Source: Agathobacter ruminis (GTDB lineage Bacteria; Bacillota; Clostridia; Lachnospirales; Lachnospiraceae). From it: a stretch of DNA of 64,000 nucleotides. Numbering within the stretch: the first letter of the stretch is position 1; each line of letters starts with the position of its first letter. Under the pieces are notes generated by a model that saw nothing but the letters and a program-made list of their open reading frames with translations, was not told where the DNA came from and did not search any database. Of the stretch, positions 1-64,000 are shown piece by piece. Location: contig NZ_PDYG01000100.1 of the NCBI RefSeq assembly GCF_002735305.1, positions 1 through 64,000 of the forward strand. Direction: 5' to 3'. Position numbers and translations under genes: made by a program.

Positions 1-270
1 CGAGCCAAAAAACCTAGAGTTCGTATGCATCCCAGCGCGGCAAAAGCATACGAACGAGCCAAAAAACCTAGGGTTCGTATGCACCCCAGCGCGGCAAAAG
101 CATACGAACGAGCCGAAAAACTTAGGGTTCGTATGCATCCCAGCCCAGCAAAAGCATACGAACGAGCCAAAAAACCTAGAGTTCGTATGCATCCCAGCGC
201 GGCAAAAGCATACGAATGTGCCAAAAAACCTAGAGTTCGTATGCATCCCAGCGCGGCAAAAGCATACGAA
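1..270. repeat. Five tandem 54-bp palindromic repeats
   Basis: Five near-identical 54-bp units start at 1, 55, 109, 163 and 217, and a truncated sixth begins at 271. Each unit holds a 9-bp inverted repeat, TTCGTATGC and GCATACGAA, around a 17-nt loop, followed by an A-rich linker. The array probably continues to the left of the window. The unit length is a multiple of three, so a frame stays open through it and would encode an 18-residue repeat. I read this as a by-product of the period, not a gene. On the minus strand each unit reads stem, loop, GGAT, stem, CTC, resembling the other repeats in the window. Confidence 0.9.
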
Positions 271-282
271 TGAGCCAAAAAA

Positions 283-357
283 TATTCGCAAAATGTGAAG
301 GGCGTACTGGGGCCATGGGGCGAGGATGCTACTGTAATACATGCTGTGAATGGTAAC
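283..357. repeat. 75-bp dispersed module, copy 1 (upstream of HD-GYP gene)
   Basis: This segment matches 6928-7002 over its whole length with scattered substitutions, and has an 18-bp identical stretch at 336-353. In the other place the left part of the module is the outer right arm of a 555-bp palindrome. The copy here therefore looks like the right end of a related element whose left arm lies beyond the window, with the 54-bp array taking the place of the central part. Both copies end shortly before the promoter of a gene on the plus strand. Confidence 0.8.
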
Positions 358-400
358 TAAAAAATATGTCAGACAATACGGGGGCAGAGCGATAAATAGT

Positions 401-428
401 TTGAAAGTATGATGCAATGTGATAAAAT
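401..428 (+). promoter_or_regulatory. Putative promoter of the HD-GYP/hybrid kinase unit
   Basis: TTGAAA at 401-406 and TAAAAT at 423-428 are separated by 16 bp. The -10 box is preceded by TGA, giving an extended -10. The start codon at 484 lies about 50 bp downstream. Confidence 0.55.
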
Positions 429-483
429 AAAGAAGTAAGTGCGATGAATTATCTGATAATATGTCGTGATTGGAGGGGTAAAG

Positions 484-2616
484 GTGAAGGAGTATTTTAA
501 AAATGTGAATCGTCCAAAGATGTGGTGTCTATGCATGATGATCATTGGCGTATTGCTGAATGTGCTTCCGGCATATCTGGTCTGGAAGCTGAAAGTGCCA
601 TTATATCTGGATACCACAGGAACGGTGTTTACTGCGGCATTGTGCGGTGCATTTCCGGGAATTGTCACCGCATCGATTTCAAATGTGGTCGCAGGCCTGT
701 TCAATGGTGTTTCACCTTATTTTGTTATTATCAATGTATGTATCGCAATCTGCGTGGGGTGGTTTTCGAGACTCAAAAAATATAAGAAAAAGCGCATGGC
801 ACTGTTGCTGATCCTGATTCTGGCAATTATCAGCGGCGGCATTGGAATTATGTTCCAATGGCTGCTGCTGGACGGACCGCAATTTGCAGATGTGCAGGAA
901 ACCGCAAAAGCATTGTTTACATCCAATGGTGCAGGATATTTTGTGGGGGCTTTATGCATCAATATCGGACTGAATTTTGTGGATAAGACGATTACGACTT
1001 TGATTGCGCTGTTGGCAATCCGGCTGATGCCAAAGCAGATGGTACAGGATTTGTGGAATTGCAGCTGGCAGCAAAAACCGTTGATGCTTCCTGAAATCCG
1101 TCGCATGAATGCCAAGAGCAACGGCAAAAAGTATACCGTCCGAAAGCGGGTGACAACCATGCTTGTGATTGTAGCGCTTGGCCTTGCAACCATCATTATC
1201 TGGATCAGTATGGATTTGCATTTCAAAAATGAGCGTGAGCGATATACGCAAAATGCGCATTATGCCGCCCGGTTTGCTGCAAGTATGGTTGACCCGGATC
1301 GGGTGGACGATTATCTGGAATACGGAGAATCTGCGGAAGGCTATCAGCAAACCAAAGATATGTTATACAAAATCCGGGACAATTCAGACGGCGTGAAATA
1401 TCTGTATCTGGTAAAAATCAAAAAGGACGGATGCTATTTTATTATGGATTTGGATTCCGGAGATATGGAGAGTTATCAGCCGGGAGAAAAAGCGGAATTC
1501 GAGGAGGCTTTTGAACCGTATCTGGAGGATTTGCTTGCCGGTAAACAGATTGAGCCAATCGAATCAAATGATAAGAGCGGATGGGTTTTGACCGATTATT
1601 GTCCTGTACGCAATTCGGCCGGTGTGACGGTGTGCTATGCCGGTGCGGATGTGGCGATGGAAAATCTCTCTGCCTATATCTATGAATATATGATCAAGGT
1701 GATACTGGTATTTTCCGGATTTTTCATTCTAATCATGGGGTATGGCCTGTGGACTTCCGGAAATTATCTGGTTTATCCGATTAGCAGCATGGATGCTGTG
1801 ATTACTAATTTCCGCGATGATGATATGACACAGGAAACCCTTGAGGCGAATGTCAAAAAGCTGCGTGAACTCGACATTCGTACGGGAGATGAAGTTGAGC
1901 ATCTGTATAATGCCATTTACAAGATGGCATATGCCATGGCAGAGCAGATGCGCGATATTCGTCATTATGCGCAGGCAACGGCTGACATGCAAAACGGTTT
2001 GATTATTACCATGGCGGACATGGTCGAAAATCGTGACTCTGATACCGGTGCTCATATCCAAAAAACAGCGGCATATGTCAGAATTATATTAAATGGTTTA
2101 GCCGAAAAAGGATATTACAGTTCGAAACTGACTCCGAAATATATCGAAGATGTTGTCATGTCGGCACCACTTCATGATGTAGGCAAAATCAATATTCCGG
2201 ATGCAGTTTTGAATAAGCCGGGCAAACTGACCGATGAAGAATTTGCAATTATGAAGACGCATACAACGGCCGGAAAAAAGATTATGGAGCAGGCAATCAG
2301 TACGGTCAAAGGAGAAAACTATCTCAAAGAAGCACGCAATATGGCTGCTTATCACCATGAGCGCTGGGATGGAAAGGGCTATCCGGAAGGACTGGTCGGA
2401 GAGGTGATTCCGTTGTCTGCTCGCGTCATGGCTGTTGCGGATGTGTTTGATGCACTGACTTCGCCGCGCGTGTACAAACCTGCTTTCCCAATTGAAAAAG
2501 CTTTGGAAATCATTCAGGAAGGTGCGGGCACGCAGTTTGATCCGAAATGTGTTGAAGTATTCATGGATTCCCTGACAGAAGTTAAAGTGATTTTGCAAAA
2601 ATATCAAGAAGCATAA
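484..2616 (+). CDS. Membrane HD-GYP c-di-GMP phosphodiesterase with N-terminal multi-TM sensor
   Basis: Predicted inner-membrane sensor that hydrolyses cyclic di-GMP. I choose the GTG at 484 because GGAGGGG (472-478) sits 5 nt before it; an in-frame GTG at 466 has no ribosome site. The product is 710 residues. Residues 1 to about 170 form several hydrophobic segments resembling the 5TM/ECF-S-like modules of Firmicute sensors. A transmembrane helix near 220, an extracytoplasmic Cache-like region, a second helix near 410 and a linker follow. The C-terminal third is HD-GYP, with the HD pair in HDVGK at about 564-565 and HHERWDGKGYPEG from about 624, so the metal ligands look intact. It ends 22 bp before the hybrid kinase gene, suggesting co-transcription. 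The ligand is unknown. Confidence 0.88.
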   Translation: MKEYFKNVNRPKMWCLCMMIIGVLLNVLPAYLVWKLKVPLYLDTTGTVFTAALCGAFPGIVTASISNVVAGLFNGVSPYFVIINVCIAICVGWFSRLKKYKKKRMALLLILILAIISGGIGIMFQWLLLDGPQFADVQETAKALFTSNGAGYFVGALCINIGLNFVDKTITTLIALLAIRLMPKQMVQDLWNCSWQQKPLMLPEIRRMNAKSNGKKYTVRKRVTTMLVIVALGLATIIIWISMDLHFKNERERYTQNAHYAARFAASMVDPDRVDDYLEYGESAEGYQQTKDMLYKIRDNSDGVKYLYLVKIKKDGCYFIMDLDSGDMESYQPGEKAEFEEAFEPYLEDLLAGKQIEPIESNDKSGWVLTDYCPVRNSAGVTVCYAGADVAMENLSAYIYEYMIKVILVFSGFFILIMGYGLWTSGNYLVYPISSMDAVITNFRDDDMTQETLEANVKKLRELDIRTGDEVEHLYNAIYKMAYAMAEQMRDIRHYAQATADMQNGLIITMADMVENRDSDTGAHIQKTAAYVRIILNGLAEKGYYSSKLTPKYIEDVVMSAPLHDVGKINIPDAVLNKPGKLTDEEFAIMKTHTTAGKKIMEQAISTVKGENYLKEARNMAAYHHERWDGKGYPEGLVGEVIPLSARVMAVADVFDALTSPRVYKPAFPIEKALEIIQEGAGTQFDPKCVEVFMDSLTEVKVILQKYQEA

Positions 2617-2638
2617 ACACGCGGAAGGTAGGGCGAAT

Positions 2639-5600
2639 ATGAAGAACAAAAGGTGGATAAAAAAATGTGCCGTGGCAGTGGCAGTTCTGTTCGTATTTAC
2701 CGGCGGATTTATGCCGACGGGAGCTGATGAGACAGAGAACACGACAGGTGGCGGCTTTACGGCCAGCGGTCAGACAGATGGAGGCTACCTCGCCAAACTG
2801 TATGATGCTTCCAACGGCTTGCCGACTTCTGATGTCAACTGTGTTCTGGCTGCGAATGACGGTTATTTATGGACTGCAGGATACAGCGGTGTATTCCGCT
2901 ACGGCGGTGAGAATTTTGAGCGAATGGACGCGTCAAAGGGACTGACCAGTGGACGCGTACTGTTTCAGGATGACAAAAATCGCATCTGGGTAGGCACGAA
3001 TGACAATGGTGTTGTGGTAGTTGACGGGAGGGAATGTACACATATTACCTACAAGGAAGGTCTTCCGGCTTCTTCCATCCATGGATTTGCGCAGGATGAA
3101 GAAGGCAATGTCTGGGTTGGAACAACCAATGGAATCGTTTTTGTGTCGGATGATTATCAGGTACATCCTTTTGAAGATGCCGATTTGGCGGATCAGTATA
3201 TCATTCGCCTGGTCGCGGATACAGAAGGAAAAATATATGGCACGACGCGAAACGGAGACGCATTTTGCATTGCACATGGCAAGGTTTCGGCAATTATCAG
3301 TGGCGAGAAAATGGGTGTTGGCGCATTTTCTACCATATATCCGGATCCGGATAATCCGGGATATGTATATCTGGGTGCAGACGACCGTCATGTTTATTTT
3401 GGCAAGCTGCAAAGTGACTTGAAATCTTATCAGATGATTCAGACGGAAATGCCGGATGAAATTGTATGGATTTCGTCAGAGTGCAATCGCATCTGGATCT
3501 GCTCCAAAACAACGGTTGGCTATCTGGATTTGAAGAAAGAATATCATCCGCTTACGGAAGTGCCGATGAATGCTTCTATTGAGATGCTTACCAGCGATTA
3601 TCAGGGCAATCTGTGGATTGCATCATCCAAGCAGGGTCTGATGAAGGTGGTTTCCTCGAACTTTCGCAATGTGACTGCAATCTCCGGAATGACAGAGGAT
3701 GTGGTCAATGCAACCTGCGTATTTGAAAATGCACTGTATGTCGGAACCGATCATGGCCTGCAGATCATAGACCAAATGAAACCGGTTACCAATGAACTGA
3801 CACAAAAACTTGATGGCGTACGAATCCGCTGTATCATTCAGGATGCGGACGGAAATATCTGGATTTGCACATATTCCAATGATATGGGCGTTATTTGTTA
3901 TACACAAAAACACGAAATCCTTCAGTTTACAACAGAGGACGGGATGCCATGCAATGAGGCAAGATGTGCATGTCTGGCGCATGACGGCAGGGTTCTCGTG
4001 GGAACCAACATGGGACTTTGTGTATTCCGGAAGGGACGGCTTGTAAGCACCGTCGGGAAAGAACAGGGACTTGACAATACCGTGTTGCTGACGGTCGAGG
4101 AAGGAAAAGGTGAAGAACTGTATTTCGGTACGGACGGAGACGGTATTTATGTCTATGAGCATGGCAAGGTTCGCAAGATTACGAGGGATGACGGACTGAC
4201 AAGCGATGTCATTCTCCGATTGAAATATGATGCGACCAATGACGGGATGTGGATTGTGACATCCAATTCCATCGAATTCATGCATCATGACCTGATTACC
4301 AATATTGACAGCTTTCCGTATAACAACAATTATGCAATATTCTTTGACAATCAGGAACATATCTGGGTGGCCTCATCATATGGACTGTATCGTGTCAAAA
4401 TAAGCGATATGCTGGCCAACAACATCCATGAATATCGCCTGTACAATATGGAAAACGGATTGAGCAGTATCCCGACAGGAAACGCCTTTAGCGATATCGA
4501 TGAGAATGGCAATCTGTATTTGGCCGGACGAACCGGTGTATGCAGTGTCAATATCAACAATTACAGGGAACTGTCTTCCCACATTCGTATAGGCGTTCAG
4601 GAAATCTATTGCGACGGAAAAATCATCCAACCGGATGCGAATGGCACCTATATATTGCCGAAAACCGCACATCGTGTGCAGGTAAATCCGGCAATCCTTG
4701 ATTATTCCATGTCTAATCCGACCGTCCATATGTATCTGGAAGGCATGGATGACAAGGGAATTACGGCATCGGTTCATCGCCTGAACTATCTGGAATATAC
4801 GGGAATTCCGTATGGCAATTATACATTGCATATTCAGATTGTGGATGCAACCGGTCAAACCATCTATCAGGATCAGACATTTGCCGTGATGAAACGCCCG
4901 AAACTGGTAGAACTCTTGGTGGTTCGGATTCTTGCAATCGCGGTCTGCGTAGGTCTGATTGGATTCTTTATCTGGCGTATCCTGACCGGTACCATTATTC
5001 GCAAGCAATATAATGAAGTGCAATCGGCCAAGGCGGCAGTGGAACAGGCCAATGCAGCCAAGTCCCACTTCCTGGCAAATATGTCACGCGAAATCAGAAC
5101 GCCGATCAATACCATCCTCGGATTGGATGAGATGCTTTTGCGTGCGGTCGCGCCGGAATCGGCCAATGAGTATGGCGCCATGGTCAAATCCCACGCAACT
5201 GAAATTCATAGTGCATCAGAAGTTTTGCTGGGACTGGTCAATGATTTGTTTGACATCTCCATCATCGAATCCGGCAAGGCACATTTAAACAAGCGTGATT
5301 ATGATACGCAGGCACTGATGCAAAAAATCGTTGCCTCGGTACGATTGAGATGCGAGGAGCATAATCTTGATTTTCAATTGGAACTGGATCCGACTTTGCC
5401 GGTGAAATTATACGGAGATGATGGCAAAATCAGCCAGATTATTATGACGCTGCTGAATAATTCCATCAAATATACACCGATGGGAACCATTACCTTACAT
5501 GTCATTGTGGTGGAAAAGACAAGTGAAATCTGTCGCCTGCGCATCTGCGTCAAGGATACCGGTGTCGGCATGACGCCGGAACAGGTGGAGAAAGTGTTCC

Positions 5601-6241
5601 TTGCCTATGAAATGCTGGATGAACAATCGGGAGAAGATACCGATGATATCGGACTTGGATTAAGTATCTCCAAACAGTTCGCACAGATGCTCGGTGGCGA
5701 TCTTATGTGTGAGAGTACTTACGGGGAGGGAACGGAATTCATTCTTTCTGTCGAACAGCTGATTCGCGATCATACAGAAATCGGCAGTTTCAGCGAACAG
5801 AGTCAATCAAAGGAAGTGCAGCCGTATGTGCCGAAATTCATCGCACCGGATGCGGAAGTCCTCGTAGTTGACAACAATCCAAAGAATCTGATGGTCATCC
5901 GAAATCTTTTGACGGAGACGCGCGTGTTTGTGACGACTGCCGGAAATGCTGCCGAATGTTTGCAGAAAATCAAATACGGCACCTTTGATGTCGTCTTTCT
6001 CGATACCATGGTTTCCGGAAATGATGGCATCCCTATCATCGAAAAAATCCGCAGGCGCCATCCGGACCTGCCTGTCTATGCATTGACCGGAGACATGATT
6101 GCAGACGGTGACGCTTATTACCGCAGCCTCGGATACAACGGATACCTCGTCAAACCAATCGATTCTCGTGAACTAGAATATGCCATTATGAGTCATCTAC
6201 CTGATGAAATCATGATGCGCCCGAAAAAACCTGTTACTTAA
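2639..6241 (+). CDS. Hybrid sensor kinase with Reg_prop beta-propeller; H-box His replaced by Arg
   Basis: The 1200-residue protein has a signal peptide (about 1-28), an extracellular propeller built from Reg_prop-type repeats (about 45-640; repeated VWVGTTNG/IWVGTNDNG-like strands), a Y_Y_Y-like domain, a transmembrane helix near 760-785, HisKA, HATPase_c and a receiver domain. In the H-box the usual FLANMSHEIRTP reads FLANMSREIRTP, with Arg817 (codon CGC at 5087) where the phospho-accepting His should be. The ATPase N, G1 (DTGVGM) and G2 (GLGLSI) boxes are present, and the receiver keeps Asp1122 and the LVKP lysine. Either it does not autophosphorylate, or it signals by partnering or by receiver input. 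It follows the HD-GYP gene by 22 bp. The start has only a moderate ribosome site (GGTAGGG). Confidence 0.9.
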   Translation: MKNKRWIKKCAVAVAVLFVFTGGFMPTGADETENTTGGGFTASGQTDGGYLAKLYDASNGLPTSDVNCVLAANDGYLWTAGYSGVFRYGGENFERMDASKGLTSGRVLFQDDKNRIWVGTNDNGVVVVDGRECTHITYKEGLPASSIHGFAQDEEGNVWVGTTNGIVFVSDDYQVHPFEDADLADQYIIRLVADTEGKIYGTTRNGDAFCIAHGKVSAIISGEKMGVGAFSTIYPDPDNPGYVYLGADDRHVYFGKLQSDLKSYQMIQTEMPDEIVWISSECNRIWICSKTTVGYLDLKKEYHPLTEVPMNASIEMLTSDYQGNLWIASSKQGLMKVVSSNFRNVTAISGMTEDVVNATCVFENALYVGTDHGLQIIDQMKPVTNELTQKLDGVRIRCIIQDADGNIWICTYSNDMGVICYTQKHEILQFTTEDGMPCNEARCACLAHDGRVLVGTNMGLCVFRKGRLVSTVGKEQGLDNTVLLTVEEGKGEELYFGTDGDGIYVYEHGKVRKITRDDGLTSDVILRLKYDATNDGMWIVTSNSIEFMHHDLITNIDSFPYNNNYAIFFDNQEHIWVASSYGLYRVKISDMLANNIHEYRLYNMENGLSSIPTGNAFSDIDENGNLYLAGRTGVCSVNINNYRELSSHIRIGVQEIYCDGKIIQPDANGTYILPKTAHRVQVNPAILDYSMSNPTVHMYLEGMDDKGITASVHRLNYLEYTGIPYGNYTLHIQIVDATGQTIYQDQTFAVMKRPKLVELLVVRILAIAVCVGLIGFFIWRILTGTIIRKQYNEVQSAKAAVEQANAAKSHFLANMSREIRTPINTILGLDEMLLRAVAPESANEYGAMVKSHATEIHSASEVLLGLVNDLFDISIIESGKAHLNKRDYDTQALMQKIVASVRLRCEEHNLDFQLELDPTLPVKLYGDDGKISQIIMTLLNNSIKYTPMGTITLHVIVVEKTSEICRLRICVKDTGVGMTPEQVEKVFLAYEMLDEQSGEDTDDIGLGLSISKQFAQMLGGDLMCESTYGEGTEFILSVEQLIRDHTEIGSFSEQSQSKEVQPYVPKFIAPDAEVLVVDNNPKNLMVIRNLLTETRVFVTTAGNAAECLQKIKYGTFDVVFLDTMVSGNDGIPIIEKIRRRHPDLPVYALTGDMIADGDAYYRSLGYNGYLVKPIDSRELEYAIMSHLPDEIMMRPKKPVT

Positions 6242-6247
6242 CATGCA

Positions 6248-6288
6248 ACCCCCGGCCATCGAGCCTTTTTGTTCGATGCGCCGGGGGT
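6248..6288 (+). terminator. Terminator-like hairpin after the hybrid kinase gene
   Basis: ACCCCCGGC and GCCGGGGGT pair, extended by ATCGA/TCGAT, 7 bp after the stop codon. The T-tract after the stem is short (ATTTATC), so termination may be imperfect. Confidence 0.7.
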
Positions 6289-6290
6289 AT

Positions 6291-6416
6291 TTATCTCAGT
6301 CGGGGTTACAATCTCCGACTGAGATAAACGCTCCGCGAGGATGCGCAGAGATTTGCATATGAAATATGTCAGCTACGCTGACGCAAATCTCGCGCCAAGT
6401 CTCGCGAGCGAGACTT
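6291..6416. repeat. Multi-hairpin structured element A
   Basis: A compact series of stems: a 13-bp perfect hairpin (6291-6303 with 6315-6327), a CGCTCCGC..GGATGCGC motif, a 9-bp stem (6348-6356 with 6383-6391) enclosing the hairpin GTCAGC-tac-GCTGAC (6368-6382), and a 9-bp hairpin (6397-6416). The order and spacing match element B at 56170-56299, although the stem sequences differ. Both copies lie directly after a terminator. Strand of action unknown. Confidence 0.75.
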
Positions 6417-6427
6417 GAATTGCGCGC

Positions 6428-6982
6428 ATTACCTAATATCCTCAGCCCATAAACCCGGTAACCCCTTCACTTTGCAAGAATATTTTGGTTTTCATATATG
6501 CAAAAGCTCGCATCCTGATTTTCATGTGTCTTTTGAATGCCTGTACAATTTTGAAAAAAAGTTTATCGTTGGCGGACACACAAAGCGATTGTATATGGAC
6601 TTCTCATCTAAAGGATACCCGGGTGAATTGGAGTGAGCCCTAGTGAAATAAAAATGAGTTTTGATGTTTATAGGTATGCGCCGCCACGGAAGGCGGCGCA
6701 AATGCGATTGCAACACGACGTTGCGTAATGCATGGTGCCTATAAACACAAAACTCATTTTGTCATTTCACTTGGCAAACGGAGTCTGAACCCGGGTATCC
6801 CTTAGACTGAGAAGTACATAATATCAACAAACTAGGTGTCCGCCACTTCATAAACCTTTTTCAAAATGGTTCATTCATCAAAAGACACATGTGTGATGCT
6901 CGCCTTTTGCATATTGAAAACCTTAAATATTCGCAAAATTGTGAAGGGGGTACCGGGTTTATGGGCTGAGGATGTCAGGCAA
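6428..6982. repeat. Giant imperfect palindrome 1 (~555 bp)
   Basis: Two arms of about 250 bp pair around a centre near 6705. Paired blocks include 6441-6470 with 6941-6970, 6474-6506 with 6904-6934, the GGCGGACAC block near 6571 with GTGTCCGCC near 6836, GGATACCCGGGT near 6613 with ACCCGGGTATCC near 6789, and ATGAGTTTT near 6654 with AAAACTCAT near 6748. The tip (about 6673-6738) forks into an 8-bp hairpin GCGCCGCC-ACGGAA-GGCGGCGC (6678-6699) and a smaller one (GCAAC-GTTGC, 6710-6724). No gene product is recognisable inside. As RNA it would be a long rod with a forked head; as DNA it could extrude a cruciform or be a foldback-type mobile element. Confidence 0.9.
6678..6699. repeat. Apical hairpin of palindrome 1, shared with palindrome 2
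   Basis: An 8-bp stem closes the loop ACGGAA. The 6-bp inner stem and five of the six loop bases recur at 48323-48340 in an otherwise unrelated giant palindrome. Confidence 0.85.
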
Positions 6983-7002
6983 TACATGCTGTGAATGGCA
7001 AC
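6928..7002. repeat. 75-bp dispersed module, copy 2 (upstream of surface protein gene)
   Basis: This second copy of the module at 283-357 overlaps the right outer arm of giant palindrome 1 and extends about 20 bp past it. As with copy 1, a plus-strand gene starts within about 130 bp. Confidence 0.8.
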
Positions 7003-7040
7003 GGCGGTGGAGAAAAAGTACTAGGAATGTATGGGGGCTT

Positions 7041-7050
7041 ATGATAAAAT
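7041..7050 (+). promoter_or_regulatory. Putative extended -10 of the surface protein gene
   Basis: TGATAAAAT, with TAAAAT at 7045-7050, is the same extended -10 as that of the HD-GYP gene at 423-428. No convincing -35 box is visible. Both genes are preceded by the 75-bp module. Confidence 0.4.
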
Positions 7051-7071
7051 ATAAGGTAGGAGTAGAATGAC

Positions 7072-10000
7072 ATGAAAAAACATTTGATTGGAAAGAATTT
7101 TATTCTAGTTTTGTCTGCAGTGGCAATGTTGCTTGGAGCGACATTTGGCGCTTCTTTTTTGCGTGCAGAAGGGAAGGAACGAAAGGTACTTCTTTTGGCG
7201 CGCGCGGCAGCTGCGAGTGATTTACACTCAATTATGGAGGCTGCTTCGACACTTGACAGCCCGGTTACTGTGACACAATCTTCGAGTTTTAGCATGTTGG
7301 GGGGATCTTTGAGCGAGTATTCATTGATTTTTATTATGATGCCGGATACAAGTCTGGTATCCTATGCAGATAATTTGTCCAACTATGCAAATGCAGGAGG
7401 ATGTGTCGTCCTGTGCGGAGAATTCGGGGGCCCGAATCGTGCTACCAATTTGATTTTGACGGAGCTGGCGCAGGCGATGGGAACTGATTTTGAAATTTCA
7501 CCGGACTTGGAGATTAAGAACGGAGCGTATGGCGGATTGTATTACGGCGACCTGAATATGGACTCCGAGCTTGCAAACGGAATTACGAGCGGGCATGTGA
7601 ACATTGCGGCATCCGGCGTATTGGTGGGATTGCCGGAAAATGCACAGATTGTGGCAACGGCAACGACAGATCAGGAATATGTGATTGCAGCGGATTTGAA
7701 GGTGCGAAATGGCTATTTGACGGTTTTTGCGGATACGAATATTTTTGATCGGGACCGCAACAATGTGAGATTGTGCCATAATCTTTTGACACGAAGTGTG
7801 GAACAGATTGAGGAATTTTCACATAGCTGGAATTACGAGAGCGGGGAAGGCGAAGACGCCAACAAGATTTATGCATATTGCACGCAGGAACATACCTGCG
7901 ATTATCATCGTGACAACAAGCTGGTATTGTCGCTTGAGGCAAATGACTTGCTTTATAATATGGCACCATATGAAAATTATCATATCGATGATCGGATTAC
8001 AGGCGTGACGAAGGCAACGCTGGAGATTAGTTATTATACGGATGAGGATTTAAACAATCCGACAACATCGGTAAATGGTGCGACAACAGAAGGCGGAGCA
8101 CCGACAGAGATTGGCGATTACTGGATGAAGGTTAGTGTCATCGAGGATGCGACTGTCAAAGCATCGGCTTCGGCCGGATTTGCAATTATTCCGGATGTTT
8201 TATATGTGAGGGACAAGGATGTCAATGTGGTCTATGACGGGGATCCTCATACGATTTCCATTCGTGTCGTGAATCCGGTTGCCTATGAGATTACCTATGG
8301 TTATGAAGAAGGCACCTATGATATGACAGAAGCACCGACCCAGACGGATGTCGGCAGCAAGACCATTTATTATCGTGTGACTGCCCAAAATTATGAAGAT
8401 GTGTACGGCGTGGCGACGGTTACCGTAACCCCGAAAACACCGGAATATGAGATTCAACTGAATCCGGATGTGGAATATGACAAGGATGAGCATTGGATGG
8501 AAACCCATTCGGAGATTACAGGCGGCTCAATCTATTTTAGAATCGGAACAGATGGTGAGTGGAAGACATCGCGCCCGGGTGCGACGGATGCCGGCGATTA
8601 TGAGGTTTATTACAAAATCATCGGAGAACCGAATTATTCGGATGTGGAGGAGACGAGGCTTGGAACCTTCAAAATCCTGCCGAGAGAAATTGAGCTTGTG
8701 TGGTCAGACTTTGAATTTTCATATGATCGCAATTATCATAAGCCGACCGTTCGCGCAGACGGTGTTTTGCCGGGCGATTCCTGTGATGTGATTGTGACCG
8801 GAGATGCAAAAAATGCGGGAAGCTATGAGGCTGTTGCAACGATACAGGCCGGATCAAATTATTGTTTTAACGGTGAGAATACGCATGGATATGTGATTCA
8901 TCCAAAAGAAGTCACCATTGTGGTGGATGATGTGCAAAAGCATGCGGATGAAGAAGAACCGACTTATACATTTTATGCATCCGGAATTATCCCGGGTGAT
9001 ACGATTTTTGGAATTCATATGACGCGTGAACCGGGAGAAGAGGTTGGCTCTTATGCGGTTACAGCCGGCGAAGAGAATGGCGCCAATCCAAATTACAGTC
9101 TGCAGTTTGTGGATGGTACTTTGACGATTACGGATCATGTGTATTCGAATCCTCCGACCTTTACCTGGAATGAAGAACTGACAGAATGTATGGCGCGTTT
9201 TATCTGCGATTACAACAGCAGCCATGTTCTTGATGAACCTTGTGAGATTACGGTGACAGGAGATGATTCTGCAAAGACATATGTCGCATCTGTTACGAAA
9301 AACGGAAAAACCTATACGGATACGGTTTATGTCTATAATCATTTAAAGAATGATAACCGGGATTCGGACGGCAGAAAATTTGAGTCCCGTGTCCTGATTC
9401 GGTATCACATTGGCGATAATGAGATTGAAGAAACAATCAGAAATCTTGGTTATACGAATGAACAGCGATTGCAGGACGAAATGATGCGACAGTTGATGCG
9501 AGATGAGCCGAAGTGGAATGCACCGGCGGGCATCACCGTTAAACAGAAAATGTATTCTGTGATCATGCAGATTACCTATGATGGCGGTCAGACCTGGGAG
9601 CGGGCAACAAGGGAGCATTTCCCGGCAGACGGTATTTCGTTTTCATTGCCTTATCCAAAAGGGACCAATGCAAAAGACCATAATTTTGCTGTTTCACATA
9701 TGTTTGCAGAAGAAATGGGCATGCATGAACCGGGAGAAACCGAGCTGCCTGAGGTACAGGAGACCGAAGAGGGTCTTGTGGTCACCGCAACGAGCCTGTC
9801 TCCGGTTATGATTGCATGGACGGATGCAGTCGTATCCATCGAGTTAAACAAAAAAGAAATTCGATTCGACCGGACTAAGGGCGAAGAAAAACTGATTGCG
9901 ACTGTTTTGCCGCAATCTGCGATGGAGAAAGGTGTCATCTGGACGACCAGCAATGCGAAAGTGGCGCAGGTGACAGAGGATGGAACTGTGGTGGCAGTCG

Positions 10001-10203
10001 GCACGGGAGAGTGTATGATTACAGCAACGACAAGGGATGGCGGTAAAACAGCAAGCTGTAAAATTGTCGTGGCGGAGGTAATCAATCGTGCGCACAATGT
10101 CCGGTTTGTACCGGATACCGGAGATGTTAAGCCGTTTGGACTGTTTTTGCCGATGGCAGTTGCATGGCTGCTGCTGATAAGTATGAAACGAAAAAATAAA
10201 TGA
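7072..10203 (+). CDS. Large surface protein with Ig-like repeats and C-terminal sorting-like signal
   Basis: A 1043-residue exported protein. The signal peptide spans about residues 1-33. Residues 38 to about 250 resemble an amidotransferase-like or IFT52/GldG-type alpha/beta domain, judged from its alternating pattern only. The centre (about 300-700) holds several MBG/Ig-like repeats with recurring YDG...H, AGSYEAVA and GDYEVYYKI themes. A BIG_2 domain sits near 925-1005 (VIWTTSNAKVAQVTEDGTV). The C-terminus has VPDTGD near 1013, a hydrophobic helix and a KRKNK tail, like a variant sortase signal. No enzyme motif is evident, so binding or adhesion is possible but unproven. AGGAG lies about 9 nt before the ATG. 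A shared terminator separates it from deoD. Confidence 0.8.
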   Translation: MKKHLIGKNFILVLSAVAMLLGATFGASFLRAEGKERKVLLLARAAAASDLHSIMEAASTLDSPVTVTQSSSFSMLGGSLSEYSLIFIMMPDTSLVSYADNLSNYANAGGCVVLCGEFGGPNRATNLILTELAQAMGTDFEISPDLEIKNGAYGGLYYGDLNMDSELANGITSGHVNIAASGVLVGLPENAQIVATATTDQEYVIAADLKVRNGYLTVFADTNIFDRDRNNVRLCHNLLTRSVEQIEEFSHSWNYESGEGEDANKIYAYCTQEHTCDYHRDNKLVLSLEANDLLYNMAPYENYHIDDRITGVTKATLEISYYTDEDLNNPTTSVNGATTEGGAPTEIGDYWMKVSVIEDATVKASASAGFAIIPDVLYVRDKDVNVVYDGDPHTISIRVVNPVAYEITYGYEEGTYDMTEAPTQTDVGSKTIYYRVTAQNYEDVYGVATVTVTPKTPEYEIQLNPDVEYDKDEHWMETHSEITGGSIYFRIGTDGEWKTSRPGATDAGDYEVYYKIIGEPNYSDVEETRLGTFKILPREIELVWSDFEFSYDRNYHKPTVRADGVLPGDSCDVIVTGDAKNAGSYEAVATIQAGSNYCFNGENTHGYVIHPKEVTIVVDDVQKHADEEEPTYTFYASGIIPGDTIFGIHMTREPGEEVGSYAVTAGEENGANPNYSLQFVDGTLTITDHVYSNPPTFTWNEELTECMARFICDYNSSHVLDEPCEITVTGDDSAKTYVASVTKNGKTYTDTVYVYNHLKNDNRDSDGRKFESRVLIRYHIGDNEIEETIRNLGYTNEQRLQDEMMRQLMRDEPKWNAPAGITVKQKMYSVIMQITYDGGQTWERATREHFPADGISFSLPYPKGTNAKDHNFAVSHMFAEEMGMHEPGETELPEVQETEEGLVVTATSLSPVMIAWTDAVVSIELNKKEIRFDRTKGEEKLIATVLPQSAMEKGVIWTTSNAKVAQVTEDGTVVAVGTGECMITATTRDGGKTASCKIVVAEVINRAHNVRFVPDTGDVKPFGLFLPMAVAWLLLISMKRKNK

Positions 10204-10205
10204 TA

Positions 10206-10233
10206 AAAAGTCCCGACATCTGTCGGGACTTTT
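10206..10233. terminator. Bidirectional terminator between surface protein gene and deoD
   Basis: AAAAGTCCCGACA pairs with TGTCGGGACTTTT around a 2-nt loop. A and T runs flank the stem on both sides, so it can serve both convergent genes. Confidence 0.9.
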
Positions 10234-10251
10234 GAATTTCATGAAAAGTGA

Positions 10252-10968
10252 TTATAACTGGATGGCTGCCTCGAGAGCAAGCTTCATCATGGTGGTGAAG
10301 CTGTTCTGGCGTTCTTCTGCAGTGGTATCCTCATCGAGTACGAAAGAATCGGAGATGGTCAGAAGACATGCTGCGCCTTTGCCCAGCACGTTTGCATTGT
10401 GGAATAATGCAAAGCTTTCCATTTCGACTGCTTTTGCACCATGGTCGGTGACATATCGCTCGAAGCTTCCGTTGGTGGCTTCTTCGTAGAAGACATCGGA
10501 AGAGTGAATGCGCTCAACCTTAACCGGAATATCAAGAATTTTTGCAGTTTTCAGAATCGTATCGTTGATTTTGACAGACGGATACATGACATCATCTGTG
10601 GTGCCGTTCTGTACGCGTGCAAAAGAAGAACCGCTGTATGCACTGTTTGCAAGAACAACATCGTAAACATGCAGATCAGGCACATAGCTGCCGGCTGAAC
10701 CGATGCGGATGATATTTTCGACATCGTATTGTGTATATAACTCATAGGAATAAATTCCGATGGAAGGCATGCCCATTCCGGATGCCATTACTGATACCGG
10801 AACATCTTTGTAAGTGCCTGTATATCCGTATACGTTGCGCACGGAAGTAACAAGCTTTACATCATCAAGAAATGTTTCTGCGATAAATTTTGCTCTGAGA
10901 GGATCGCCCGGCATGAGGACGGTCTTCGCGAAATCACCCTTTTGGGCGCCGTTATGTGGTGTTGCCAT
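10252..10968 (-). CDS. deoD: Purine-nucleoside phosphorylase, DeoD type
   Basis: Cytosolic phosphorolysis of purine (deoxy)nucleosides to the free base and (deoxy)ribose-1-phosphate, for salvage. At 238 residues it has the usual length of the hexameric DeoD family. Family landmarks are HNGAQKGDFAKTVLMPGDP at the N-terminus, SGMGMPSIGIYSYEL in the phosphate/nucleoside region, IRIGSAGS, and TISDSFVLDED with the catalytic Asp near the C-terminus. The minus-strand start has AGGAGG close upstream (10976-10981 on the plus strand). It is convergent with the surface protein gene and divergent from nifJ, so it is probably transcribed alone. Confidence 0.95.
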   Translation of the reverse strand: MATPHNGAQKGDFAKTVLMPGDPLRAKFIAETFLDDVKLVTSVRNVYGYTGTYKDVPVSVMASGMGMPSIGIYSYELYTQYDVENIIRIGSAGSYVPDLHVYDVVLANSAYSGSSFARVQNGTTDDVMYPSVKINDTILKTAKILDIPVKVERIHSSDVFYEEATNGSFERYVTDHGAKAVEMESFALFHNANVLGKGAACLLTISDSFVLDEDTTAEERQNSFTTMMKLALEAAIQL

Positions 10969-11134
10969 ATTTTCTTCCTCCTAAAATATGTTTATGTGTT
11001 CTATTATATATGAAAAGACTTCATTCGGCTAGGAGGAAAAGAATAAACAAAAACAACAACAAGTGAAAAAGTGTTGTCAAATTAGTACAAAAATGAAAAG
11101 AAATAATGTATTTGATTTAGTACACTTGCTTTCG

Positions 11135-11163
11135 TTTACAAAGGAAAAATGATGTGCTAGCAT
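11135..11163 (+). promoter_or_regulatory. Putative nifJ promoter
   Basis: TTTACA (11135-11140) and TAGCAT (11158-11163) are 17 bp apart. The start codon is 63 bp downstream. Two TTAGTACA half-sites occur just upstream, near 11082 and 11117, and could be a regulator target, but no known consensus was matched. Confidence 0.4.
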
Positions 11164-11226
11164 AAACTATATATGGGCTAAAGTAATGAAGAGAGAGGCC
11201 CTGTTTACAAAAGGAGGTTGAATTTT

Positions 11227-14200
11227 ATGCCTAGAGCAAAACAATCTATGGATGGTAATACAGCCGCTGCACATGTTGCGTATGCATACACCGAAGTAGC
11301 TGGTATTTATCCAATCACACCATCTTCACCGATGGCAGATTCTGTTGATCAGTGGTCTGCAGCAGGACTGAAGAACATTTTTGGTACAACAGTTAAAGTA
11401 GTAGAGATGGAGTCGGAAGCAGGTGCTGCCGGAACCGTACACGGTTCACTGGCTACCGGTGCATTGACCACCACATTTACTGCTTCACAGGGATTATTAC
11501 TCATGATTCCTAACATGTATAAAATCGCAGGTGAGAACCTGCCATGTGTATTTGATGTATCTGCACGTACTGTATCATCTCATGCACTGAACATCTTTGG
11601 CGATCACAGTGATGTATATGCTTGTCGTCAGACCGGTTTCGCAATGTTATGTGAGACCAATCCTCAGGAAGTTATGGATCTTTCTCCGGTTGCACATCTG
11701 GCAGCTTTGGAAGGAAAGGTTCCTTTCATCAATTTCTTCGACGGATTCCGTACTTCTCACGAGATTCAGAAGATCGAGAAGTGGGATTATGAAGATTTGA
11801 AAGAAATGTGCCCAATGGATGCCGTTAAGGAGTTCCGCGCACATGCTTTAAATCCAAACCATCCAACCGCTCGTGGTTCTCATGAGAACGGTGATGTATT
11901 CTTCCAGCACCGCGAGGCTTGCAACAGCTTCTATGATGCACTTCCTGCAGTCGTAGAGAAGTACATGAACAAGGTAAACGAAAAGCTCGGTACAGACTAT
12001 AAGCTTTTCAACTACTATGGAGCTGCTGATGCAGAGCGCGTAATTGTAGCTATGGGCTCAATCAACGACGTGGCTGAAGAAGTAATTGATTACCTGACCG
12101 CAAAGGGAGAGAAAGTCGGACTTGTTAAGGTTCGCTTATATCGTCCTTGGTCTTCAGAAGCACTCCTTAAGGTTCTTCCTAAGACTGTTAAGAAGATTGC
12201 CGTATTAGACAGAACAAAAGAGCCTGGATCACTCGGTGAGCCGTTATATCTTGATGTATGTACCACTCTTCGTGAGGCTGGTCTCAATGATATCGTATTG
12301 GTTGGCGGCCGTTATGGTCTTGGATCAAAGGATACTCCTCCTTCATCTGTATTTGCAGTATACAAGGAACTGGAGAAGGATGCACCGAAGAACCGCTTTA
12401 CCATCGGTATTGTGGATGATGTAACCAATCTTTCACTGCCTGAGGTGAAGCCGGCTCCAATCACTTCCGCACCTGGTACAAAAGAGTGCAAATTCTGGGG
12501 TCTCGGTGGTGACGGTACTGTAGGTGCCAACAAGAACTCTACCAAGATTATCGGTGACCACACCGACAAATATATTCAGGCATACTTCCAGTATGACTCA
12601 AAGAAGACCGGTGGTGTAACCATTTCTCATCTGAGATTCGGTGACAACCCAATCAAGAGCCCATATTACATCAACCAGGCTGACTTCGTGGCTTGCCACA
12701 ACCCTGCATATGTAATCCAGGGAATGAAGATGGTTCAGGATGTTAAGCCGGGCGGAGTATTCATGATCAACTGCCAGTGGTCTGACGAAGAATTAGAGCA
12801 GCATTTAAATGCTGAAGCTAAGAAATATATCGCTGACAACAACATTCAGCTTTATACCATCAATGCGATCGACAAGGCAATCGAAATCGGTATGGGCAAG
12901 AGAACCAATACCATTTTGCAGTCTGCTTTCTTCAAACTTGCAGATGTAATGCCAATCGATCAGGCTGTTGAATATATGAAGGCTGCTGCAAAGAAGTCTT
13001 ACTCTAAGAAGGGTGATGCTGTCGTAGAGATGAACTACAAGGCAATCGATGCCGGTGTAGATGCTGTACACAAAGTAGAAGTACCTGCTTCATGGGCAAA
13101 TCCGGAAGCTGATGCACCTGCTAAGGAATTGACAGGTCGTCCTGAAACTGTGAAACTTGTTAAGGATCTCTTAACTCCGATTTCAAAGATGGATGGAGAT
13201 TCCCTTCCGGTATCTGCATTCAAGGATTGCGCAGACGGTCAGTTCGTAACAGGAGCTTCTGCTTATGAGAAGAGAGGAACTGCTGTATCTGTTCCTGAAT
13301 GGAATGCTGAGAAATGTATCCAGTGTAACAACTGTGCATTTGTATGTTCACATGCTACCATTCGTCCGTTCCTGTTATCAGACGACGAAGTAAAGGCTGC
13401 TCCTGCAAACATCAAGCTTGCAGATATGAAGCCGAAGGCAGGCGCATACAAGTACACCATGAGCGTATCTCCGCTTGACTGTATGGGATGCGGCGAGTGT
13501 ATCACCGTATGTCCGGTTGGCGCAATCGAAATGAAGCCACAGGAATCTCAGTCTGCAGAGCAGCCTGTATTTGATTACCTGGTTGCAAATGTATCAAAGA
13601 AGACCGATGCAGGCATGAACGACTTGACCCCTAAGGGATCACAGTTCAACCAGCCATTGCTTGAGTTCTCTGGCTCATGTGCAGGTTGTGCAGAGACTTC
13701 TTATGCAAGATTGATCACCCAGCTGTTTGGTGAGCAGATGTTCATCTCCAATGCAACAGGATGTTCTTCTATCTGGGGTAACCCGGCTGCAACCTCACCA
13801 TATACCGTAAACATCGACTCTAAGAAGGGTCCGGCATGGTCTAACTCATTATTTGAGGATAATGCTGAGCACGGTCTTGGTATGTATGTAGGACAGAAAT
13901 ATGTTCGTGAAGCTGCAATCGAAAAGATTAAAGAGATGGCAGCAGGAGATAAGGCTACTGCAGAATTCAAGGCAGCAGTTGATAAGTTCCTTGAGACCAA
14001 GGAAGATACCAAAGCAAATGTTGAGCCTACCAAGGTACTCATCGAAGAATTGGAGAAGGCTGCAGCAGCAGGATGCCCAATCGCTCCGGAAGTACTCGAG
14101 AAGAAAGATTACCTCGGCAAGAAGTCTGTATGGATCTTCGGTGGTGACGGATGGGCATATGATATCGGATTCGGCGGATTGGATCATGTCCTTGCTTCCG

Positions 14201-14778
14201 GTGAGAATGTAAATGTCATGGTATTCGATACTGAGATGTATTCTAATACCGGTGGACAGGCTTCCAAGGCTTCCAATATCGGTGAAGTATGTCAGTTCGC
14301 AGCAGCCGGTAAGGAAATCGGCAAGAAGTCCTTATCTGAAATCGCTATGAGCTACGGATATGTATATGTTGCTCAGATTGCACTTGGTGCAAATATGGCA
14401 CAGGCTGTTAAGGTTATCGCTGAAGCAGAAGCTTATCCGGGACCATCACTGATCATCGGATATGCTCCATGTGAACTTCACGGAATTGCCAAGGGTGGTA
14501 TGAACCACTGCCAGGATGAAATGAAGAAAGCAGTTGCAGCAGGTTACTGGAACCTCTTCTCATTCAATCCTGCACTCAAGGCAGAAGGCAAGAATCCATT
14601 CACTCTTACCTCTAAGGCAGGAGATGGTTCTTACCAAGACTTCTTAAATAACGAAGCCCGTTATACACGTCTGATCAAGCCGTTCCCGGAGCGTGCTGAG
14701 AGACTCTTCAAGAAGTCCGAAGAAGTTGCAAACGAGCGTTTTGCTCACTTAGAAAAATTAGTTGAATTATACAAATAA
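11227..14778 (+). CDS. nifJ: Pyruvate:ferredoxin (flavodoxin) oxidoreductase
   Basis: Single-chain PFOR that converts pyruvate and CoA to acetyl-CoA, CO2 and reduced ferredoxin, the central anaerobic pyruvate step. The ATG at 11227 follows AAGGAGG by 9 nt, so an in-frame TTG at 11218 is not used. The protein is 1183 residues. Domain order: pyrimidine-binding domain I with YPITPSSPMAD, domain II, the gamma/EKR region, a ferredoxin insert with two 4Fe-4S motifs (CIQCNNCAFVC and CMGCGECITVC), and the TPP domain with CAGC, GDGWAYDIGFGGLDH and EMYSNTGGQASKAS. Codons look strongly adapted, with many ATC/ACC/AAG, unlike the more AT-rich neighbours. This is typical of a very highly expressed gene. 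Acetate kinase at 54159 may use the acetyl-CoA branch. Confidence 0.97.
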   Translation: MPRAKQSMDGNTAAAHVAYAYTEVAGIYPITPSSPMADSVDQWSAAGLKNIFGTTVKVVEMESEAGAAGTVHGSLATGALTTTFTASQGLLLMIPNMYKIAGENLPCVFDVSARTVSSHALNIFGDHSDVYACRQTGFAMLCETNPQEVMDLSPVAHLAALEGKVPFINFFDGFRTSHEIQKIEKWDYEDLKEMCPMDAVKEFRAHALNPNHPTARGSHENGDVFFQHREACNSFYDALPAVVEKYMNKVNEKLGTDYKLFNYYGAADAERVIVAMGSINDVAEEVIDYLTAKGEKVGLVKVRLYRPWSSEALLKVLPKTVKKIAVLDRTKEPGSLGEPLYLDVCTTLREAGLNDIVLVGGRYGLGSKDTPPSSVFAVYKELEKDAPKNRFTIGIVDDVTNLSLPEVKPAPITSAPGTKECKFWGLGGDGTVGANKNSTKIIGDHTDKYIQAYFQYDSKKTGGVTISHLRFGDNPIKSPYYINQADFVACHNPAYVIQGMKMVQDVKPGGVFMINCQWSDEELEQHLNAEAKKYIADNNIQLYTINAIDKAIEIGMGKRTNTILQSAFFKLADVMPIDQAVEYMKAAAKKSYSKKGDAVVEMNYKAIDAGVDAVHKVEVPASWANPEADAPAKELTGRPETVKLVKDLLTPISKMDGDSLPVSAFKDCADGQFVTGASAYEKRGTAVSVPEWNAEKCIQCNNCAFVCSHATIRPFLLSDDEVKAAPANIKLADMKPKAGAYKYTMSVSPLDCMGCGECITVCPVGAIEMKPQESQSAEQPVFDYLVANVSKKTDAGMNDLTPKGSQFNQPLLEFSGSCAGCAETSYARLITQLFGEQMFISNATGCSSIWGNPAATSPYTVNIDSKKGPAWSNSLFEDNAEHGLGMYVGQKYVREAAIEKIKEMAAGDKATAEFKAAVDKFLETKEDTKANVEPTKVLIEELEKAAAAGCPIAPEVLEKKDYLGKKSVWIFGGDGWAYDIGFGGLDHVLASGENVNVMVFDTEMYSNTGGQASKASNIGEVCQFAAAGKEIGKKSLSEIAMSYGYVYVAQIALGANMAQAVKVIAEAEAYPGPSLIIGYAPCELHGIAKGGMNHCQDEMKKAVAAGYWNLFSFNPALKAEGKNPFTLTSKAGDGSYQDFLNNEARYTRLIKPFPERAERLFKKSEEVANERFAHLEKLVELYK

Positions 14779-14784
14779 TTCTGC

Positions 14785-14812
14785 AAGCCCCGCACAAAAG
14801 TGCGGGGCTTTG
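14785..14812 (+). terminator. nifJ terminator
   Basis: AAGCCCCGCAC pairs with GTGCGGGGCTT around AAAA, shortly after the nifJ stop. The T-tract is short. Confidence 0.85.
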
Positions 14813-14873
14813 TGGTAAAATATGAATATGGGAGTAGCAACATAGTTTGATCACATTTGAATGGTAAAGTGTT

Positions 14874-16106
14874 ATGAAGAAAGCAATGATTTCTTTGTGC
14901 GTTTCCTGTGTGGTACTATGCATGCTGCTGGTTTTTGTGGCAGTGCAGGAAAAGCAAGGCAAAACAAACACAAGAGTGATTCGCCAGGAACCGCTTCCGG
15001 GTGCGGCCGGGGCTGTGCGGAAGGAAGAGTCACAAAAGCAGACCGAGCAGGAGGAGCCTGTCGCAGAATTGCCACAGGTAGAACTTGTCATGATCGGCGA
15101 CATGCTGATGCATACACGCGTCCTCGATTCCGGAAAGGCGCAAGACGGAGCATACAGCTACGATCATTTGTTTCGTCAGGTCAAAGATAAGGTGGAGCAG
15201 GCCGATCTGGCAATTGTGAATCAGGAGACAATCCTCGGTGGTACTGAACTTGGATTGTCCTCTTATCCATGCTTTAATTCGCCTTATGAGCTCGGAGATG
15301 CTGAAGTGCGCGCCGGTTTTGATGTCATACTGCATGGCACGAATCATGCGCTGGATAAGCATGCGCGTGGAATCAACAATTGTATGCAATTCTGGAATGA
15401 AAAATATCCGGATATTGCGGTGCTTGGAATTCATGACAGCTGGGATGACCAGAAGGATATTTATGTCTATACCAAAGAGGGAATCCGGATTGCTGTATTG
15501 AATTACACATATGGGACAAACGGAATCGAGATGCCGGATGGCATGGAATATTGCGTGGATTATCTCGAGGAAGAAAGAGTTCGCAAGGATGTGGAGAAGG
15601 CAAAGGAGTTGTCTGATTTTGTGGTGGTCTGCCCGCATTGGGGAACTGAATATCAGCTGACTGCAGATGCATCACAAAAGAGATGGTGTGAAAAGTTTTT
15701 GGATTGGGGCGTCGATTTGGTGATCGGGACCCATCCGCATGTCATTGAGCCCGTGGAAATGTACACGCGCAAAGATGGCAGCAGAATGCTCGTCTATTAT
15801 TCGTTGGGCAATTTCGTCAACGGAACAGAGAGCAAAAAGAAGGGGATTGGTGTACGAATGATTGGTGGAATGGCGGATGTGACCATCGGCTATGAACCGG
15901 ACGGTACGGTTGGTATTTTGTCCTATTCGATTTTGCCTGTTGTATGCCATGAAGATGAAGGAACTTCGTATACGGTATATTTCTTGGAGGACTACACAAA
16001 GGAATTGGCAAAGCGAAACTGGATTGTGGAGAGTGATCCGAATTTTTCGAAGGAATATTGTGATTCCGTGGTCCGTGAAGTCTGGGGAAAAGAATCTAGA
16101 AATTAA
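14874..16106 (+). CDS. CapA-family (poly-gamma-glutamate capsule-like) protein
   Basis: A 410-residue extracytoplasmic protein with an N-terminal membrane anchor or signal (about 8-25) and a charged linker to about residue 60. The PGA_cap/CapA metallophosphatase-like domain follows, with MIGDMLMHTRV, NQETILGG, LHGTNHALD, CPHWGTEYQL and IGTHPHVIEPVE carrying the usual His/Asp residues. In known capsule operons CapA works with CapB and CapC, and neither is here, so the substrate is uncertain. The ribosome site before this ATG is weak. The fbp start lies 14 bp after the stop, which places the gene at the head of a probable five-gene operon. Confidence 0.85.
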   Translation: MKKAMISLCVSCVVLCMLLVFVAVQEKQGKTNTRVIRQEPLPGAAGAVRKEESQKQTEQEEPVAELPQVELVMIGDMLMHTRVLDSGKAQDGAYSYDHLFRQVKDKVEQADLAIVNQETILGGTELGLSSYPCFNSPYELGDAEVRAGFDVILHGTNHALDKHARGINNCMQFWNEKYPDIAVLGIHDSWDDQKDIYVYTKEGIRIAVLNYTYGTNGIEMPDGMEYCVDYLEEERVRKDVEKAKELSDFVVVCPHWGTEYQLTADASQKRWCEKFLDWGVDLVIGTHPHVIEPVEMYTRKDGSRMLVYYSLGNFVNGTESKKKGIGVRMIGGMADVTIGYEPDGTVGILSYSILPVVCHEDEGTSYTVYFLEDYTKELAKRNWIVESDPNFSKEYCDSVVREVWGKESRN

Positions 16107-16120
16107 AGGGGGATTCTTAG

Positions 16121-18100
16121 GTGGAAAAGAATCATTTGCATTATTTGGAACAATTGTCGGAACAATATCCGACCATCAGCAAGGCGTCTGCGGAGATTAT
16201 CAACCTGCAGGCAATTCTGAATTTGCCAAAAGGCACAGAACACTTCCTGTCGGATATTCACGGAGAATATGAGGCATTTTCTCATGTGCTGAAAAACGGC
16301 TCCGGCGCTGTGCGCAAGAAAATCGATGATGTATTCGGACGGAGTCTGAGCGAAGCGGATAAGGCTGTACTTGCAACGATTATATATTATCCGCGTGAAA
16401 AAATAGAACTTGTAAAAAAGACAGAGGAAGATATGGACAGCTGGTACAAGGTGACTTTGTACCGACTGATTGAGGTATGCAAAACGGTTTCATCCAAATA
16501 TACCCGCTCCAAGGTGCGAAAAATGCTTCCGCCTGACTTTGCTTATATTATAGAGGAATTGATCACCGAAAAGCCGGAGGTGTTAAACAAAGAGGCTTAT
16601 TATGATGCAATCGTAGATACCATTGTCAACCTCGGACAGACGGAGGAATTTATTCTGGAACTGGCCACTCTGATTCAGCATCTGGCAGTGGATCACTTGC
16701 ATATTATCGGAGATATTTATGACCGTGGCCCGGGCGCTCACCTGATTATGGACCGCCTGATGAAATATCATTCGCTGGATATACAGTGGGGCAATCATGA
16801 TATTATCTGGATGGGGGCTGCAGTAGGGCAACTTGCCTGTATCGCGACCGTCATTCGCAACAGTATTCGCTATGATAATCTGGATATGATCGAGGAAGGC
16901 TATGGAATCAATATGCTTCCGCTTGCAACTTTTGCAATGTCGACCTATGCGGATGATCCATGCGATATTTTTGTTTTCAAACAGCTTGGAGATGCGACGC
17001 GTACCGTCAGCGAATCTTCTCTGATTCGCAAAATGCATAAAGCAATCTCGATTATCCGTTTCAAGCTGGAAGGGCAGCTGATTAAAAAATGGCCGGAATA
17101 TGGCATGCAGGATCGGCTTTTGCTCGAAAAAATTGATTATGAGCATGGAACCATTGAACTTGACGGAGAGGTTTATCCTTTGCGCGATTGCAATTTCCCG
17201 ACCGTGGATCCGGAAAATCCTTATCAGCTGACAGAAGAAGAACTTGCAGTTATGATGCGTTTTCGTTCCTCTTTTTTGCATTGCGACAAATTACAGAAAC
17301 ATATGCGCCTGATGCTCAAAAAAGGAAATATGTATAAGGTTTATAACGGCAATTTGCTTTATCACGGAAGTGTGCCGCTGAATGAGGATGGCACGTTCCG
17401 CAAGGTCAATATTTACGGAACCGAATACTGGGGCCGTGAATTGTTTGATGTGCTGGAATCATATGTGCGCAAAGCCTTTTTCTCTACCGATATGAAGGAA
17501 AAGGAAAAGGGTGCAGATCTGATGTGGTACATCTGGACAGCTCCGTATTCTCCGTTGTACGGACGCAAGAAGATGGCGACATTTGAGCGCTATTATATTG
17601 ACTGTCCGGACACCTGGGTGGAACCGAAGAACTGCTATTATGAATTGATTAATCAGCCGCAGATTGCAGAGATGATTTTGCATGAATTTGGCTTGTACGG
17701 CAAAAATATACATATCATCAACGGCCATGTGCCGGTTCATCGTTTAAAAGGCGAAAGCCCGGTAAAATGTGACGGAAAAGTGATTATCATTGATGGCGGA
17801 TTCTCACGCACTTATCGCAAACGTACAGGGATTGCGGGATATACTTTGATTTTTAACTCCTATGGACTGACGCTGACTGCGCATGATCCGTTTGAGTCGG
17901 CAGAGACCGCGGTAAAGGACGGAGTGGATATTGTATCACGCCGTGAAGCCGTGGAACTGGTGGACCGTCGTATTCTCGTAGGGGATACGGATGTCGGAAA
18001 GCGCATGAAGGAGCGAATCCGCGATTTGCGTGATCTAATCTCGGCATATCAGGAAGGTGCGCTTCCGGAATTGGAGAGCAGCAATTATATTGTTTATTAG
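16121..18100 (+). CDS. fbp: Fructose-1,6-bisphosphatase, class III (Firmicutes type)
   Basis: Hydrolyses fructose 1,6-bisphosphate to fructose 6-phosphate in gluconeogenesis. The 659-residue length and the metallophosphoesterase signatures FLSDIHGEYEAF, GDIYDRGPGAH and WGNHDIIW are those of the large Firmicute FBPase family rather than the classical E. coli types. GTG start at 16121, with AAAGGGGG about 10 nt upstream. It sits between the CapA-like gene (14 bp) and the small membrane protein (10 bp) in a unit that ends with a two-component system, an unusual place for a gluconeogenic enzyme. Confidence 0.94.
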   Translation: MEKNHLHYLEQLSEQYPTISKASAEIINLQAILNLPKGTEHFLSDIHGEYEAFSHVLKNGSGAVRKKIDDVFGRSLSEADKAVLATIIYYPREKIELVKKTEEDMDSWYKVTLYRLIEVCKTVSSKYTRSKVRKMLPPDFAYIIEELITEKPEVLNKEAYYDAIVDTIVNLGQTEEFILELATLIQHLAVDHLHIIGDIYDRGPGAHLIMDRLMKYHSLDIQWGNHDIIWMGAAVGQLACIATVIRNSIRYDNLDMIEEGYGINMLPLATFAMSTYADDPCDIFVFKQLGDATRTVSESSLIRKMHKAISIIRFKLEGQLIKKWPEYGMQDRLLLEKIDYEHGTIELDGEVYPLRDCNFPTVDPENPYQLTEEELAVMMRFRSSFLHCDKLQKHMRLMLKKGNMYKVYNGNLLYHGSVPLNEDGTFRKVNIYGTEYWGRELFDVLESYVRKAFFSTDMKEKEKGADLMWYIWTAPYSPLYGRKKMATFERYYIDCPDTWVEPKNCYYELINQPQIAEMILHEFGLYGKNIHIINGHVPVHRLKGESPVKCDGKVIIIDGGFSRTYRKRTGIAGYTLIFNSYGLTLTAHDPFESAETAVKDGVDIVSRREAVELVDRRILVGDTDVGKRMKERIRDLRDLISAYQEGALPELESSNYIVY

Positions 18101-18110
18101 AGGTGGTGCT

Positions 18111-18680
18111 ATGTACGAGGCGGAAGGCCTGATATTTGAAACAGAAGAAGAGGCGGCGCAGGCGCGGTCAGAGGCCGATGCGGTTCGATATATTCGTGAG
18201 CGGACCAAAATGGACGATCCGGATATGGTTTTGAAATTATATAATAATCTGTTAAAAAAACAACTGTTTAAAACGGAAGTCGGCCTCAAGTTTTTGTTTG
18301 AATTACAGGAATTTTTGGTGACCATCCCTTATATCAAAAGTGAGGATATCAAACCGATTCCCGCCCGCAATAATGCGAAAGCACAGATGGAGGACTTGCG
18401 TAAGAAGCAGTTGGAAAAGAAAATTCGCGCAAAGGACAAGCGCCGTACGCGCAGCTTTCGCATTCCTTTTTTTATTACATTATTTACGAGTATTGTTCTT
18501 GCTGCATCTGTGATTGGAATGTATGTAATCATGATTACAACGGGCGCAGATGAAGTCATTGATTATGAAAATGAACTGGTCGACCGCTATTCCGTATGGG
18601 AGCAGGAGTTGAATGAAAAGGAATCACAATTGATGGAATGGCAGAACAGACTGGAGGAATTGGAAAATGGACAAAATTAA
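18111..18680 (+). CDS. Small membrane protein of unknown function
   Basis: I place the start at ATG 18111, preceded by AGAGGTGG; upstream in-frame codons lie inside fbp. The 189-residue product has an acidic N-terminus, a basic stretch (about 105-122; RKKQLEKKIRAKDKRRTR), one transmembrane helix (about 128-150) and a C-terminal region likely to form a coiled coil (VWEQELNEKESQLMEWQN). No family was recognised. It overlaps the response regulator gene by 14 nt, implying translational coupling, so it may assist or be sensed by that system. This is inference. Confidence 0.75.
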   Translation: MYEAEGLIFETEEEAAQARSEADAVRYIRERTKMDDPDMVLKLYNNLLKKQLFKTEVGLKFLFELQEFLVTIPYIKSEDIKPIPARNNAKAQMEDLRKKQLEKKIRAKDKRRTRSFRIPFFITLFTSIVLAASVIGMYVIMITTGADEVIDYENELVDRYSVWEQELNEKESQLMEWQNRLEELENGQN

Positions 18681-19350
18681 AGTGCTGGTTGCGGATGATG
18701 AGAGCCGCATGCGCAAACTTGTCAAAGACTTTCTCGTGAAGCGCGATTTTATTGTCCTTGAGGCTTCGGACGGGGAAGAGGCATTGAGCTATTTTTATAA
18801 AGAAAAAGATATTGCATTGTTTATTCTGGACGTGATGATGCCGAAGGTCAACGGATGGGATGTGTGTAAGGAAATCCGACAGACTTCCAAGGTGCCGATT
18901 ATCATGCTGACCGCAAAAAGTGCGGAGGACGATGAATTAAACGGATTTGATCTAGGAGCGGATGAATATATTACCAAGCCGTTTTCTCCGAAAATTCTGG
19001 TGGCCCGTGCAGAAGCACTTTTGAGACGCAGTAATGCAATCACGGAAGATGCACAAATTCTTTCCTCCGGCGGCATAGAATTGAACAAGACCGCGCGTAT
19101 TGTCAAGGTCGACGGAAAGAATATCGATCTGAGTTTCAAAGAATTTGAATTGCTGGAGTATTTTATGGAAAATGTAGGGATTGCACTGACCCGTGAACGC
19201 ATTCTGGACAGCGTCTGGAATTATGATTATTACGGGGATGCGAGAACCATTGATACGCATGTCAAAAAACTGCGCAGCAAAATCGGAGAAAAGGGAGACC
19301 TGATTAAGACCGTTTGGGGTGTGGGATACAAATATACGGCAGGAGAATAA
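18667..19350 (+). CDS. OmpR/PhoB-family response regulator
   Basis: A 227-residue DNA-binding regulator. The receiver domain (1-120) has the acidic pair Asp10-Asp11, phospho-acceptor Asp55 (LFILDVMMPK), the LTAK threonine and Lys104 (YITKPF). The winged-helix effector domain spans about 130-226 (LSFKEFELLEYF, DARTIDTHVKKLRSK, VWGVGYKY). It overlaps the preceding gene by 14 nt and abuts its kinase with no gap. The regulon cannot be told from sequence. Confidence 0.95.
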   Translation: MDKIKVLVADDESRMRKLVKDFLVKRDFIVLEASDGEEALSYFYKEKDIALFILDVMMPKVNGWDVCKEIRQTSKVPIIMLTAKSAEDDELNGFDLGADEYITKPFSPKILVARAEALLRRSNAITEDAQILSSGGIELNKTARIVKVDGKNIDLSFKEFELLEYFMENVGIALTRERILDSVWNYDYYGDARTIDTHVKKLRSKIGEKGDLIKTVWGVGYKYTAGE

Positions 19351-20856
19351 ATGAAGAGAAAGCCCTTATTTTTACAATTGTCCATCACAATGACCGTTTT
19401 GGTTACGTTTGTGATTGTTGCATGTGGAATTATCAATTATACACAGTTGGAACGGTATTATGTTCGTGAAAAAGTAGAGACGCTAAAAGATGCCTACGAT
19501 GTCATCGACAAAGCCGAGATGCAGGGAAATCTGGCCAGTGATGCATTTGATGTCACCTTTGAGAAACTGTGCGCAAGAGACAATCTGAATATCCTGGTGC
19601 TGGGAAAAGGGGAAGGCGTTTTGCGCTCCAACAGCAGTACGGATTTTGCAACAATGCAGATGAATGAATTATATTATGAGCAGCAGGAGGACAATGAACG
19701 GGTATTGCTGCGTTCGGATTTGTACCGCATCGAGCGTCGAAATGATTTGCGTATGCAATCGGAATATCTGATGCTGTGGGGAACACTCGAAGACGGCAGT
19801 CCGATTTTGATCCGGACAGCTCTTGAGAGTATTCGCGAGAGTACCAAGATTTCTCTCCGGTTCTTTTTCCTAATTGCATTTGTGGCATTGCTGATCAGCA
19901 TTGTCATTATTTTGATTGTCTCCCGCAAAGTGGCGAACCCGATTCATCATTTGACGGAATTGTCGCTGAGAATGTCCAATCTGGATTTTGATGCGCGCTA
20001 TGAGAGCAGCAGTTTTTCAAGCAGAGAGATTGATACGCTCGGCAATTCTATGAATGAGATGTCGGAAAATCTCGAGGTTGCCATTTCGGATTTAAAATCC
20101 GTCAATAATGAATTGCAAAAAGACATCCAGCGCAAGGAACAGATTGATGAAATGCGCAAGGAATTTCTTTCGAATGTCTCACATGAGTTAAAGACGCCGC
20201 TTGCACTGATTTCAGGCTACGCGGAGGGATTGAAAGAAAATATCAATGATGATGAAGAAAGTCGTAATTTTTATTGTGATGTCATTATGGATGAAGCGGA
20301 AAAAATGAACCGCATGGTAAAACAGCTTCTGAATCTGAATGAGATTGAATTCGGACGCGACATGGTGGAAATGGGACGATTTAACATGACGGAACTGGTC
20401 AGAGGCATTCTTTCTGCAAATGCCATTTTGGCAGAGCAGGCAGGTGCAAAAATCGTTTTTGATGAGACATTGGATCCGGCATGCGTCTGGGCGGATGAAT
20501 TCCTCGCAGAGCAGGTGCTGACCAATTTCCTGACCAATGCCATTCATCATTGTGAGGGTGAGAAGATTGTCCGCATCAGTTATCTGCTGCATGATGAGCT
20601 GTTGCGCGTATCGGTATTCAATACCGGAAAACAGATTCCGGAGGATGCCATTGACCGCATCTGGGAAAAATTCTACAAAGTGGATAAGGCGCGCACGCGT
20701 GAATACGGCGGAAGTGGCATCGGTCTTTCCATCGTCAAGGCAATTATGGATTCGCATAATCAAAAGTGTGGAATCATAAATCATGAGGACGGAGTGGAAT
20801 TTTGGGCAGAATTTGATTGTATGCTGGGCAAAAATGATTGTACACCAAAGAAATAA
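19351..20856 (+). CDS. Sensor histidine kinase, partner of the adjacent OmpR-type regulator
   Basis: A 501-residue membrane kinase. A transmembrane helix at about 10-32, an extracytoplasmic loop of about 130 residues, a second helix near 172-193 and a HAMP domain lead to HisKA with the intact H-box VSHELKTP (His278). The ATPase domain follows, with NFLTNAIHH, IWEKFYKVD and GGSGIGLSIVK. The ATG directly follows the regulator's stop codon. The ligand is unknown. Unlike the hybrid kinase at 2639, every catalytic box is conventional. Confidence 0.95.
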   Translation: MKRKPLFLQLSITMTVLVTFVIVACGIINYTQLERYYVREKVETLKDAYDVIDKAEMQGNLASDAFDVTFEKLCARDNLNILVLGKGEGVLRSNSSTDFATMQMNELYYEQQEDNERVLLRSDLYRIERRNDLRMQSEYLMLWGTLEDGSPILIRTALESIRESTKISLRFFFLIAFVALLISIVIILIVSRKVANPIHHLTELSLRMSNLDFDARYESSSFSSREIDTLGNSMNEMSENLEVAISDLKSVNNELQKDIQRKEQIDEMRKEFLSNVSHELKTPLALISGYAEGLKENINDDEESRNFYCDVIMDEAEKMNRMVKQLLNLNEIEFGRDMVEMGRFNMTELVRGILSANAILAEQAGAKIVFDETLDPACVWADEFLAEQVLTNFLTNAIHHCEGEKIVRISYLLHDELLRVSVFNTGKQIPEDAIDRIWEKFYKVDKARTREYGGSGIGLSIVKAIMDSHNQKCGIINHEDGVEFWAEFDCMLGKNDCTPKK

Positions 20857-20860
20857 GGTG

Positions 20861-20889
20861 TTGATATCAAAAATGAAATATGATAACAT
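20861..20889 (+). promoter_or_regulatory. Putative promoter of the lipoprotein gene
   Basis: TTGATA (20861-20866), a 17-bp spacer and TAACAT (20884-20889), about 55 bp before the start codon. Confidence 0.5.
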
Positions 20890-20942
20890 ACAATTATATA
20901 GGAATAAAGTATCAGAAATAATGGGGACAAAATAAAGAGCAC

Positions 20943-21665
20943 ATGAAGAAGAGAAAAATAGCAGGATTGTTCCTGATTATGGCAACGATCTTGTCGCTTT
21001 CTGCGTGCGGAACCCCGCTTTATACGATGTCGGAAGATGAGTATGAGCTGGTTATAGCATATGCAGCGGAATCGGTAGCAAAATTCAATATTTATCAGAA
21101 TGATGGCGTGATTTCTCTCTCCAAAAAAGAACTGGAATCTTATTTGGAGGAAAAGAAACCGGAGCCGGAGACGGAAACGCAAGATACGCAGGATGATAAA
21201 AATACCACAATCCGTCCGGGCGAAGGCGGCGAAAATCAGGATCCTTCTGTGACACAGCAGGATGTGACGGTACAGGAAGCGCTGGGATTGCCGGATACGA
21301 TTTCTTATACCTATCGTGGCATGAAGGTGGACGACCATTACAGTGAAACCGCCGGAGCTTTGACTGCAAATGAAGGAAATACTTTTGTGATTTTATCATT
21401 TGAATTGAAAGCAACCGCGGATACTGAAATTGATTTGTTTACGATGGCACCAAAGTTCAAACTAAGCGCAAACGGAAAAGAAGTACAGCAAAAGTCATCT
21501 CTTTTGACTTCGGATCTGGCGACTTACATCGGTGCGGTTGAGGCAAAAAAGCCGAAAACAGTGGTTCTTCTGTTTGAAATGTCCAAGGAAGATGCCGCAG
21601 CTGTGAAAGATTTTTCATTGCAAGTGACTGCAAATGACAAGACCAGCTCAATAAAATTAAAGTAA
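20943..21665 (+). CDS. Lipoprotein with DUF4352/DUF5067-like C-terminal domain
   Basis: A 240-residue exported lipoprotein. The signal sequence ends in a lipobox (LSLSACG; the Cys near residue 22 would be lipidated). A low-complexity linker rich in E, P, T and D covers about 65-110. The C-terminal half (about 115-240) has the pattern of a beta-sandwich (FVILSFELKAT, FKLSANGKEV), like the DUF4352/DUF5067 domains of Clostridial surface lipoproteins. Function unknown. It has its own promoter-like sequence and is followed by the cheV promoter, so it is probably monocistronic. Confidence 0.75.
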   Translation: MKKRKIAGLFLIMATILSLSACGTPLYTMSEDEYELVIAYAAESVAKFNIYQNDGVISLSKKELESYLEEKKPEPETETQDTQDDKNTTIRPGEGGENQDPSVTQQDVTVQEALGLPDTISYTYRGMKVDDHYSETAGALTANEGNTFVILSFELKATADTEIDLFTMAPKFKLSANGKEVQQKSSLLTSDLATYIGAVEAKKPKTVVLLFEMSKEDAAAVKDFSLQVTANDKTSSIKLK

Positions 21666-21699
21666 TTTGCAAAAAAATAGGCACAATACATAGTCAATA

Positions 21700-21708
21700 T
21701 GATATAAT
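21700..21708 (+). promoter_or_regulatory. Putative extended -10 of cheV
   Basis: TGATATAAT (TATAAT at 21703-21708) is an extended -10. The -35 region (GGCACA, 17 bp upstream) is poor. The start codon lies 35 bp downstream. Confidence 0.5.
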
Positions 21709-21742
21709 AAATAATACTTAGAGCGAATAGTGGAGGGTGAAT

Positions 21743-22651
21743 ATGGATACAAATATTCTTCTTGAATCCGGAACAAACGAACTGGAAATTTTAGAGTTTA
21801 CACTCGCAGACAATCATTATGGAATCAATGTTGCAAAAATTCGTGAGATTTTGCAATATCAGCCGGTTACTCCGGTTCCGAATACGCATCCGAGCGTAGA
21901 AGGAATCTTCATGCCGCGTGATACGATGATTACCGTAATCAATTTAAGAAAATGTCTTGGTCTTCCGGAGGCGGATGAAGAAGGTCTTTTCATCATTACC
22001 AACTTCAATAAACTTGATATTGCTTTCCATGTAGACCAGGTAATCGGAATTCATCGTGTATCATGGGAAGAGATTATTAAGCCGGATTCGACAATCAACA
22101 GCCAGGACGGAAGTATTTCCACCGGTGTAATCAAGATGGAAAACAAATTGGTAGTCATTCTTGACTTCGAGTCCATCGTATCCGGAATCAGTCCTGAAAC
22201 AGGATTGAGAACATCTGATGTAGATAATATGGTAGAGCGTGAGAGAAGCGATTCCACCATTTTGATTGCGGAGGATTCTCCGCTGCTGAGCAAGTTGATT
22301 ACAGACTGCTTAAGAAAAGCCGGATATGATAAACTTGTTATTAACAATGATGGACAAGAGGCATGGGACAAGCTTTGCGAATACAAGGCTGCAGGCAATG
22401 CATTTGACAAGATTCAGTGCATTATTACCGATATTGAGATGCCTCGCATGGACGGACATCGTTTGACCAAGTTGGTAAAGACAGACGACGACTTGAAGAA
22501 TATCCCACTCATTATCTTCTCATCTTTGGTAAACGAGGAAATGCGGCGCAAAGGCGAACAGCTTGGAGCAGATGCTCAGCTGACCAAGCCTGAAATTGGA
22601 CAGTTGGTTGATGCAATTGATCATTTGATTGAAAACGCTGCAAACAAATAA
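21743..22651 (+). CDS. cheV: Chemotaxis coupling protein CheV
   Basis: A CheW-like coupling domain (about 1-150; LEFTLADNHYGINVAKIREI) fused to a receiver domain (about 178-300; LIAEDSPLL, CIITDIEMPRMDG with the phospho-acceptor Asp, and LTKPEI with the conserved Lys). CheV links chemoreceptors to CheA and helps adaptation. I place the start at ATG 21743 behind GGAGGG (5-nt spacing) rather than GTG 21737, giving 302 residues. No other che or fla gene lies nearby. A terminator hairpin follows the stop. Confidence 0.95.
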   Translation: MDTNILLESGTNELEILEFTLADNHYGINVAKIREILQYQPVTPVPNTHPSVEGIFMPRDTMITVINLRKCLGLPEADEEGLFIITNFNKLDIAFHVDQVIGIHRVSWEEIIKPDSTINSQDGSISTGVIKMENKLVVILDFESIVSGISPETGLRTSDVDNMVERERSDSTILIAEDSPLLSKLITDCLRKAGYDKLVINNDGQEAWDKLCEYKAAGNAFDKIQCIITDIEMPRMDGHRLTKLVKTDDDLKNIPLIIFSSLVNEEMRRKGEQLGADAQLTKPEIGQLVDAIDHLIENAANK

Positions 22652-22664
22652 CGAGACTAATAAG

Positions 22665-22694
22665 AAGAGGATGTGTGTACGCACATCCTCTTTT
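22665..22694 (+). terminator. cheV terminator overlapping the next gene's ribosome site
   Basis: GAGGATGTG and CACATCCTC pair, followed by TTTT. The T-tract runs straight into TGGAGT, the ribosome site of the gene at 22705. Confidence 0.8.
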
Positions 22695-22704
22695 GGAGTA
22701 TTCT

Positions 22705-24450
22705 ATGAGCAACAAATCATCCGAAAACTATTTAGATGAATTATTATATTCGTTGAATGGAAAAGGCGCAGACCCGGTTCCGGAAGAATCCGAAGAATCA
22801 AAGGGGACTGAGCCTGTTTTTGATGCGCAGGAAAATCCGGTCAGCGATGAAGATTTTCTGAAAGAATTCGAGGAAGACCTGGGGATCTCTTCTTCAGATG
22901 ATTTTTTGTCCGGATTTGAAGACGATTTGGGGATTACCTTTGATGGCGGATCGCGCAACATGGGAAGCAAAGATGACGATTTGGATTTGTTTGATGATCT
23001 CGAGGATCTGTCGGATGCCGATTTTGACGAGCTTGACGATTTCCTTGCAGAACTCGATGACAAACCGGAAAAAGAGGAAACACCGGCCGCTTTGCAATTT
23101 GATGATGGATTGCCAAATATCAGTGATATGATTGATCTCGATTCCGTGCAGGCTGCACCGGCAGACAATCCACCGGCAGAGGCTGACACCGTACTTGAAG
23201 AGACTCCGGAACCGCAGACGGACACCGTGATTGAAGAAACTCCGGCACCGCAGACGGACATACCGCAGGAAGAGCCTGATTTGGCCGCTGAAGTGGATTT
23301 GTCTGCTTCGAATGTGGAGTTGCCGATTACGGATGCGGGAGAGCCTGACCTGGCAGGAATCGACAGCGATGACCTGCTTAATATGCTTTCCGAGACGGAA
23401 GGAATGGAAGGGATCGGCGATCTGCTTTCCAAAGATGAGGATGGCACAGCGGTTGATACCAATGATGCAATCGGTGAATTTGCAGAGCGACAGATGAATG
23501 GCGAAGATGATGCTGACGGAAAGGGCATCGAAGCGGAAGAAGAGGAAGCAGACACTCCCAAAAAGAAAAAGAAGAAAAAGAAAAAAGAAGCAAAAGAAGC
23601 GCAACCGGGATTTTTTAAACGCTTATTGAATAAGCTTTTTGAATCCGATGAAGATCTGCCGGATGATGAGGCACTTGATATGACGCCGATCGATGGTCCG
23701 GGCGTGGAAGAATTATCGGAAGAAAATATGGCCCTTCTTCGGGAACTTGAGGGTGCGGATGCACAGGACAAGCCGGAGGAAGAAGACAAAAAGGAAAAGA
23801 AGAAAAAAGAAAAGAAAGAAAAGCCGAAGAAAGAAAAGAAGGAAAAACCGAAAAAGGAAAAGAAACCGAAGAAGCCGAAAGAACCAAGAGAAAAAGGCAA
23901 GCCGCTTCCAAAGAAACCGGTGATGTTCCTTTGCCTGCTGGGCATTTCCATTGGTGCAATGATTATGATTGCAACGAATCTCGCCGGCTATTCTGTTCCG
24001 ATGTCTCAGGCCAAGAATCTGTATGACAAAGAAGAATTCGTAGAGGCATTCTCCAAGATTGAGGGCATGAAAATCAAAGAGGATGACGAAGCATTTTATC
24101 AGAGAGCATTGATTTTGGCAGAGGTAGAGATGGAATATCGTCACTATCTGATTTTCAAAAAGACAACAGACGAAAAAATGTCTGATGCCATGAGAGTGGA
24201 AACACTGGATGCACTTGTATGTGCGGCAGGACGATACAATACCCATCTCGAGGATGCACAGGAGTATCAATGTCAGGCACAGCTTGCAGAACTCGGAGGC
24301 AAAATCGAAGAGGCTTTGCAGGCAGATTACAAGATGTCTATGGATGAGGCGATTGAAATCTATAAGGCACGCACCAGAAAGCAATATACAATTTTGATTT
24401 ATAAGAAGTTAAAGGAACTGGGACTGTACAATAATGATAGCAATAATTGA
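22705..24450 (+). CDS. Very acidic/lysine-rich single-pass membrane protein, unknown function
   Basis: ATG 22705 is chosen because TGGAGT lies 8 nt upstream; the in-frame GTG at 22675 is inside the cheV terminator. The 581-residue product begins with about 270 residues very rich in Asp and Glu (DDFLSGFEDDLG, DDLDLFDDLEDLSDADFDE), including two near-copies of an EETPxPQTD unit. Next come a run of nine lysines near 290, a short hydrophobic patch, a long K/E/P tract (about 355-400), one transmembrane helix (about 408-430) and a C-terminal helical, perhaps TPR-like region. No family was recognised. The long A-rich codon runs could be frameshift-prone. It overlaps hisH by 17 nt. Confidence 0.75.
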   Translation: MSNKSSENYLDELLYSLNGKGADPVPEESEESKGTEPVFDAQENPVSDEDFLKEFEEDLGISSSDDFLSGFEDDLGITFDGGSRNMGSKDDDLDLFDDLEDLSDADFDELDDFLAELDDKPEKEETPAALQFDDGLPNISDMIDLDSVQAAPADNPPAEADTVLEETPEPQTDTVIEETPAPQTDIPQEEPDLAAEVDLSASNVELPITDAGEPDLAGIDSDDLLNMLSETEGMEGIGDLLSKDEDGTAVDTNDAIGEFAERQMNGEDDADGKGIEAEEEEADTPKKKKKKKKKEAKEAQPGFFKRLLNKLFESDEDLPDDEALDMTPIDGPGVEELSEENMALLRELEGADAQDKPEEEDKKEKKKKEKKEKPKKEKKEKPKKEKKPKKPKEPREKGKPLPKKPVMFLCLLGISIGAMIMIATNLAGYSVPMSQAKNLYDKEEFVEAFSKIEGMKIKEDDEAFYQRALILAEVEMEYRHYLIFKKTTDEKMSDAMRVETLDALVCAAGRYNTHLEDAQEYQCQAQLAELGGKIEEALQADYKMSMDEAIEIYKARTRKQYTILIYKKLKELGLYNNDSNN

Positions 24451-25048
24451 TTATGGGGCCGGCAATTTAAAAAGTGTGGAAAAGGCACTGCTTGCAATCG
24501 GCAAAGAATGCGTGATTACCCGAAATGAAAAAGAGATTCTACAGGCTGACCATGTGATTTTGCCGGGCGTCGGAGCATTTGGCGATGCGATGAATCATTT
24601 GAAACAATATGATTTGGATAAGGTGATTCGTGAATATGCACAGACAGGGAACCCGTTCCTCGGAATCTGCCTTGGCCTGCAGCTCCTTTTTGAAGGCAGT
24701 GACGAATCGGAAGGCGTGGAAGGCCTTGGACTGTTAAAGGGCGAGGTGGTCCGGATTCCGGCTGAGCCGGGTTTGAAGATTCCACATATTGGCTGGAACT
24801 CTTTGCATTTGCAAAATAACGGACGCTTATTTGCGGGAATGCAGGATGAGCCATATGTCTATTTTGTCCATTCCTATTATTTGAAGGCAAAAGAGCCGCA
24901 AATTGTAAAAGCAACAGCAGAATATGGTGTGACCATACATGCTTCGGTGGAAAAGAATCAGATTTTTGCCTGTCAATTCCATCCGGAAAAGAGCGGTGCG
25001 ATCGGATTGCAGATTTTGCGTAACTTTACTGAAATAACAAATCAATAG
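24434..25048 (+). CDS. hisH: Imidazole glycerol phosphate synthase, glutaminase subunit
   Basis: Supplies ammonia from glutamine to HisF for the cyclase step of histidine synthesis. 204 residues, the family length. The triad is visible: Cys in [10 protein letters not shown], and His and Glu in [18 protein letters not shown] is the oxyanion region. It starts inside the 3' end of the preceding membrane protein gene (17-nt overlap) and is followed by hisF after 10 bp. No other his gene is in the window. Confidence 0.96.
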
Positions 25049-25058
25049 GAATACAAAG

Positions 25059-25820
25059 ATGTTTACGAAGAGAATTATCCCATGCCTGGATGTGAACAAC
25101 GGTCGCGTTGTGAAGGGCGTTAATTTTGTGAATTTAAGAGATGCCGGAGATCCGGTTGAAATTGCGGCAGCATATGATCGCGCGGGTGCTGATGAAGTGG
25201 TTTTTCTTGATATTACGGCTTCGTCAGACCAGAGAGGCACGGTTGTAGATATGGTGCGCAGAGTGGCTGAGCGCGTCTTTATCCCGTTTACAGTCGGCGG
25301 TGGTATCCGCACGGTTGAAGATTTTAAGGTGCTTTTGCGGGAAGGTGCGGACAAGATTTCCATTAATTCCTCAGCAATCAATACGCCTGAATTGATTGGC
25401 AATGCGGCTGACAAATTCGGAAGCCAATGTGTCGTGGTTGCCATTGATGCAAAGAAAAGAGCGGATGGCAGCGGCTGGAATGTATACAAAAACGGCGGCC
25501 GGATTGATACCGGTCTGGATGCGATTGAATGGGCAGCCAAAGTGAATCAGCTGGGCGCCGGGGAAATTCTGCTGACCAGCATGGATTGCGATGGTACAAA
25601 AGCAGGATACGATATCGAACTGACCAGACAGATTGCGGAGACTGTTTCGATTCCGGTTATTGCATCAGGTGGTGCCGGTACGAAAGAACATTTTTATGAC
25701 GCGCTGACAGAGGGAAAGGCAGATGCGGTACTTGCAGCATCCCTGTTCCACTATAAGGAGCTCGAAATCAGCGATTTGAAGCAGTATTTGCATGAGAGAG
25801 GCGTGTCTGTGAGACGATAA
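25059..25820 (+). CDS. hisF: Imidazole glycerol phosphate synthase, cyclase subunit
   Basis: A TIM barrel that combines PRFAR with ammonia from HisH to give IGP and AICAR. 253 residues. Landmarks are [16 protein letters not shown] (catalytic Asp), [38 protein letters not shown] (second catalytic Asp) and IASGGAGT. ung begins 13 bp downstream, so hisH-hisF-ung are probably co-transcribed. Confidence 0.97.
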
Positions 25821-25833
25821 GGATAAAAGCAAT

Positions 25834-26508
25834 ATGAGTGCAATTGAGAATGACTGGAAGGACGCTTTGGAGCCGGAATTCCATAAAGATTACTATAAAA
25901 AATTATATCAGTTTGTAAAACATGAATATGAGACGCAGACAATATTTCCACCTGCGGATGACATTTTTACGGCATTGCATTTGACACCACTTTCAGAAGT
26001 GAAAGTGGTGATTTTGGGTCAGGATCCATATCATAATGTGAATCAGGCACATGGCCTTTCTTTTTCGGTATTGCCATCACAGCCGGTGATTCCGCCATCG
26101 CTGCAAAATATTTACAAAGAGTTGGCCGATGATCTGGGATGTACCATTCCGACGACAGGTTATTTGAAGAAATGGGCGGAGCAGGGCGTATTGATGCTCA
26201 ATACCGTATTGACGGTGCGTGCACATCAGGCAAATTCTCATAAAGGGAAAGGTTGGGAACAGTTTACGGATGCAATTCTTGAGGCTGTGAATCAAAAGCC
26301 GGAACCTGTGGTATATCTGCTTTGGGGCGGACCGGCGCAAAAGAAAGCCGCAATGCTGAATAATCCGAATCATCTGATCCTGACAGCACCACATCCGAGC
26401 CCACTTTCGGCATATCGTGGATTTTTCGGTTGCCATCACTTCAGCAAGGCCAATGCATTTTTAAAGCAGCACGGAATCAAAGAAATCGACTGGCAGATTG
26501 AATCATAG
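25834..26508 (+). CDS. ung: Uracil-DNA glycosylase, family 1
   Basis: Excises uracil from DNA to start base-excision repair. 224 residues. Diagnostic motifs are GQDPYHNVNQAHGLSFSV (catalytic Asp and uracil pocket), LLNTVLTVRAHQANSH, LLWGG and HPSPLSAYRGFFGCHHF (catalytic His loop). Last gene before a strong terminator. Confidence 0.97.
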   Translation: MSAIENDWKDALEPEFHKDYYKKLYQFVKHEYETQTIFPPADDIFTALHLTPLSEVKVVILGQDPYHNVNQAHGLSFSVLPSQPVIPPSLQNIYKELADDLGCTIPTTGYLKKWAEQGVLMLNTVLTVRAHQANSHKGKGWEQFTDAILEAVNQKPEPVVYLLWGGPAQKKAAMLNNPNHLILTAPHPSPLSAYRGFFGCHHFSKANAFLKQHGIKEIDWQIES

Positions 26509-26540
26509 GCATAATTAAATGAAAAATAAAGACAGACAGC

Positions 26541-26571
26541 AAAAAAGACACTTGATAAAGTGTCTTTTTTT
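26541..26571. terminator. ung terminator (symmetrical, possibly bidirectional)
   Basis: AAAAAAGACACTT pairs with AAGTGTCTTTTTT around GATA. Homopolymer runs on both sides would allow termination in either direction. Confidence 0.9.
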
Positions 26572-26640
26572 AACCCCGATACCCCAATCTCCTAAAAAAG
26601 AGGAGAGCCCTGCAATCCGTAGAGAACAGGGCAAATTATG
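26572..26640. other. Unassigned structured segment in the ung-26873 gap
   Basis: The 364-bp gap between ung and the next gene holds a terminator, this segment and a promoter. Here CTCCT/AGGAG (loop AAAAAAG) is followed by GCCCTG/CAGGGC around a 14-nt loop. It lies upstream of the promoter at 26790, so it would not be in that transcript. On the minus strand it would sit just before the bidirectional terminator, which would fit a ~100-nt small RNA. No known riboswitch consensus was matched. The A/T-rich rest (26641-26789) shows nothing further. Confidence 0.4.
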
Positions 26641-26789
26641 AAAAAACTAACAAGTAAAATACTTATTAACCTAAGAAATATATTAACACTTTGTTCAAAA
26701 TAAATCAACAAAATATGTACGATTTGTCGAAAATGAATATATTCTAACAATCAATTTGTGCAAAATGTACAGAAAATAAAAATGGTATC

Positions 26790-26818
26790 TTGAAAAATAG
26801 TACTTTAGGGTGTATATT
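26790..26818 (+). promoter_or_regulatory. Putative promoter of the FliD-like orphan gene
   Basis: TTGAAA (26790-26795) and TATATT (26813-26818) are separated by 17 bp. The start codon is about 55 bp downstream. Confidence 0.55.
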
Positions 26819-26872
26819 GAAAATAACAATAGGCACTTTTTAACCGACACCGTTTTCAAAGGAGTGAATTCG

Positions 26873-27628
26873 ATGAATATTGGATCATTTAATTCCGATT
26901 CAATCGGTACCTTGCTTTCGAGTCTGCCCGGCAGTCAGAGGGGCAACACTTCAGCAATGGCAAATATGTATCAAAATCTAAATGAACTTGCCAGTGTAAA
27001 GAGTGGATCATATTATAAACTGGCTCGTTCTTATTATGCAAAAGAGAACGAACAGACGAGTGAAAAGACGGACAAAAAGACTGTCAAAAAGGAGAATACA
27101 TCTACCTCCAAAAGCAGTACAAAGGAGTTGGCGGAACAGGAGAAAGCTGCAACTGAGCTGATCGAGTCTTCCAAGGCTTTGTACAAGAGCAATTCGCTGT
27201 GGAAAAAAGATGATGAGGGCAATTACAACCGTGATAAAATCTATCAGGCTGTTTCCGCATTTATCGACGATTATAATCAGACCATCAAGGAGAGCGCATC
27301 TTCTGAAGTGACCGGGATTGCACATGCGGCAGCTGCTTTGGTCAATGCCAACCGTTCCAATTCCTCGTTGCTTGACAAGATTGGAATCAGTATGGATTCG
27401 TCCAATTATAAGCTGAGCATTTCGGAAGAGACATTTAAGAAGGCTGATATCGGCAAGATTAAATCGCTCTTTTCCGGAACAGGAAGCTATGCATATCAAA
27501 TGGGAGCACAGGCTTCCATGATTCAGAATTATGCGCAGCTTGAAGCATCAAAAGCCAATACATATACCAAAGGTGGTTCTTTTGGCGCAACACATGCGAA
27601 CGGATCAATCTATGATTCGATTACTTAA
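26873..27628 (+). CDS. Hypothetical protein with FliD/flagellin-like C-terminal pattern
   Basis: ATG 26873 has AAAGGAG 8 nt upstream; the upstream in-frame ATG at 26810 lies in the promoter. The 251-residue protein has no signal peptide. It has a Ser/Asn-rich N-terminus (MNIGSFNSDS), a lysine-rich linker (about 60-85) and a helical segment with FIDDYNQTIKES. The C-terminus (SLLDKIGISMD, LSISEETFKKA, SLFSGTGSYAY) resembles the distal part of FliD hook-capping proteins. This is pattern resemblance only. It is flanked by its own promoter and terminator, and no flagellar genes adjoin. It may be a flagellar export or assembly accessory, or unrelated. Confidence 0.6.
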   Translation: MNIGSFNSDSIGTLLSSLPGSQRGNTSAMANMYQNLNELASVKSGSYYKLARSYYAKENEQTSEKTDKKTVKKENTSTSKSSTKELAEQEKAATELIESSKALYKSNSLWKKDDEGNYNRDKIYQAVSAFIDDYNQTIKESASSEVTGIAHAAAALVNANRSNSSLLDKIGISMDSSNYKLSISEETFKKADIGKIKSLFSGTGSYAYQMGAQASMIQNYAQLEASKANTYTKGGSFGATHANGSIYDSIT

Positions 27629-27637
27629 TGCTGAACA

Positions 27638-27668
27638 GAAAAAAAGAGGTGTGGAAACACCTCTTTTT
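27638..27668. terminator. Bidirectional terminator between the 26873 gene and the ABC-F gene
   Basis: AAAAAGAGGTGT pairs with ACACCTCTTTTT around GGAA, flanked by A and T runs, between convergent genes. Confidence 0.9.
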
Positions 27669-27720
27669 GTTTTGCTTATTTTGATTATTGAAGAATTAAT
27701 TCAAAAATTAATTTTGGCAA

Positions 27721-29358
27721 TTAATCCTCATCGTCTGTATTGTCAGCAGTATATACCTGGCGCTTTCTTGCCATTGCATCGCTTTCAAGATATTCGTCAT
27801 AGGAAGTAATCTTGTCAATCATGCTTCCATCCGGAAGGAATTCGATGATACGATTTGCAGTGGTCTGTACAACCTGGTGGTCACGGCAGGAGAAGAGAAT
27901 GACGCCCGGGAATTTGATCATTCCGTTGTTTAATGCGGTGATACTTTCCATATCCAGGTGGTCAGTCGGCTCATCAAAGATGAGAACATTGCTGCCCATA
28001 ATCATCATACGGGAAAGCAATACACGCACTTTTTCCCCTCCGGAGAGAACGCTCATTTTCTTGACACCGTCTTCGCCGGCAAAGAGCATTCTGCCGAGGA
28101 AGCCGCGGACATAAGTCGCATCTTTGATTTCAGAGTACTGGGTGAGCCAGTCTACAATCAAATCATTGGTTGCAAAAATTGCGGTATTGTCCTTTGGAAA
28201 ATAAGACTGGCTGGTGGTAACACCCCATTTGTAAGAGCCCTCGTCCGGTTCCATTTCCCCGGTCAGAATCTTAAAGAGTGTGGTCTTTGCCAATTCATTT
28301 CCACCGACAAATGCGATCTTATCATCATGATTAACGGTAAAGGTGATATTATCAAGTACTTTTACACCATCGATGGTCTTGGAAATTCCTTCCACAAACA
28401 ATACATCATTTCCGATTTCACGTTCTGGACGGAAATCGATATATGGATATTTACGGCTGGACGGCTTAATCTCATCAAGCTGAATCTTTTCCAATGCACG
28501 TTTACGAGAAGTTGCCTGCTTTGATTTGGAAGCATTTGCAGAGAAGCGAGAGATGAAATCCTGCAACTCTTTGATTTTTTCTTCCTTCTTTTTGTTGGCT
28601 TCCTTCATCTGACGAACAATCAGCTGGGATGATTCATACCAGAAATCATAGTTTCCGGCATAAAGTTGAATCTTGCCATAATCCATATCTGCGATGTTGG
28701 TGCAGACTTTATTTAAGAAATAACGGTCGTGGGAAACCACGATGACGGTATTCTCAAAGTTGATCAAAAATTCCTCAAGCCATGCAATTGCATCGAGATC
28801 AAGGTGGTTGGTCGGCTCGTCGAGAAGCAGGATGTCAGGGTTACCGAAAAGTGCCTGAGCAAGGAGTACCTTGACTTTGGAAGCACCCGGCATATCTGCC
28901 ATCATGTTGTAATGCTCTTCGGTTGGGATGCCAAGTCCGTTTAAGAGAGTAGCAGCATCGCTTTCTGCGTTCCATCCGTCCATCTCTGCAAATTCAGCCT
29001 CAAGTTCGCTGGCACGGATTCCATCTTCCTCGGTGAAATCTTCTTTCATGTAGATGGCATCTTTTTCTTTCATGATGTCATACAATTTCTGATTTCCCAT
29101 GATAACAGTATCAAGAACAGTGAACTGGTCATATTTAAAATGATCCTGCTGCAGGAAACTCAGACGCTGTCCCGGAGTGATGACGATATCACCGCTGGTA
29201 GGCTCCAGCTGGCCGGACAAAATTTTTAAAAAGGTAGATTTTCCGGCTCCGTTTGCTCCGATTAATCCATAGCAGTTTCCTTCGGTAAATTTAATGTTTA
29301 CATCTTCAAACAGCGCTTTTTTGCCAAGGCGCAATGTGATGTTATTTGCACTAATCAT
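27721..29358 (-). CDS. ABC-F family ATPase (YbiT-like)
   Basis: A soluble tandem-ATPase protein without membrane domains, of the ABC-F family that acts on ribosomes. 545 residues. NBD1 has GANGAGKST, LLLDEPTNHLD and VSHDRYF, but its signature motif is degenerate (MPGASKVKVLLAQ). A linker with a charged helical arm follows (about 240-310). NBD2 has an atypical Walker A (GGNELAKTT, Ala for the usual Gly), signature LSGGEKVRVLLSR, IFDEPTDHLD and SCRDHQ in place of SHDRE. As I recall the family, these departures are shared by the YbiT-like subgroup, so I do not call it broken. A role in translation, rather than drug resistance, is the default reading. Confidence 0.88.
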   Translation of the reverse strand: MISANNITLRLGKKALFEDVNIKFTEGNCYGLIGANGAGKSTFLKILSGQLEPTSGDIVITPGQRLSFLQQDHFKYDQFTVLDTVIMGNQKLYDIMKEKDAIYMKEDFTEEDGIRASELEAEFAEMDGWNAESDAATLLNGLGIPTEEHYNMMADMPGASKVKVLLAQALFGNPDILLLDEPTNHLDLDAIAWLEEFLINFENTVIVVSHDRYFLNKVCTNIADMDYGKIQLYAGNYDFWYESSQLIVRQMKEANKKKEEKIKELQDFISRFSANASKSKQATSRKRALEKIQLDEIKPSSRKYPYIDFRPEREIGNDVLFVEGISKTIDGVKVLDNITFTVNHDDKIAFVGGNELAKTTLFKILTGEMEPDEGSYKWGVTTSQSYFPKDNTAIFATNDLIVDWLTQYSEIKDATYVRGFLGRMLFAGEDGVKKMSVLSGGEKVRVLLSRMMIMGSNVLIFDEPTDHLDMESITALNNGMIKFPGVILFSCRDHQVVQTTANRIIEFLPDGSMIDKITSYDEYLESDAMARKRQVYTADNTDDED

Positions 29359-29414
29359 TTGGTTACCCTTTCTATCGTTTCTGAATGTTTCTGAAATTTT
29401 AGCAATCGACCTCT

Positions 29415-29442
29415 ATTTTACAATAAATTTTGCGATTTGCAA
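29415..29442 (-). promoter_or_regulatory. Putative promoter of the ABC-F gene
   Basis: Reading the minus strand, TTGCAA (29437-29442) and TAAAAT (29415-29420) are 16 bp apart. It lies about 25 bp from the oppositely directed -10 at 29467, so the two promoters are back to back. Confidence 0.45.
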
Positions 29443-29463
29443 GTGGCAAGTTGACGAAAAGAG

Positions 29464-29472
29464 TGGTATAAT
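29464..29472 (+). promoter_or_regulatory. Putative extended -10 of the GGDEF/EAL gene
   Basis: TGGTATAAT, with TATAAT at 29467-29472, is an extended -10 without a good -35. The start codon lies 29 bp downstream, leaving a very short leader. Confidence 0.5.
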
Positions 29473-29501
29473 CGTTACAGATTTTGTTATGGAGACCGGA
29501 A

Positions 29502-32500
29502 ATGGAACTAAATGTATTGGAAAAGATGTGTTTACCGATAGCTTCTGCGATCATTTTACGGGATCAGTTTTGGAAGTATGTCGATGTAAACGAGCAATTT
29601 GTATCACTTTTGGGGTATACGCGTGAGGAATTTCTGAAAATGCCAGTAGATGATATCATCTACGATCGCAATAACCGTGAATTTCTGAATGGGGACATGG
29701 AGCAGGCGATGCAAGGCAAGATTATGGAGAGTGATATCCGTTGTCGGCACAGGAATGGCACAGAATGTTGGGTGCATGGATGTGTCCGTGTTTTTGAACA
29801 GCGGGATGATCAAACGCTGTTTATCGCAACTTATATCCCTATTACAAAACAAAAAGAAGCAGAGGCGGCAGCAATCCTTTTGCAACATAAGTATGATTTG
29901 ATTAGTCAGACAACAGGTGAAATCCCTTTTGATCTCGATCTGTCCAACTGGACCGTGCTTGTGTCAAATGGGTTTAATAGTGTGCGCGATGAAGCACATC
30001 AATTCACCGGAGAAGACTATTATATTCCGTTTGAGGAGAGCCTGTCCATGGTTCATCCGATGGATCGCGATGAATACAGACGTTTGATGAAGGAAGCTGC
30101 ATCAAAGGTCGTTACAGGCATGCTTGAAAGCCGCATCAATATTGCATTGCCCGGAGAAAAGGCCAATTTTCAATGGTTCCGCATGTATTATCGCAGCATT
30201 TGCAATGAAGACGGCAAGATGGTGCGTGTCATCGGCCGCAGCTATAATGTGGATGAGGATAAATTAAACAGAGAAGCGGCACGGAGAGACTATCTGACCA
30301 ATTTCTTCACCAAAGGCGAAATTATCAAAGCAATCAATCACCAGATTGAAAGCAATCCGGAAATGTCATATGTGATGATGGTGATTGATATTGACAATTT
30401 CAAGAGCATCAATGATACCTTTGGCCATACATTCGGCGACAGTGTAATCAGCGACAATGCCAATACCATCCGCTCGGTCCTTCCTTCCAATGCATTGCTC
30501 GGAAGAGTCGGAGGCGATGAATTCGTGGCACTGCTTCTGGATTGTACCATCGAGCGTGCGGGTGCAAGAGCACAGGAACTTTGTGCTGCCATTGCCAAGG
30601 ACTATACCGGAGCCGGTGTGGTCAGACATATTTCGGCCAGCATTGGATTGGCAGAATATGGCAGACATGGTGACAATTATGAAGAGATGTTCGAGATGGC
30701 TGACGGCGCGATGTATCGCGTGAAGCAAAAGGGCAAGAGCAATTATCAGGTGGCCAATAAGCGCGATCATAAGAAGCTGGAGATGCGCGTAAAAGAGACT
30801 GCCGATTCCCGAGTGAATCTGGACAAAGAAGGTCAGCAGTTTATGATTTTTGCGGTCAATCTGATGATTCATGCCAGAAATATCGACGGCTCTCTCAACA
30901 TGCTCTTAAAGAGAATTACATCACAATTTAATTTTGATCATATTCTCTTGTTCGAAAATGTTATGAATCAGAATTATATGATATTGTCGAATTACCAGAG
31001 TGAGCAGCTGACATTCCATGAAAAATCGACTTTTAAAAAAGATTCACTGATTCAGGGCGGAGAACGCGTCAATGATTTGCAGATTATTGCCGGGGATGAG
31101 GCACAGAATTGCATTCTCTTCCAGGAACTGTACGAGGAGAATGATTTGGAGATGCCAAAGAATCTCTCTATCGGTGTGGCAAAATATGAACATATCGGCG
31201 ACCGTGACGGCTTTGTGTTCTTTATGAGTGAAAATGAAAACTTTGAGTGGACGGAATCGCTTTGCAGTCTGTTGGTGGAACTGATGCGTATCATCTCGAT
31301 TTTCGTATCACTCCGTTTTCGCGTGGATGAGAGCAAAGCTGAGATTCGTCATATCCAGCGCCGTGATCAGTTGACCGGTTTATATAATTTTGAACCGTTC
31401 AAGGTAAAAGCGGTGGCACATATTGAGAGCGCTACCGAAAATAATGTATTTGCGCTTGAATATCTTGATATTAACAATTTTGGATATATCAATGAAAACT
31501 ATGGATATAAAGTCGGGGATACGGTATTAAAGGGACTGGCGGAAGATTTGAAGAATCAGCCGTATTTTGTTTCCGGATGCCGAATCTATTCCGATTTCTT
31601 CCTGATTTTGTATGTGGGTGAGACGGTGGAATCGCTGCTTGCGGATATTCGTGCACAGCATCGTCGTTTTACCAATATGCATAATTTCCAGTATCCTAGC
31701 AGCGGCATGGGAATCAGCAGCGGTATCTATGTGGTTGACCGCGAATCCCCGGATATGGAAGTGGCTTTTGAAAATGCGATTCTTGCATGGAAACAATCCA
31801 AAAAAGAGCGCAAAAATGAGATGCATATCTTCACTTCGGATCTGCGCAAAGCGCGCAATCGCGAACAGCAGATTCTCGGTGAATTCTATGAAGCACTTTA
31901 CAGAGACGACTTCCAGCCTTATCTGCAGCCGAAATTTGAGCTTGGCACACGAAAAGTATACGGAGCGGAAATCCTGGCAAGATGGCGCAAGCCGACAGGT
32001 GAAATCATTCCTCCGGGAGAATTCATCGAGCCGCTCGAACGCATCGGCTATATTACGGAACTTGATTTTTATATGTTTGAGGAATTATTGCGCAATCTGA
32101 CCAGATGGTCCAAACAGGGTAAGCCTGCATTGATTTATTCCACAAACTTCTCCGGCAGACATTTTGAAAACGGAGGAAAGGATTTTATGAACAGAATCCG
32201 GACACTCCTGGCCAAATATCCTGTGAATCCGAATTATATTGAACTTGAGATCACAGAAGGGGTTCTGATCAAAGAGAAGGCAGTTGTGTTTGAATGTATG
32301 CAAAGCCTGAGGGAGCTGGGCTTCCGCGTATCGATTGATGATTTCGGAAGCGGATATTCATCCCTTTCAACTCTGTTCGAAATACCGGCGGATGTGGTAA
32401 AAATGGATAAGAGCTTCATCGATGTCGAACTCAATGATCATCGCAAAGATCTTTTGTCGGAATTCTGTCGCCTAATCAATGTCGCAGGAAAAGAATCCGT

Positions 32501-32633
32501 TTTCGAAGGCATTGAAGAGGATGAGCAGGAGGCATTTTTGATGGATTGCGGATACAATCGCGGACAGGGATTTGTATTGAGCAAACCGGTTCCGATTATG
32601 GAATTTGAAAAATTGTATCTTTCAGAATCATAG
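29502..32633 (+). CDS. PAS/GGDEF/degenerate-GGDEF/EAL cyclic di-GMP turnover protein
   Basis: I choose ATG 29502 because GGAG lies 7 nt upstream; the TTG at 29484 has no site. 1043 residues, no clear membrane helix, so cytosolic. Order: PAS (about 5-125), a second PAS-like region (about 130-250), GGDEF with intact GGDEF at 337-341 (DYLTNFF, DIDNFKSIND), a GAF-like region (about 430-600), a second GGDEF fold whose signature is SDFFL and so catalytically dead, then EAL (about 790-1040). The EAL catalytic residues look present (AEILARW, STNFS, ELEITEG, DDFGSGYSS, KMDKSFI, FEGIE, RGQGF). Both synthesis and hydrolysis of c-di-GMP are possible. Together with the HD-GYP gene at 484, it shows active c-di-GMP signalling. 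Confidence 0.92.
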   Translation: MELNVLEKMCLPIASAIILRDQFWKYVDVNEQFVSLLGYTREEFLKMPVDDIIYDRNNREFLNGDMEQAMQGKIMESDIRCRHRNGTECWVHGCVRVFEQRDDQTLFIATYIPITKQKEAEAAAILLQHKYDLISQTTGEIPFDLDLSNWTVLVSNGFNSVRDEAHQFTGEDYYIPFEESLSMVHPMDRDEYRRLMKEAASKVVTGMLESRINIALPGEKANFQWFRMYYRSICNEDGKMVRVIGRSYNVDEDKLNREAARRDYLTNFFTKGEIIKAINHQIESNPEMSYVMMVIDIDNFKSINDTFGHTFGDSVISDNANTIRSVLPSNALLGRVGGDEFVALLLDCTIERAGARAQELCAAIAKDYTGAGVVRHISASIGLAEYGRHGDNYEEMFEMADGAMYRVKQKGKSNYQVANKRDHKKLEMRVKETADSRVNLDKEGQQFMIFAVNLMIHARNIDGSLNMLLKRITSQFNFDHILLFENVMNQNYMILSNYQSEQLTFHEKSTFKKDSLIQGGERVNDLQIIAGDEAQNCILFQELYEENDLEMPKNLSIGVAKYEHIGDRDGFVFFMSENENFEWTESLCSLLVELMRIISIFVSLRFRVDESKAEIRHIQRRDQLTGLYNFEPFKVKAVAHIESATENNVFALEYLDINNFGYINENYGYKVGDTVLKGLAEDLKNQPYFVSGCRIYSDFFLILYVGETVESLLADIRAQHRRFTNMHNFQYPSSGMGISSGIYVVDRESPDMEVAFENAILAWKQSKKERKNEMHIFTSDLRKARNREQQILGEFYEALYRDDFQPYLQPKFELGTRKVYGAEILARWRKPTGEIIPPGEFIEPLERIGYITELDFYMFEELLRNLTRWSKQGKPALIYSTNFSGRHFENGGKDFMNRIRTLLAKYPVNPNYIELEITEGVLIKEKAVVFECMQSLRELGFRVSIDDFGSGYSSLSTLFEIPADVVKMDKSFIDVELNDHRKDLLSEFCRLINVAGKESVFEGIEEDEQEAFLMDCGYNRGQGFVLSKPVPIMEFEKLYLSES

Positions 32634-32698
32634 ATAATTTCTTTACAAGAAAAAGGTGAAATGATAGAATTGAAATTGTGTAAAGGAGCTATGGATTT

Positions 32699-33304
32699 AT
32701 GAATATTGTATCCGATGAAAAGGATCTTTTATCGCAAATAGACGAATTCAGACAGAGAGCGGAACATTTACAGACCGCTTTGAATGCCAGAGAAGAGAAG
32801 GCAGAACAGCTTGAGCTGGTAGTGGCGGAACGCCAGGAAAAGGCGGATGAACTCGAGCAATTGATTGAGGAACGCGAGAAACAGGCGGATGTCATCAAGA
32901 GAACGATTCACAGCGAGATGATAACAGTCTCGGATCAGCTTACAACTGAATTATCTCAATTGCAGGGAAAACTGAATGATATTGTTCAGCAGGCGAGTGA
33001 TCGCCATTTCAATCAATTCAAAGATATGACCCAGTCTTTGGATGATTTTTCAACCAGACTTGATGAATTGCAGGCTACTACGGAAACGATTCCGGATGCA
33101 ATACACAAAGAAGGGGTCCAGGTGTATCGCAATACACAGGAGACCATCAAGTCACTTGAAGAGCGGGTTAAGGAAATTGATAAAGTTGACAGACATGTCG
33201 GACGGGCGAAAGCACCTGCAGTCGTTGCTGCGGTTTTTGCAATTCTGACATTCGGAGGAGTTGTTTTCTCGACTTTATTGACATTGGGTGTGATTCATTT
33301 TTAA
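32699..33304 (+). CDS. Coiled-coil protein with C-terminal membrane anchor
   Basis: A 201-residue protein of unknown function. Residues about 5-160 are almost entirely heptad-like and charged (LQTALNAREEKAEQLELVV). A single hydrophobic helix at about 178-200 ends the chain two residues later, like a tail-anchored or C-terminally anchored protein. AAAGGAG lies about 11 nt before the start; a nearer ATG at 32691 is out of frame and closes after three codons. An imperfect hairpin separates it from the pyrophosphatase gene. Confidence 0.75.
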   Translation: MNIVSDEKDLLSQIDEFRQRAEHLQTALNAREEKAEQLELVVAERQEKADELEQLIEEREKQADVIKRTIHSEMITVSDQLTTELSQLQGKLNDIVQQASDRHFNQFKDMTQSLDDFSTRLDELQATTETIPDAIHKEGVQVYRNTQETIKSLEERVKEIDKVDRHVGRAKAPAVVAAVFAILTFGGVVFSTLLTLGVIHF

Positions 33305-33308
33305 AAAA

Positions 33309-33349
33309 GACGCGTCGGATAAATGAAAGGGCATTTATCTGGCGCGTAT
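33309..33349 (+). terminator. Imperfect hairpin, possible terminator
   Basis: ACGCG and GGATAAATG pair with CATTTATCT and CGCGT, with small internal mismatches, followed by ATTTATC. The weak T-tract makes readthrough into the next gene likely. Confidence 0.5.
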
Positions 33350-33371
33350 TTATCTTGAAGGGAACAAAAAT

Positions 33372-35021
33372 ATGACAAATAATTCTGTTTGGGTAATTGG
33401 ACATCGACATCCTGATACAGATTCCATCTGCGCAGCAATCGCATATGCCTATCTGAAAAATCAGATTGATCCGACGCATACCTATGAGCCGAAGAGAGCC
33501 GGCAGTATCAATCCGGAGACGGCATATGTACTTGGCTATTTTCATGTGGATGAACCGGAACTGGTAACGGACGTGGGTACGCAGATTATGGATATCGCAT
33601 TTCGCGAGACTGCCGGAATCAGTGGCAATATTTCTATGAAAAATGCATGGGAACTGATGCAGAAGATGGATGTTGTGACGCTGCCGGTTGTGAATAAGAA
33701 GAACAAGCTCGAGGGTCTGATTGTGGCCGGTGATATTGCAAAATCCTATATGGATGTCTATGATACCACCGTATTATCAAAGGCCAAGACGCAATACAAA
33801 AATATTTGTGAGACATTAAACGGTGAAGTGATTGCCGGCAATGCACACGGATATTTTGTCAAAGGTAAAACCGTTGTGGCAAGCGGCTCAATTAAGCGTA
33901 TTACAGGAATTTTGAATCCGGAGGATCTTGTGATTGTCAGTGACCGGGAGGATGTGATTCCGGTTTGCATGCAGTCCAATGTCAGCTGCATTATCCTGAC
34001 CAACAATCCAAATGTCAAAATGGAGATTATCGAAGAGGCAAACAAACGCGAGATTGTCATCATCCGTACACCGTTTGATACATTTACGGTGGCGCGACTG
34101 ATCAATCAGAGTATGCCAATCAAACATTTTATGACAACCGATCATATTGTACATTTCCATATGGATGATTATCTGGATGAAGTACGTGAGGTAGTATCCA
34201 AGATTCGTCACAGGGATTTCCCGGTTCTGGACGAGAACGAAAATTATATCGGAATGTTTTCGCGCCGTAATTTGCTCGGCGCGCAAAAGAAAAAAATAAT
34301 TCTGGTCGATCATAATGAGCGTTCGCAGGCTGTTCATAATATTGAAGAGACAGAGATCCTCGAAATCATCGATCATCACAGAATCGGAAGTCTTGAGACC
34401 ATGGCACCGGTTTATTTCCGGAACCAGCCGCTTGGCTGCACGGCAACCATTATTTATCAAATGTATCAGGAAAAGGGCGTAGAAGTGACGCCGGTGATAG
34501 CTGGTTTGCTTTGCTCCGCCATTTTGTCCGATACATTGATGTTCCGCTCACCGACATGCACGATATTGGATAAGGAAATCGCATTGAAGCTTGCGGAAAT
34601 TGCGGAAATCGATGTGGAAGAACATGCGACAAAAATGTTCGAGGCGGGAAGCAATTTTGCAAGCAAGACAAATGAAGAGATATTAAATCAGGATTATAAA
34701 ACATTCTATTCCGGCAAGCTCGCCTTTGGTGTGGCACAGGTCAGCAGCATGAGCCGGACAGAGCTCGACAAAGTAAAAGAGCGTCTGTACCCTGAACTGG
34801 TGACAGAGATGGGAGAGAAACATCTTGATATGATTTTTATTATGCTGACAGATATCTTATCAGAATCAACAGAATTGGTTTGTGCAGGCGACGGCGCAGA
34901 ACTGCTCGCAGAATCGGCCTTTTCCGAGCATGTTGTCGGGCATGGCCTGATGCTGAAAAATGTGGTATCGAGAAAGAAACAGGTGATTCCGGCTTTGATG
35001 AATGCTTTGGCGGAACAGTAA
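33372..35021 (+). CDS. Manganese-dependent inorganic pyrophosphatase, family II, CBS/DRTGG type
   Basis: Hydrolyses pyrophosphate to phosphate. 549 residues, much longer than the ~310 of simple family II enzymes, because a CBS-DRTGG-CBS regulatory insert (about 65-300) interrupts the DHH phosphoesterase domain; CBS pairs in this family bind adenine nucleotides. Metal and active-site motifs are GHRHPDTDSICAA, ILVDHNERSQ and IDHHRIGSLETM. The DHHA2 domain is at the C-terminus (FYSGKLAFGVAQV). dapF follows 25 bp later. Confidence 0.93.
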   Translation: MTNNSVWVIGHRHPDTDSICAAIAYAYLKNQIDPTHTYEPKRAGSINPETAYVLGYFHVDEPELVTDVGTQIMDIAFRETAGISGNISMKNAWELMQKMDVVTLPVVNKKNKLEGLIVAGDIAKSYMDVYDTTVLSKAKTQYKNICETLNGEVIAGNAHGYFVKGKTVVASGSIKRITGILNPEDLVIVSDREDVIPVCMQSNVSCIILTNNPNVKMEIIEEANKREIVIIRTPFDTFTVARLINQSMPIKHFMTTDHIVHFHMDDYLDEVREVVSKIRHRDFPVLDENENYIGMFSRRNLLGAQKKKIILVDHNERSQAVHNIEETEILEIIDHHRIGSLETMAPVYFRNQPLGCTATIIYQMYQEKGVEVTPVIAGLLCSAILSDTLMFRSPTCTILDKEIALKLAEIAEIDVEEHATKMFEAGSNFASKTNEEILNQDYKTFYSGKLAFGVAQVSSMSRTELDKVKERLYPELVTEMGEKHLDMIFIMLTDILSESTELVCAGDGAELLAESAFSEHVVGHGLMLKNVVSRKKQVIPALMNALAEQ

Positions 35022-35046
35022 TGATGATTTAGGAGGTTTTAAAATC

Positions 35047-35880
35047 ATGAAATTTACAAAAATGCACGGATGCGGAAATGATTATGTTTATGTGAATCTA
35101 TTTGAGGAACAAATCGAGGATGCACCGGCACTTTCCATTCGTGTGGCGGACAGACATTTCGGAATCGGAGGAGACGGACTGATTACCATCGGACCTTCCG
35201 ACAAAGCAGATTTTCGCATGAGAATTTATAATGCTGACGGTTCGGAAGCGGAAATGTGCGGCAATGGAATTCGCTGTGTAGCCAAATATGTATACGATCA
35301 TCATCTCACGAATCAGACCACAATCCGGATTGAAAGCGGTGCCGGAGTCAAAACGCTGGATTTGACTGTCGAAAACGGACTGGTCAGCCGTGTTTGTGTG
35401 GATATGGGCGAACCGATTCTCGAAGCAGAAAAGATTCCGGTTGTTGCAGAAAAGTCTCCGGTGATTGATGAACCGATTACAGCTGGGGAACGTGACTGGA
35501 AGATGACCTGTGTCTCAATGGGGAATCCGCATGCGGTTCTGTTTGTCGATGATGTAAAGACATTTGATCTGGATACCTATGGACCGTTGTTTGAGCATCA
35601 TAAACGCTTCCCGAATCGAACCAATACGGAATTCGTAGCAGTACATTCCCGCAAGGAGGTTTCCATGCGTGTTTGGGAGCGCGGCTCCGCAGAGACATGG
35701 GCGTGCGGTACGGGTGCCTGCGCCAGTGTGGTTGCGTGCATCTTAAACGGATTGACAGAAGATGAAGTCCTGATTCATTTGCGCGGAGGCGATTTGACCA
35801 TTCGCTGGGACAGACAAAGTAATCATGTCTTTATGACAGGCCCGGCAACAGAGGTCTTTGAGGGAGAATTCCCATTATAA
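35047..35880 (+). CDS. dapF: Diaminopimelate epimerase
   Basis: Interconverts LL- and meso-diaminopimelate for lysine and peptidoglycan synthesis. ATG 35047 follows AGGAGG (35031-35036), giving 277 residues. The two catalytic cysteines appear in EMCGNGIRCVAKY and ETWACGTGACAS; MHGCGNDYV is the N-terminal signature. murE starts 25 bp downstream, and MurE uses the product of this enzyme. Confidence 0.97.
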   Translation: MKFTKMHGCGNDYVYVNLFEEQIEDAPALSIRVADRHFGIGGDGLITIGPSDKADFRMRIYNADGSEAEMCGNGIRCVAKYVYDHHLTNQTTIRIESGAGVKTLDLTVENGLVSRVCVDMGEPILEAEKIPVVAEKSPVIDEPITAGERDWKMTCVSMGNPHAVLFVDDVKTFDLDTYGPLFEHHKRFPNRTNTEFVAVHSRKEVSMRVWERGSAETWACGTGACASVVACILNGLTEDEVLIHLRGGDLTIRWDRQSNHVFMTGPATEVFEGEFPL

Positions 35881-35905
35881 TAAATGTTAAATGGAGATTA
35901 GAATT

Positions 35906-37384
35906 ATGAAACTTTCTAAGTTGTTACATGAGCTGGATTATGAATTGCTTTCCGGATCAGAGGATGTGGAGATTACAAGTCTCGTATATGATTCCAGAAA
36001 AGTAGAGAAAGGCTCGGTATTCGTTTGCATTTCCGGAAGTGTCAGAGATGCACATGATTTTATCGATGAGGTGATTGAAAAGGGTGCTGCTGCCATCGTG
36101 GTGGAAAAAGATGTACCATGCAAAGAAGGTGTGACCTATATCAAAACGGCCAACAACCGTCTTGCCCTTGCGTGCATGTCTGCAGCATATTTCGACTATC
36201 CTGCCAGACATATTAAAACCATCGGTATCACCGGTACAAAGGGAAAGACAACTACGACATATATGGTTAAATCAATTCTGGAATTGTCCGGAATCAAAAC
36301 CGGTCTGATTGGGACCATTGAATCAATTATCGGAGACTGTCATATTCCATCCGAAAATACGACACCGGAATCTTATGTGGTTCAGGAAACATTCCGCAAG
36401 ATGGTTGATGCGGGACTTGACGCAGTTGTCATGGAAGTATCTTCCCAGGCGATGATGCTACACAGAGTCTCCGGCTTTACATTTGATTACGGTGTATTTA
36501 CCAATCTTGAAGAAGATCATATCGGAGAGAATGAGCATAAGGATTTTGCGGATTATATGCATTGCAAGAGTCTGTTGTTCCGCCAATGCAGGGTTGGTAT
36601 CTTCAATGGCGACAGTGAATATTTCTCGGGAATTCTCGAAGGACATACCTGTGAGGTTGAGACTTTCGGATGTGCAGAAACACTTGATCTGCGTGCGGAA
36701 GAAATCGAATTGAAGAACCGGCATGGAGAACTGGGTGTGAAATATCATGTGCGGGGGCTGATGAACTTTGATGTGGAAGTCAATGTACCGGGAAAGTTTT
36801 CGGTATACAATTCGCTGACCGCGATTGCCATCTGTCGTCATTTTGGCGTGCCGACGGAGCAGATTCAAGAGGCATTGAAGCATGTTTCGGTAAAGGGGCG
36901 AATCGAGCTGGTTCCGGTATCAAAAAAATATACTGTTATGATCGATTATGCACATAATGCGATGTCTCTGGAAAGCCTTCTTACCACTTTGCGTGAATAT
37001 GAGCCGAAGCGTCTGGTTTGTCTGTTTGGATGCGGTGGCAACCGTTCCCGCAGCCGCCGTTTTGAGATGGGAGAGGTTTCTTCCAAACTGGCTGATTTTA
37101 CAATTGTTACTTCCGATAATCCAAGGGATGAGGATCCGAAGGCTATCATGGAAGATATTCTGGTCGGCATAAAAAAAGCAGATGGAGAATATGTGACCAT
37201 TGAAGACCGAAAAGAAGCAATCGCCTACGCACTATTAAATGCAAAAGAGGGAGACATCATTGTCCTTGCAGGAAAAGGACATGAAGACTATCAGATTATC
37301 CGTGGCAAGAAATTGCACATGGATGAGCGTGAATTGATTCAGGAAATCATAAAAGAACATCCTGAGATTGTCTCAGAAGCATAA
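35906..37384 (+). CDS. murE: UDP-MurNAc-tripeptide ligase (meso-DAP adding)
   Basis: Adds meso-diaminopimelate to UDP-MurNAc-L-Ala-D-Glu in the cytosol. ATG 35906 is preferred (TGGAG upstream, MKLSKLLHELDY matching the family start); ATG 35891 would add five residues. 492 residues. Motifs are GITGTKGKTTT (P-loop), TTPES, EVSSQ, DYAHN and SDNPRDEDP, whose DNPR is the meso-DAP specificity motif. The wall should therefore be DAP type. Adjacent dapF supports this. Confidence 0.97.
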   Translation: MKLSKLLHELDYELLSGSEDVEITSLVYDSRKVEKGSVFVCISGSVRDAHDFIDEVIEKGAAAIVVEKDVPCKEGVTYIKTANNRLALACMSAAYFDYPARHIKTIGITGTKGKTTTTYMVKSILELSGIKTGLIGTIESIIGDCHIPSENTTPESYVVQETFRKMVDAGLDAVVMEVSSQAMMLHRVSGFTFDYGVFTNLEEDHIGENEHKDFADYMHCKSLLFRQCRVGIFNGDSEYFSGILEGHTCEVETFGCAETLDLRAEEIELKNRHGELGVKYHVRGLMNFDVEVNVPGKFSVYNSLTAIAICRHFGVPTEQIQEALKHVSVKGRIELVPVSKKYTVMIDYAHNAMSLESLLTTLREYEPKRLVCLFGCGGNRSRSRRFEMGEVSSKLADFTIVTSDNPRDEDPKAIMEDILVGIKKADGEYVTIEDRKEAIAYALLNAKEGDIIVLAGKGHEDYQIIRGKKLHMDERELIQEIIKEHPEIVSEA

Positions 37385-37396
37385 AAATCACAAATC

Positions 37397-37436
37397 AAAA
37401 ACGGCTGTCATCCTGTAAGATGACAGCCGTTTTTTG
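37397..37436. terminator. Bidirectional terminator between murE and the DUF4364 gene
   Basis: AAAACGGCTGTCATC pairs with GATGACAGCCGTTTT around a 6-nt loop, followed by TTG, between convergent genes. Confidence 0.92.
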
Positions 37437-37454
37437 TCTGCTTGATTTTATCTT

Positions 37455-37970
37455 TTATTTTAGAAGTGTATCCATCAGAAGCGCAAAAACTTCATCGCTG
37501 GAATTTTTCCAGTTGTTACAGATGGCTTCCGCCTGCTCTTTGGTATGAACATTAATCTGTAAGGCCAGCTGATCGCGACCGTCATCCTGAATATGCAGAT
37601 CAACCTGATACGATTCCGGTCCGATGCGACGATAGTCGGAGAAGACAGAGTTTTCCAATTTGAATGACATCTGGTTTTGCTCAAAGAAAAGACGAATGTC
37701 ATTTTTTAAATCATGATTTAGTTTATCCTTGGAAAAGGAGAGTGTCTCCTGACCTTTTTCGGAAATCGTATATTGCGTATTCTCATGCGTGACCTGCTCA
37801 TTGATGAGCCCAAGCCGGATGAGTTCGGCCAGAATGGACTGCACTTTAAAATAATTTGCAAATCCTTCCTGCAAAAAGAAATCCGAAATCTGCAGATTGC
37901 TCAGTGCACATTCAGACCGGTCCAGCAAATATAAAATAATGGTTTTGTATATTGTGTTTGGTTTTGCCAT
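37455..37970 (-). CDS. DUF4364 family protein
   Basis: A 171-residue cytosolic protein of the DUF4364 family, common in Clostridia and without an assigned function. The first ~75 residues look like a winged helix (ALSNLQISDFFLQEG, VQSILAELIRLGLI, YTISEKGQETL), so DNA binding is possible. The start codon abuts the malic enzyme stop, and both read on the minus strand, so they are probably one transcript. Confidence 0.8.
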   Translation of the reverse strand: MAKPNTIYKTIILYLLDRSECALSNLQISDFFLQEGFANYFKVQSILAELIRLGLINEQVTHENTQYTISEKGQETLSFSKDKLNHDLKNDIRLFFEQNQMSFKLENSVFSDYRRIGPESYQVDLHIQDDGRDQLALQINVHTKEQAEAICNNWKNSSDEVFALLMDTLLK

Positions 37971-39119
37971 TTAAATATGATCCTTTACTGCCTTGGCAAC
38001 CACATCCGCAACGCGCGGATCGAATGCCTCAGGGATGATAAAATCTTCATTTAATTCGCTGTCGCTCACAAGACCTGCGAGGGCGGTTGCTGCGGCAAGC
38101 TTCATTTCGTCGGTAATCTGTGGAGCGCGACCTTCCAATGCACCGCGGAAGATGCCCGGGAATGCGATGACATTGTTGACCTGATTCGGGAAATCGCTGC
38201 GGCCGGTTCCGACAATACGCGCTCCGGCAGCTTTTGCAATATCAGGCATGATTTCCGGAACCGGATTTGCAAGTGCAAATAAAATGGAATCGGAGTTCAT
38301 TGTCTTGACCATTTCGGCGGTGACGGTATTCGGTGCGGAAACACCGATGAAGATATCGGCACCGACAAGTGCGTCAGCAAGATTTCCGGTCTTGTGCTCA
38401 AGATTGGTAATCTCTGCCATTTCTTTTTGCATCCAGTTCAAACCTTCTGATTCTTTGCTGATAATTCCTTTTCGGTTACAAAGTGTCACATACTTAAATC
38501 CATATTTAAGAAGAAGCTTTGCAATTGCGACACCAGCCGCACCGGCACCGTTCATAACGACACGGCATTCTTCTTTTTTCTTGCCGGTGATGCGAAGCGC
38601 ATTGATGATGCCTGCCAAAACGACAATTGCGGTTCCGTGCTGGTCGTCATGAAAAACCGGAATGTCGAGCATTTCTTTTAAACGGGTCTCGATTTCAAAA
38701 CAACGTGGTGCTGAGATGTCTTCGAGGTTGATGCCACCGAATCCCGGAGCGATATTTTTGACTGCGGTGATGATTTCTTCGGTGTCCTGTGTATCCAGGC
38801 AAATCGGAACGGCATTGACATCGCCGAATTCCTTAAATAATACGCATTTGCCTTCCATAACCGGCATAGCAGCATACGGACCGATATTTCCGAGTCCGAG
38901 AACGGCACTTCCGTCGGAAACCACTGCAACGGTGTTGGATTTCCAGGTGTAGGTATATGCCTTTTCTTTATCCTCGGCGATGACCTTACATGGCTCTGCA
39001 ACACCCGGTGTGTAGGCAATTGCCAGATCCTCTCTTGTGTTGACTTTGGATTTTGCAATTGTCTCTAATTTTCCATTCCATTGTTCGTGCATTTGAAGTG
39101 CTTTTTCGTTGGTATTCAT
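37971..39119 (-). CDS. NAD(P)-dependent malic enzyme
   Basis: Oxidative decarboxylation of malate to pyruvate. 382 residues, the short prokaryotic form without a phosphotransacetylase-like extension. Motifs are AYTPGVAEPC (catalytic Tyr), KSNTVAVVSDGSAVLGLG, KCVLFKEFGDV, FHDDQHGTA (metal binding), GAGAAGVAIAKLL (Rossmann) and FALANPVPE. AGGAGGAAT precedes the start. Cofactor preference cannot be assigned from the sequence with confidence. Confidence 0.93.
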   Translation of the reverse strand: MNTNEKALQMHEQWNGKLETIAKSKVNTREDLAIAYTPGVAEPCKVIAEDKEKAYTYTWKSNTVAVVSDGSAVLGLGNIGPYAAMPVMEGKCVLFKEFGDVNAVPICLDTQDTEEIITAVKNIAPGFGGINLEDISAPRCFEIETRLKEMLDIPVFHDDQHGTAIVVLAGIINALRITGKKKEECRVVMNGAGAAGVAIAKLLLKYGFKYVTLCNRKGIISKESEGLNWMQKEMAEITNLEHKTGNLADALVGADIFIGVSAPNTVTAEMVKTMNSDSILFALANPVPEIMPDIAKAAGARIVGTGRSDFPNQVNNVIAFPGIFRGALEGRAPQITDEMKLAAATALAGLVSDSELNEDFIIPEAFDPRVADVVAKAVKDHI

Positions 39120-39170
39120 AATTCCTCCTGTCTATACCGGAAAATCCTTGCCTAAAAAATTCCGAATGTT

Positions 39171-39199
39171 ATCATAGCATTGATTTTTTTGAGAATCAA
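39171..39199 (-). promoter_or_regulatory. Putative promoter of the malic enzyme gene
   Basis: On the minus strand, TTGATT (39194-39199), a 17-bp spacer and TATGAT (39171-39176), about 50 bp before the start codon. Confidence 0.55.
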
Positions 39200-39203
39200 T
39201 ATC

Positions 39204-39231
39204 TTGCCAACCGGAAATTCTATGTTATAAT
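39204..39231 (+). promoter_or_regulatory. Putative rho promoter
   Basis: TTGCCA (39204-39209), 16-bp spacer, TATAAT (39226-39231). It is divergent from, and nearly touches, the malic enzyme promoter. Confidence 0.6.
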
Positions 39232-39290
39232 GTACCAAAATAGTCTTTGTCCGTGTCGGACAGATATCCCAGTGAGTTTAGGAGAATCAA

Positions 39291-40670
39291 ATGGCAAATA
39301 TGAGAGAAAAGTATGAGAGCCTGTCGGTAAATGTGCTGAGGGATCTCGCAAAGGCGCGTGGCCTGAAAGGGATTTCGGCGCTAAAAAAGGGTGAGCTCGT
39401 CGAAGCAATGTTAAAAGAGGATGAGAAAGAAAAAACATATCCCGTTGACCCACCGAAAGAAGTTCAGGAAGACGTTGTCAGAGAGAGTGCAGCGCAGGAG
39501 GACAACAAGGCACCGCAAAAGCAGAATATGATTCCGGAAAACGGACAAACTGTTACAGGTTTGCTTGAACTGGTACCGGATCAGCCGTACGGATTCCTCA
39601 GAGGCAGCAATTATTTGCCGACGGATGATGATATTTATGTCGGACATCAGCAGATACGCCGATTCGGTCTGAAGACGGGCGATGTGGTCAGCGGAATCGC
39701 CAGACATAAGAGTGATAAAGAAAAATTTGCACCGCTTGTTTATATATCTTCCGTAAATGGCGGACCACCGACCGATATTATCAATCGACCGAAGTTTGAA
39801 GATTTGACACCTGTTTTCCCAAATGAGAGATTACGCCTCGAGCGCGCGGGCGGTTCAGTGGCAATGCGCGTGACCGATCTGGTTGCTCCGATTGGAAAAG
39901 GACAGCGTGGTATGATTGTTTCCCAGCCGAAGGCCGGAAAGACCACACTTTTGAAAGAAATTGCAAAATCAATTAAGGCAAACAATCCGGAGGTTCATCT
40001 GATTATTCTTTTGATTGATGAAAGACCGGAAGAAGTCACCGATATTAAGGACAATATTAAGGGTGACAATACAGAAGTTATTTATTCCACATTTGATGAG
40101 GCACCGGAGCGCCATAAGCGCGTTGCCGAGATGACGATTGAGCGAGCAAAGAGACTGGTTGAACAGAAAAAAGATGTTGTGATTTTGCTCGATAGTATTA
40201 CCCGTTTGGCAAGAGCATACAATTTAACAGTGACGCCGAGTGGTCGAACCCTTTCCGGTGGTCTCGATCCTGCGGCTTTGCACCCGCCAAAGCGTTTCTT
40301 TGGTGCTGCGCGCAATATGCGTGAGGGCGGAAGTCTGACCATCCTTGCTACGGCTCTGGTTGATACGGGAAGCAAGATGGATGATGTCGTATTTGAAGAA
40401 TTTAAAGGAACCGGAAATATGGAGCTTGTGTTGGATCGCAAGCTGTCTGAGAAGAGAATTTTCCCTGCAATTGATATTGTTAAGAGTGGTACGCGCCGCG
40501 ATGATCTGCTTTTGAGCAATGAAGAGTCTCTGGCTTTGGATAAGATGCATCGCAGCTTTAATGGAATTCATCAGGAAGAAGCAATCGAAAATACATTGAA
40601 TATTTTTGCCCGTACCAAAACCAATCGTGAGACCATCAATTTGTTGATGAAAAATACATTTATTAAGTAA
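39291..40670 (+). CDS. rho: Transcription termination factor Rho
   Basis: Hexameric RNA-dependent ATPase that ends transcription. 459 residues. N-terminal Rho_N/SAP-like helices ([18 protein letters not shown]) and a short acidic linker precede the cold-shock-like RNA-binding domain ([14 protein letters not shown]). The RecA-like motor has QPKAGKTTL (P-loop), [21 protein letters not shown] and [16 protein letters not shown] lies 6 nt upstream. First gene of the rho-rpmE-DUF1385-prmC-prfA block; rpmE has its own promoter. Confidence 0.98.
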
Positions 40671-40677
40671 ATAGGTA

Positions 40678-40706
40678 TTGCATTCTTGCGGCAGCTATGT
40701 TATTAT
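40678..40706 (+). promoter_or_regulatory. rpmE promoter
   Basis: TTGCAT (40678-40683), 17-bp spacer, TATTAT (40701-40706). It leaves a leader of about 130 nt before rpmE, long enough for autoregulation by L31, but no known L31 leader fold was matched. Confidence 0.6.
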
Positions 40707-40842
40707 AAACAAGCTGTTTATCGGGATGTAAACGGACGATCGTGTCATTCTTTGCAGTAAGTATCATATGCGGATCGGGCATACGGGTATAAAAGAATGT
40801 AACATTAGTAATAAACGATAAGACAAAAAAGAGGTGAAAATC

Positions 40843-41043
40843 ATGAGAGAAGGAATCCATCCAGATTATTATCAGGCAACTGTAACCTGCAACTGCGGAA
40901 ATACTTTCGTAACCGGTTCTACCAAGCCTGAAATCCATGTGGAAATTTGTTCAAAGTGCCATCCATTCTACACCGGACAGCAGAAGGCTGCTCAGGCACG
41001 TGGACGTATCGAACAGTTCAACAAGAAGTATGGTATGAACTAA
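40843..41043 (+). CDS. rpmE: Ribosomal protein L31, zinc-binding type
   Basis: ATG 40843 has GAGGTG 6 nt upstream and gives the standard 66 residues ([19 protein letters not shown]). Cys16, Cys18, Cys36 and Cys39 form the zinc site of the C+ form. Part of the large subunit. Strong terminator directly after. Confidence 0.98.
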
Positions 41044-41055
41044 ACAAGGAAAAAC

Positions 41056-41086
41056 AAAGGTTGAGGATTTTTCCTCAACCTTTTTT
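41056..41086 (+). terminator. rpmE terminator
   Basis: AAAGGTTGAGGA pairs with TCCTCAACCTTT, then a run of T. Confidence 0.93.
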
Positions 41087-41143
41087 CTTTTTTCAGTTTC
41101 ATTTGAACTGATGACATTCAATCTGTTTTTTGAGGTTTATGAT

Positions 41144-42064
41144 ATGGCTTATTCAGGCGTCGGCGGACAGGCGGTTATGGAAGGTGTCATGATGAAAAAT
41201 AAGGACATCTATGCCATTGCAGTCAGAAAGCCGGATCAGACAATCGATGTGACCACTGAACATTACGGTACATCAAAACAATATAAAATATTTCGCAAAG
41301 TTCCGATTGTACGAGGTGTAATCAGCTTCGTGGATTCGTTATATCTGGGAATGCATTCCCTGATGCATTCGGCTTCTTTTTGGGAAGAAGAGGATGAAAG
41401 CGAAAAGAAAAAGGACATCGACCCGAAGAAAGAAAAGGCACAGGAAAAAGCTGTGATGACGGGAACCGTTATTTTCTCCATCGTTGCAGCATTTGCTATC
41501 TTTTTCGCATTGCCATATTACCTGTCGGTTTTTGTGGGCAGATGGGTATTCAATCCATGGCTGATTGCGTCCATTGAAGGCGTGCTTCGCATGGTGATTT
41601 TTATCGGATATGTGGCATTGATTTCGTTGACAAAAGACATTCGCAGAGTGTATATGTATCATGGAGCGGAACATAAATGCATCAATTGCATTGAATCCGG
41701 TCTGCCACTGGATGTGGACAATGTCAGAAAAAGCACACGCTTTCATAAGCGGTGCGGAACCAGCTTTTTGCTTGTGGTAATGATTATCAGCATTGTGGTA
41801 TTTATGTTTATTCGCGTGGATTCAAGGGTGCTCAGACTGGTATTCCGTCTGCTGCTGATTCCGGTGATCGCAGGAATCTCCTATGAATTCATTCGCCTGG
41901 CGGGCCGTTATGATAATCTGCTGATTCGCATTCTGTCACAACCGGGTTTGTGGCTGCAGCGGATTACAACAAAAGAGCCGGATGATGAGATGATTGAGGT
42001 TGGAATCGCTTCCGTTGAGGCGGTTTTCGACTGGAAAAAATGGCAGGAAGAACAAGGGGAATAA
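41144..42064 (+). CDS. DUF1385 family membrane protein (YqhQ-like)
   Basis: ATG 41144 follows TTGAGG and gives MAYSGVGGQAVMEGVMM, the family's conserved N-terminus; an earlier TTG has no site. 306 residues with about four transmembrane helices (near 115-140, 148-170, 205-228, 235-255). AEHKCINCIE and TRFHKRCGTSFL carry conserved His/Cys residues that may bind metal or haem. Function unknown; in many Clostridia it sits before prmC-prfA, as here. Confidence 0.9.
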   Translation: MAYSGVGGQAVMEGVMMKNKDIYAIAVRKPDQTIDVTTEHYGTSKQYKIFRKVPIVRGVISFVDSLYLGMHSLMHSASFWEEEDESEKKKDIDPKKEKAQEKAVMTGTVIFSIVAAFAIFFALPYYLSVFVGRWVFNPWLIASIEGVLRMVIFIGYVALISLTKDIRRVYMYHGAEHKCINCIESGLPLDVDNVRKSTRFHKRCGTSFLLVVMIISIVVFMFIRVDSRVLRLVFRLLLIPVIAGISYEFIRLAGRYDNLLIRILSQPGLWLQRITTKEPDDEMIEVGIASVEAVFDWKKWQEEQGE

Positions 42065-42068
42065 GGAT

Positions 42069-42896
42069 ATGACTTATCGAGACGCGCTTCAATCGGGAGA
42101 ATTGGTTTTGTCCAATGCGGGAATCGAGGATGCAAAAAATGATGCATGGCTGTTGCTGGCCATGGTTTGTCATATTGATCATACATTTTATTATGTGCAT
42201 GTGGACGAAGAATTGCGTGAGGAGCAGGCGAGAGAATACAAATCTGTGATTAAAAAGCGCGCAGAGCGTGTACCGTTGCAGTATATTACCGGCGAGCAGG
42301 AATTTATGGGACTGACCTTTCATGTCAATTCAAATGTGCTGGTTCCGAGACAGGATACGGAGACCTTGGTGGAAGAAGCTTTGAAAATTGTCCGTCCGGG
42401 AATGCATATTCTGGATATGTGTACAGGCAGCGGATGTATTTTGATTTCTGTATTAAAGCATGCCAGGGATGTGATGGGACTTGGAAGCGATGTCTCAAAG
42501 CAGGCGCTGGCCGTCGCCAAAGAAAATGCGCGTCTGAATGATGTGCAGGCAATGTTTGAATGGGGAAATCTGTTTGAACAAATTGAGGAACGATTTGATG
42601 TGATTATGTCCAATCCACCATATATTCCTTCGGCGGTGATTCCGACTTTACAGACGGAAGTGGCCCAGTTTGAGCCGGTCAATGCGCTGGATGGCGGAAG
42701 CGACGGATTGGATTTTTATCGTAAGATTGTAGCGGAAGCGTCGGATTATTTGAATGAAAACGGCTATCTGCTGTTTGAAATCGGACATGATCAGGGAAAG
42801 GAGGTATCCGATATGATGATTCATGCAGGATATCGAGAAGTAAGAGTAGTAAAAGATCTGGCCGGCAATGACCGTGTGGTTTGCGGACATCTCTAG
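42069..42896 (+). CDS. prmC: Release factor glutamine methyltransferase
   Basis: Uses SAM to methylate the GGQ glutamine of release factors. ATG 42069, four bases after the DUF1385 stop, gives 275 residues. The N-terminal helical domain precedes the Rossmann methyltransferase with LDMCTGSGCI (SAM site) and the catalytic NPPY in SNPPYIPS. It lies directly before its substrate gene prfA. Confidence 0.96.
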   Translation: MTYRDALQSGELVLSNAGIEDAKNDAWLLLAMVCHIDHTFYYVHVDEELREEQAREYKSVIKKRAERVPLQYITGEQEFMGLTFHVNSNVLVPRQDTETLVEEALKIVRPGMHILDMCTGSGCILISVLKHARDVMGLGSDVSKQALAVAKENARLNDVQAMFEWGNLFEQIEERFDVIMSNPPYIPSAVIPTLQTEVAQFEPVNALDGGSDGLDFYRKIVAEASDYLNENGYLLFEIGHDQGKEVSDMMIHAGYREVRVVKDLAGNDRVVCGHL

Positions 42897-42941
42897 CGAA
42901 GAGTTGTTGCCGTAAAACCATTTGAGATAAAGGAGATTACC

Positions 42942-44018
42942 ATGTTTGATAAATTAGAAGATTTAATCCATCATTATGAGGAATTGATGAATATTTTGAG
43001 CGAACCGGATGTGGCAAGCGATACCAAGCGTTTTCAGAAACTGATGAAGGAGCAGGCTGACCTTGCCCCAATCGTGGAAGCGTACAAAGAATATAAACAG
43101 TGCAAGCAGAATATCGATGATTCATTGCAGATGCTCGAAGATGAGTCGGATGAAGAAATGCGTGAGCTTGCGAAAGAAGAACTGAATGATTCCAAGAAGC
43201 GTCTCGAGGAACTCGAGCAGGAATTAAAAATCCTTCTGTTGCCGAAGGATCCGAATGATGACAAGAATGTCATCGTTGAAATTCGTGCCGGTGCCGGCGG
43301 TGAGGAAGCAGCACTTTTTGCAGCAGAAATTTATCGTATGTATGTACATTATGCAGAGAGCCGCAATTGGAAAGTTGAGACACTCGAAGTGGACGAAACC
43401 GGAATCGGCGGCATGAAATCCGTTGACTTTATGGTTACCGGTCAGGGTGCATATTCCGTATTGAAATATGAGTCCGGCGTTCATCGTGTACAGCGTGTGC
43501 CGGAGACTGAATCACAGGGCCGTATTCAGACTTCTACCTGTTCCGTCGCAGTGATGCCGGAGGCAGAGGATGTCGAGATTGAAATTAACGAAAAAGACAT
43601 TCGTATTGATGTTATGCGTGCATCCGGAAATGGTGGACAGTGTGTCAACACCACGGACTCTGCAGTTCGTCTGACACATTATCCGACCGGAATTGTAATC
43701 TACAGCCAGACCGAAAAGTCACAGCTGCAGAACAAGGACAAAGCATTTGCACTCCTTCGTGCAAAATTATACGATTTGGAATTGCAGAAAAAGCAGGATG
43801 CGGAATCTGAGATGAGACGAAGCCAGATTGGAACGGGAGACCGTGCGGAGAAGATTCGTACTTACAATTTCCCGCAGGGACGTGTGACCGATCATCGTAT
43901 CAACCTGACTCTCTACAAACTCGATAAGATTATGAATGGTGACATTCAGGAAATCATTGATGCATGTATTGCGGCAGATCAGGCAAAGAAACTCGCAAAC
44001 ATGAACGAGGACGCATAA
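42942..44018 (+). CDS. prfA: Peptide chain release factor 1
   Basis: Recognises UAA and UAG stop codons. 358 residues. The codon-recognition tripeptide lies in [10 protein letters not shown] (PxT, with Glu in the middle) and the peptidyl-hydrolysis motif in [15 protein letters not shown]. The residue after GGQ is Cys where His is common. Ribosome site AAAGGAG about 9 nt upstream. Probably the last gene of the rho block. Confidence 0.97.
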
Positions 44019-44058
44019 CAGAACTGTCAAAATTGAATAAAAAATTCTGATTTGTCGG

Positions 44059-44087
44059 TTGCGTGAGAATCAAAATTTGTTTATAAT
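44059..44087 (+). promoter_or_regulatory. mgtE leader promoter
   Basis: TTGCGT (44059-44064), 17-bp spacer, TATAAT (44082-44087). Transcription from about 44094 would leave a leader of about 200 nt before mgtE. Confidence 0.65.
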
Positions 44088-44124
44088 ATTCATGCAAATT
44101 TTAAACATATAGACTGAATTGATG

Positions 44125-44224
44125 AAAGGCAGGTGAGCAGAATGGATAGTTGTGATAGTCATAGTCGAGGTACCAACGAGGTAGCGGATGGTCACATATA
44201 TTCATTTGTTTACCTGCCTTTTTT
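44125..44224 (+). promoter_or_regulatory. Terminator-like leader hairpin before mgtE (putative attenuator)
   Basis: AAAGGCAGGT (44125-44134) pairs perfectly with ACCTGCCTTT (44212-44221), followed by TTT. The 77-nt loop has a further TGTGA/TCACA stem (44151-44155 with 44191-44195) and a small reading frame. It lies between a good promoter and mgtE, so it should be transcribed and could stop transcription conditionally. It does not match the M-box consensus. Confidence 0.65.
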
Positions 44225-44231
44225 GGCATAA
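44142..44231 (+). CDS. Possible 29-residue leader peptide inside the mgtE attenuator
   Basis: An ATG frame of 29 codons ends in TAA just past the terminator-like stem. AGGTGA, part of the stem's 5' strand, lies 4-5 nt upstream as a plausible ribosome site. The peptide starts MDSCDSHSRGTNEVADGH and becomes hydrophobic and aromatic at the end. Translation through it would open the hairpin, and a stalled ribosome would change the fold. No homologue is known to me; it could be chance. Confidence 0.35.
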   Translation: MDSCDSHSRGTNEVADGHIYSFVYLPFLA

Positions 44232-44292
44232 GACAAGTGACGATATGCTTCCATCTACTGCCTCATTCAAAAATGAATTATGAGGTGAGAAA

Positions 44293-45711
44293 ATGGAAGA
44301 AGAATTATTAGAGGATCTTGTTCTTTCTCAAAAACCGGACTATGCAACCGAAATCATCGGTATCCTCCGCGGAAATGAGGCACCGAGAGTGATTGCGGAT
44401 AAATTGTCCGATTATCATGAGGCGGATATCGCAGATATTCTGCCTATTATTTCCGAGCAAGAACGAAAAAAATTATATCGAATCGTAGATGTGAGCTTTT
44501 TGTCTGATATTCTTGAGAGCGTGGAAGAAGAAGAAGCTTCCAAATATCTCGACGAAATGGACCTTCGCAAAGCGGCAGCAATTCTGTCCAAGATGGAGCC
44601 GGATGCAGCTGTGGATGTCCTTCGTGAAATCAGAAAAGAGCGCAGGCTGATTTTAATTGATTTGCTCAATGACGAGGCAAAGAAAGACATTGCTTTGATT
44701 GCATCTTTCGACGAGGATGAGATCGGTAGCAAGATGACCACGAATTATGTGGTCATCCGTGAGAATCTTTCCATCAAGGAAGCAATGCATTCCCTTGTGG
44801 ATCAGGCAGCAGAGAATGATAATATCTCCACTCTGTTTGTGGTAGATGAAGACGGCATCTTTTATGGTGCAGTCGACTTAAAGGATTTGATTATCGCGCG
44901 TCAGGGCACCAAAATGGATGAGTTGATTATGACTTCTTATCCGTATGTATACGGCCATGAGACCGTAGACGACTGTTTGGAACGCCTGCGTGATTACAAT
45001 GAGGATTCCATCCCGGTTCTGGACAATGACAATACGCTTTTGGGTGTAATTACCTCGCAAAGCATGATCCAGGTTGTCGATGATGCGATGGGTGACGATT
45101 ATGCAAAGCTCGCTGGTTTGACCGCGGAGGAAGATTTGCAGGAGCCGCTCGGACAGAGTATGAAGAAGCGACTGCCATGGCTGCTGATTCTGCTTGCACT
45201 TGGCCTGGGCGTATCAACCGTAGTCGGCGTCTTTGAAAAGGTGGTTGCGGAGCTGACCATTATCATGGCATTCCAGTCACTGATTCTCGACATGTCCGGT
45301 AATGTCGGCACACAGTCGCTTGCGGTTACCATTCGTGTTTTGATGGATGAAAATCTGACAGCAAAGCAGAAATTCGGTCTGGTGACCAAAGAAATGCGTG
45401 TCGGTTTCTTCAACGGATTGTTGCTGGGTATTATATCATTTATATTTGTCGGTCTGTACATCGGACTGGTGAAGAGACGCGGTATTGCATTTGGCTATGC
45501 CGTATCCGGATGCATCGGGGTGTCCATGATTGTGGCAATGGTAATTTCGGCTGCGGTCGGAACGTTGATTCCATTGCTGTTTAACAGATTGAAAGTGGAT
45601 CCGGCAGTCGCGTCCGGACCGCTGATTACCACAATCAACGACCTTGTTGCGGTGGTGACATATTACAGTTTGAGCGGACTTTTCCTGATTGGAATATTCC
45701 ATTTGGCATAA
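44293..45711 (+). CDS. mgtE: Magnesium transporter MgtE
   Basis: Dimeric Mg2+ channel. 472 residues: N-terminal helical domain (about 10-135), two CBS domains (about 140-265) that sense cytosolic Mg2+, a connecting helix and five transmembrane helices (about 295-470). The pore region has MSGNVGTQS and the family signature DPAVASGPLITTINDL. GAGGTGAGAAA lies upstream of the start. It is preceded by a structured leader, and aroB follows 15 bp downstream. Confidence 0.96.
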   Translation: MEEELLEDLVLSQKPDYATEIIGILRGNEAPRVIADKLSDYHEADIADILPIISEQERKKLYRIVDVSFLSDILESVEEEEASKYLDEMDLRKAAAILSKMEPDAAVDVLREIRKERRLILIDLLNDEAKKDIALIASFDEDEIGSKMTTNYVVIRENLSIKEAMHSLVDQAAENDNISTLFVVDEDGIFYGAVDLKDLIIARQGTKMDELIMTSYPYVYGHETVDDCLERLRDYNEDSIPVLDNDNTLLGVITSQSMIQVVDDAMGDDYAKLAGLTAEEDLQEPLGQSMKKRLPWLLILLALGLGVSTVVGVFEKVVAELTIIMAFQSLILDMSGNVGTQSLAVTIRVLMDENLTAKQKFGLVTKEMRVGFFNGLLLGIISFIFVGLYIGLVKRRGIAFGYAVSGCIGVSMIVAMVISAAVGTLIPLLFNRLKVDPAVASGPLITTINDLVAVVTYYSLSGLFLIGIFHLA

Positions 45712-45726
45712 GGATAGGAGTTGAGA

Positions 45727-46839
45727 ATGAGTACCTTTAATGTGGAATTAAAAAAAGTGGTAGACGACAGTTATGAAATTGAAATCGGATATGATCTGAA
45801 AAACAAACTGGTATCCGATTTGGAAAAAGGATTGATCGGTAATATCAAAAAGATTGCGGTCATCACAGATTCGAATGTGCGCGATCTCTATGCAAAAGAA
45901 ATCTGCGAAGCAATCGTAGATGCCGGATATTCTCTCGATCTGTTTGTATTTGCAGCAGGAGAGAAGTCCAAGACCCGCGAGACAAAGGCAAAGATTGAGG
46001 ATGCGATGCTCGAAAAGGGTTATCGCAGAGACTGTGCCATCCTTGCAATCGGCGGAGGTGTTGTATCCGATCTGGCAGGATTTCTGGCAGGGACTTTTGC
46101 AAGAGGTGTTCCGTTTATCAATTATTCCACCACATTATTGTCGGCTGCGGATGCATCGGTCGGAGGTAAGACAGCGGTTGATACGCCGCTTGCAACCAAT
46201 CTGATTGGTCTGTTCAATCAGCCACGCAAGGTATATATCGATATCGAAACATGGAAGTCGCTTCCACAGCGCGAATTGCACAGTGGAATGGCAGAAACCA
46301 TCAAGCATGCATGCATTCGCAGCAATGAGATGTTCCTCTTTCTGGAACAAAACATGGAAGATATTTATGCATTAAAAAAATTCCCATGTGAATATATCAC
46401 TGAGAACAATTGTCAAATCAAATATCAGGTTGTAATGAAAGATGAACTTGAGAGTGGTTTGCGTGAAATCTTAAATCTCGGACATACGGTAGGACGGGCA
46501 ATTGAAACCGTCAGCGATTACCGTCTGCTCCACGGAGAAGCTGTTTCCATCGGACTTGCAGCGGAAGTTCTTCTGGCAGCCAGACTTGGATATATGTCGG
46601 AAGAGGAAGCAGATCGCGTCATCGCACTGTGCCAAAAAGCGGGTTTGCCGACGCGAATCCCGGAATATATCGACCGAGAAGCTCTGGTGCGCAAACTATA
46701 TACCGACAAAAAAGTACGTGACGGCAAATTGCGTTTTGTATTGCAAAAAGGAATCGGTGATGTCGTGGAATTCGGACCAAATGTGTATTCCACCCCGATT
46801 GAGGAGAGCGTTGCACGCGAAATCATTATGGAATTATAA
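45727..46839 (+). CDS. aroB: 3-dehydroquinate synthase
   Basis: Second step of the shikimate pathway, DAHP to 3-dehydroquinate, NAD and divalent-metal dependent. ATG 45727 has AGGAG 7 nt upstream (TTG 45721 overlaps it). 370 residues. Motifs are GGGVVSDLAGFLAGTFARG (NAD), TTLLSAADASVGGKTA, GHTVGRAIE and LLHGEAVSIG (metal His). Its 3' end overlaps the convergent tmcAL gene by 14 nt, leaving no room for a separate terminator. Confidence 0.96.
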   Translation: MSTFNVELKKVVDDSYEIEIGYDLKNKLVSDLEKGLIGNIKKIAVITDSNVRDLYAKEICEAIVDAGYSLDLFVFAAGEKSKTRETKAKIEDAMLEKGYRRDCAILAIGGGVVSDLAGFLAGTFARGVPFINYSTTLLSAADASVGGKTAVDTPLATNLIGLFNQPRKVYIDIETWKSLPQRELHSGMAETIKHACIRSNEMFLFLEQNMEDIYALKKFPCEYITENNCQIKYQVVMKDELESGLREILNLGHTVGRAIETVSDYRLLHGEAVSIGLAAEVLLAARLGYMSEEEADRVIALCQKAGLPTRIPEYIDREALVRKLYTDKKVRDGKLRFVLQKGIGDVVEFGPNVYSTPIEESVAREIIMEL

Positions 46840-47995
46840 TCGGTGACTGTTGCATTTCATTGATGCGCGGGGCAAAGTCCTGACAAGCCATCTGTTCATA
46901 TAATGCAGCAGCATACAGATCCAATTCAAAAACAGAATATGCAGATTCATGAAGCAAGCTTTGTGCCGATGCCGGTTTGGTAATCAGCGGGACAGAGCTT
47001 GTTTTTTTGATTTGAGAAAGCAGTTCCTGTGCGCTCATTCGAAAGCCGAGTACGCGATAATAAGGCGCATAGTGCATATCCTCATTTTTGATATTGAGCA
47101 TGATATGCAAAAGCACACGACAAATGCGGGTATAGGTATAATTTTTGCTTTTGAGCAAATGCGCAAAAGATACAAAATCCGTATATTGCGGCAGTAATTT
47201 GCAGATGCGGTTGCTCAAGTCTTTGTCACAGTCGAGATATTGGTCGTAACCGGCCTTCTGTGCGGCAAGCAAAGCCTGGAATACCAATGCATTCATATCG
47301 GTTTCGCTGACATATTTGCGCTCGGTCGGCTCCGGACTTTCTGTTGCAAGCAGTTGCGTACGGATGGCACTGGCAGACAGATATTCTCCTTCCGTGGAAT
47401 TGTCATGATAGCTGTGCCCGATACGCGCAATCGGAAGCACCGTGCAATGATGGCGCAGTGCGGCGATGGTATATTCGATTCCCAGAATGGTATTGGGCTC
47501 GGATAATGCTTCCAAAATGGCAAAATCGTTTGCAATTTTGTGAGAAAGGCAATAATCGGACAAAGCCGCAGCCCTTGCTGCCGGATAAGTCAGTCCGGAT
47601 GCAACCGCAGAACGAATGGATTCCTCAATCTGCTCGTTTTTTTGCATGAGAATATCCGCAATCGTCTCAAACGGAAAGTCCGGATGCTCCGTACCAAAAC
47701 AAATGCAATCGACAACACCGGTATCGACGAGCATGCGAACTGCATACTGCGCGAAATATTCTGCCGACGCAGTGGCATACAGACACGGCAATTCGATGAC
47801 CACATCGGCCATGGAGAGCGCCATGCGTGTGCGCGTATACTTGTCCATGCATGCAGGCGTTCCCCGCTGCACGAAATCTCCGCTCATTGTGACGATGGCA
47901 TAATCTGCCCCGGTGCGCTCCTTCGCGCAGCTGATCAAATATGCATGTCCCTGATGAAACGGATTAAATTCTGCAACAATGCCGATTGCTTTCAT
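46826..47995 (-). CDS. tmcAL: tRNA(Met) cytidine acetate ligase
   Basis: Uses acetate and ATP to make N4-acetylcytidine at the wobble position of elongator tRNA-Met. 389 residues. The nucleotidyltransferase-like N-terminus has IVAEFNPFHQGH, TMSGDFVQRGTPA and ADVVIELPCLYATASAEYFA; GTEHPD follows. Convergent with aroB (14-nt overlap). Upstream on the minus strand is a good promoter and then the second giant palindrome. Confidence 0.94.
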   Translation of the reverse strand: MKAIGIVAEFNPFHQGHAYLISCAKERTGADYAIVTMSGDFVQRGTPACMDKYTRTRMALSMADVVIELPCLYATASAEYFAQYAVRMLVDTGVVDCICFGTEHPDFPFETIADILMQKNEQIEESIRSAVASGLTYPAARAAALSDYCLSHKIANDFAILEALSEPNTILGIEYTIAALRHHCTVLPIARIGHSYHDNSTEGEYLSASAIRTQLLATESPEPTERKYVSETDMNALVFQALLAAQKAGYDQYLDCDKDLSNRICKLLPQYTDFVSFAHLLKSKNYTYTRICRVLLHIMLNIKNEDMHYAPYYRVLGFRMSAQELLSQIKKTSSVPLITKPASAQSLLHESAYSVFELDLYAAALYEQMACQDFAPRINEMQQSPIIIP

Positions 47996-48029
47996 AAAAA
48001 TTCCTTTCCCATTCTCTCTCTATGCTTCG

Positions 48030-48058
48030 ATTATACACTTTTTATCTTCTTCCCACAA
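48030..48058 (-). promoter_or_regulatory. tmcAL promoter
   Basis: On the minus strand, TTGTGG (48053-48058), 17-bp spacer, TATAAT (48030-48035). Confidence 0.6.
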
Positions 48059-48078
48059 TGACAGTTCGCCCCTCTTAC

Positions 48079-48496
48079 CGCCCCACTATCATCTGCCGGT
48101 CAGGACACACGGCATTCGAAAGCAAGATTCTCCGCAAAGCCGCGCACCGCTTCTTTGATTGAGGTTGTTCTTTCAACTATTTGCACTTCTCCGGCACTGT
48201 CTTTTCCACGCAAACACCCGATATTCCTGATCACTTTCCTGGGCCATATAGACCGGTGGAGGAACATCATTGGGAACGCGCTTAGTAAAACAGAAGCCGC
48301 TTTTGCGAAGCGCTCGATACGAGCCGCCACGGACGGCGGCGAGAGCCGATGGCGTCCCGGATGGACGCTCTGAGGCGGTATCGAGCGCTCAAAAACGGCT
48401 TCGTTGTTTTACTTAGCAAATGGACAGTGTTCCGTACCGGTCTATATAGGACAGGCGCGCCTATCATGTCCTGACCGGCAGATGGTGGCGGGGTGG
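48079..48496. repeat. Giant imperfect palindrome 2 (~418 bp)
   Basis: The 581-bp gap between tmcAL and the HAD gene is mostly this element. Outer arms 48079-48109 and 48466-48496 pair, sharing CATCTGCCGGTCAGGACA with only small changes around it. Inner arms 48241-48323 and 48373-48452 pair (GCCATATAGACCGGT with ACCGGTCTATATAGG; GCGCTTAGTAAAACA with TGTTTTACTTAGC; GAAGCGCTCGATAC with GTATCGAGCGCTC). The left side carries about 131 nt (48110-48240) between the arms with only about 13 nt opposite. The tip again forks into two hairpins (48323-48340 and 48352-48368). It ends about 17 bp before the -35 of the HAD gene. Confidence 0.9.
48323..48340. repeat. Apical hairpin of palindrome 2, shared with palindrome 1
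   Basis: GCCGCC pairs with GGCGGC around ACGGAC. The tip of palindrome 1 (6680-6697) differs at a single loop base. The second tip hairpin (48352-48368) is GCGTCC/GGACGC with loop CGGAT. Confidence 0.85.
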
Positions 48497-48512
48497 CAGG
48501 AGGGGCGATTGT

Positions 48513-48540
48513 TTGCGAAATGGAGAAAAAAGTGTATAAT
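48513..48540 (+). promoter_or_regulatory. Putative promoter of the HAD phosphatase gene
   Basis: TTGCGA (48513-48518), 16-bp spacer, TATAAT (48535-48540); start codon 36 bp downstream. Confidence 0.6.
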
Positions 48541-48576
48541 ACGAAGCGATATACAATAGAATGTGATGGAGATTTT

Positions 48577-49377
48577 ATGAAGAAAAAAGCGGTATTTTTT
48601 GATATTGATGGGACACTCTGGGATGAGAAGATGCATATTGAGGAGAGTACCAAAGAGGCAATTCGTAAATTGAAGGAGAATGGCCATCTGGCCTTTTTGT
48701 GCAGTGGACGCAGCCGCTCCTCGATTCAGGCGCAGCATCTTTTGGAGCTTGGCTTTGACGGAATTATTGCGGCATGTGGCAATTATGTGGAAATGAACGG
48801 AGAAGTCATTTATGACAATGTGATGACGACCGAAACCGCAAACTGGGTGGCAAAGACACTTGCGGACTGCAGGCTGCCATCGGTGCTGGAGGGTCCGTAT
48901 GACTGCTGGATCGATACGGAAGGATTTGAAGAGGATCCGTATGTTGATTATCTGTTTGCGCTTTTGGGCGAGAATGCACATCCGATCCGGAATTCGCAGA
49001 AGGACTTTTTGATTGAAAAATGTTCGTTTGACAATTTCCCGTATTCCGAATATGCAAAGGCAAAAGAGATACTCGGAGAGAAGTTTGATTTTATCGAGCA
49101 TTCGAGTGAGCGTGATTTTCATGTCGTGGAGATGATTCCGAAGGGGACATCAAAGGCGACCGGAATCGAATGGGTGCGCAAATATCTTGGTTTAAACCAT
49201 GATGATATCTATGCGGTTGGAGACAGCGTCAACGATCTGGATATGCTCAAATATGTTTCTCACAGCATCGCAATGGGCAACGGCGTCGAAGCAATCAAAG
49301 AAATCTGCGAATATGTCACCAAACGCATCAACGAAGGCGGCATTTATCATGCGATGGAATATTACGGATTAATATAA
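48577..49377 (+). CDS. HAD-superfamily hydrolase, Cof type
   Basis: ATG 48577 has TGGAG about 8 nt upstream and gives a 266-residue protein starting MKKKAVFFDIDGTLWD (motif I with both catalytic Asp). LCSGRSRSS is motif II, the C2 cap lies in the middle, and VGDSVNDLDM is motif IV. Cof-type HAD enzymes dephosphorylate sugar phosphates or flavin/PLP cofactors; the substrate here is not predictable. Confidence 0.92.
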   Translation: MKKKAVFFDIDGTLWDEKMHIEESTKEAIRKLKENGHLAFLCSGRSRSSIQAQHLLELGFDGIIAACGNYVEMNGEVIYDNVMTTETANWVAKTLADCRLPSVLEGPYDCWIDTEGFEEDPYVDYLFALLGENAHPIRNSQKDFLIEKCSFDNFPYSEYAKAKEILGEKFDFIEHSSERDFHVVEMIPKGTSKATGIEWVRKYLGLNHDDIYAVGDSVNDLDMLKYVSHSIAMGNGVEAIKEICEYVTKRINEGGIYHAMEYYGLI

Positions 49378-49404
49378 AAAAAGTATAAAACCTTACAATG
49401 TGAC

Positions 49405-49433
49405 TTGACAAATGAAGGGTGGAAAACTAATAT
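49405..49433 (+). promoter_or_regulatory. groESL promoter
   Basis: TTGACA (49405-49410), 17-bp spacer, TAATAT (49428-49433): a near-consensus sigma-A promoter just upstream of the CIRCE operator. Confidence 0.8.
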
Positions 49434-49444
49434 AGGATTATCGG

Positions 49445-49471
49445 TTAGCACTCGAAAGAAAAGAGTGCTAA
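49445..49471. promoter_or_regulatory. CIRCE operator (HrcA binding site)
   Basis: TTAGCACTC and GAGTGCTAA are separated by exactly 9 nt, a perfect match to the CIRCE consensus bound by the heat-shock repressor HrcA. It lies between the promoter and groES, so heat-shock control of groESL is expected. Confidence 0.97.
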
Positions 49472-49496
49472 TAAACAGATAAAGGAGGCAACATAA

Positions 49497-51420
<1,924 letters not shown>

Positions 51421-51421
<1 letters not shown>

Positions 51422-51532
51422 TCTGTCGCTTGCTTGCGAAGCAAGGATGCGACTCGGAAATCTGTCGCTTGCTTGCGAAGCAAGGATGCGACTCGGAAAT
51501 CTGTCGCTTGATTGCTTGCGTAGCAAGGATGC
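51421..51532. repeat. Three tandem 39-bp hairpin repeats after groEL
   Basis: Units start at 51421, 51460 and 51499; the first two are identical and the third is altered inside and lacks its end. Each forms GTCGC..GCGAC around an inner CTTGC/GCAAG hairpin followed by GGAT. The GGATGCGACTC part resembles the GGATGCGCACTC of element B and the minus strand of the 54-bp repeats. The array lies in the 3' untranslated region of groESL, before its terminator. Confidence 0.9.
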
Positions 51533-51567
51533 AAAAAGTGCTCTCGATATCGAGAGCACTTTTTTTA
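51533..51567 (+). terminator. groESL terminator
   Basis: AAAAAGTGCTCTCGAT pairs with ATCGAGAGCACTTTTT without a spare loop beyond its centre, then T residues. Confidence 0.9.
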
Positions 51568-51642
51568 TGCCTGTTTCAAGGTGGACATGATTTCTAACTT
51601 TTAAGGAAACCATTTCGACCTAATGTGGCTTTTAACACTACA

Positions 51643-51671
51643 TTTACAACGCGTCTTGTATTATGTATAAT
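51643..51671 (+). promoter_or_regulatory. degV promoter
   Basis: TTTACA (51643-51648), 17-bp spacer, TATAAT (51666-51671). Confidence 0.6.
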
Positions 51672-51749
51672 CTGATATGTTGAATAAAAAAATTAAGATA
51701 TGGTTTCAAAAAACACATGATGGAATCGACTAAGGAGAAAACCAAAATT

Positions 51750-52628
51750 ATGAAGAACGTTTGCGTAATTACAGACAGTAATAGTGGAATTACACAAAAA
51801 GAAGCAAAAGAATTAGGGGTTGTGGTAATGCCGATGCCTTTTTATATTGACGGAGAAATGTTTTACGAAGATATCGATTTTACGCAGGAGCAGTTTTATG
51901 AGAGACTGCAAAGCGATTGCGAAATCAAGACTTCGATGCCGCTGGTGGGAAATGTGACAGATAAATGGGACAAGATTCTCCGTGAATATGATGAAATCGT
52001 ATATATTCCAATGTCATCCGGCCTGAGCAGTTCCTGTGAGACCGCATATATGCTGGCGCAGGGATATGACGGAAGAGTTCAGGTGGTCAACAACCAGCGC
52101 ATCTCCGTGACCCAGAGACAATCCGTGCTGGATGCAAAAGAATTGGCTGCAGCCGGAAAATCTGCAGAAGAAATCAAAGATATTCTCGAGAATGAGAAGT
52201 TTGAATCATCCATTTATATTATGCTTGACACCTTATATTATTTGAAAAAAGGTGGACGCATCACACCGGCAGCCGCAGCGCTCGGCACATTGCTGAAATT
52301 AAAGCCGGTATTGCAGATTCAGGGAGAGAAGCTTGATGCATTTGCAAAAGCAAGAACCGTCAAGCAGGCAAAAGATATCATGATTAAGACAATGCATCAT
52401 GATTTTGATGAGCGTTTCAAAGATCCGGAAGGAAAAAATATGCATCTTGAGATTGCATATACCTATGACCGTGAAGCAGCAGAACAATTTAAGCAGGAAA
52501 TGCTGGCTTCCTTCCCGAATTTCAAGGATGAAGATGTCGTATTGAATCCATTGTCACTGTCCGTATCCTGTCATATCGGACCGGGCGCTTTGGCAATTGC
52601 GTGCTCAAAAAAGATTCAGGTATTATAA
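51750..52628 (+). CDS. DegV family fatty-acid-binding protein
   Basis: Members bind a fatty acid and serve as FakB-type subunits that present it to the kinase FakA; no fakA is in the window. The start is uncertain: ATG 51750 has AAGGAG 12 nt upstream and gives MKNVCVITDSNSGIT, the family start; ATG 51717 has none. 292 residues. PMSSGLSSSCETA and LYYLKKGGRITPA are typical. Confidence 0.9.
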   Translation: MKNVCVITDSNSGITQKEAKELGVVVMPMPFYIDGEMFYEDIDFTQEQFYERLQSDCEIKTSMPLVGNVTDKWDKILREYDEIVYIPMSSGLSSSCETAYMLAQGYDGRVQVVNNQRISVTQRQSVLDAKELAAAGKSAEEIKDILENEKFESSIYIMLDTLYYLKKGGRITPAAAALGTLLKLKPVLQIQGEKLDAFAKARTVKQAKDIMIKTMHHDFDERFKDPEGKNMHLEIAYTYDREAAEQFKQEMLASFPNFKDEDVVLNPLSLSVSCHIGPGALAIACSKKIQVL

Positions 52629-52646
52629 TTTTTGTGAGATATTTCG

Positions 52647-52675
52647 TTTACTTATGCAGGCAAATCCGCTATAAT
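52647..52675 (+). promoter_or_regulatory. purA promoter
   Basis: TTTACT (52647-52652), 17-bp spacer, TATAAT (52670-52675), lying upstream of the hairpin at 52698, so that hairpin is in the purA leader. Confidence 0.6.
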
Positions 52676-52697
52676 CAATAAGTAAAAACGGCAGGAC

Positions 52698-52730
52698 AAG
52701 CGTGATGTTTTTACATCGCGCTTTTTCTTT
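52698..52730 (+). terminator. Terminator hairpin: degV end and/or purA leader attenuator
   Basis: AAGCG-T-GATGT pairs with ACATC-G-CGCTT around TTTT, followed by TTTCTTT. It ends transcription from degV, but the apparent purA promoter lies before it, so it may also act as an early attenuator for purA. Confidence 0.75.
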
Positions 52731-52771
52731 GCAAAAATAAGTATTAATTTTGACGCTAGAAAAGAGGATGA

Positions 52772-54061
<1,290 letters not shown>

Positions 54062-54075
54062 AACCAAAAACTCGA

Positions 54076-54104
54076 TTGTCTGATTTGCGAGAAAGTTCTA
54101 TAAT
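54076..54104 (+). promoter_or_regulatory. ackA promoter
   Basis: TTGTCT (54076-54081), 17-bp spacer, TATAAT (54099-54104). Confidence 0.65.
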
Positions 54105-54158
54105 AGTAAATAGTGTTTATTATAAAAACTTTAAAATAGACATAAGGAGACGAGAAAA

Positions 54159-55352
54159 ATGAATGTATTAGTAGTAAATTGTGGAAGCTCTTCATTAAAG
54201 TATCAGCTGATCAATTCAGACACAGAATCCGTATTGGCGAAGGGCCTTTGCGAGCGTATCGGAATCGATGGCCGTCTGGTATATCAGAAAGCCGGCCTTG
54301 ACAAGGAATTCACCGAGGCACCGATGCCGACACACAAGCAGGCGATTCAGATGGTTTTGGATGCGTTGGTAAATGAAAAGACCGGTGCAATCAAATCATT
54401 ATCAGAGATCGATGCAGTCGGACATCGTCTGGTACACGGCGGCGAGAAATTCTCAAGCAGCTGCGTCATCAACGACGAAGTCATAAAGGGCGTAGAGGAG
54501 TGCAATGATCTTGCACCGCTTCACAACCCGGCAAACTTAATCGGTGTGCGTGCATGTCAGGAACTGATGCCAAATGTACCGATGGTTGGTGTATTTGATA
54601 CCGCTTTCCATCAGACCATGCCGGCAACCGCTTATATCTATGGTCTGCCATATGAATATTATGAGAAATACAAAGTTCGTCGTTACGGATTCCACGGAAC
54701 CAGCCACAGTTTTGTATCAAAGAGAGTGGCTGAGCTTGTAGGAAAGAATTACGAAGACTTAAAGATTATTGTATGTCATCTCGGAAACGGTGCATCCGTA
54801 TCCGCAGTCAAGAATGGAAAGTGTGTAGATACTTCCATGGGATTGACTCCGCTCGAGGGACTTTTGATGGGAACCCGTTCCGGAGATCTCGATCCATCCA
54901 TTCTTGAATTCATCTGCCAGAAAGAGAATCTGACAGTATCCGAAATGCTGACTGTATTAAACAAAAAGTCAGGTGTGGAAGGAATTTCCGGGGTGTCTTC
55001 CGACTTCCGTGATCTGACAGCAGCTGCTGAATCAGGCAATGAAAAGGCAGCACTTGCAATTGAATCATTCTGCTATCGCGTTGCAAAATATGTCGGTGCA
55101 TATGCAGCAGCAATGAACGGTGTGGACGTGATTGCATTCACAGCGGGAATCGGAGAGAATGATGACAATGTTCGTTCTAAGATTATGGGATATCTCGGAT
55201 ATCTCGGAATCGGACTGAACGAAGAAGTAAACAAGAAGACACATGGCGATGATGCAATGATTTCCACCGCAGATTCAAAGGTTCAGGCATGGGTTGTTCC
55301 AACCAATGAAGAACTTGCTATCTGCCGTGAGACAGTCGCACTTGTGAAATAA
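54159..55352 (+). CDS. ackA: Acetate kinase
   Basis: Converts acetyl phosphate and ADP to acetate and ATP, the substrate-level phosphorylation step of acetate fermentation. 397 residues. VLVVNCGSSSLKYQLI, GHRLVHGGE, FDTAFHQTMP, RRYGFHGTSH, HLGNGAS and FTAGIGEN are the family motifs. pta, often adjacent, is not in the window; ackA has its own promoter and is followed by that of the DUF177 gene. Confidence 0.98.
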   Translation: MNVLVVNCGSSSLKYQLINSDTESVLAKGLCERIGIDGRLVYQKAGLDKEFTEAPMPTHKQAIQMVLDALVNEKTGAIKSLSEIDAVGHRLVHGGEKFSSSCVINDEVIKGVEECNDLAPLHNPANLIGVRACQELMPNVPMVGVFDTAFHQTMPATAYIYGLPYEYYEKYKVRRYGFHGTSHSFVSKRVAELVGKNYEDLKIIVCHLGNGASVSAVKNGKCVDTSMGLTPLEGLLMGTRSGDLDPSILEFICQKENLTVSEMLTVLNKKSGVEGISGVSSDFRDLTAAAESGNEKAALAIESFCYRVAKYVGAYAAAMNGVDVIAFTAGIGENDDNVRSKIMGYLGYLGIGLNEEVNKKTHGDDAMISTADSKVQAWVVPTNEELAICRETVALVK

Positions 55353-55360
55353 AAAAGATA

Positions 55361-55389
55361 TTGACAAATTGCAAACATCTCGCTATAAT
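55361..55389 (+). promoter_or_regulatory. Promoter of the DUF177-rpmF unit
   Basis: Consensus TTGACA (55361-55366), 17-bp spacer, consensus TATAAT (55384-55389). The strongest-looking promoter in the window, as expected for a ribosomal protein unit. Confidence 0.85.
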
Positions 55390-55415
55390 AGTTCGAGTGT
55401 GGGTAGGAGTAGACC

Positions 55416-55940
55416 ATGATTTTTGATATTACTGATGTTATAAAGACAATCAATAAGAAAAAAACATACGAAGCTCCGATTGAATTGGAGACATTCAGCT
55501 CGCGTTTGGGAGATTTCCCAATCACGAAAAAAGCACCTGTGAATCTCACTGTTGAGAACCAGGAAGATGCGGCATTGCTCGTATCCGGTACGGTTGAATT
55601 GACAATGGAGATTCCATGCGATCGCTGTTTGGAACCGGTTCCTACCGATTTTTCATTTCAAATCGACAAAAAGCTGAAGCTGGTTGACGGTGAGGCAATC
55701 GATGAGGAAATGGAAGAAACAGACTACCTGATTGGGTTTGAAATGGATGTAGACAAATTGATCTACGCCGAAATCTTGGTGAACTGGCCGATGAAAGTTC
55801 TGTGCAAGGATGATTGCAAAGGAATTTGCAAAGTATGCGGAATGAACTTAAACGCAGGCACCTGCAAATGTGACACTTTTGTTCCAGATCCAAGAATGGC
55901 AGCAATCCAGGATATATTTAAAAATTTTAAGGAGGTGTAA
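55416..55940 (+). CDS. DUF177 family protein (YceD-like)
   Basis: A 174-residue cytosolic protein found before rpmF in most bacteria; E. coli YceD is linked to 23S rRNA accumulation. IPCDRCLEPV and CKGICKVCGMNLNAGTCKC give a cysteine set that could bind zinc. TAGGAG lies about 7 nt upstream. rpmF begins 4 nt after its stop. Confidence 0.9.
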   Translation: MIFDITDVIKTINKKKTYEAPIELETFSSRLGDFPITKKAPVNLTVENQEDAALLVSGTVELTMEIPCDRCLEPVPTDFSFQIDKKLKLVDGEAIDEEMEETDYLIGFEMDVDKLIYAEILVNWPMKVLCKDDCKGICKVCGMNLNAGTCKCDTFVPDPRMAAIQDIFKNFKEV

Positions 55941-55944
55941 ACAG

Positions 55945-56124
55945 ATGTCTATTTGTCCAAAGAATAAGTCTTCTAAGGGAAGAAGAGATAAGAGAAGAGC
56001 AAACTGGAAGATGAGCGCTCCTACTTTAGTTAAGTGCAGCAAGTGTGGTGAGCTTATGATGCCTCATCGTGTTTGCAAGAACTGTGGATCATACAACAAG
56101 AAAGAAATCATTCCACAGGCATAA
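55945..56124 (+). CDS. rpmF: Ribosomal protein L32
   Basis: ATG 55945 with AAGGAGGTG about 7 nt upstream; longer in-frame extensions overlap DUF177. 59 residues starting MSICPKNKSSKGRRDKRRAN, with two CxxC pairs (CSKC and CKNC) forming the zinc ribbon. Large-subunit protein, last gene of the unit. Confidence 0.98.
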   Translation: MSICPKNKSSKGRRDKRRANWKMSAPTLVKCSKCGELMMPHRVCKNCGSYNKKEIIPQA

Positions 56125-56136
56125 GAAACATGAATT

Positions 56137-56169
56137 CAAAAACCTCTCGCTTTATGCGAGAGGTTTTTT
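56137..56169 (+). terminator. rpmF terminator
   Basis: AAAAACCTCTCGC pairs with GCGAGAGGTTTTT around TTTAT, then T. Confidence 0.93.
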
Positions 56170-56299
56170 ATGATACAGGAAATTTCTCCGAAATTCCTAT
56201 ATCATAAAAAGCGCTCCGCTATGGATGCGCACTCGTGCGATAGGAATATGTTGCCTTCAGCAACCGCACTCGGCGCGAGCATGTTGCAAGCAACATGCT
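56170..56299. repeat. Multi-hairpin structured element B
   Basis: Starts one base after the rpmF terminator. Stems in order: 56170-56186 with 56190-56205, the GCGCTCCGC..GGATGCGCACTC motif (56211-56234), GTGCG/CGCAC (56235-56239 with 56265-56269) enclosing GTTGC-cttca-GCAAC (56250-56264), then a 10-bp hairpin (56278-56299). This is the same layout as element A at 6291-6416 with different stem sequences. Nothing else is seen before the pepF promoter. Confidence 0.75.
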
Positions 56300-56343
56300 T
56301 TCTTGTACCTGAAAAACAGCTTTTCGATTGCAAAAAAATTTTG

Positions 56344-56349
56344 TATAAT
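56344..56349 (+). promoter_or_regulatory. Putative -10 of the first oligoendopeptidase gene
   Basis: TATAAT, 48 bp before the start codon; the -35 region (TTTTCG at 17 bp) is weak. Confidence 0.35.
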
Positions 56350-56396
56350 AGGGAATGGTTTTATGAAACCTGAATAAAAATAGGATGGTGAGGATT

Positions 56397-58205
56397 ATGG
56401 CAGAAACTTTGAAAAAAAGAAGTGAGATTCCGGAGAACCTGAAGTGGGATCTTTCTTTGATTTATGAGAATGATGATGCGATGTACCGTGATCTTGAAAA
56501 GGTCGTAAAGATGGCCGATGAGATTGAGCAGGAGTTTAAGGGACACCTGAACACGGCAGATGCAATCTGTAAATGTATGGATCAGCTGGCAGAATTTCAT
56601 TGCACGGTATCATGGATTGGGGAGTATACGATGCTTGCGGTATCGGTGGATTATACCGATGCAAAAGCTCTGAAGAGGGATGAAAAGGTCAGCAATGAAT
56701 ATCGCAAGGCAATCAGCAAGCTGTCTTTCATCGAAGGCGAGATTGGAGAGGCCGATGCGAAAGTCATTGAAGAGGCAATTGAGAAGACTGCAATCGCAAA
56801 GAATTATCTGCGTGATATTCTGCGTGCACAGCCACATCGCCTGAGCCCGGAGACAGAATTTGTATTGTCGACACTGGATGATACTTTGAATGCAAGCTAT
56901 GGTTTATATGAGCAGACCAAGCTTGCTGACATGAAATTCCCGGATTTTGAAGTGGATGGCAAGAAGTATCCGCTCGGCTATTCTCTGTTTGAGGATAATT
57001 ATGAATACGAAAAGGACACCGCGGTACGTCGCGCTGCATTTTCTGCATTTTCGGCAAAATTGCGTGATTATATGTATACGACGGCTGCTGAGTATCAGAT
57101 GTGCGTAAAGCAGGAAAAGCATATGGCGGATTTGCGCCATTTTGATAATGTATTTGATTATCTGCTGTTTTCACAAAAAGTAACACGTGAAATGTATGAC
57201 CGTCAGATTGATCTGATTATGGAGAAACTGTCTGTGCATATGCGCAAATATGCGAAATTGCTGCAGAGAACCAACCATTTGGACAAGATGACCTATGCAG
57301 ATTTAAAGATTGCACTGGATCCGGAATACGATCCGCATGTTACCATCGAACAGTCCAAGGAATATATTCTTGAGGGACTTTCCGTTCTGGGTGAAGATTA
57401 TGGCAAAATGCTCAAGGAAGCATATGAAAAACGCTGGGTGGACTTTGCACAAAATGAAGGAAAGTCAACCGGTGGATTTTGTGCATCGCCGTATCAAAAG
57501 GGATCGTTTATCCTGCTTTCATGGAATGAGCGCATGAGTGATGTATTTACTCTGGCACATGAACTCGGTCATGCAGGGCATTTCCGGCTTTGCGGACAAA
57601 ATCAGAGCTTTTTTGATGCAGAAGTATCCAACTATGTGGTGGAAGCACCTTCTACCATGAATGAACTATTGATGGCAGAGTACCTGAAGGAAAAGAACGC
57701 GGACGATAAGCGTTTTAGAAGATGGGTGCTTTCCGCACAGATTTCGAATACCTATTATCATAATTTCGTAACGCATCTGCTCGAAGCGGCTTATCAGCGT
57801 GAAGTATACAAACTGATCGATCAGGGAGAAGCGGTTCCGGCAGAGACTTTAAATGAAATTTATCGTGGTGTGCTTGAAAAATTCTGGGGAGATGCAGTGG
57901 AACTGACAGATGGATGCGAACTGACATGGATGCGTCAGCCGCATTATTATATGGGCTTGTATTCCTATTGCTACAGTGCGAGTCTGACCATCGCAACAGA
58001 AGTGGCTCAGCGCATTCGCAAGGACTGTCAAGCAGTTGATGACTGGAAAAAGACTTTGATGGCGGGCGGTACCGTAACACCGGCTGAATTTGCAAAGATG
58101 GCAGGCGTGGATGTGACAACAGATCGCGCACTTTGCGATACCATTGATTACATCGGATCAATCATTGATGAGATTGAACAATTGACCGACGAGTTGGAGG
58201 CATAA
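56397..58205 (+). CDS. pepF: Oligoendopeptidase F (M3 metallopeptidase), copy 1
   Basis: Cytosolic zinc peptidase that trims short peptides. ATG 56397 lies close behind TGAGG; ATG 56385 has no site. 602 residues, the family length. TLAHELGHAGHF holds the HExxH zinc site, with the third ligand expected in EAPSTMNELLM. The stop abuts the thioesterase start, and a second M3 peptidase follows. Confidence 0.94.
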   Translation: MAETLKKRSEIPENLKWDLSLIYENDDAMYRDLEKVVKMADEIEQEFKGHLNTADAICKCMDQLAEFHCTVSWIGEYTMLAVSVDYTDAKALKRDEKVSNEYRKAISKLSFIEGEIGEADAKVIEEAIEKTAIAKNYLRDILRAQPHRLSPETEFVLSTLDDTLNASYGLYEQTKLADMKFPDFEVDGKKYPLGYSLFEDNYEYEKDTAVRRAAFSAFSAKLRDYMYTTAAEYQMCVKQEKHMADLRHFDNVFDYLLFSQKVTREMYDRQIDLIMEKLSVHMRKYAKLLQRTNHLDKMTYADLKIALDPEYDPHVTIEQSKEYILEGLSVLGEDYGKMLKEAYEKRWVDFAQNEGKSTGGFCASPYQKGSFILLSWNERMSDVFTLAHELGHAGHFRLCGQNQSFFDAEVSNYVVEAPSTMNELLMAEYLKEKNADDKRFRRWVLSAQISNTYYHNFVTHLLEAAYQREVYKLIDQGEAVPAETLNEIYRGVLEKFWGDAVELTDGCELTWMRQPHYYMGLYSYCYSASLTIATEVAQRIRKDCQAVDDWKKTLMAGGTVTPAEFAKMAGVDVTTDRALCDTIDYIGSIIDEIEQLTDELEA

Positions 58206-58613
58206 ATGTTGGATGAAGAAAAGTTGCGCAAACTATATGAGGTGAATCCGTTTAATCAAACTCTGGGCGGAGAAATTCTTGAAATCAAAGAAGGATATGC
58301 AAAGGGACGCCTGGAAATGGACGCGCGTTATGAGAATATTTACGGAGGCATGCACGGCGGATGCCTGTTTACACTCGCGGACTCTCTGTGTGGTATTGCA
58401 GCTGCAACTTACGGACATTATGTGACGACATTGAACGGCAATATCAATTATCTGCGTGCGGCAAAGAACTGCAGGGAAGTGATTTGTGAAGCGCAGGTGG
58501 TGCGGATGGGCAGAACCATCGGTGTCATAGACTATACGATTTGCGGGGATGATGGAACACTTTTTGCCACAGGCACTTTTCATTATTACGCATTACAGGA
58601 AGAATTAGAATAA
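58206..58613 (+). CDS. PaaI-type hotdog thioesterase
   Basis: A 135-residue single hotdog domain (GGMHGGCLFTLADSLCG, then TLNGNINYLRAAK) of the PaaI/4HBT family that hydrolyses acyl-CoA thioesters. The ATG directly follows the pepF stop, so translation is coupled. The substrate is unknown. Aromatic or hydroxyacyl-CoA is a guess suggested by the dehydratase genes 2 kb on, which belong to another transcript. Confidence 0.88.
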   Translation: MLDEEKLRKLYEVNPFNQTLGGEILEIKEGYAKGRLEMDARYENIYGGMHGGCLFTLADSLCGIAAATYGHYVTTLNGNINYLRAAKNCREVICEAQVVRMGRTIGVIDYTICGDDGTLFATGTFHYYALQEELE

Positions 58614-58627
58614 CAAAGGAGAATACC

Positions 58628-60382
58628 ATGAAAACAGAATGGAATTTGGACAAACTTTATCATGGACTTGACGATCCGCAATACAAAAAGGATTACAAGA
58701 CCTGTGAGGAACTGATTGAGAATTATAACCGGGTGATTGCTGATATGCCGGATGTGCCTGGAGTCAAAGAAGCAGAGCAGATCCTTTTGCTGCAGGAGCA
58801 GATTCAGGAAACATTTATGAAACTGATCCTCTATGTGGAATTGCGTCAGGCAACCGATACTGAAAACGGTGATCTGATGGCAGAATCCAACAATCTGACA
58901 CGTCTCGACTCCACAAAGGTTGCAAGCGATACCAGAGCCGGCAAGATTCTGGCAAAACTCGACAACATTGAGGAGGCTGCCAAGCAGTCGGAAGTGATTG
59001 CGGATTATCAGTTTTATCTGACCAAAATCAAGGAAAATGACAGTCATATGCTTTCCGATGAGCAGGAAGAATTATATGCGCAGATGGATATGACCGGCGG
59101 ATCCGCTTGGTCTAATTTGCAGAATTATCTTTCTTCAACCGTGAAGGTAGATTATGACGGCAAACAGATCACATTGACTGATGTGCGTAATCTGGCTTAT
59201 GATGCCGACAAAAAGGTCAGAAAAGATGCATATGAAGCAGAAATTGCCGCTTATGACAAGATTGCGGATTCTGTTGCCTATGCATTGAACAATATCAAAT
59301 TGCAGATGAATATGATTGCAGAGAAGCGCGGTTTTGAATCTCCGCTTGCGATGACTTTGCAGCAATCCAATATGAAGCGCGAAACACTCGATGCCATGAT
59401 GGGTGCCATCAAGGCACATTTGCCAAAGGTGCGCAGATATTTCCTGCATAAGGCAAAAAAACTCGGATACGAAGGCGGTTTGCCTTGGTATGAACTCTTT
59501 GCACCGCTTGGAAAGGATGAGCGCAAATATTCCATTGACGAAACAAAGGAAATCCTGACAGGCACCTTTGAAAAATTCACGCCGGAAATGTCCGGATTGA
59601 TGCGGGAAGCATTTGAAAATGAATGGATTGATTTCTATCCGCATCAGGGCAAGAGCGGCGGCGCGTTCGACTGCGGTGTATCCATGATCAAGGAAAGCCG
59701 TGTGCTGACCAACTTTGACGGTACATTTACCGCAATTGATACACTTGCGCATGAACTTGGACATTCCTTCCACGATCGTCAGGTGCAGGATAACAGACCG
59801 ATGAATCAGGATTATCCGATGCAAGTGGCAGAGACCGCTTCCACATTCAACGAGACATTCCTTTGCAGCAGCTATGTGGCAAATGCAAAATCGGATGAGG
59901 AGAAGCTGGCACTGCTTGAGGGTCTATTAAAAGAGCAGACACAGTGTATCGTTGATATTTATTCCCGTTACCTGTTTGAGACGGCTGTATTTGAACAGTG
60001 CGAGAACAAGTTCCTGATGACGGATGATTTGAAAGAGCTGATGCTGGATGCACAGCGACAGGCATACGGAGAGGGACTTGATGAGAACTGCCTGCATCCG
60101 TATATGTGGGTATGCAAGGGCCATTATTACAGCACCGGTCTGAGCTTTTACAATTTCCCTTATGCATTTGGCGTATTATTTGCAGCTGGTTTGTATCATC
60201 TTTATCTCGAAGAAGGTGCAGAGAGCTTTGTGCCGAAATATAAGGCAATGTTAAAAGCAACACCTACCTGCAATGTAGAGGAAGCAGGAGCTTTGATGAA
60301 CATCGATCTGACCGACCAGAAATTCTGGGAGTCTTCACTGGAGGCAATTGAAGCAAATATTGATGCATTCTGTGCATTATAA
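58628..60382 (+). CDS. M3 family oligoendopeptidase, copy 2
   Basis: 584 residues with the zinc site in TLAHELGHSFHDRQ and TASTFNETFL for the third ligand. It is clearly in the same family as copy 1, but the N-terminal halves look quite different (MKTEWNLDKLYHGL), so this is not a recent duplication. AAGGAG 8 nt upstream. It ends the three-gene unit, followed by a strong terminator. Confidence 0.93.
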   Translation: MKTEWNLDKLYHGLDDPQYKKDYKTCEELIENYNRVIADMPDVPGVKEAEQILLLQEQIQETFMKLILYVELRQATDTENGDLMAESNNLTRLDSTKVASDTRAGKILAKLDNIEEAAKQSEVIADYQFYLTKIKENDSHMLSDEQEELYAQMDMTGGSAWSNLQNYLSSTVKVDYDGKQITLTDVRNLAYDADKKVRKDAYEAEIAAYDKIADSVAYALNNIKLQMNMIAEKRGFESPLAMTLQQSNMKRETLDAMMGAIKAHLPKVRRYFLHKAKKLGYEGGLPWYELFAPLGKDERKYSIDETKEILTGTFEKFTPEMSGLMREAFENEWIDFYPHQGKSGGAFDCGVSMIKESRVLTNFDGTFTAIDTLAHELGHSFHDRQVQDNRPMNQDYPMQVAETASTFNETFLCSSYVANAKSDEEKLALLEGLLKEQTQCIVDIYSRYLFETAVFEQCENKFLMTDDLKELMLDAQRQAYGEGLDENCLHPYMWVCKGHYYSTGLSFYNFPYAFGVLFAAGLYHLYLEEGAESFVPKYKAMLKATPTCNVEEAGALMNIDLTDQKFWESSLEAIEANIDAFCAL

Positions 60383-60397
60383 TCATATGGAATCACG

Positions 60398-60428
60398 AAA
60401 CAGGCTTTGCATGCAAAGCCTGTTTTTT
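60398..60428 (+). terminator. Terminator after the second oligoendopeptidase gene
   Basis: AAACAGGCTTTGC pairs with GCAAAGCCTGTTT around AT, then TTT. Confidence 0.93.
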
Positions 60429-60476
60429 GATTGCGTTCATGGACACAGGCAATGGCAGAATACGGATATGATAAAA

Positions 60477-60490
60477 ACTTGTCGACAAGT
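60477..60490. promoter_or_regulatory. 14-bp perfect palindrome, possible operator of the dehydratase genes
   Basis: ACTTGTCGACAAGT is followed at once by TTGACGAGTTG, which repeats part of it. It lies 60 bp before the first dehydratase gene. A promoter using TTGTCG or TTGACG as -35 is possible but the -10 is unclear. The regulator is unknown. Confidence 0.4.
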
Positions 60491-60549
60491 TGACGAGTTG
60501 GGTGTAAAATGGTTTTAACGAGTGTTTGAATTATGAAAAGGAGACATAT

Positions 60550-61791
60550 ATGGCAGAAGAGACGAAAAAGGAGCGTCGCCCTCTGGATCCGAATTCGGCA
60601 AAATACAAACTGAACCAAATTGCGGCAAAGGCATATTCGGATGCGGCAGAAGCAAAGGCGCGCGGTGAAATGGTTGGATGGTGTTCGAGCAATTTCCCGG
60701 TTGAAATCCCGGAGACACTGGGATTATATGTAGTTTATCCGGAGAATCAGGCAGCTGCAATCGCTGCCAGAGGACAGGGAGAGCATATGTGTAATATCAG
60801 CGAGGCGGATGGATATTCGAATGATATCTGTGCCTATGCCAGAATCTCGCTGGCTTATGCAAAGGTCAAAGATTCCAATGGCGGACAGGAGATGCCGCAG
60901 CCGGACTTTTTGCTGTGCTGCAATAATATCTGCAATTGCATGATCAAATGGTATGAGGATCTCGCAAGACAATTGCAGATTCCGATGTTTTTGATTGATA
61001 TTCCATTCAATCCGGATTATGAGGTATCCGATGCGCAGCTGGCTTATGTGCGTGCGCAATTCTGGGATGTGATTCACAGGCTTGAAGCATTCACAGGCAA
61101 AAAATGGAACGAAGAGAAATACAAAGAAGTGATGGGATATTCCGGCAGAAGTTCGCGTGCATGGCTTCGCGCAACGGCAAAGGCCCAATACGAACCTTCT
61201 CCGTTTAACGGATTCGATCTGCTCAATCATATGGCAGTGATGGTAACGGCAAGAGGAAAGAAAGAAGCTGCCGAAGCGATGGAACTGCTTGAAAAGGAAT
61301 ACGAGGAAAACCATCAAAAAGGGGAATCCACTTTCCGCACGGAAGAAAAATATCGCATTATGTTTGAAGGAATTGCCTGCTGGCCGTGGCTGCGCGTGAC
61401 CGCAACCGGGTTAAAGAGCCGTGGAATCAATATGGTTACGACCATTTATGCGGATGCATTCGGTTTTGTCTATGATGATTTTGACGGAATGGTGCGCGCT
61501 TACTGCAATGTTCCGAATGCAATCAACCTGGAACATGCGCGCGACAAGCGTGTCAAGTTGGCAACGGACAATCACATTGAAGGACTCCTGGTTCATACAA
61601 ACCGATCATGCAAATTATGGTCCGGTTTCATGTATGAGATGAGTCGTCAGATCGGTGAAAAGGTCGATGTGCCTGTGGTGAGTTTTGATGGGGATCAGGC
61701 TGATCCGCGTAATTTCTCGGAGGCGCAATATGATACGCGTGTGCAGGGATTGATGGAAATTATGGAAGCAAATAAGGAGGCCAGAGCATGA
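60550..61791 (+). CDS. 2-hydroxyacyl-CoA dehydratase, subunit alpha (HadB/FldB-like)
   Basis: One half of an oxygen-sensitive 4Fe-4S enzyme that removes water from (R)-2-hydroxyacyl-CoA by a ketyl radical route, used in amino-acid fermentation. ATG 60550 has AAAAGGAG 7 nt upstream. 413 residues, close to the ~408 of HadB. Cysteines likely to hold the cluster lie in GWCSSNFPVE, LLCCNNICNC and NRSCKLWSG. It overlaps the next subunit by the ATGA tetranucleotide. Whether the substrate derives from leucine, phenylalanine, lactate or another acid cannot be told. Confidence 0.92.
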   Translation: MAEETKKERRPLDPNSAKYKLNQIAAKAYSDAAEAKARGEMVGWCSSNFPVEIPETLGLYVVYPENQAAAIAARGQGEHMCNISEADGYSNDICAYARISLAYAKVKDSNGGQEMPQPDFLLCCNNICNCMIKWYEDLARQLQIPMFLIDIPFNPDYEVSDAQLAYVRAQFWDVIHRLEAFTGKKWNEEKYKEVMGYSGRSSRAWLRATAKAQYEPSPFNGFDLLNHMAVMVTARGKKEAAEAMELLEKEYEENHQKGESTFRTEEKYRIMFEGIACWPWLRVTATGLKSRGINMVTTIYADAFGFVYDDFDGMVRAYCNVPNAINLEHARDKRVKLATDNHIEGLLVHTNRSCKLWSGFMYEMSRQIGEKVDVPVVSFDGDQADPRNFSEAQYDTRVQGLMEIMEANKEARA

Positions 61792-62915
61792 ATACAGCAG
61801 AATTATTTGAACAATTTCATAAGATTGCATTGAATCCGCGTGCGCAAAAGGACGCCTATCTGAAAGATGGGGAAAAAGTGGTATTGGTCACCTATTATGT
61901 GCCGGAGCAGTTGATTCATGCCATGGGTGCCATTCCGTTTCATACATATGGCGGAGACCTTCCGGTCAATGAGGCAAAGCAATATTTTCCGGCTTTTATC
62001 TGTTCTGTGATGCAGACTATGCTTGAGTTGGGCATGAGAGGCACATTCGAGGGCTGCAGTGCCATTGTGATTCCAAGTCTTTGCGACAGTCTGAAATGCA
62101 TTGGACAGAACTGGAAGTATGCGGTTCCGTCGATTCCTTTTATTCCGCTGACCTATCCGCAGAATCGCAAGCCGGATTACGGTGCGGCTTTTACACGCGC
62201 CGGCTATGAGCGTATGGTTCGCGAACTCGAAGCGGCAACGGGATTGCAGCTGGATGAGACCAGATTAAAGGAGTCCATCCGCATATATAACGAGCACAAT
62301 GCACTTATGAGAGAATTCAGTGCATTATGTGCAGAATATCCACAGGTGACAGCCACACAGCGAAGTGATGTCTACAAGAGCGCAGGCTTTATGAAAAAGG
62401 AAGAACATGCGCAGCTTCTGCGTGAACTGATTGCCTGCATGAAGCAGGAAGTGGCCCAAAAATCGTCCGGAAAGCGTATTTATATTTCGGGAATCCTTGC
62501 AGATGCACCGGAATGGAATCGTATTTTGGAGGATTACGGATTACAGGTTGTCGGAGATGACATTCTTGCATGCAGCCGCTTATATCGCGATGACTGCAGG
62601 ATGCCGGAGGACGGAGAAGATGCAATGGATGCGCTGGTACGTCTCTATTGCGACAAAGACCATTGTTCACTGCTCTATGATGAGAAAAAATCCCGTGTGG
62701 AATTTATTGTGCAGGAAGCAAAACAGCGGAAGGCGGACGGTGTGATTCTGGCATTGACCAAATTTTGTGATCCGGAGGAATTTGACAATCCGATGATCAA
62801 GGATGCATGTGCCGAAGCGGGCCTGCCTTGTGTCGTAATAGAGATGGATCGTCAAATGCAAAACTATGAGCAGGCGCGTACCATCATGGAAACCTTCGCG
62901 GATATGATTGGATAG
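61788..62915 (+). CDS. 2-hydroxyacyl-CoA dehydratase, subunit beta (HadC/FldC-like)
   Basis: Second cluster-bearing subunit. 375 residues, the length of HadC. FICSVMQTMLE and PSLCDSLKCIGQNWK hold candidate ligands, and KFCDPEEFDNPMIKDAC is typical of the C-terminal domain. ATGA overlap with the alpha subunit indicates translational coupling and equal amounts. The ATP-dependent activator (HadI/HgdC type) is not in the window and may lie downstream. Confidence 0.92.
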   Translation: MNTAELFEQFHKIALNPRAQKDAYLKDGEKVVLVTYYVPEQLIHAMGAIPFHTYGGDLPVNEAKQYFPAFICSVMQTMLELGMRGTFEGCSAIVIPSLCDSLKCIGQNWKYAVPSIPFIPLTYPQNRKPDYGAAFTRAGYERMVRELEAATGLQLDETRLKESIRIYNEHNALMREFSALCAEYPQVTATQRSDVYKSAGFMKKEEHAQLLRELIACMKQEVAQKSSGKRIYISGILADAPEWNRILEDYGLQVVGDDILACSRLYRDDCRMPEDGEDAMDALVRLYCDKDHCSLLYDEKKSRVEFIVQEAKQRKADGVILALTKFCDPEEFDNPMIKDACAEAGLPCVVIEMDRQMQNYEQARTIMETFADMIG

Positions 62916-62939
62916 CAGAAAATGAGAGGAGATACAGGA

Positions 62940-64000
62940 TGGCAGAGATGACAAAACCACTCGCAGGCGTCAAGGTTGTGGAGCTGGCAACATTTATCGC
63001 GGGACCGTGCTGTGCACGATTTCTGGCAGATCTGGGCGCTGATGTAATTAAGATTGAATCACCAAAGGGTGATCCGCTGCGATATACTGCGGTGAATGAG
63101 GGCAGACCGTACGGCGATGCGGAAGATACTTCCTTTACCCTGGAAAATACAGGCAAGCGCTGTGTGACCTTGAATACCAAAACCGAAAATGGAAAAGCAG
63201 CACTGGAAAAACTGCTTGCATCGGCGGATGTGTTTATCACCAATATCCGCCCGAACGGACTGAAGAGAGCCGGACTGGATTATGAGACGTTAAAACAAAA
63301 GTATCCAAAGCTTGTCTTTGGTTATGTATCCGGATACGGAGAAAAAGGTCCTGCCAGGGATCTGCCGGGATTTGATTATACGGCATTCTTTGCAAGAGGC
63401 GGAGTGATGGGAACCATGTATGATGTGGATGCAAAGCCGATGACACCGGTGGCCGGTTTCGGAGACCATCAGGTTGGCATGTATCTGGCTGCGGGAATTC
63501 TTGCTGCACTCTATCGTGCAAGAGAAACCGGCAAGGGTGACCAGGTTACGGTATCTTTATTCCACAGTGCAATCTGGGATATCGGATTGTATCTGCAGTG
63601 CAATCAGTATGGAGATTCATCCACACAGTGGCCGATCAGCCAGAAAAAAATCGCAAATCAGTTTCAGGTACCACATAAGACAAAAGACGATCAGTGGATC
63701 ATGATGTCCATGCCGCAATATGATGCAATGTATGACCGCTTCATGCCGGTCATCGAACGGGAAGATCTGATCGGAGATCCGCGGTTTTATCCGCAGACAG
63801 CATTGCAGGATCATCTCGAAGAATTTTATGAAATCATTCATCAGGAAGTCGCAAAATATACGAAGGACGAATTCTGCAGCAGAATGGATGCGGCAGATCT
63901 GCCATATGCGGTATGCCAGACTTGGAATCAGGTATTGGAGGATCCGCAGGCATGGGGCGCTGACTGTCTGACCAAAGTAACATTCCCGAACGGAAAGGAA
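62940..64000 (+). CDS. Class III (CaiB/BaiF) CoA-transferase, partial at window end
   Basis: Starts at ATG 62940 behind GAGAGGAGAT and stays open to the window edge (353 codons seen; full members have about 400). MAEMTKPLAGVKVVELATF, AGPCCARFLADLGADVIKIE and VSGYGEKGPARDLPGFDYTAF are family signatures; the Asp in GFDYTA is the likely catalytic residue. By position it should load CoA onto the 2-hydroxyacid used by the dehydratase upstream (role of HadA or FldA). The order here is dehydratase then transferase, whereas hadA and fldA come first in the known clusters. Confidence 0.9.

Follow-up and report, generated by a model that had tools for sequence, protein, structure and literature searches.

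The giant palindrome in the window (by which we mean the whole 64-kb stretch of DNA analysed here) is probably one copy of a mobile foldback element, a MITE-like and nonautonomous element of Lachnospiraceae, that carries a TwoAYGGAY CsrA-type RNA module at the tip of its hairpin. The parts of this copy, and of a second copy in the window, are given in Table 1.

Table 1. Parts of the two foldback element copies in the window
Feature	Position	Strand	Remarks
Foldback element copy 1, subfamily 1	6428..7002	+	left inverted terminus lost, right kept
Left arm, outer stem of copy 1	6428..6627	+	
Apical core, RF01731 (TwoAYGGAY)	6628..6786	+	65.4 bits
Tip hairpin 1, loop C-ACGGAA-G	6677..6700	+	GGA hexaloop at 6686-6691
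Tip hairpin 2, loop C-ACGAC-G	6710..6724	+	without GGA, like the listed subfamily 1 cores
Right arm, outer stem of copy 1	6787..6988	+	
Right inverted terminus GTTGCCATTCACAG	6989..7002	-	one mismatch to GTTACCATTCACAG
Second window copy, subfamily 2, different arms	48066..48508	+	long palindrome
Core of second copy, RF01731	48270..48428	+	52.9 bits; loops CACGGACG and CCCGGATG, both with GGA

The palindrome is confirmed and lies far outside what chance would give. Positions 6400-7010 fold with -301.3 kcal/mol on the + strand, as against -156.9 (sd 6.2) for shuffled sequences (z -23.5), and with -310.4 kcal/mol on the - strand, as against -152.0 (sd 8.3; z -19.2), the controls being 20 dinucleotide shuffles per strand. 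Its outermost arms (6428-6470 and 6941-6983) are complementary at 91% across 43 nt, six more arm pairs of the same rod (I2-I4 and I6-I8) lead inward from 6428/6983 to the centre, and the tip splits into two hairpins, which bears out the forked shape described in the initial annotation. The right edge had been placed at 6982 and needs correction, as the right inverted terminus of the element runs to 7002. On the left, this copy has lost its terminus at about 6428 and directly borders another repeat. This different repeat (6290-6427, TCTCAGTCGG... to ...GCGAGACTTGAA) recurs almost identically in L038, while L045 has a related piece, and it looks like a second dispersed repeat family.

The statement that no described family has this shape was mistaken for the centre of the palindrome. 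At Rfam gathering scores the window contains two matches, both to RF01731 (TwoAYGGAY), and the core of each copy exceeds the cut-off of 43 bits. Copy 1 lacks the pair of AYGGAY loops (its loops are ACGGAA and ACGAC); its score and its homology to other copies suggest a degenerate member of the family. In the accessible text of its 2010 description, TwoAYGGAY is presented as a probable RNA, neither cis-regulatory nor a riboswitch (PMC2864571); its Rfam type is Cis-reg. The accessible text of a paper from 2014 (PMC4333381) calls the external stem not well conserved and puts forward, as a hypothesis for testing, that TwoAYGGAY is a CsrA-binding RNA of Clostridia. Escherichia coli CsrB, used by us as a yardstick, belongs to the same Rfam clan, CL00106. 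Main-text passages of the literature naming TwoAYGGAY contain no link to a transposon or long foldback element, and no transposon or foldback link was found in the accessible parts of the literature on TwoAYGGAY or CsrA with MITEs, palindromes or Bacillaceae-1. Our elements share with the known family a core above the gathering cut-off, two hairpins and, in most copies, consensus loops. They differ in that the foldback element extends beyond the known model, which covers just its tip, and in that the Rfam type is cis-regulatory whereas the orientation found here is random.

Dispersed copies are present: the genome of the window itself (G000) has 25 RF01731 matches, 24 of them over the cut-off. 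Thirteen of 60 genomes, G000 included, carry the family, two of them with more than 30 matches; up to 38 candidates were scored per genome, which makes the high counts minimum values. A sample across the class, with up to 7 candidates scored per genome, gave a match in 37 of 391 genomes and a match over the cut-off in 28. Outside the genus, the arms pair beyond the Rfam model more than in any of 100 shifted controls at nine of ten loci (one locus at a contig edge was left out); at the exception, L248, such pairing is not above the shifted controls. The copies of G000 form two subfamilies, with L050 apart from both, and between lineages the arms and ends vary while the tip is conserved. No carrier was seen, since phages and plasmids gave no match to the element and viral contigs no exact hit to a 19-base core pattern. 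At L185, L196, L216, L018, L236 and L237, copies are paired in opposite orientation, with cores only about 130-570 bp apart.

Of the three options initially offered for the palindrome, that of a foldback mobile element is supported for the whole by inverted ends, an 8-bp duplication signal and the dispersed copies. The window finding belongs to subfamily 1, whose full-length copies measure 595-600 bp and have the termini GTTACCATTCACAG/CTGTGAATGGTAAC, the inverted ends being 14 bp long (GTTACCATTCACAG). Both termini are retained, with up to 3 mismatches allowed, in 12 elements of G000. Identity between their flanks peaks at exactly 8 bp (0.60, as against 0.30 for mismatched partners), with 0.46 at 7 bp and 0.42 at 9 bp, and 7-8 of 8 flank positions match in 3/12 elements as against 0/132 controls. 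The same 8-bp peak (0.58 vs 0.35) recurs for 11 elements in 13 stretches of G031, G372 and G455, with exact 8/8 duplications at L257 and L259, both in G031; six of these 11 are shorter and represent a sister element that has the ends GTTACTATTCACAG. Bacterial MITEs, for example ERIC/IRU and Correia elements, are short, gene-less and palindromic, with inverted ends and target duplication. The present element is like them in all these respects, terminal inverted repeats being found in the 12 G000 elements and a target-site duplication in subfamily 1 and its relatives; it differs from them in the conserved forked RNA module at its tip and in arms that are copy-specific in several genomes. Copy 1 of the window keeps the right end only and, with its left end lost, could not show a duplication. 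No empty site was found to compare with it, because synteny with L099 starts only downstream of the surface-protein gene, and the nearest kinase match outside G000 among the 60 genomes (G000 included) has 31% identity. The adjacent enzyme gene, which we take to encode pyruvate:ferredoxin oxidoreductase, has 97% protein identity to Lachnospiraceae bacterium SIG321, the nearest named relative by that gene.

Half of the 12 G000 elements (6/12, 273-463 bp) are tip-less, with the centre cut out, and none of these scores as RF01731. One common deletion junction, read by eye, is present at two sites (L055 and L059), and another common tip-deletion junction occurs at different sites in G031 (L258 and L260). 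The tip-less form seems to have moved; since tip-less copies with a common junction stand at different sites, the tip appears not to be needed in cis for movement. As a transposase partner, IS66 was rejected because its transposase is absent from G000. Among the matches listed, G000 has no facing ends 1-3 kb apart, and the end pairs and the IS66 search brought no autonomous partner to light. In G455, facing ends GTTACTATTCACAG, 1.26 kb apart (L264:608-1871), have a 192-bp element between them along with two small frames, presumably akin to a toxin-antitoxin pair; this end pair was rejected as an autonomous element, as it holds small genes only and no transposase-sized frame. An element of 191-193 bp in L251-L256 (G372 and G455), with two long hairpins and ends GTTACTATTCACAG, is too short for TwoAYGGAY plus arms and is probably a sister MITE that shares its transposase.

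At the tip, base pairing carries the mark of a constrained strand. A model built from 24 cores gave 121 matches in 100 loci, 114 of them distinct. The cells of the 19 model pairs in these 114 cores comprise 1947 Watson-Crick pairs, 52 G-T, 3 A-C, 150 others and 14 gaps. Because A-C on one strand is G-T on the other, the ratio of 52:3 indicates that folding of the + strand is constrained. Covariation in the tip stems is 0.588, as against 0.146 for shuffled and 0.06-0.12 (at most 0.122) for slid partners. GGA is found in both loops of 91/114 cores and in at least one loop of 112/114. Loops of eight letters (the first in 100/114 cores, the second in 98/114) read C-A-N-G-G-A-N-G. In the 100 first loops the fixed letters are C in 100, A in 99, G in 98, G in 99, A in 100 and G in 100, and the loop of hairpin 2 is slightly looser (A in 88/98). 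In the comparison of orthologues, the six fixed loop positions differ in 1/240 cells and the two N positions in 9/80. According to the accessible text of PMC4005645, an ANGGAX hexaloop on a stem is the high-affinity form for RsmE/CsrA. The listed subfamily 1 cores, the window copy among them, have ACGAC as second loop; with GGA lost there, one CsrA-type site would be left, and the window copy would be a weaker site than most. In alignment A2, a GGA-free loop, C-ACGAY-G, turns up repeatedly in different lineages, in hairpin 1 of some and hairpin 2 of others.

We think that the tip is a candidate CsrA-binding module carried by the element. The GGA hexaloops on stems of CsrB/RsmY-type RNAs are found in the window, with one such loop in copy 1 and two GGA loops in copy 2. 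The sponge RNAs CsrB, CsrC and RsmX/Y/Z have such hexaloops in common with the element, and CsrB its Rfam clan; they differ from it in that they bring many sites together at one locus, whereas the element offers one or two candidate sites per copy in many dispersed copies and has its candidate RNA carried by a repeat. csrA is encoded in G000 and, among the 391 class members, in 32/37 motif carriers as against 97/354 others (Fisher p 2e-12, relatedness ignored). The carriers without a csrA match are G248, G287, G322, G338 and G381, three of which are less than 90% complete. Among the 60 nearest genomes, csrA is present in 12/13 carriers and 38/47 others, which is uninformative.

Of 100 copies in four genomes, 20 have convergent and 12 divergent neighbours, and those between co-directional genes comprise 31 in sense and 37 in antisense orientation; these counts use simple longest-ORF calls, with core-overlapping frames left out and an intergenic position assumed. 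Scanned with a simple consensus, the element shows no internal promoter-like site. Together with the random gene orientation, this leaves its transcription unexplained. Both observations would suit a purely selfish foldback MITE, whose forked tip would serve transposition or stability as a hairpin of single-stranded DNA and whose GGA loops would be no CsrA site. The 52:3 bias would fit one DNA strand as well, G-T mismatches being tolerated in DNA hairpins too. We nevertheless consider such an element rather unlikely: tip-less copies with a common junction occupy different sites, the tip being apparently dispensable in cis, the loop letters and their changes track the CsrA/RsmE hexaloop position by position, and the motif co-occurs with csrA.

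The history of the arms can be followed in G014 and G016, which share about 95-98% identity over most of the aligned blocks. In G016, outer arms differ widely among copies and mostly match inside each copy. Among 22 orthologous copies, 6 have a tip that is inverted with respect to the flanks, and at L205/L214 both arms have been replaced together. With this last pair left out, 21 orthologous pairs give 1020 columns, of which 18 have identical changes in the two arms, 115 have changes in a single arm and 41 are unclassed; by our estimate, about one symmetric column would be expected under independent change. Transversions, for which there is no G-U intermediate, make up six of the 18 symmetric changes. 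In the same 21 pairs, divergence is 0.9% (7/798) in the tip stems, 1.1% (4/376) in the junction, 3.0% (64/2119) in the lower core, 3.0% (321/10713) in the flanks and 6.7% (90/1335) in the arms. That the arms evolve faster than the flanks is a tentative conclusion, because the value for the flanks is lowered by the omission of 5/42 flank stretches with more than 20% divergence.

Polymerase template switching between inverted repeats has two described outcomes, homogenisation of the arms and inversion of the spacer (accessible text of PMC8604942 and PMC8794818). By analogy, the concerted arm change and tip inversion seen here are probably a footprint of this process; the tip could also be inverted by homologous recombination between the arms. 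Our elements share both outcomes with the template-switch hairpins of those texts; unlike them, they are a single repeat present in many parallel copies, in which an RNA-constrained tip adjoins arms free of this constraint. Since template switching in DNA also yields paired changes, the initial suggestion that compensatory changes would speak for RNA is unsafe here. Copying of the arms from the flanks on insertion was dropped, as subfamily 1 arms are common to different copies.

Many copies in G014 and G016 have conserved ends, but no clear inverted repeat. G016 lacks two of the G014 copies, with no clean target duplication at these sites, and a third copy is half deleted. Clean empty sites with target duplications had been proposed as support for a mobile element; the duplication signal, of 8 bp, was indeed obtained, and a clean duplication at the two element-free sites was not. 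For this reason insertion and deletion are indistinguishable at these two sites and, the G014/G016 ends being unclear as well, the demonstration of mobility is confined to subfamily 1 and its relatives. The unclear ends would agree with a different origin, in ancient and dispersed CsrA-sponge RNA genes: template switching would have made their hairpin arms palindromic and variable, the subfamily 1 termini would have come later, and mobility would be secondary. So would a tip that is conserved while arms and ends differ by lineage, and the two-flank matches between G014 and G016, where 30/41 rows were scored present at the same sites (shared copies are counted from both sides, and 35 copies have no two-flank match). 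Such an origin is nonetheless improbable, because tens of randomly oriented copies, many with common end motifs, imply past dispersal by some route. Two tip copies of G016 (L192:15881 and L194:12282) start at model position 37, behind identical foreign sequence that we take to resemble a group II intron. Also in G016, three tandem copies (L207:8773-9649) lie next to repeated TGTTTCACGTGAAACA sites, presumably similar to parS.

The Rfam type would make the motif a cis-regulatory RNA acting on adjacent genes, which is very unlikely, since the random orientation of the 100 copies argues against cis-regulation, the tip is inverted at 6/22 shared sites, and the motif is scored as not cis-regulatory in the accessible text of the discovery paper (PMC2864571). 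Below the tip, the mismatches in the outer arms number 292 G-T and 339 A-C. At 0-16 nt below the fork, a blind arm alignment gives 10 G-T and 90 A-C in columns that are unpaired in the model, and this bin runs against the simple wobble rule; the stem at 16-64 nt has 93 G-T and 59 A-C, and the arms more than 64 nt from the fork 318 and 404, reversed if anything. RNA-like constraint is clear at the tip only, with perhaps a slight one in the stem just below it. Of the initial options, a structured RNA is supported for the tip only; a working rod RNA 400-600 nt long finds no support, because the outer-arm mismatches show no RNA-strand preference. That the whole rod of about 555 nt is one long functional double-stranded RNA is hardly credible: despite the extreme folding energy and some G-T excess at 16-64 nt, G-T does not exceed A-C farther out, the two strands fold nearly equally, and tip-less and shortened forms persist.

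Our preferred explanation remains a mobile foldback element with a CsrA-type RNA module at its tip. A transposase acting in trans would move the element, while polymerase template switching between the arms would keep every copy self-complementary and occasionally flip the tip. Copies transcribed in the + orientation would display C-ANGGAN-G hexaloops that bind CsrA, and the copies would jointly form a dispersed CsrA decoy.

These elements also carry a warning, as DNA template switching can produce covariation even in hairpin arms that are not RNA; a strand-specific wobble count, for which the element has a built-in control, tells RNA covariation from template switching. An orphan RNA family of 2010 would gain a physical setting, the tip of a foldback transposon, and a testable candidate partner, CsrA, in Clostridia. 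Sponge RNAs of the CsrA class had by 2014 been identified only in Gammaproteobacteria, according to the accessible text of PMC4333381. It is possible, though we hold it doubtful, that the element is a mobile and invertible CsrA sponge, in which transposition sets the number of decoys and tip inversion switches between the read-through strand and the silent strand; if so, it would provide a heritable adjustment of the CsrA regulon.
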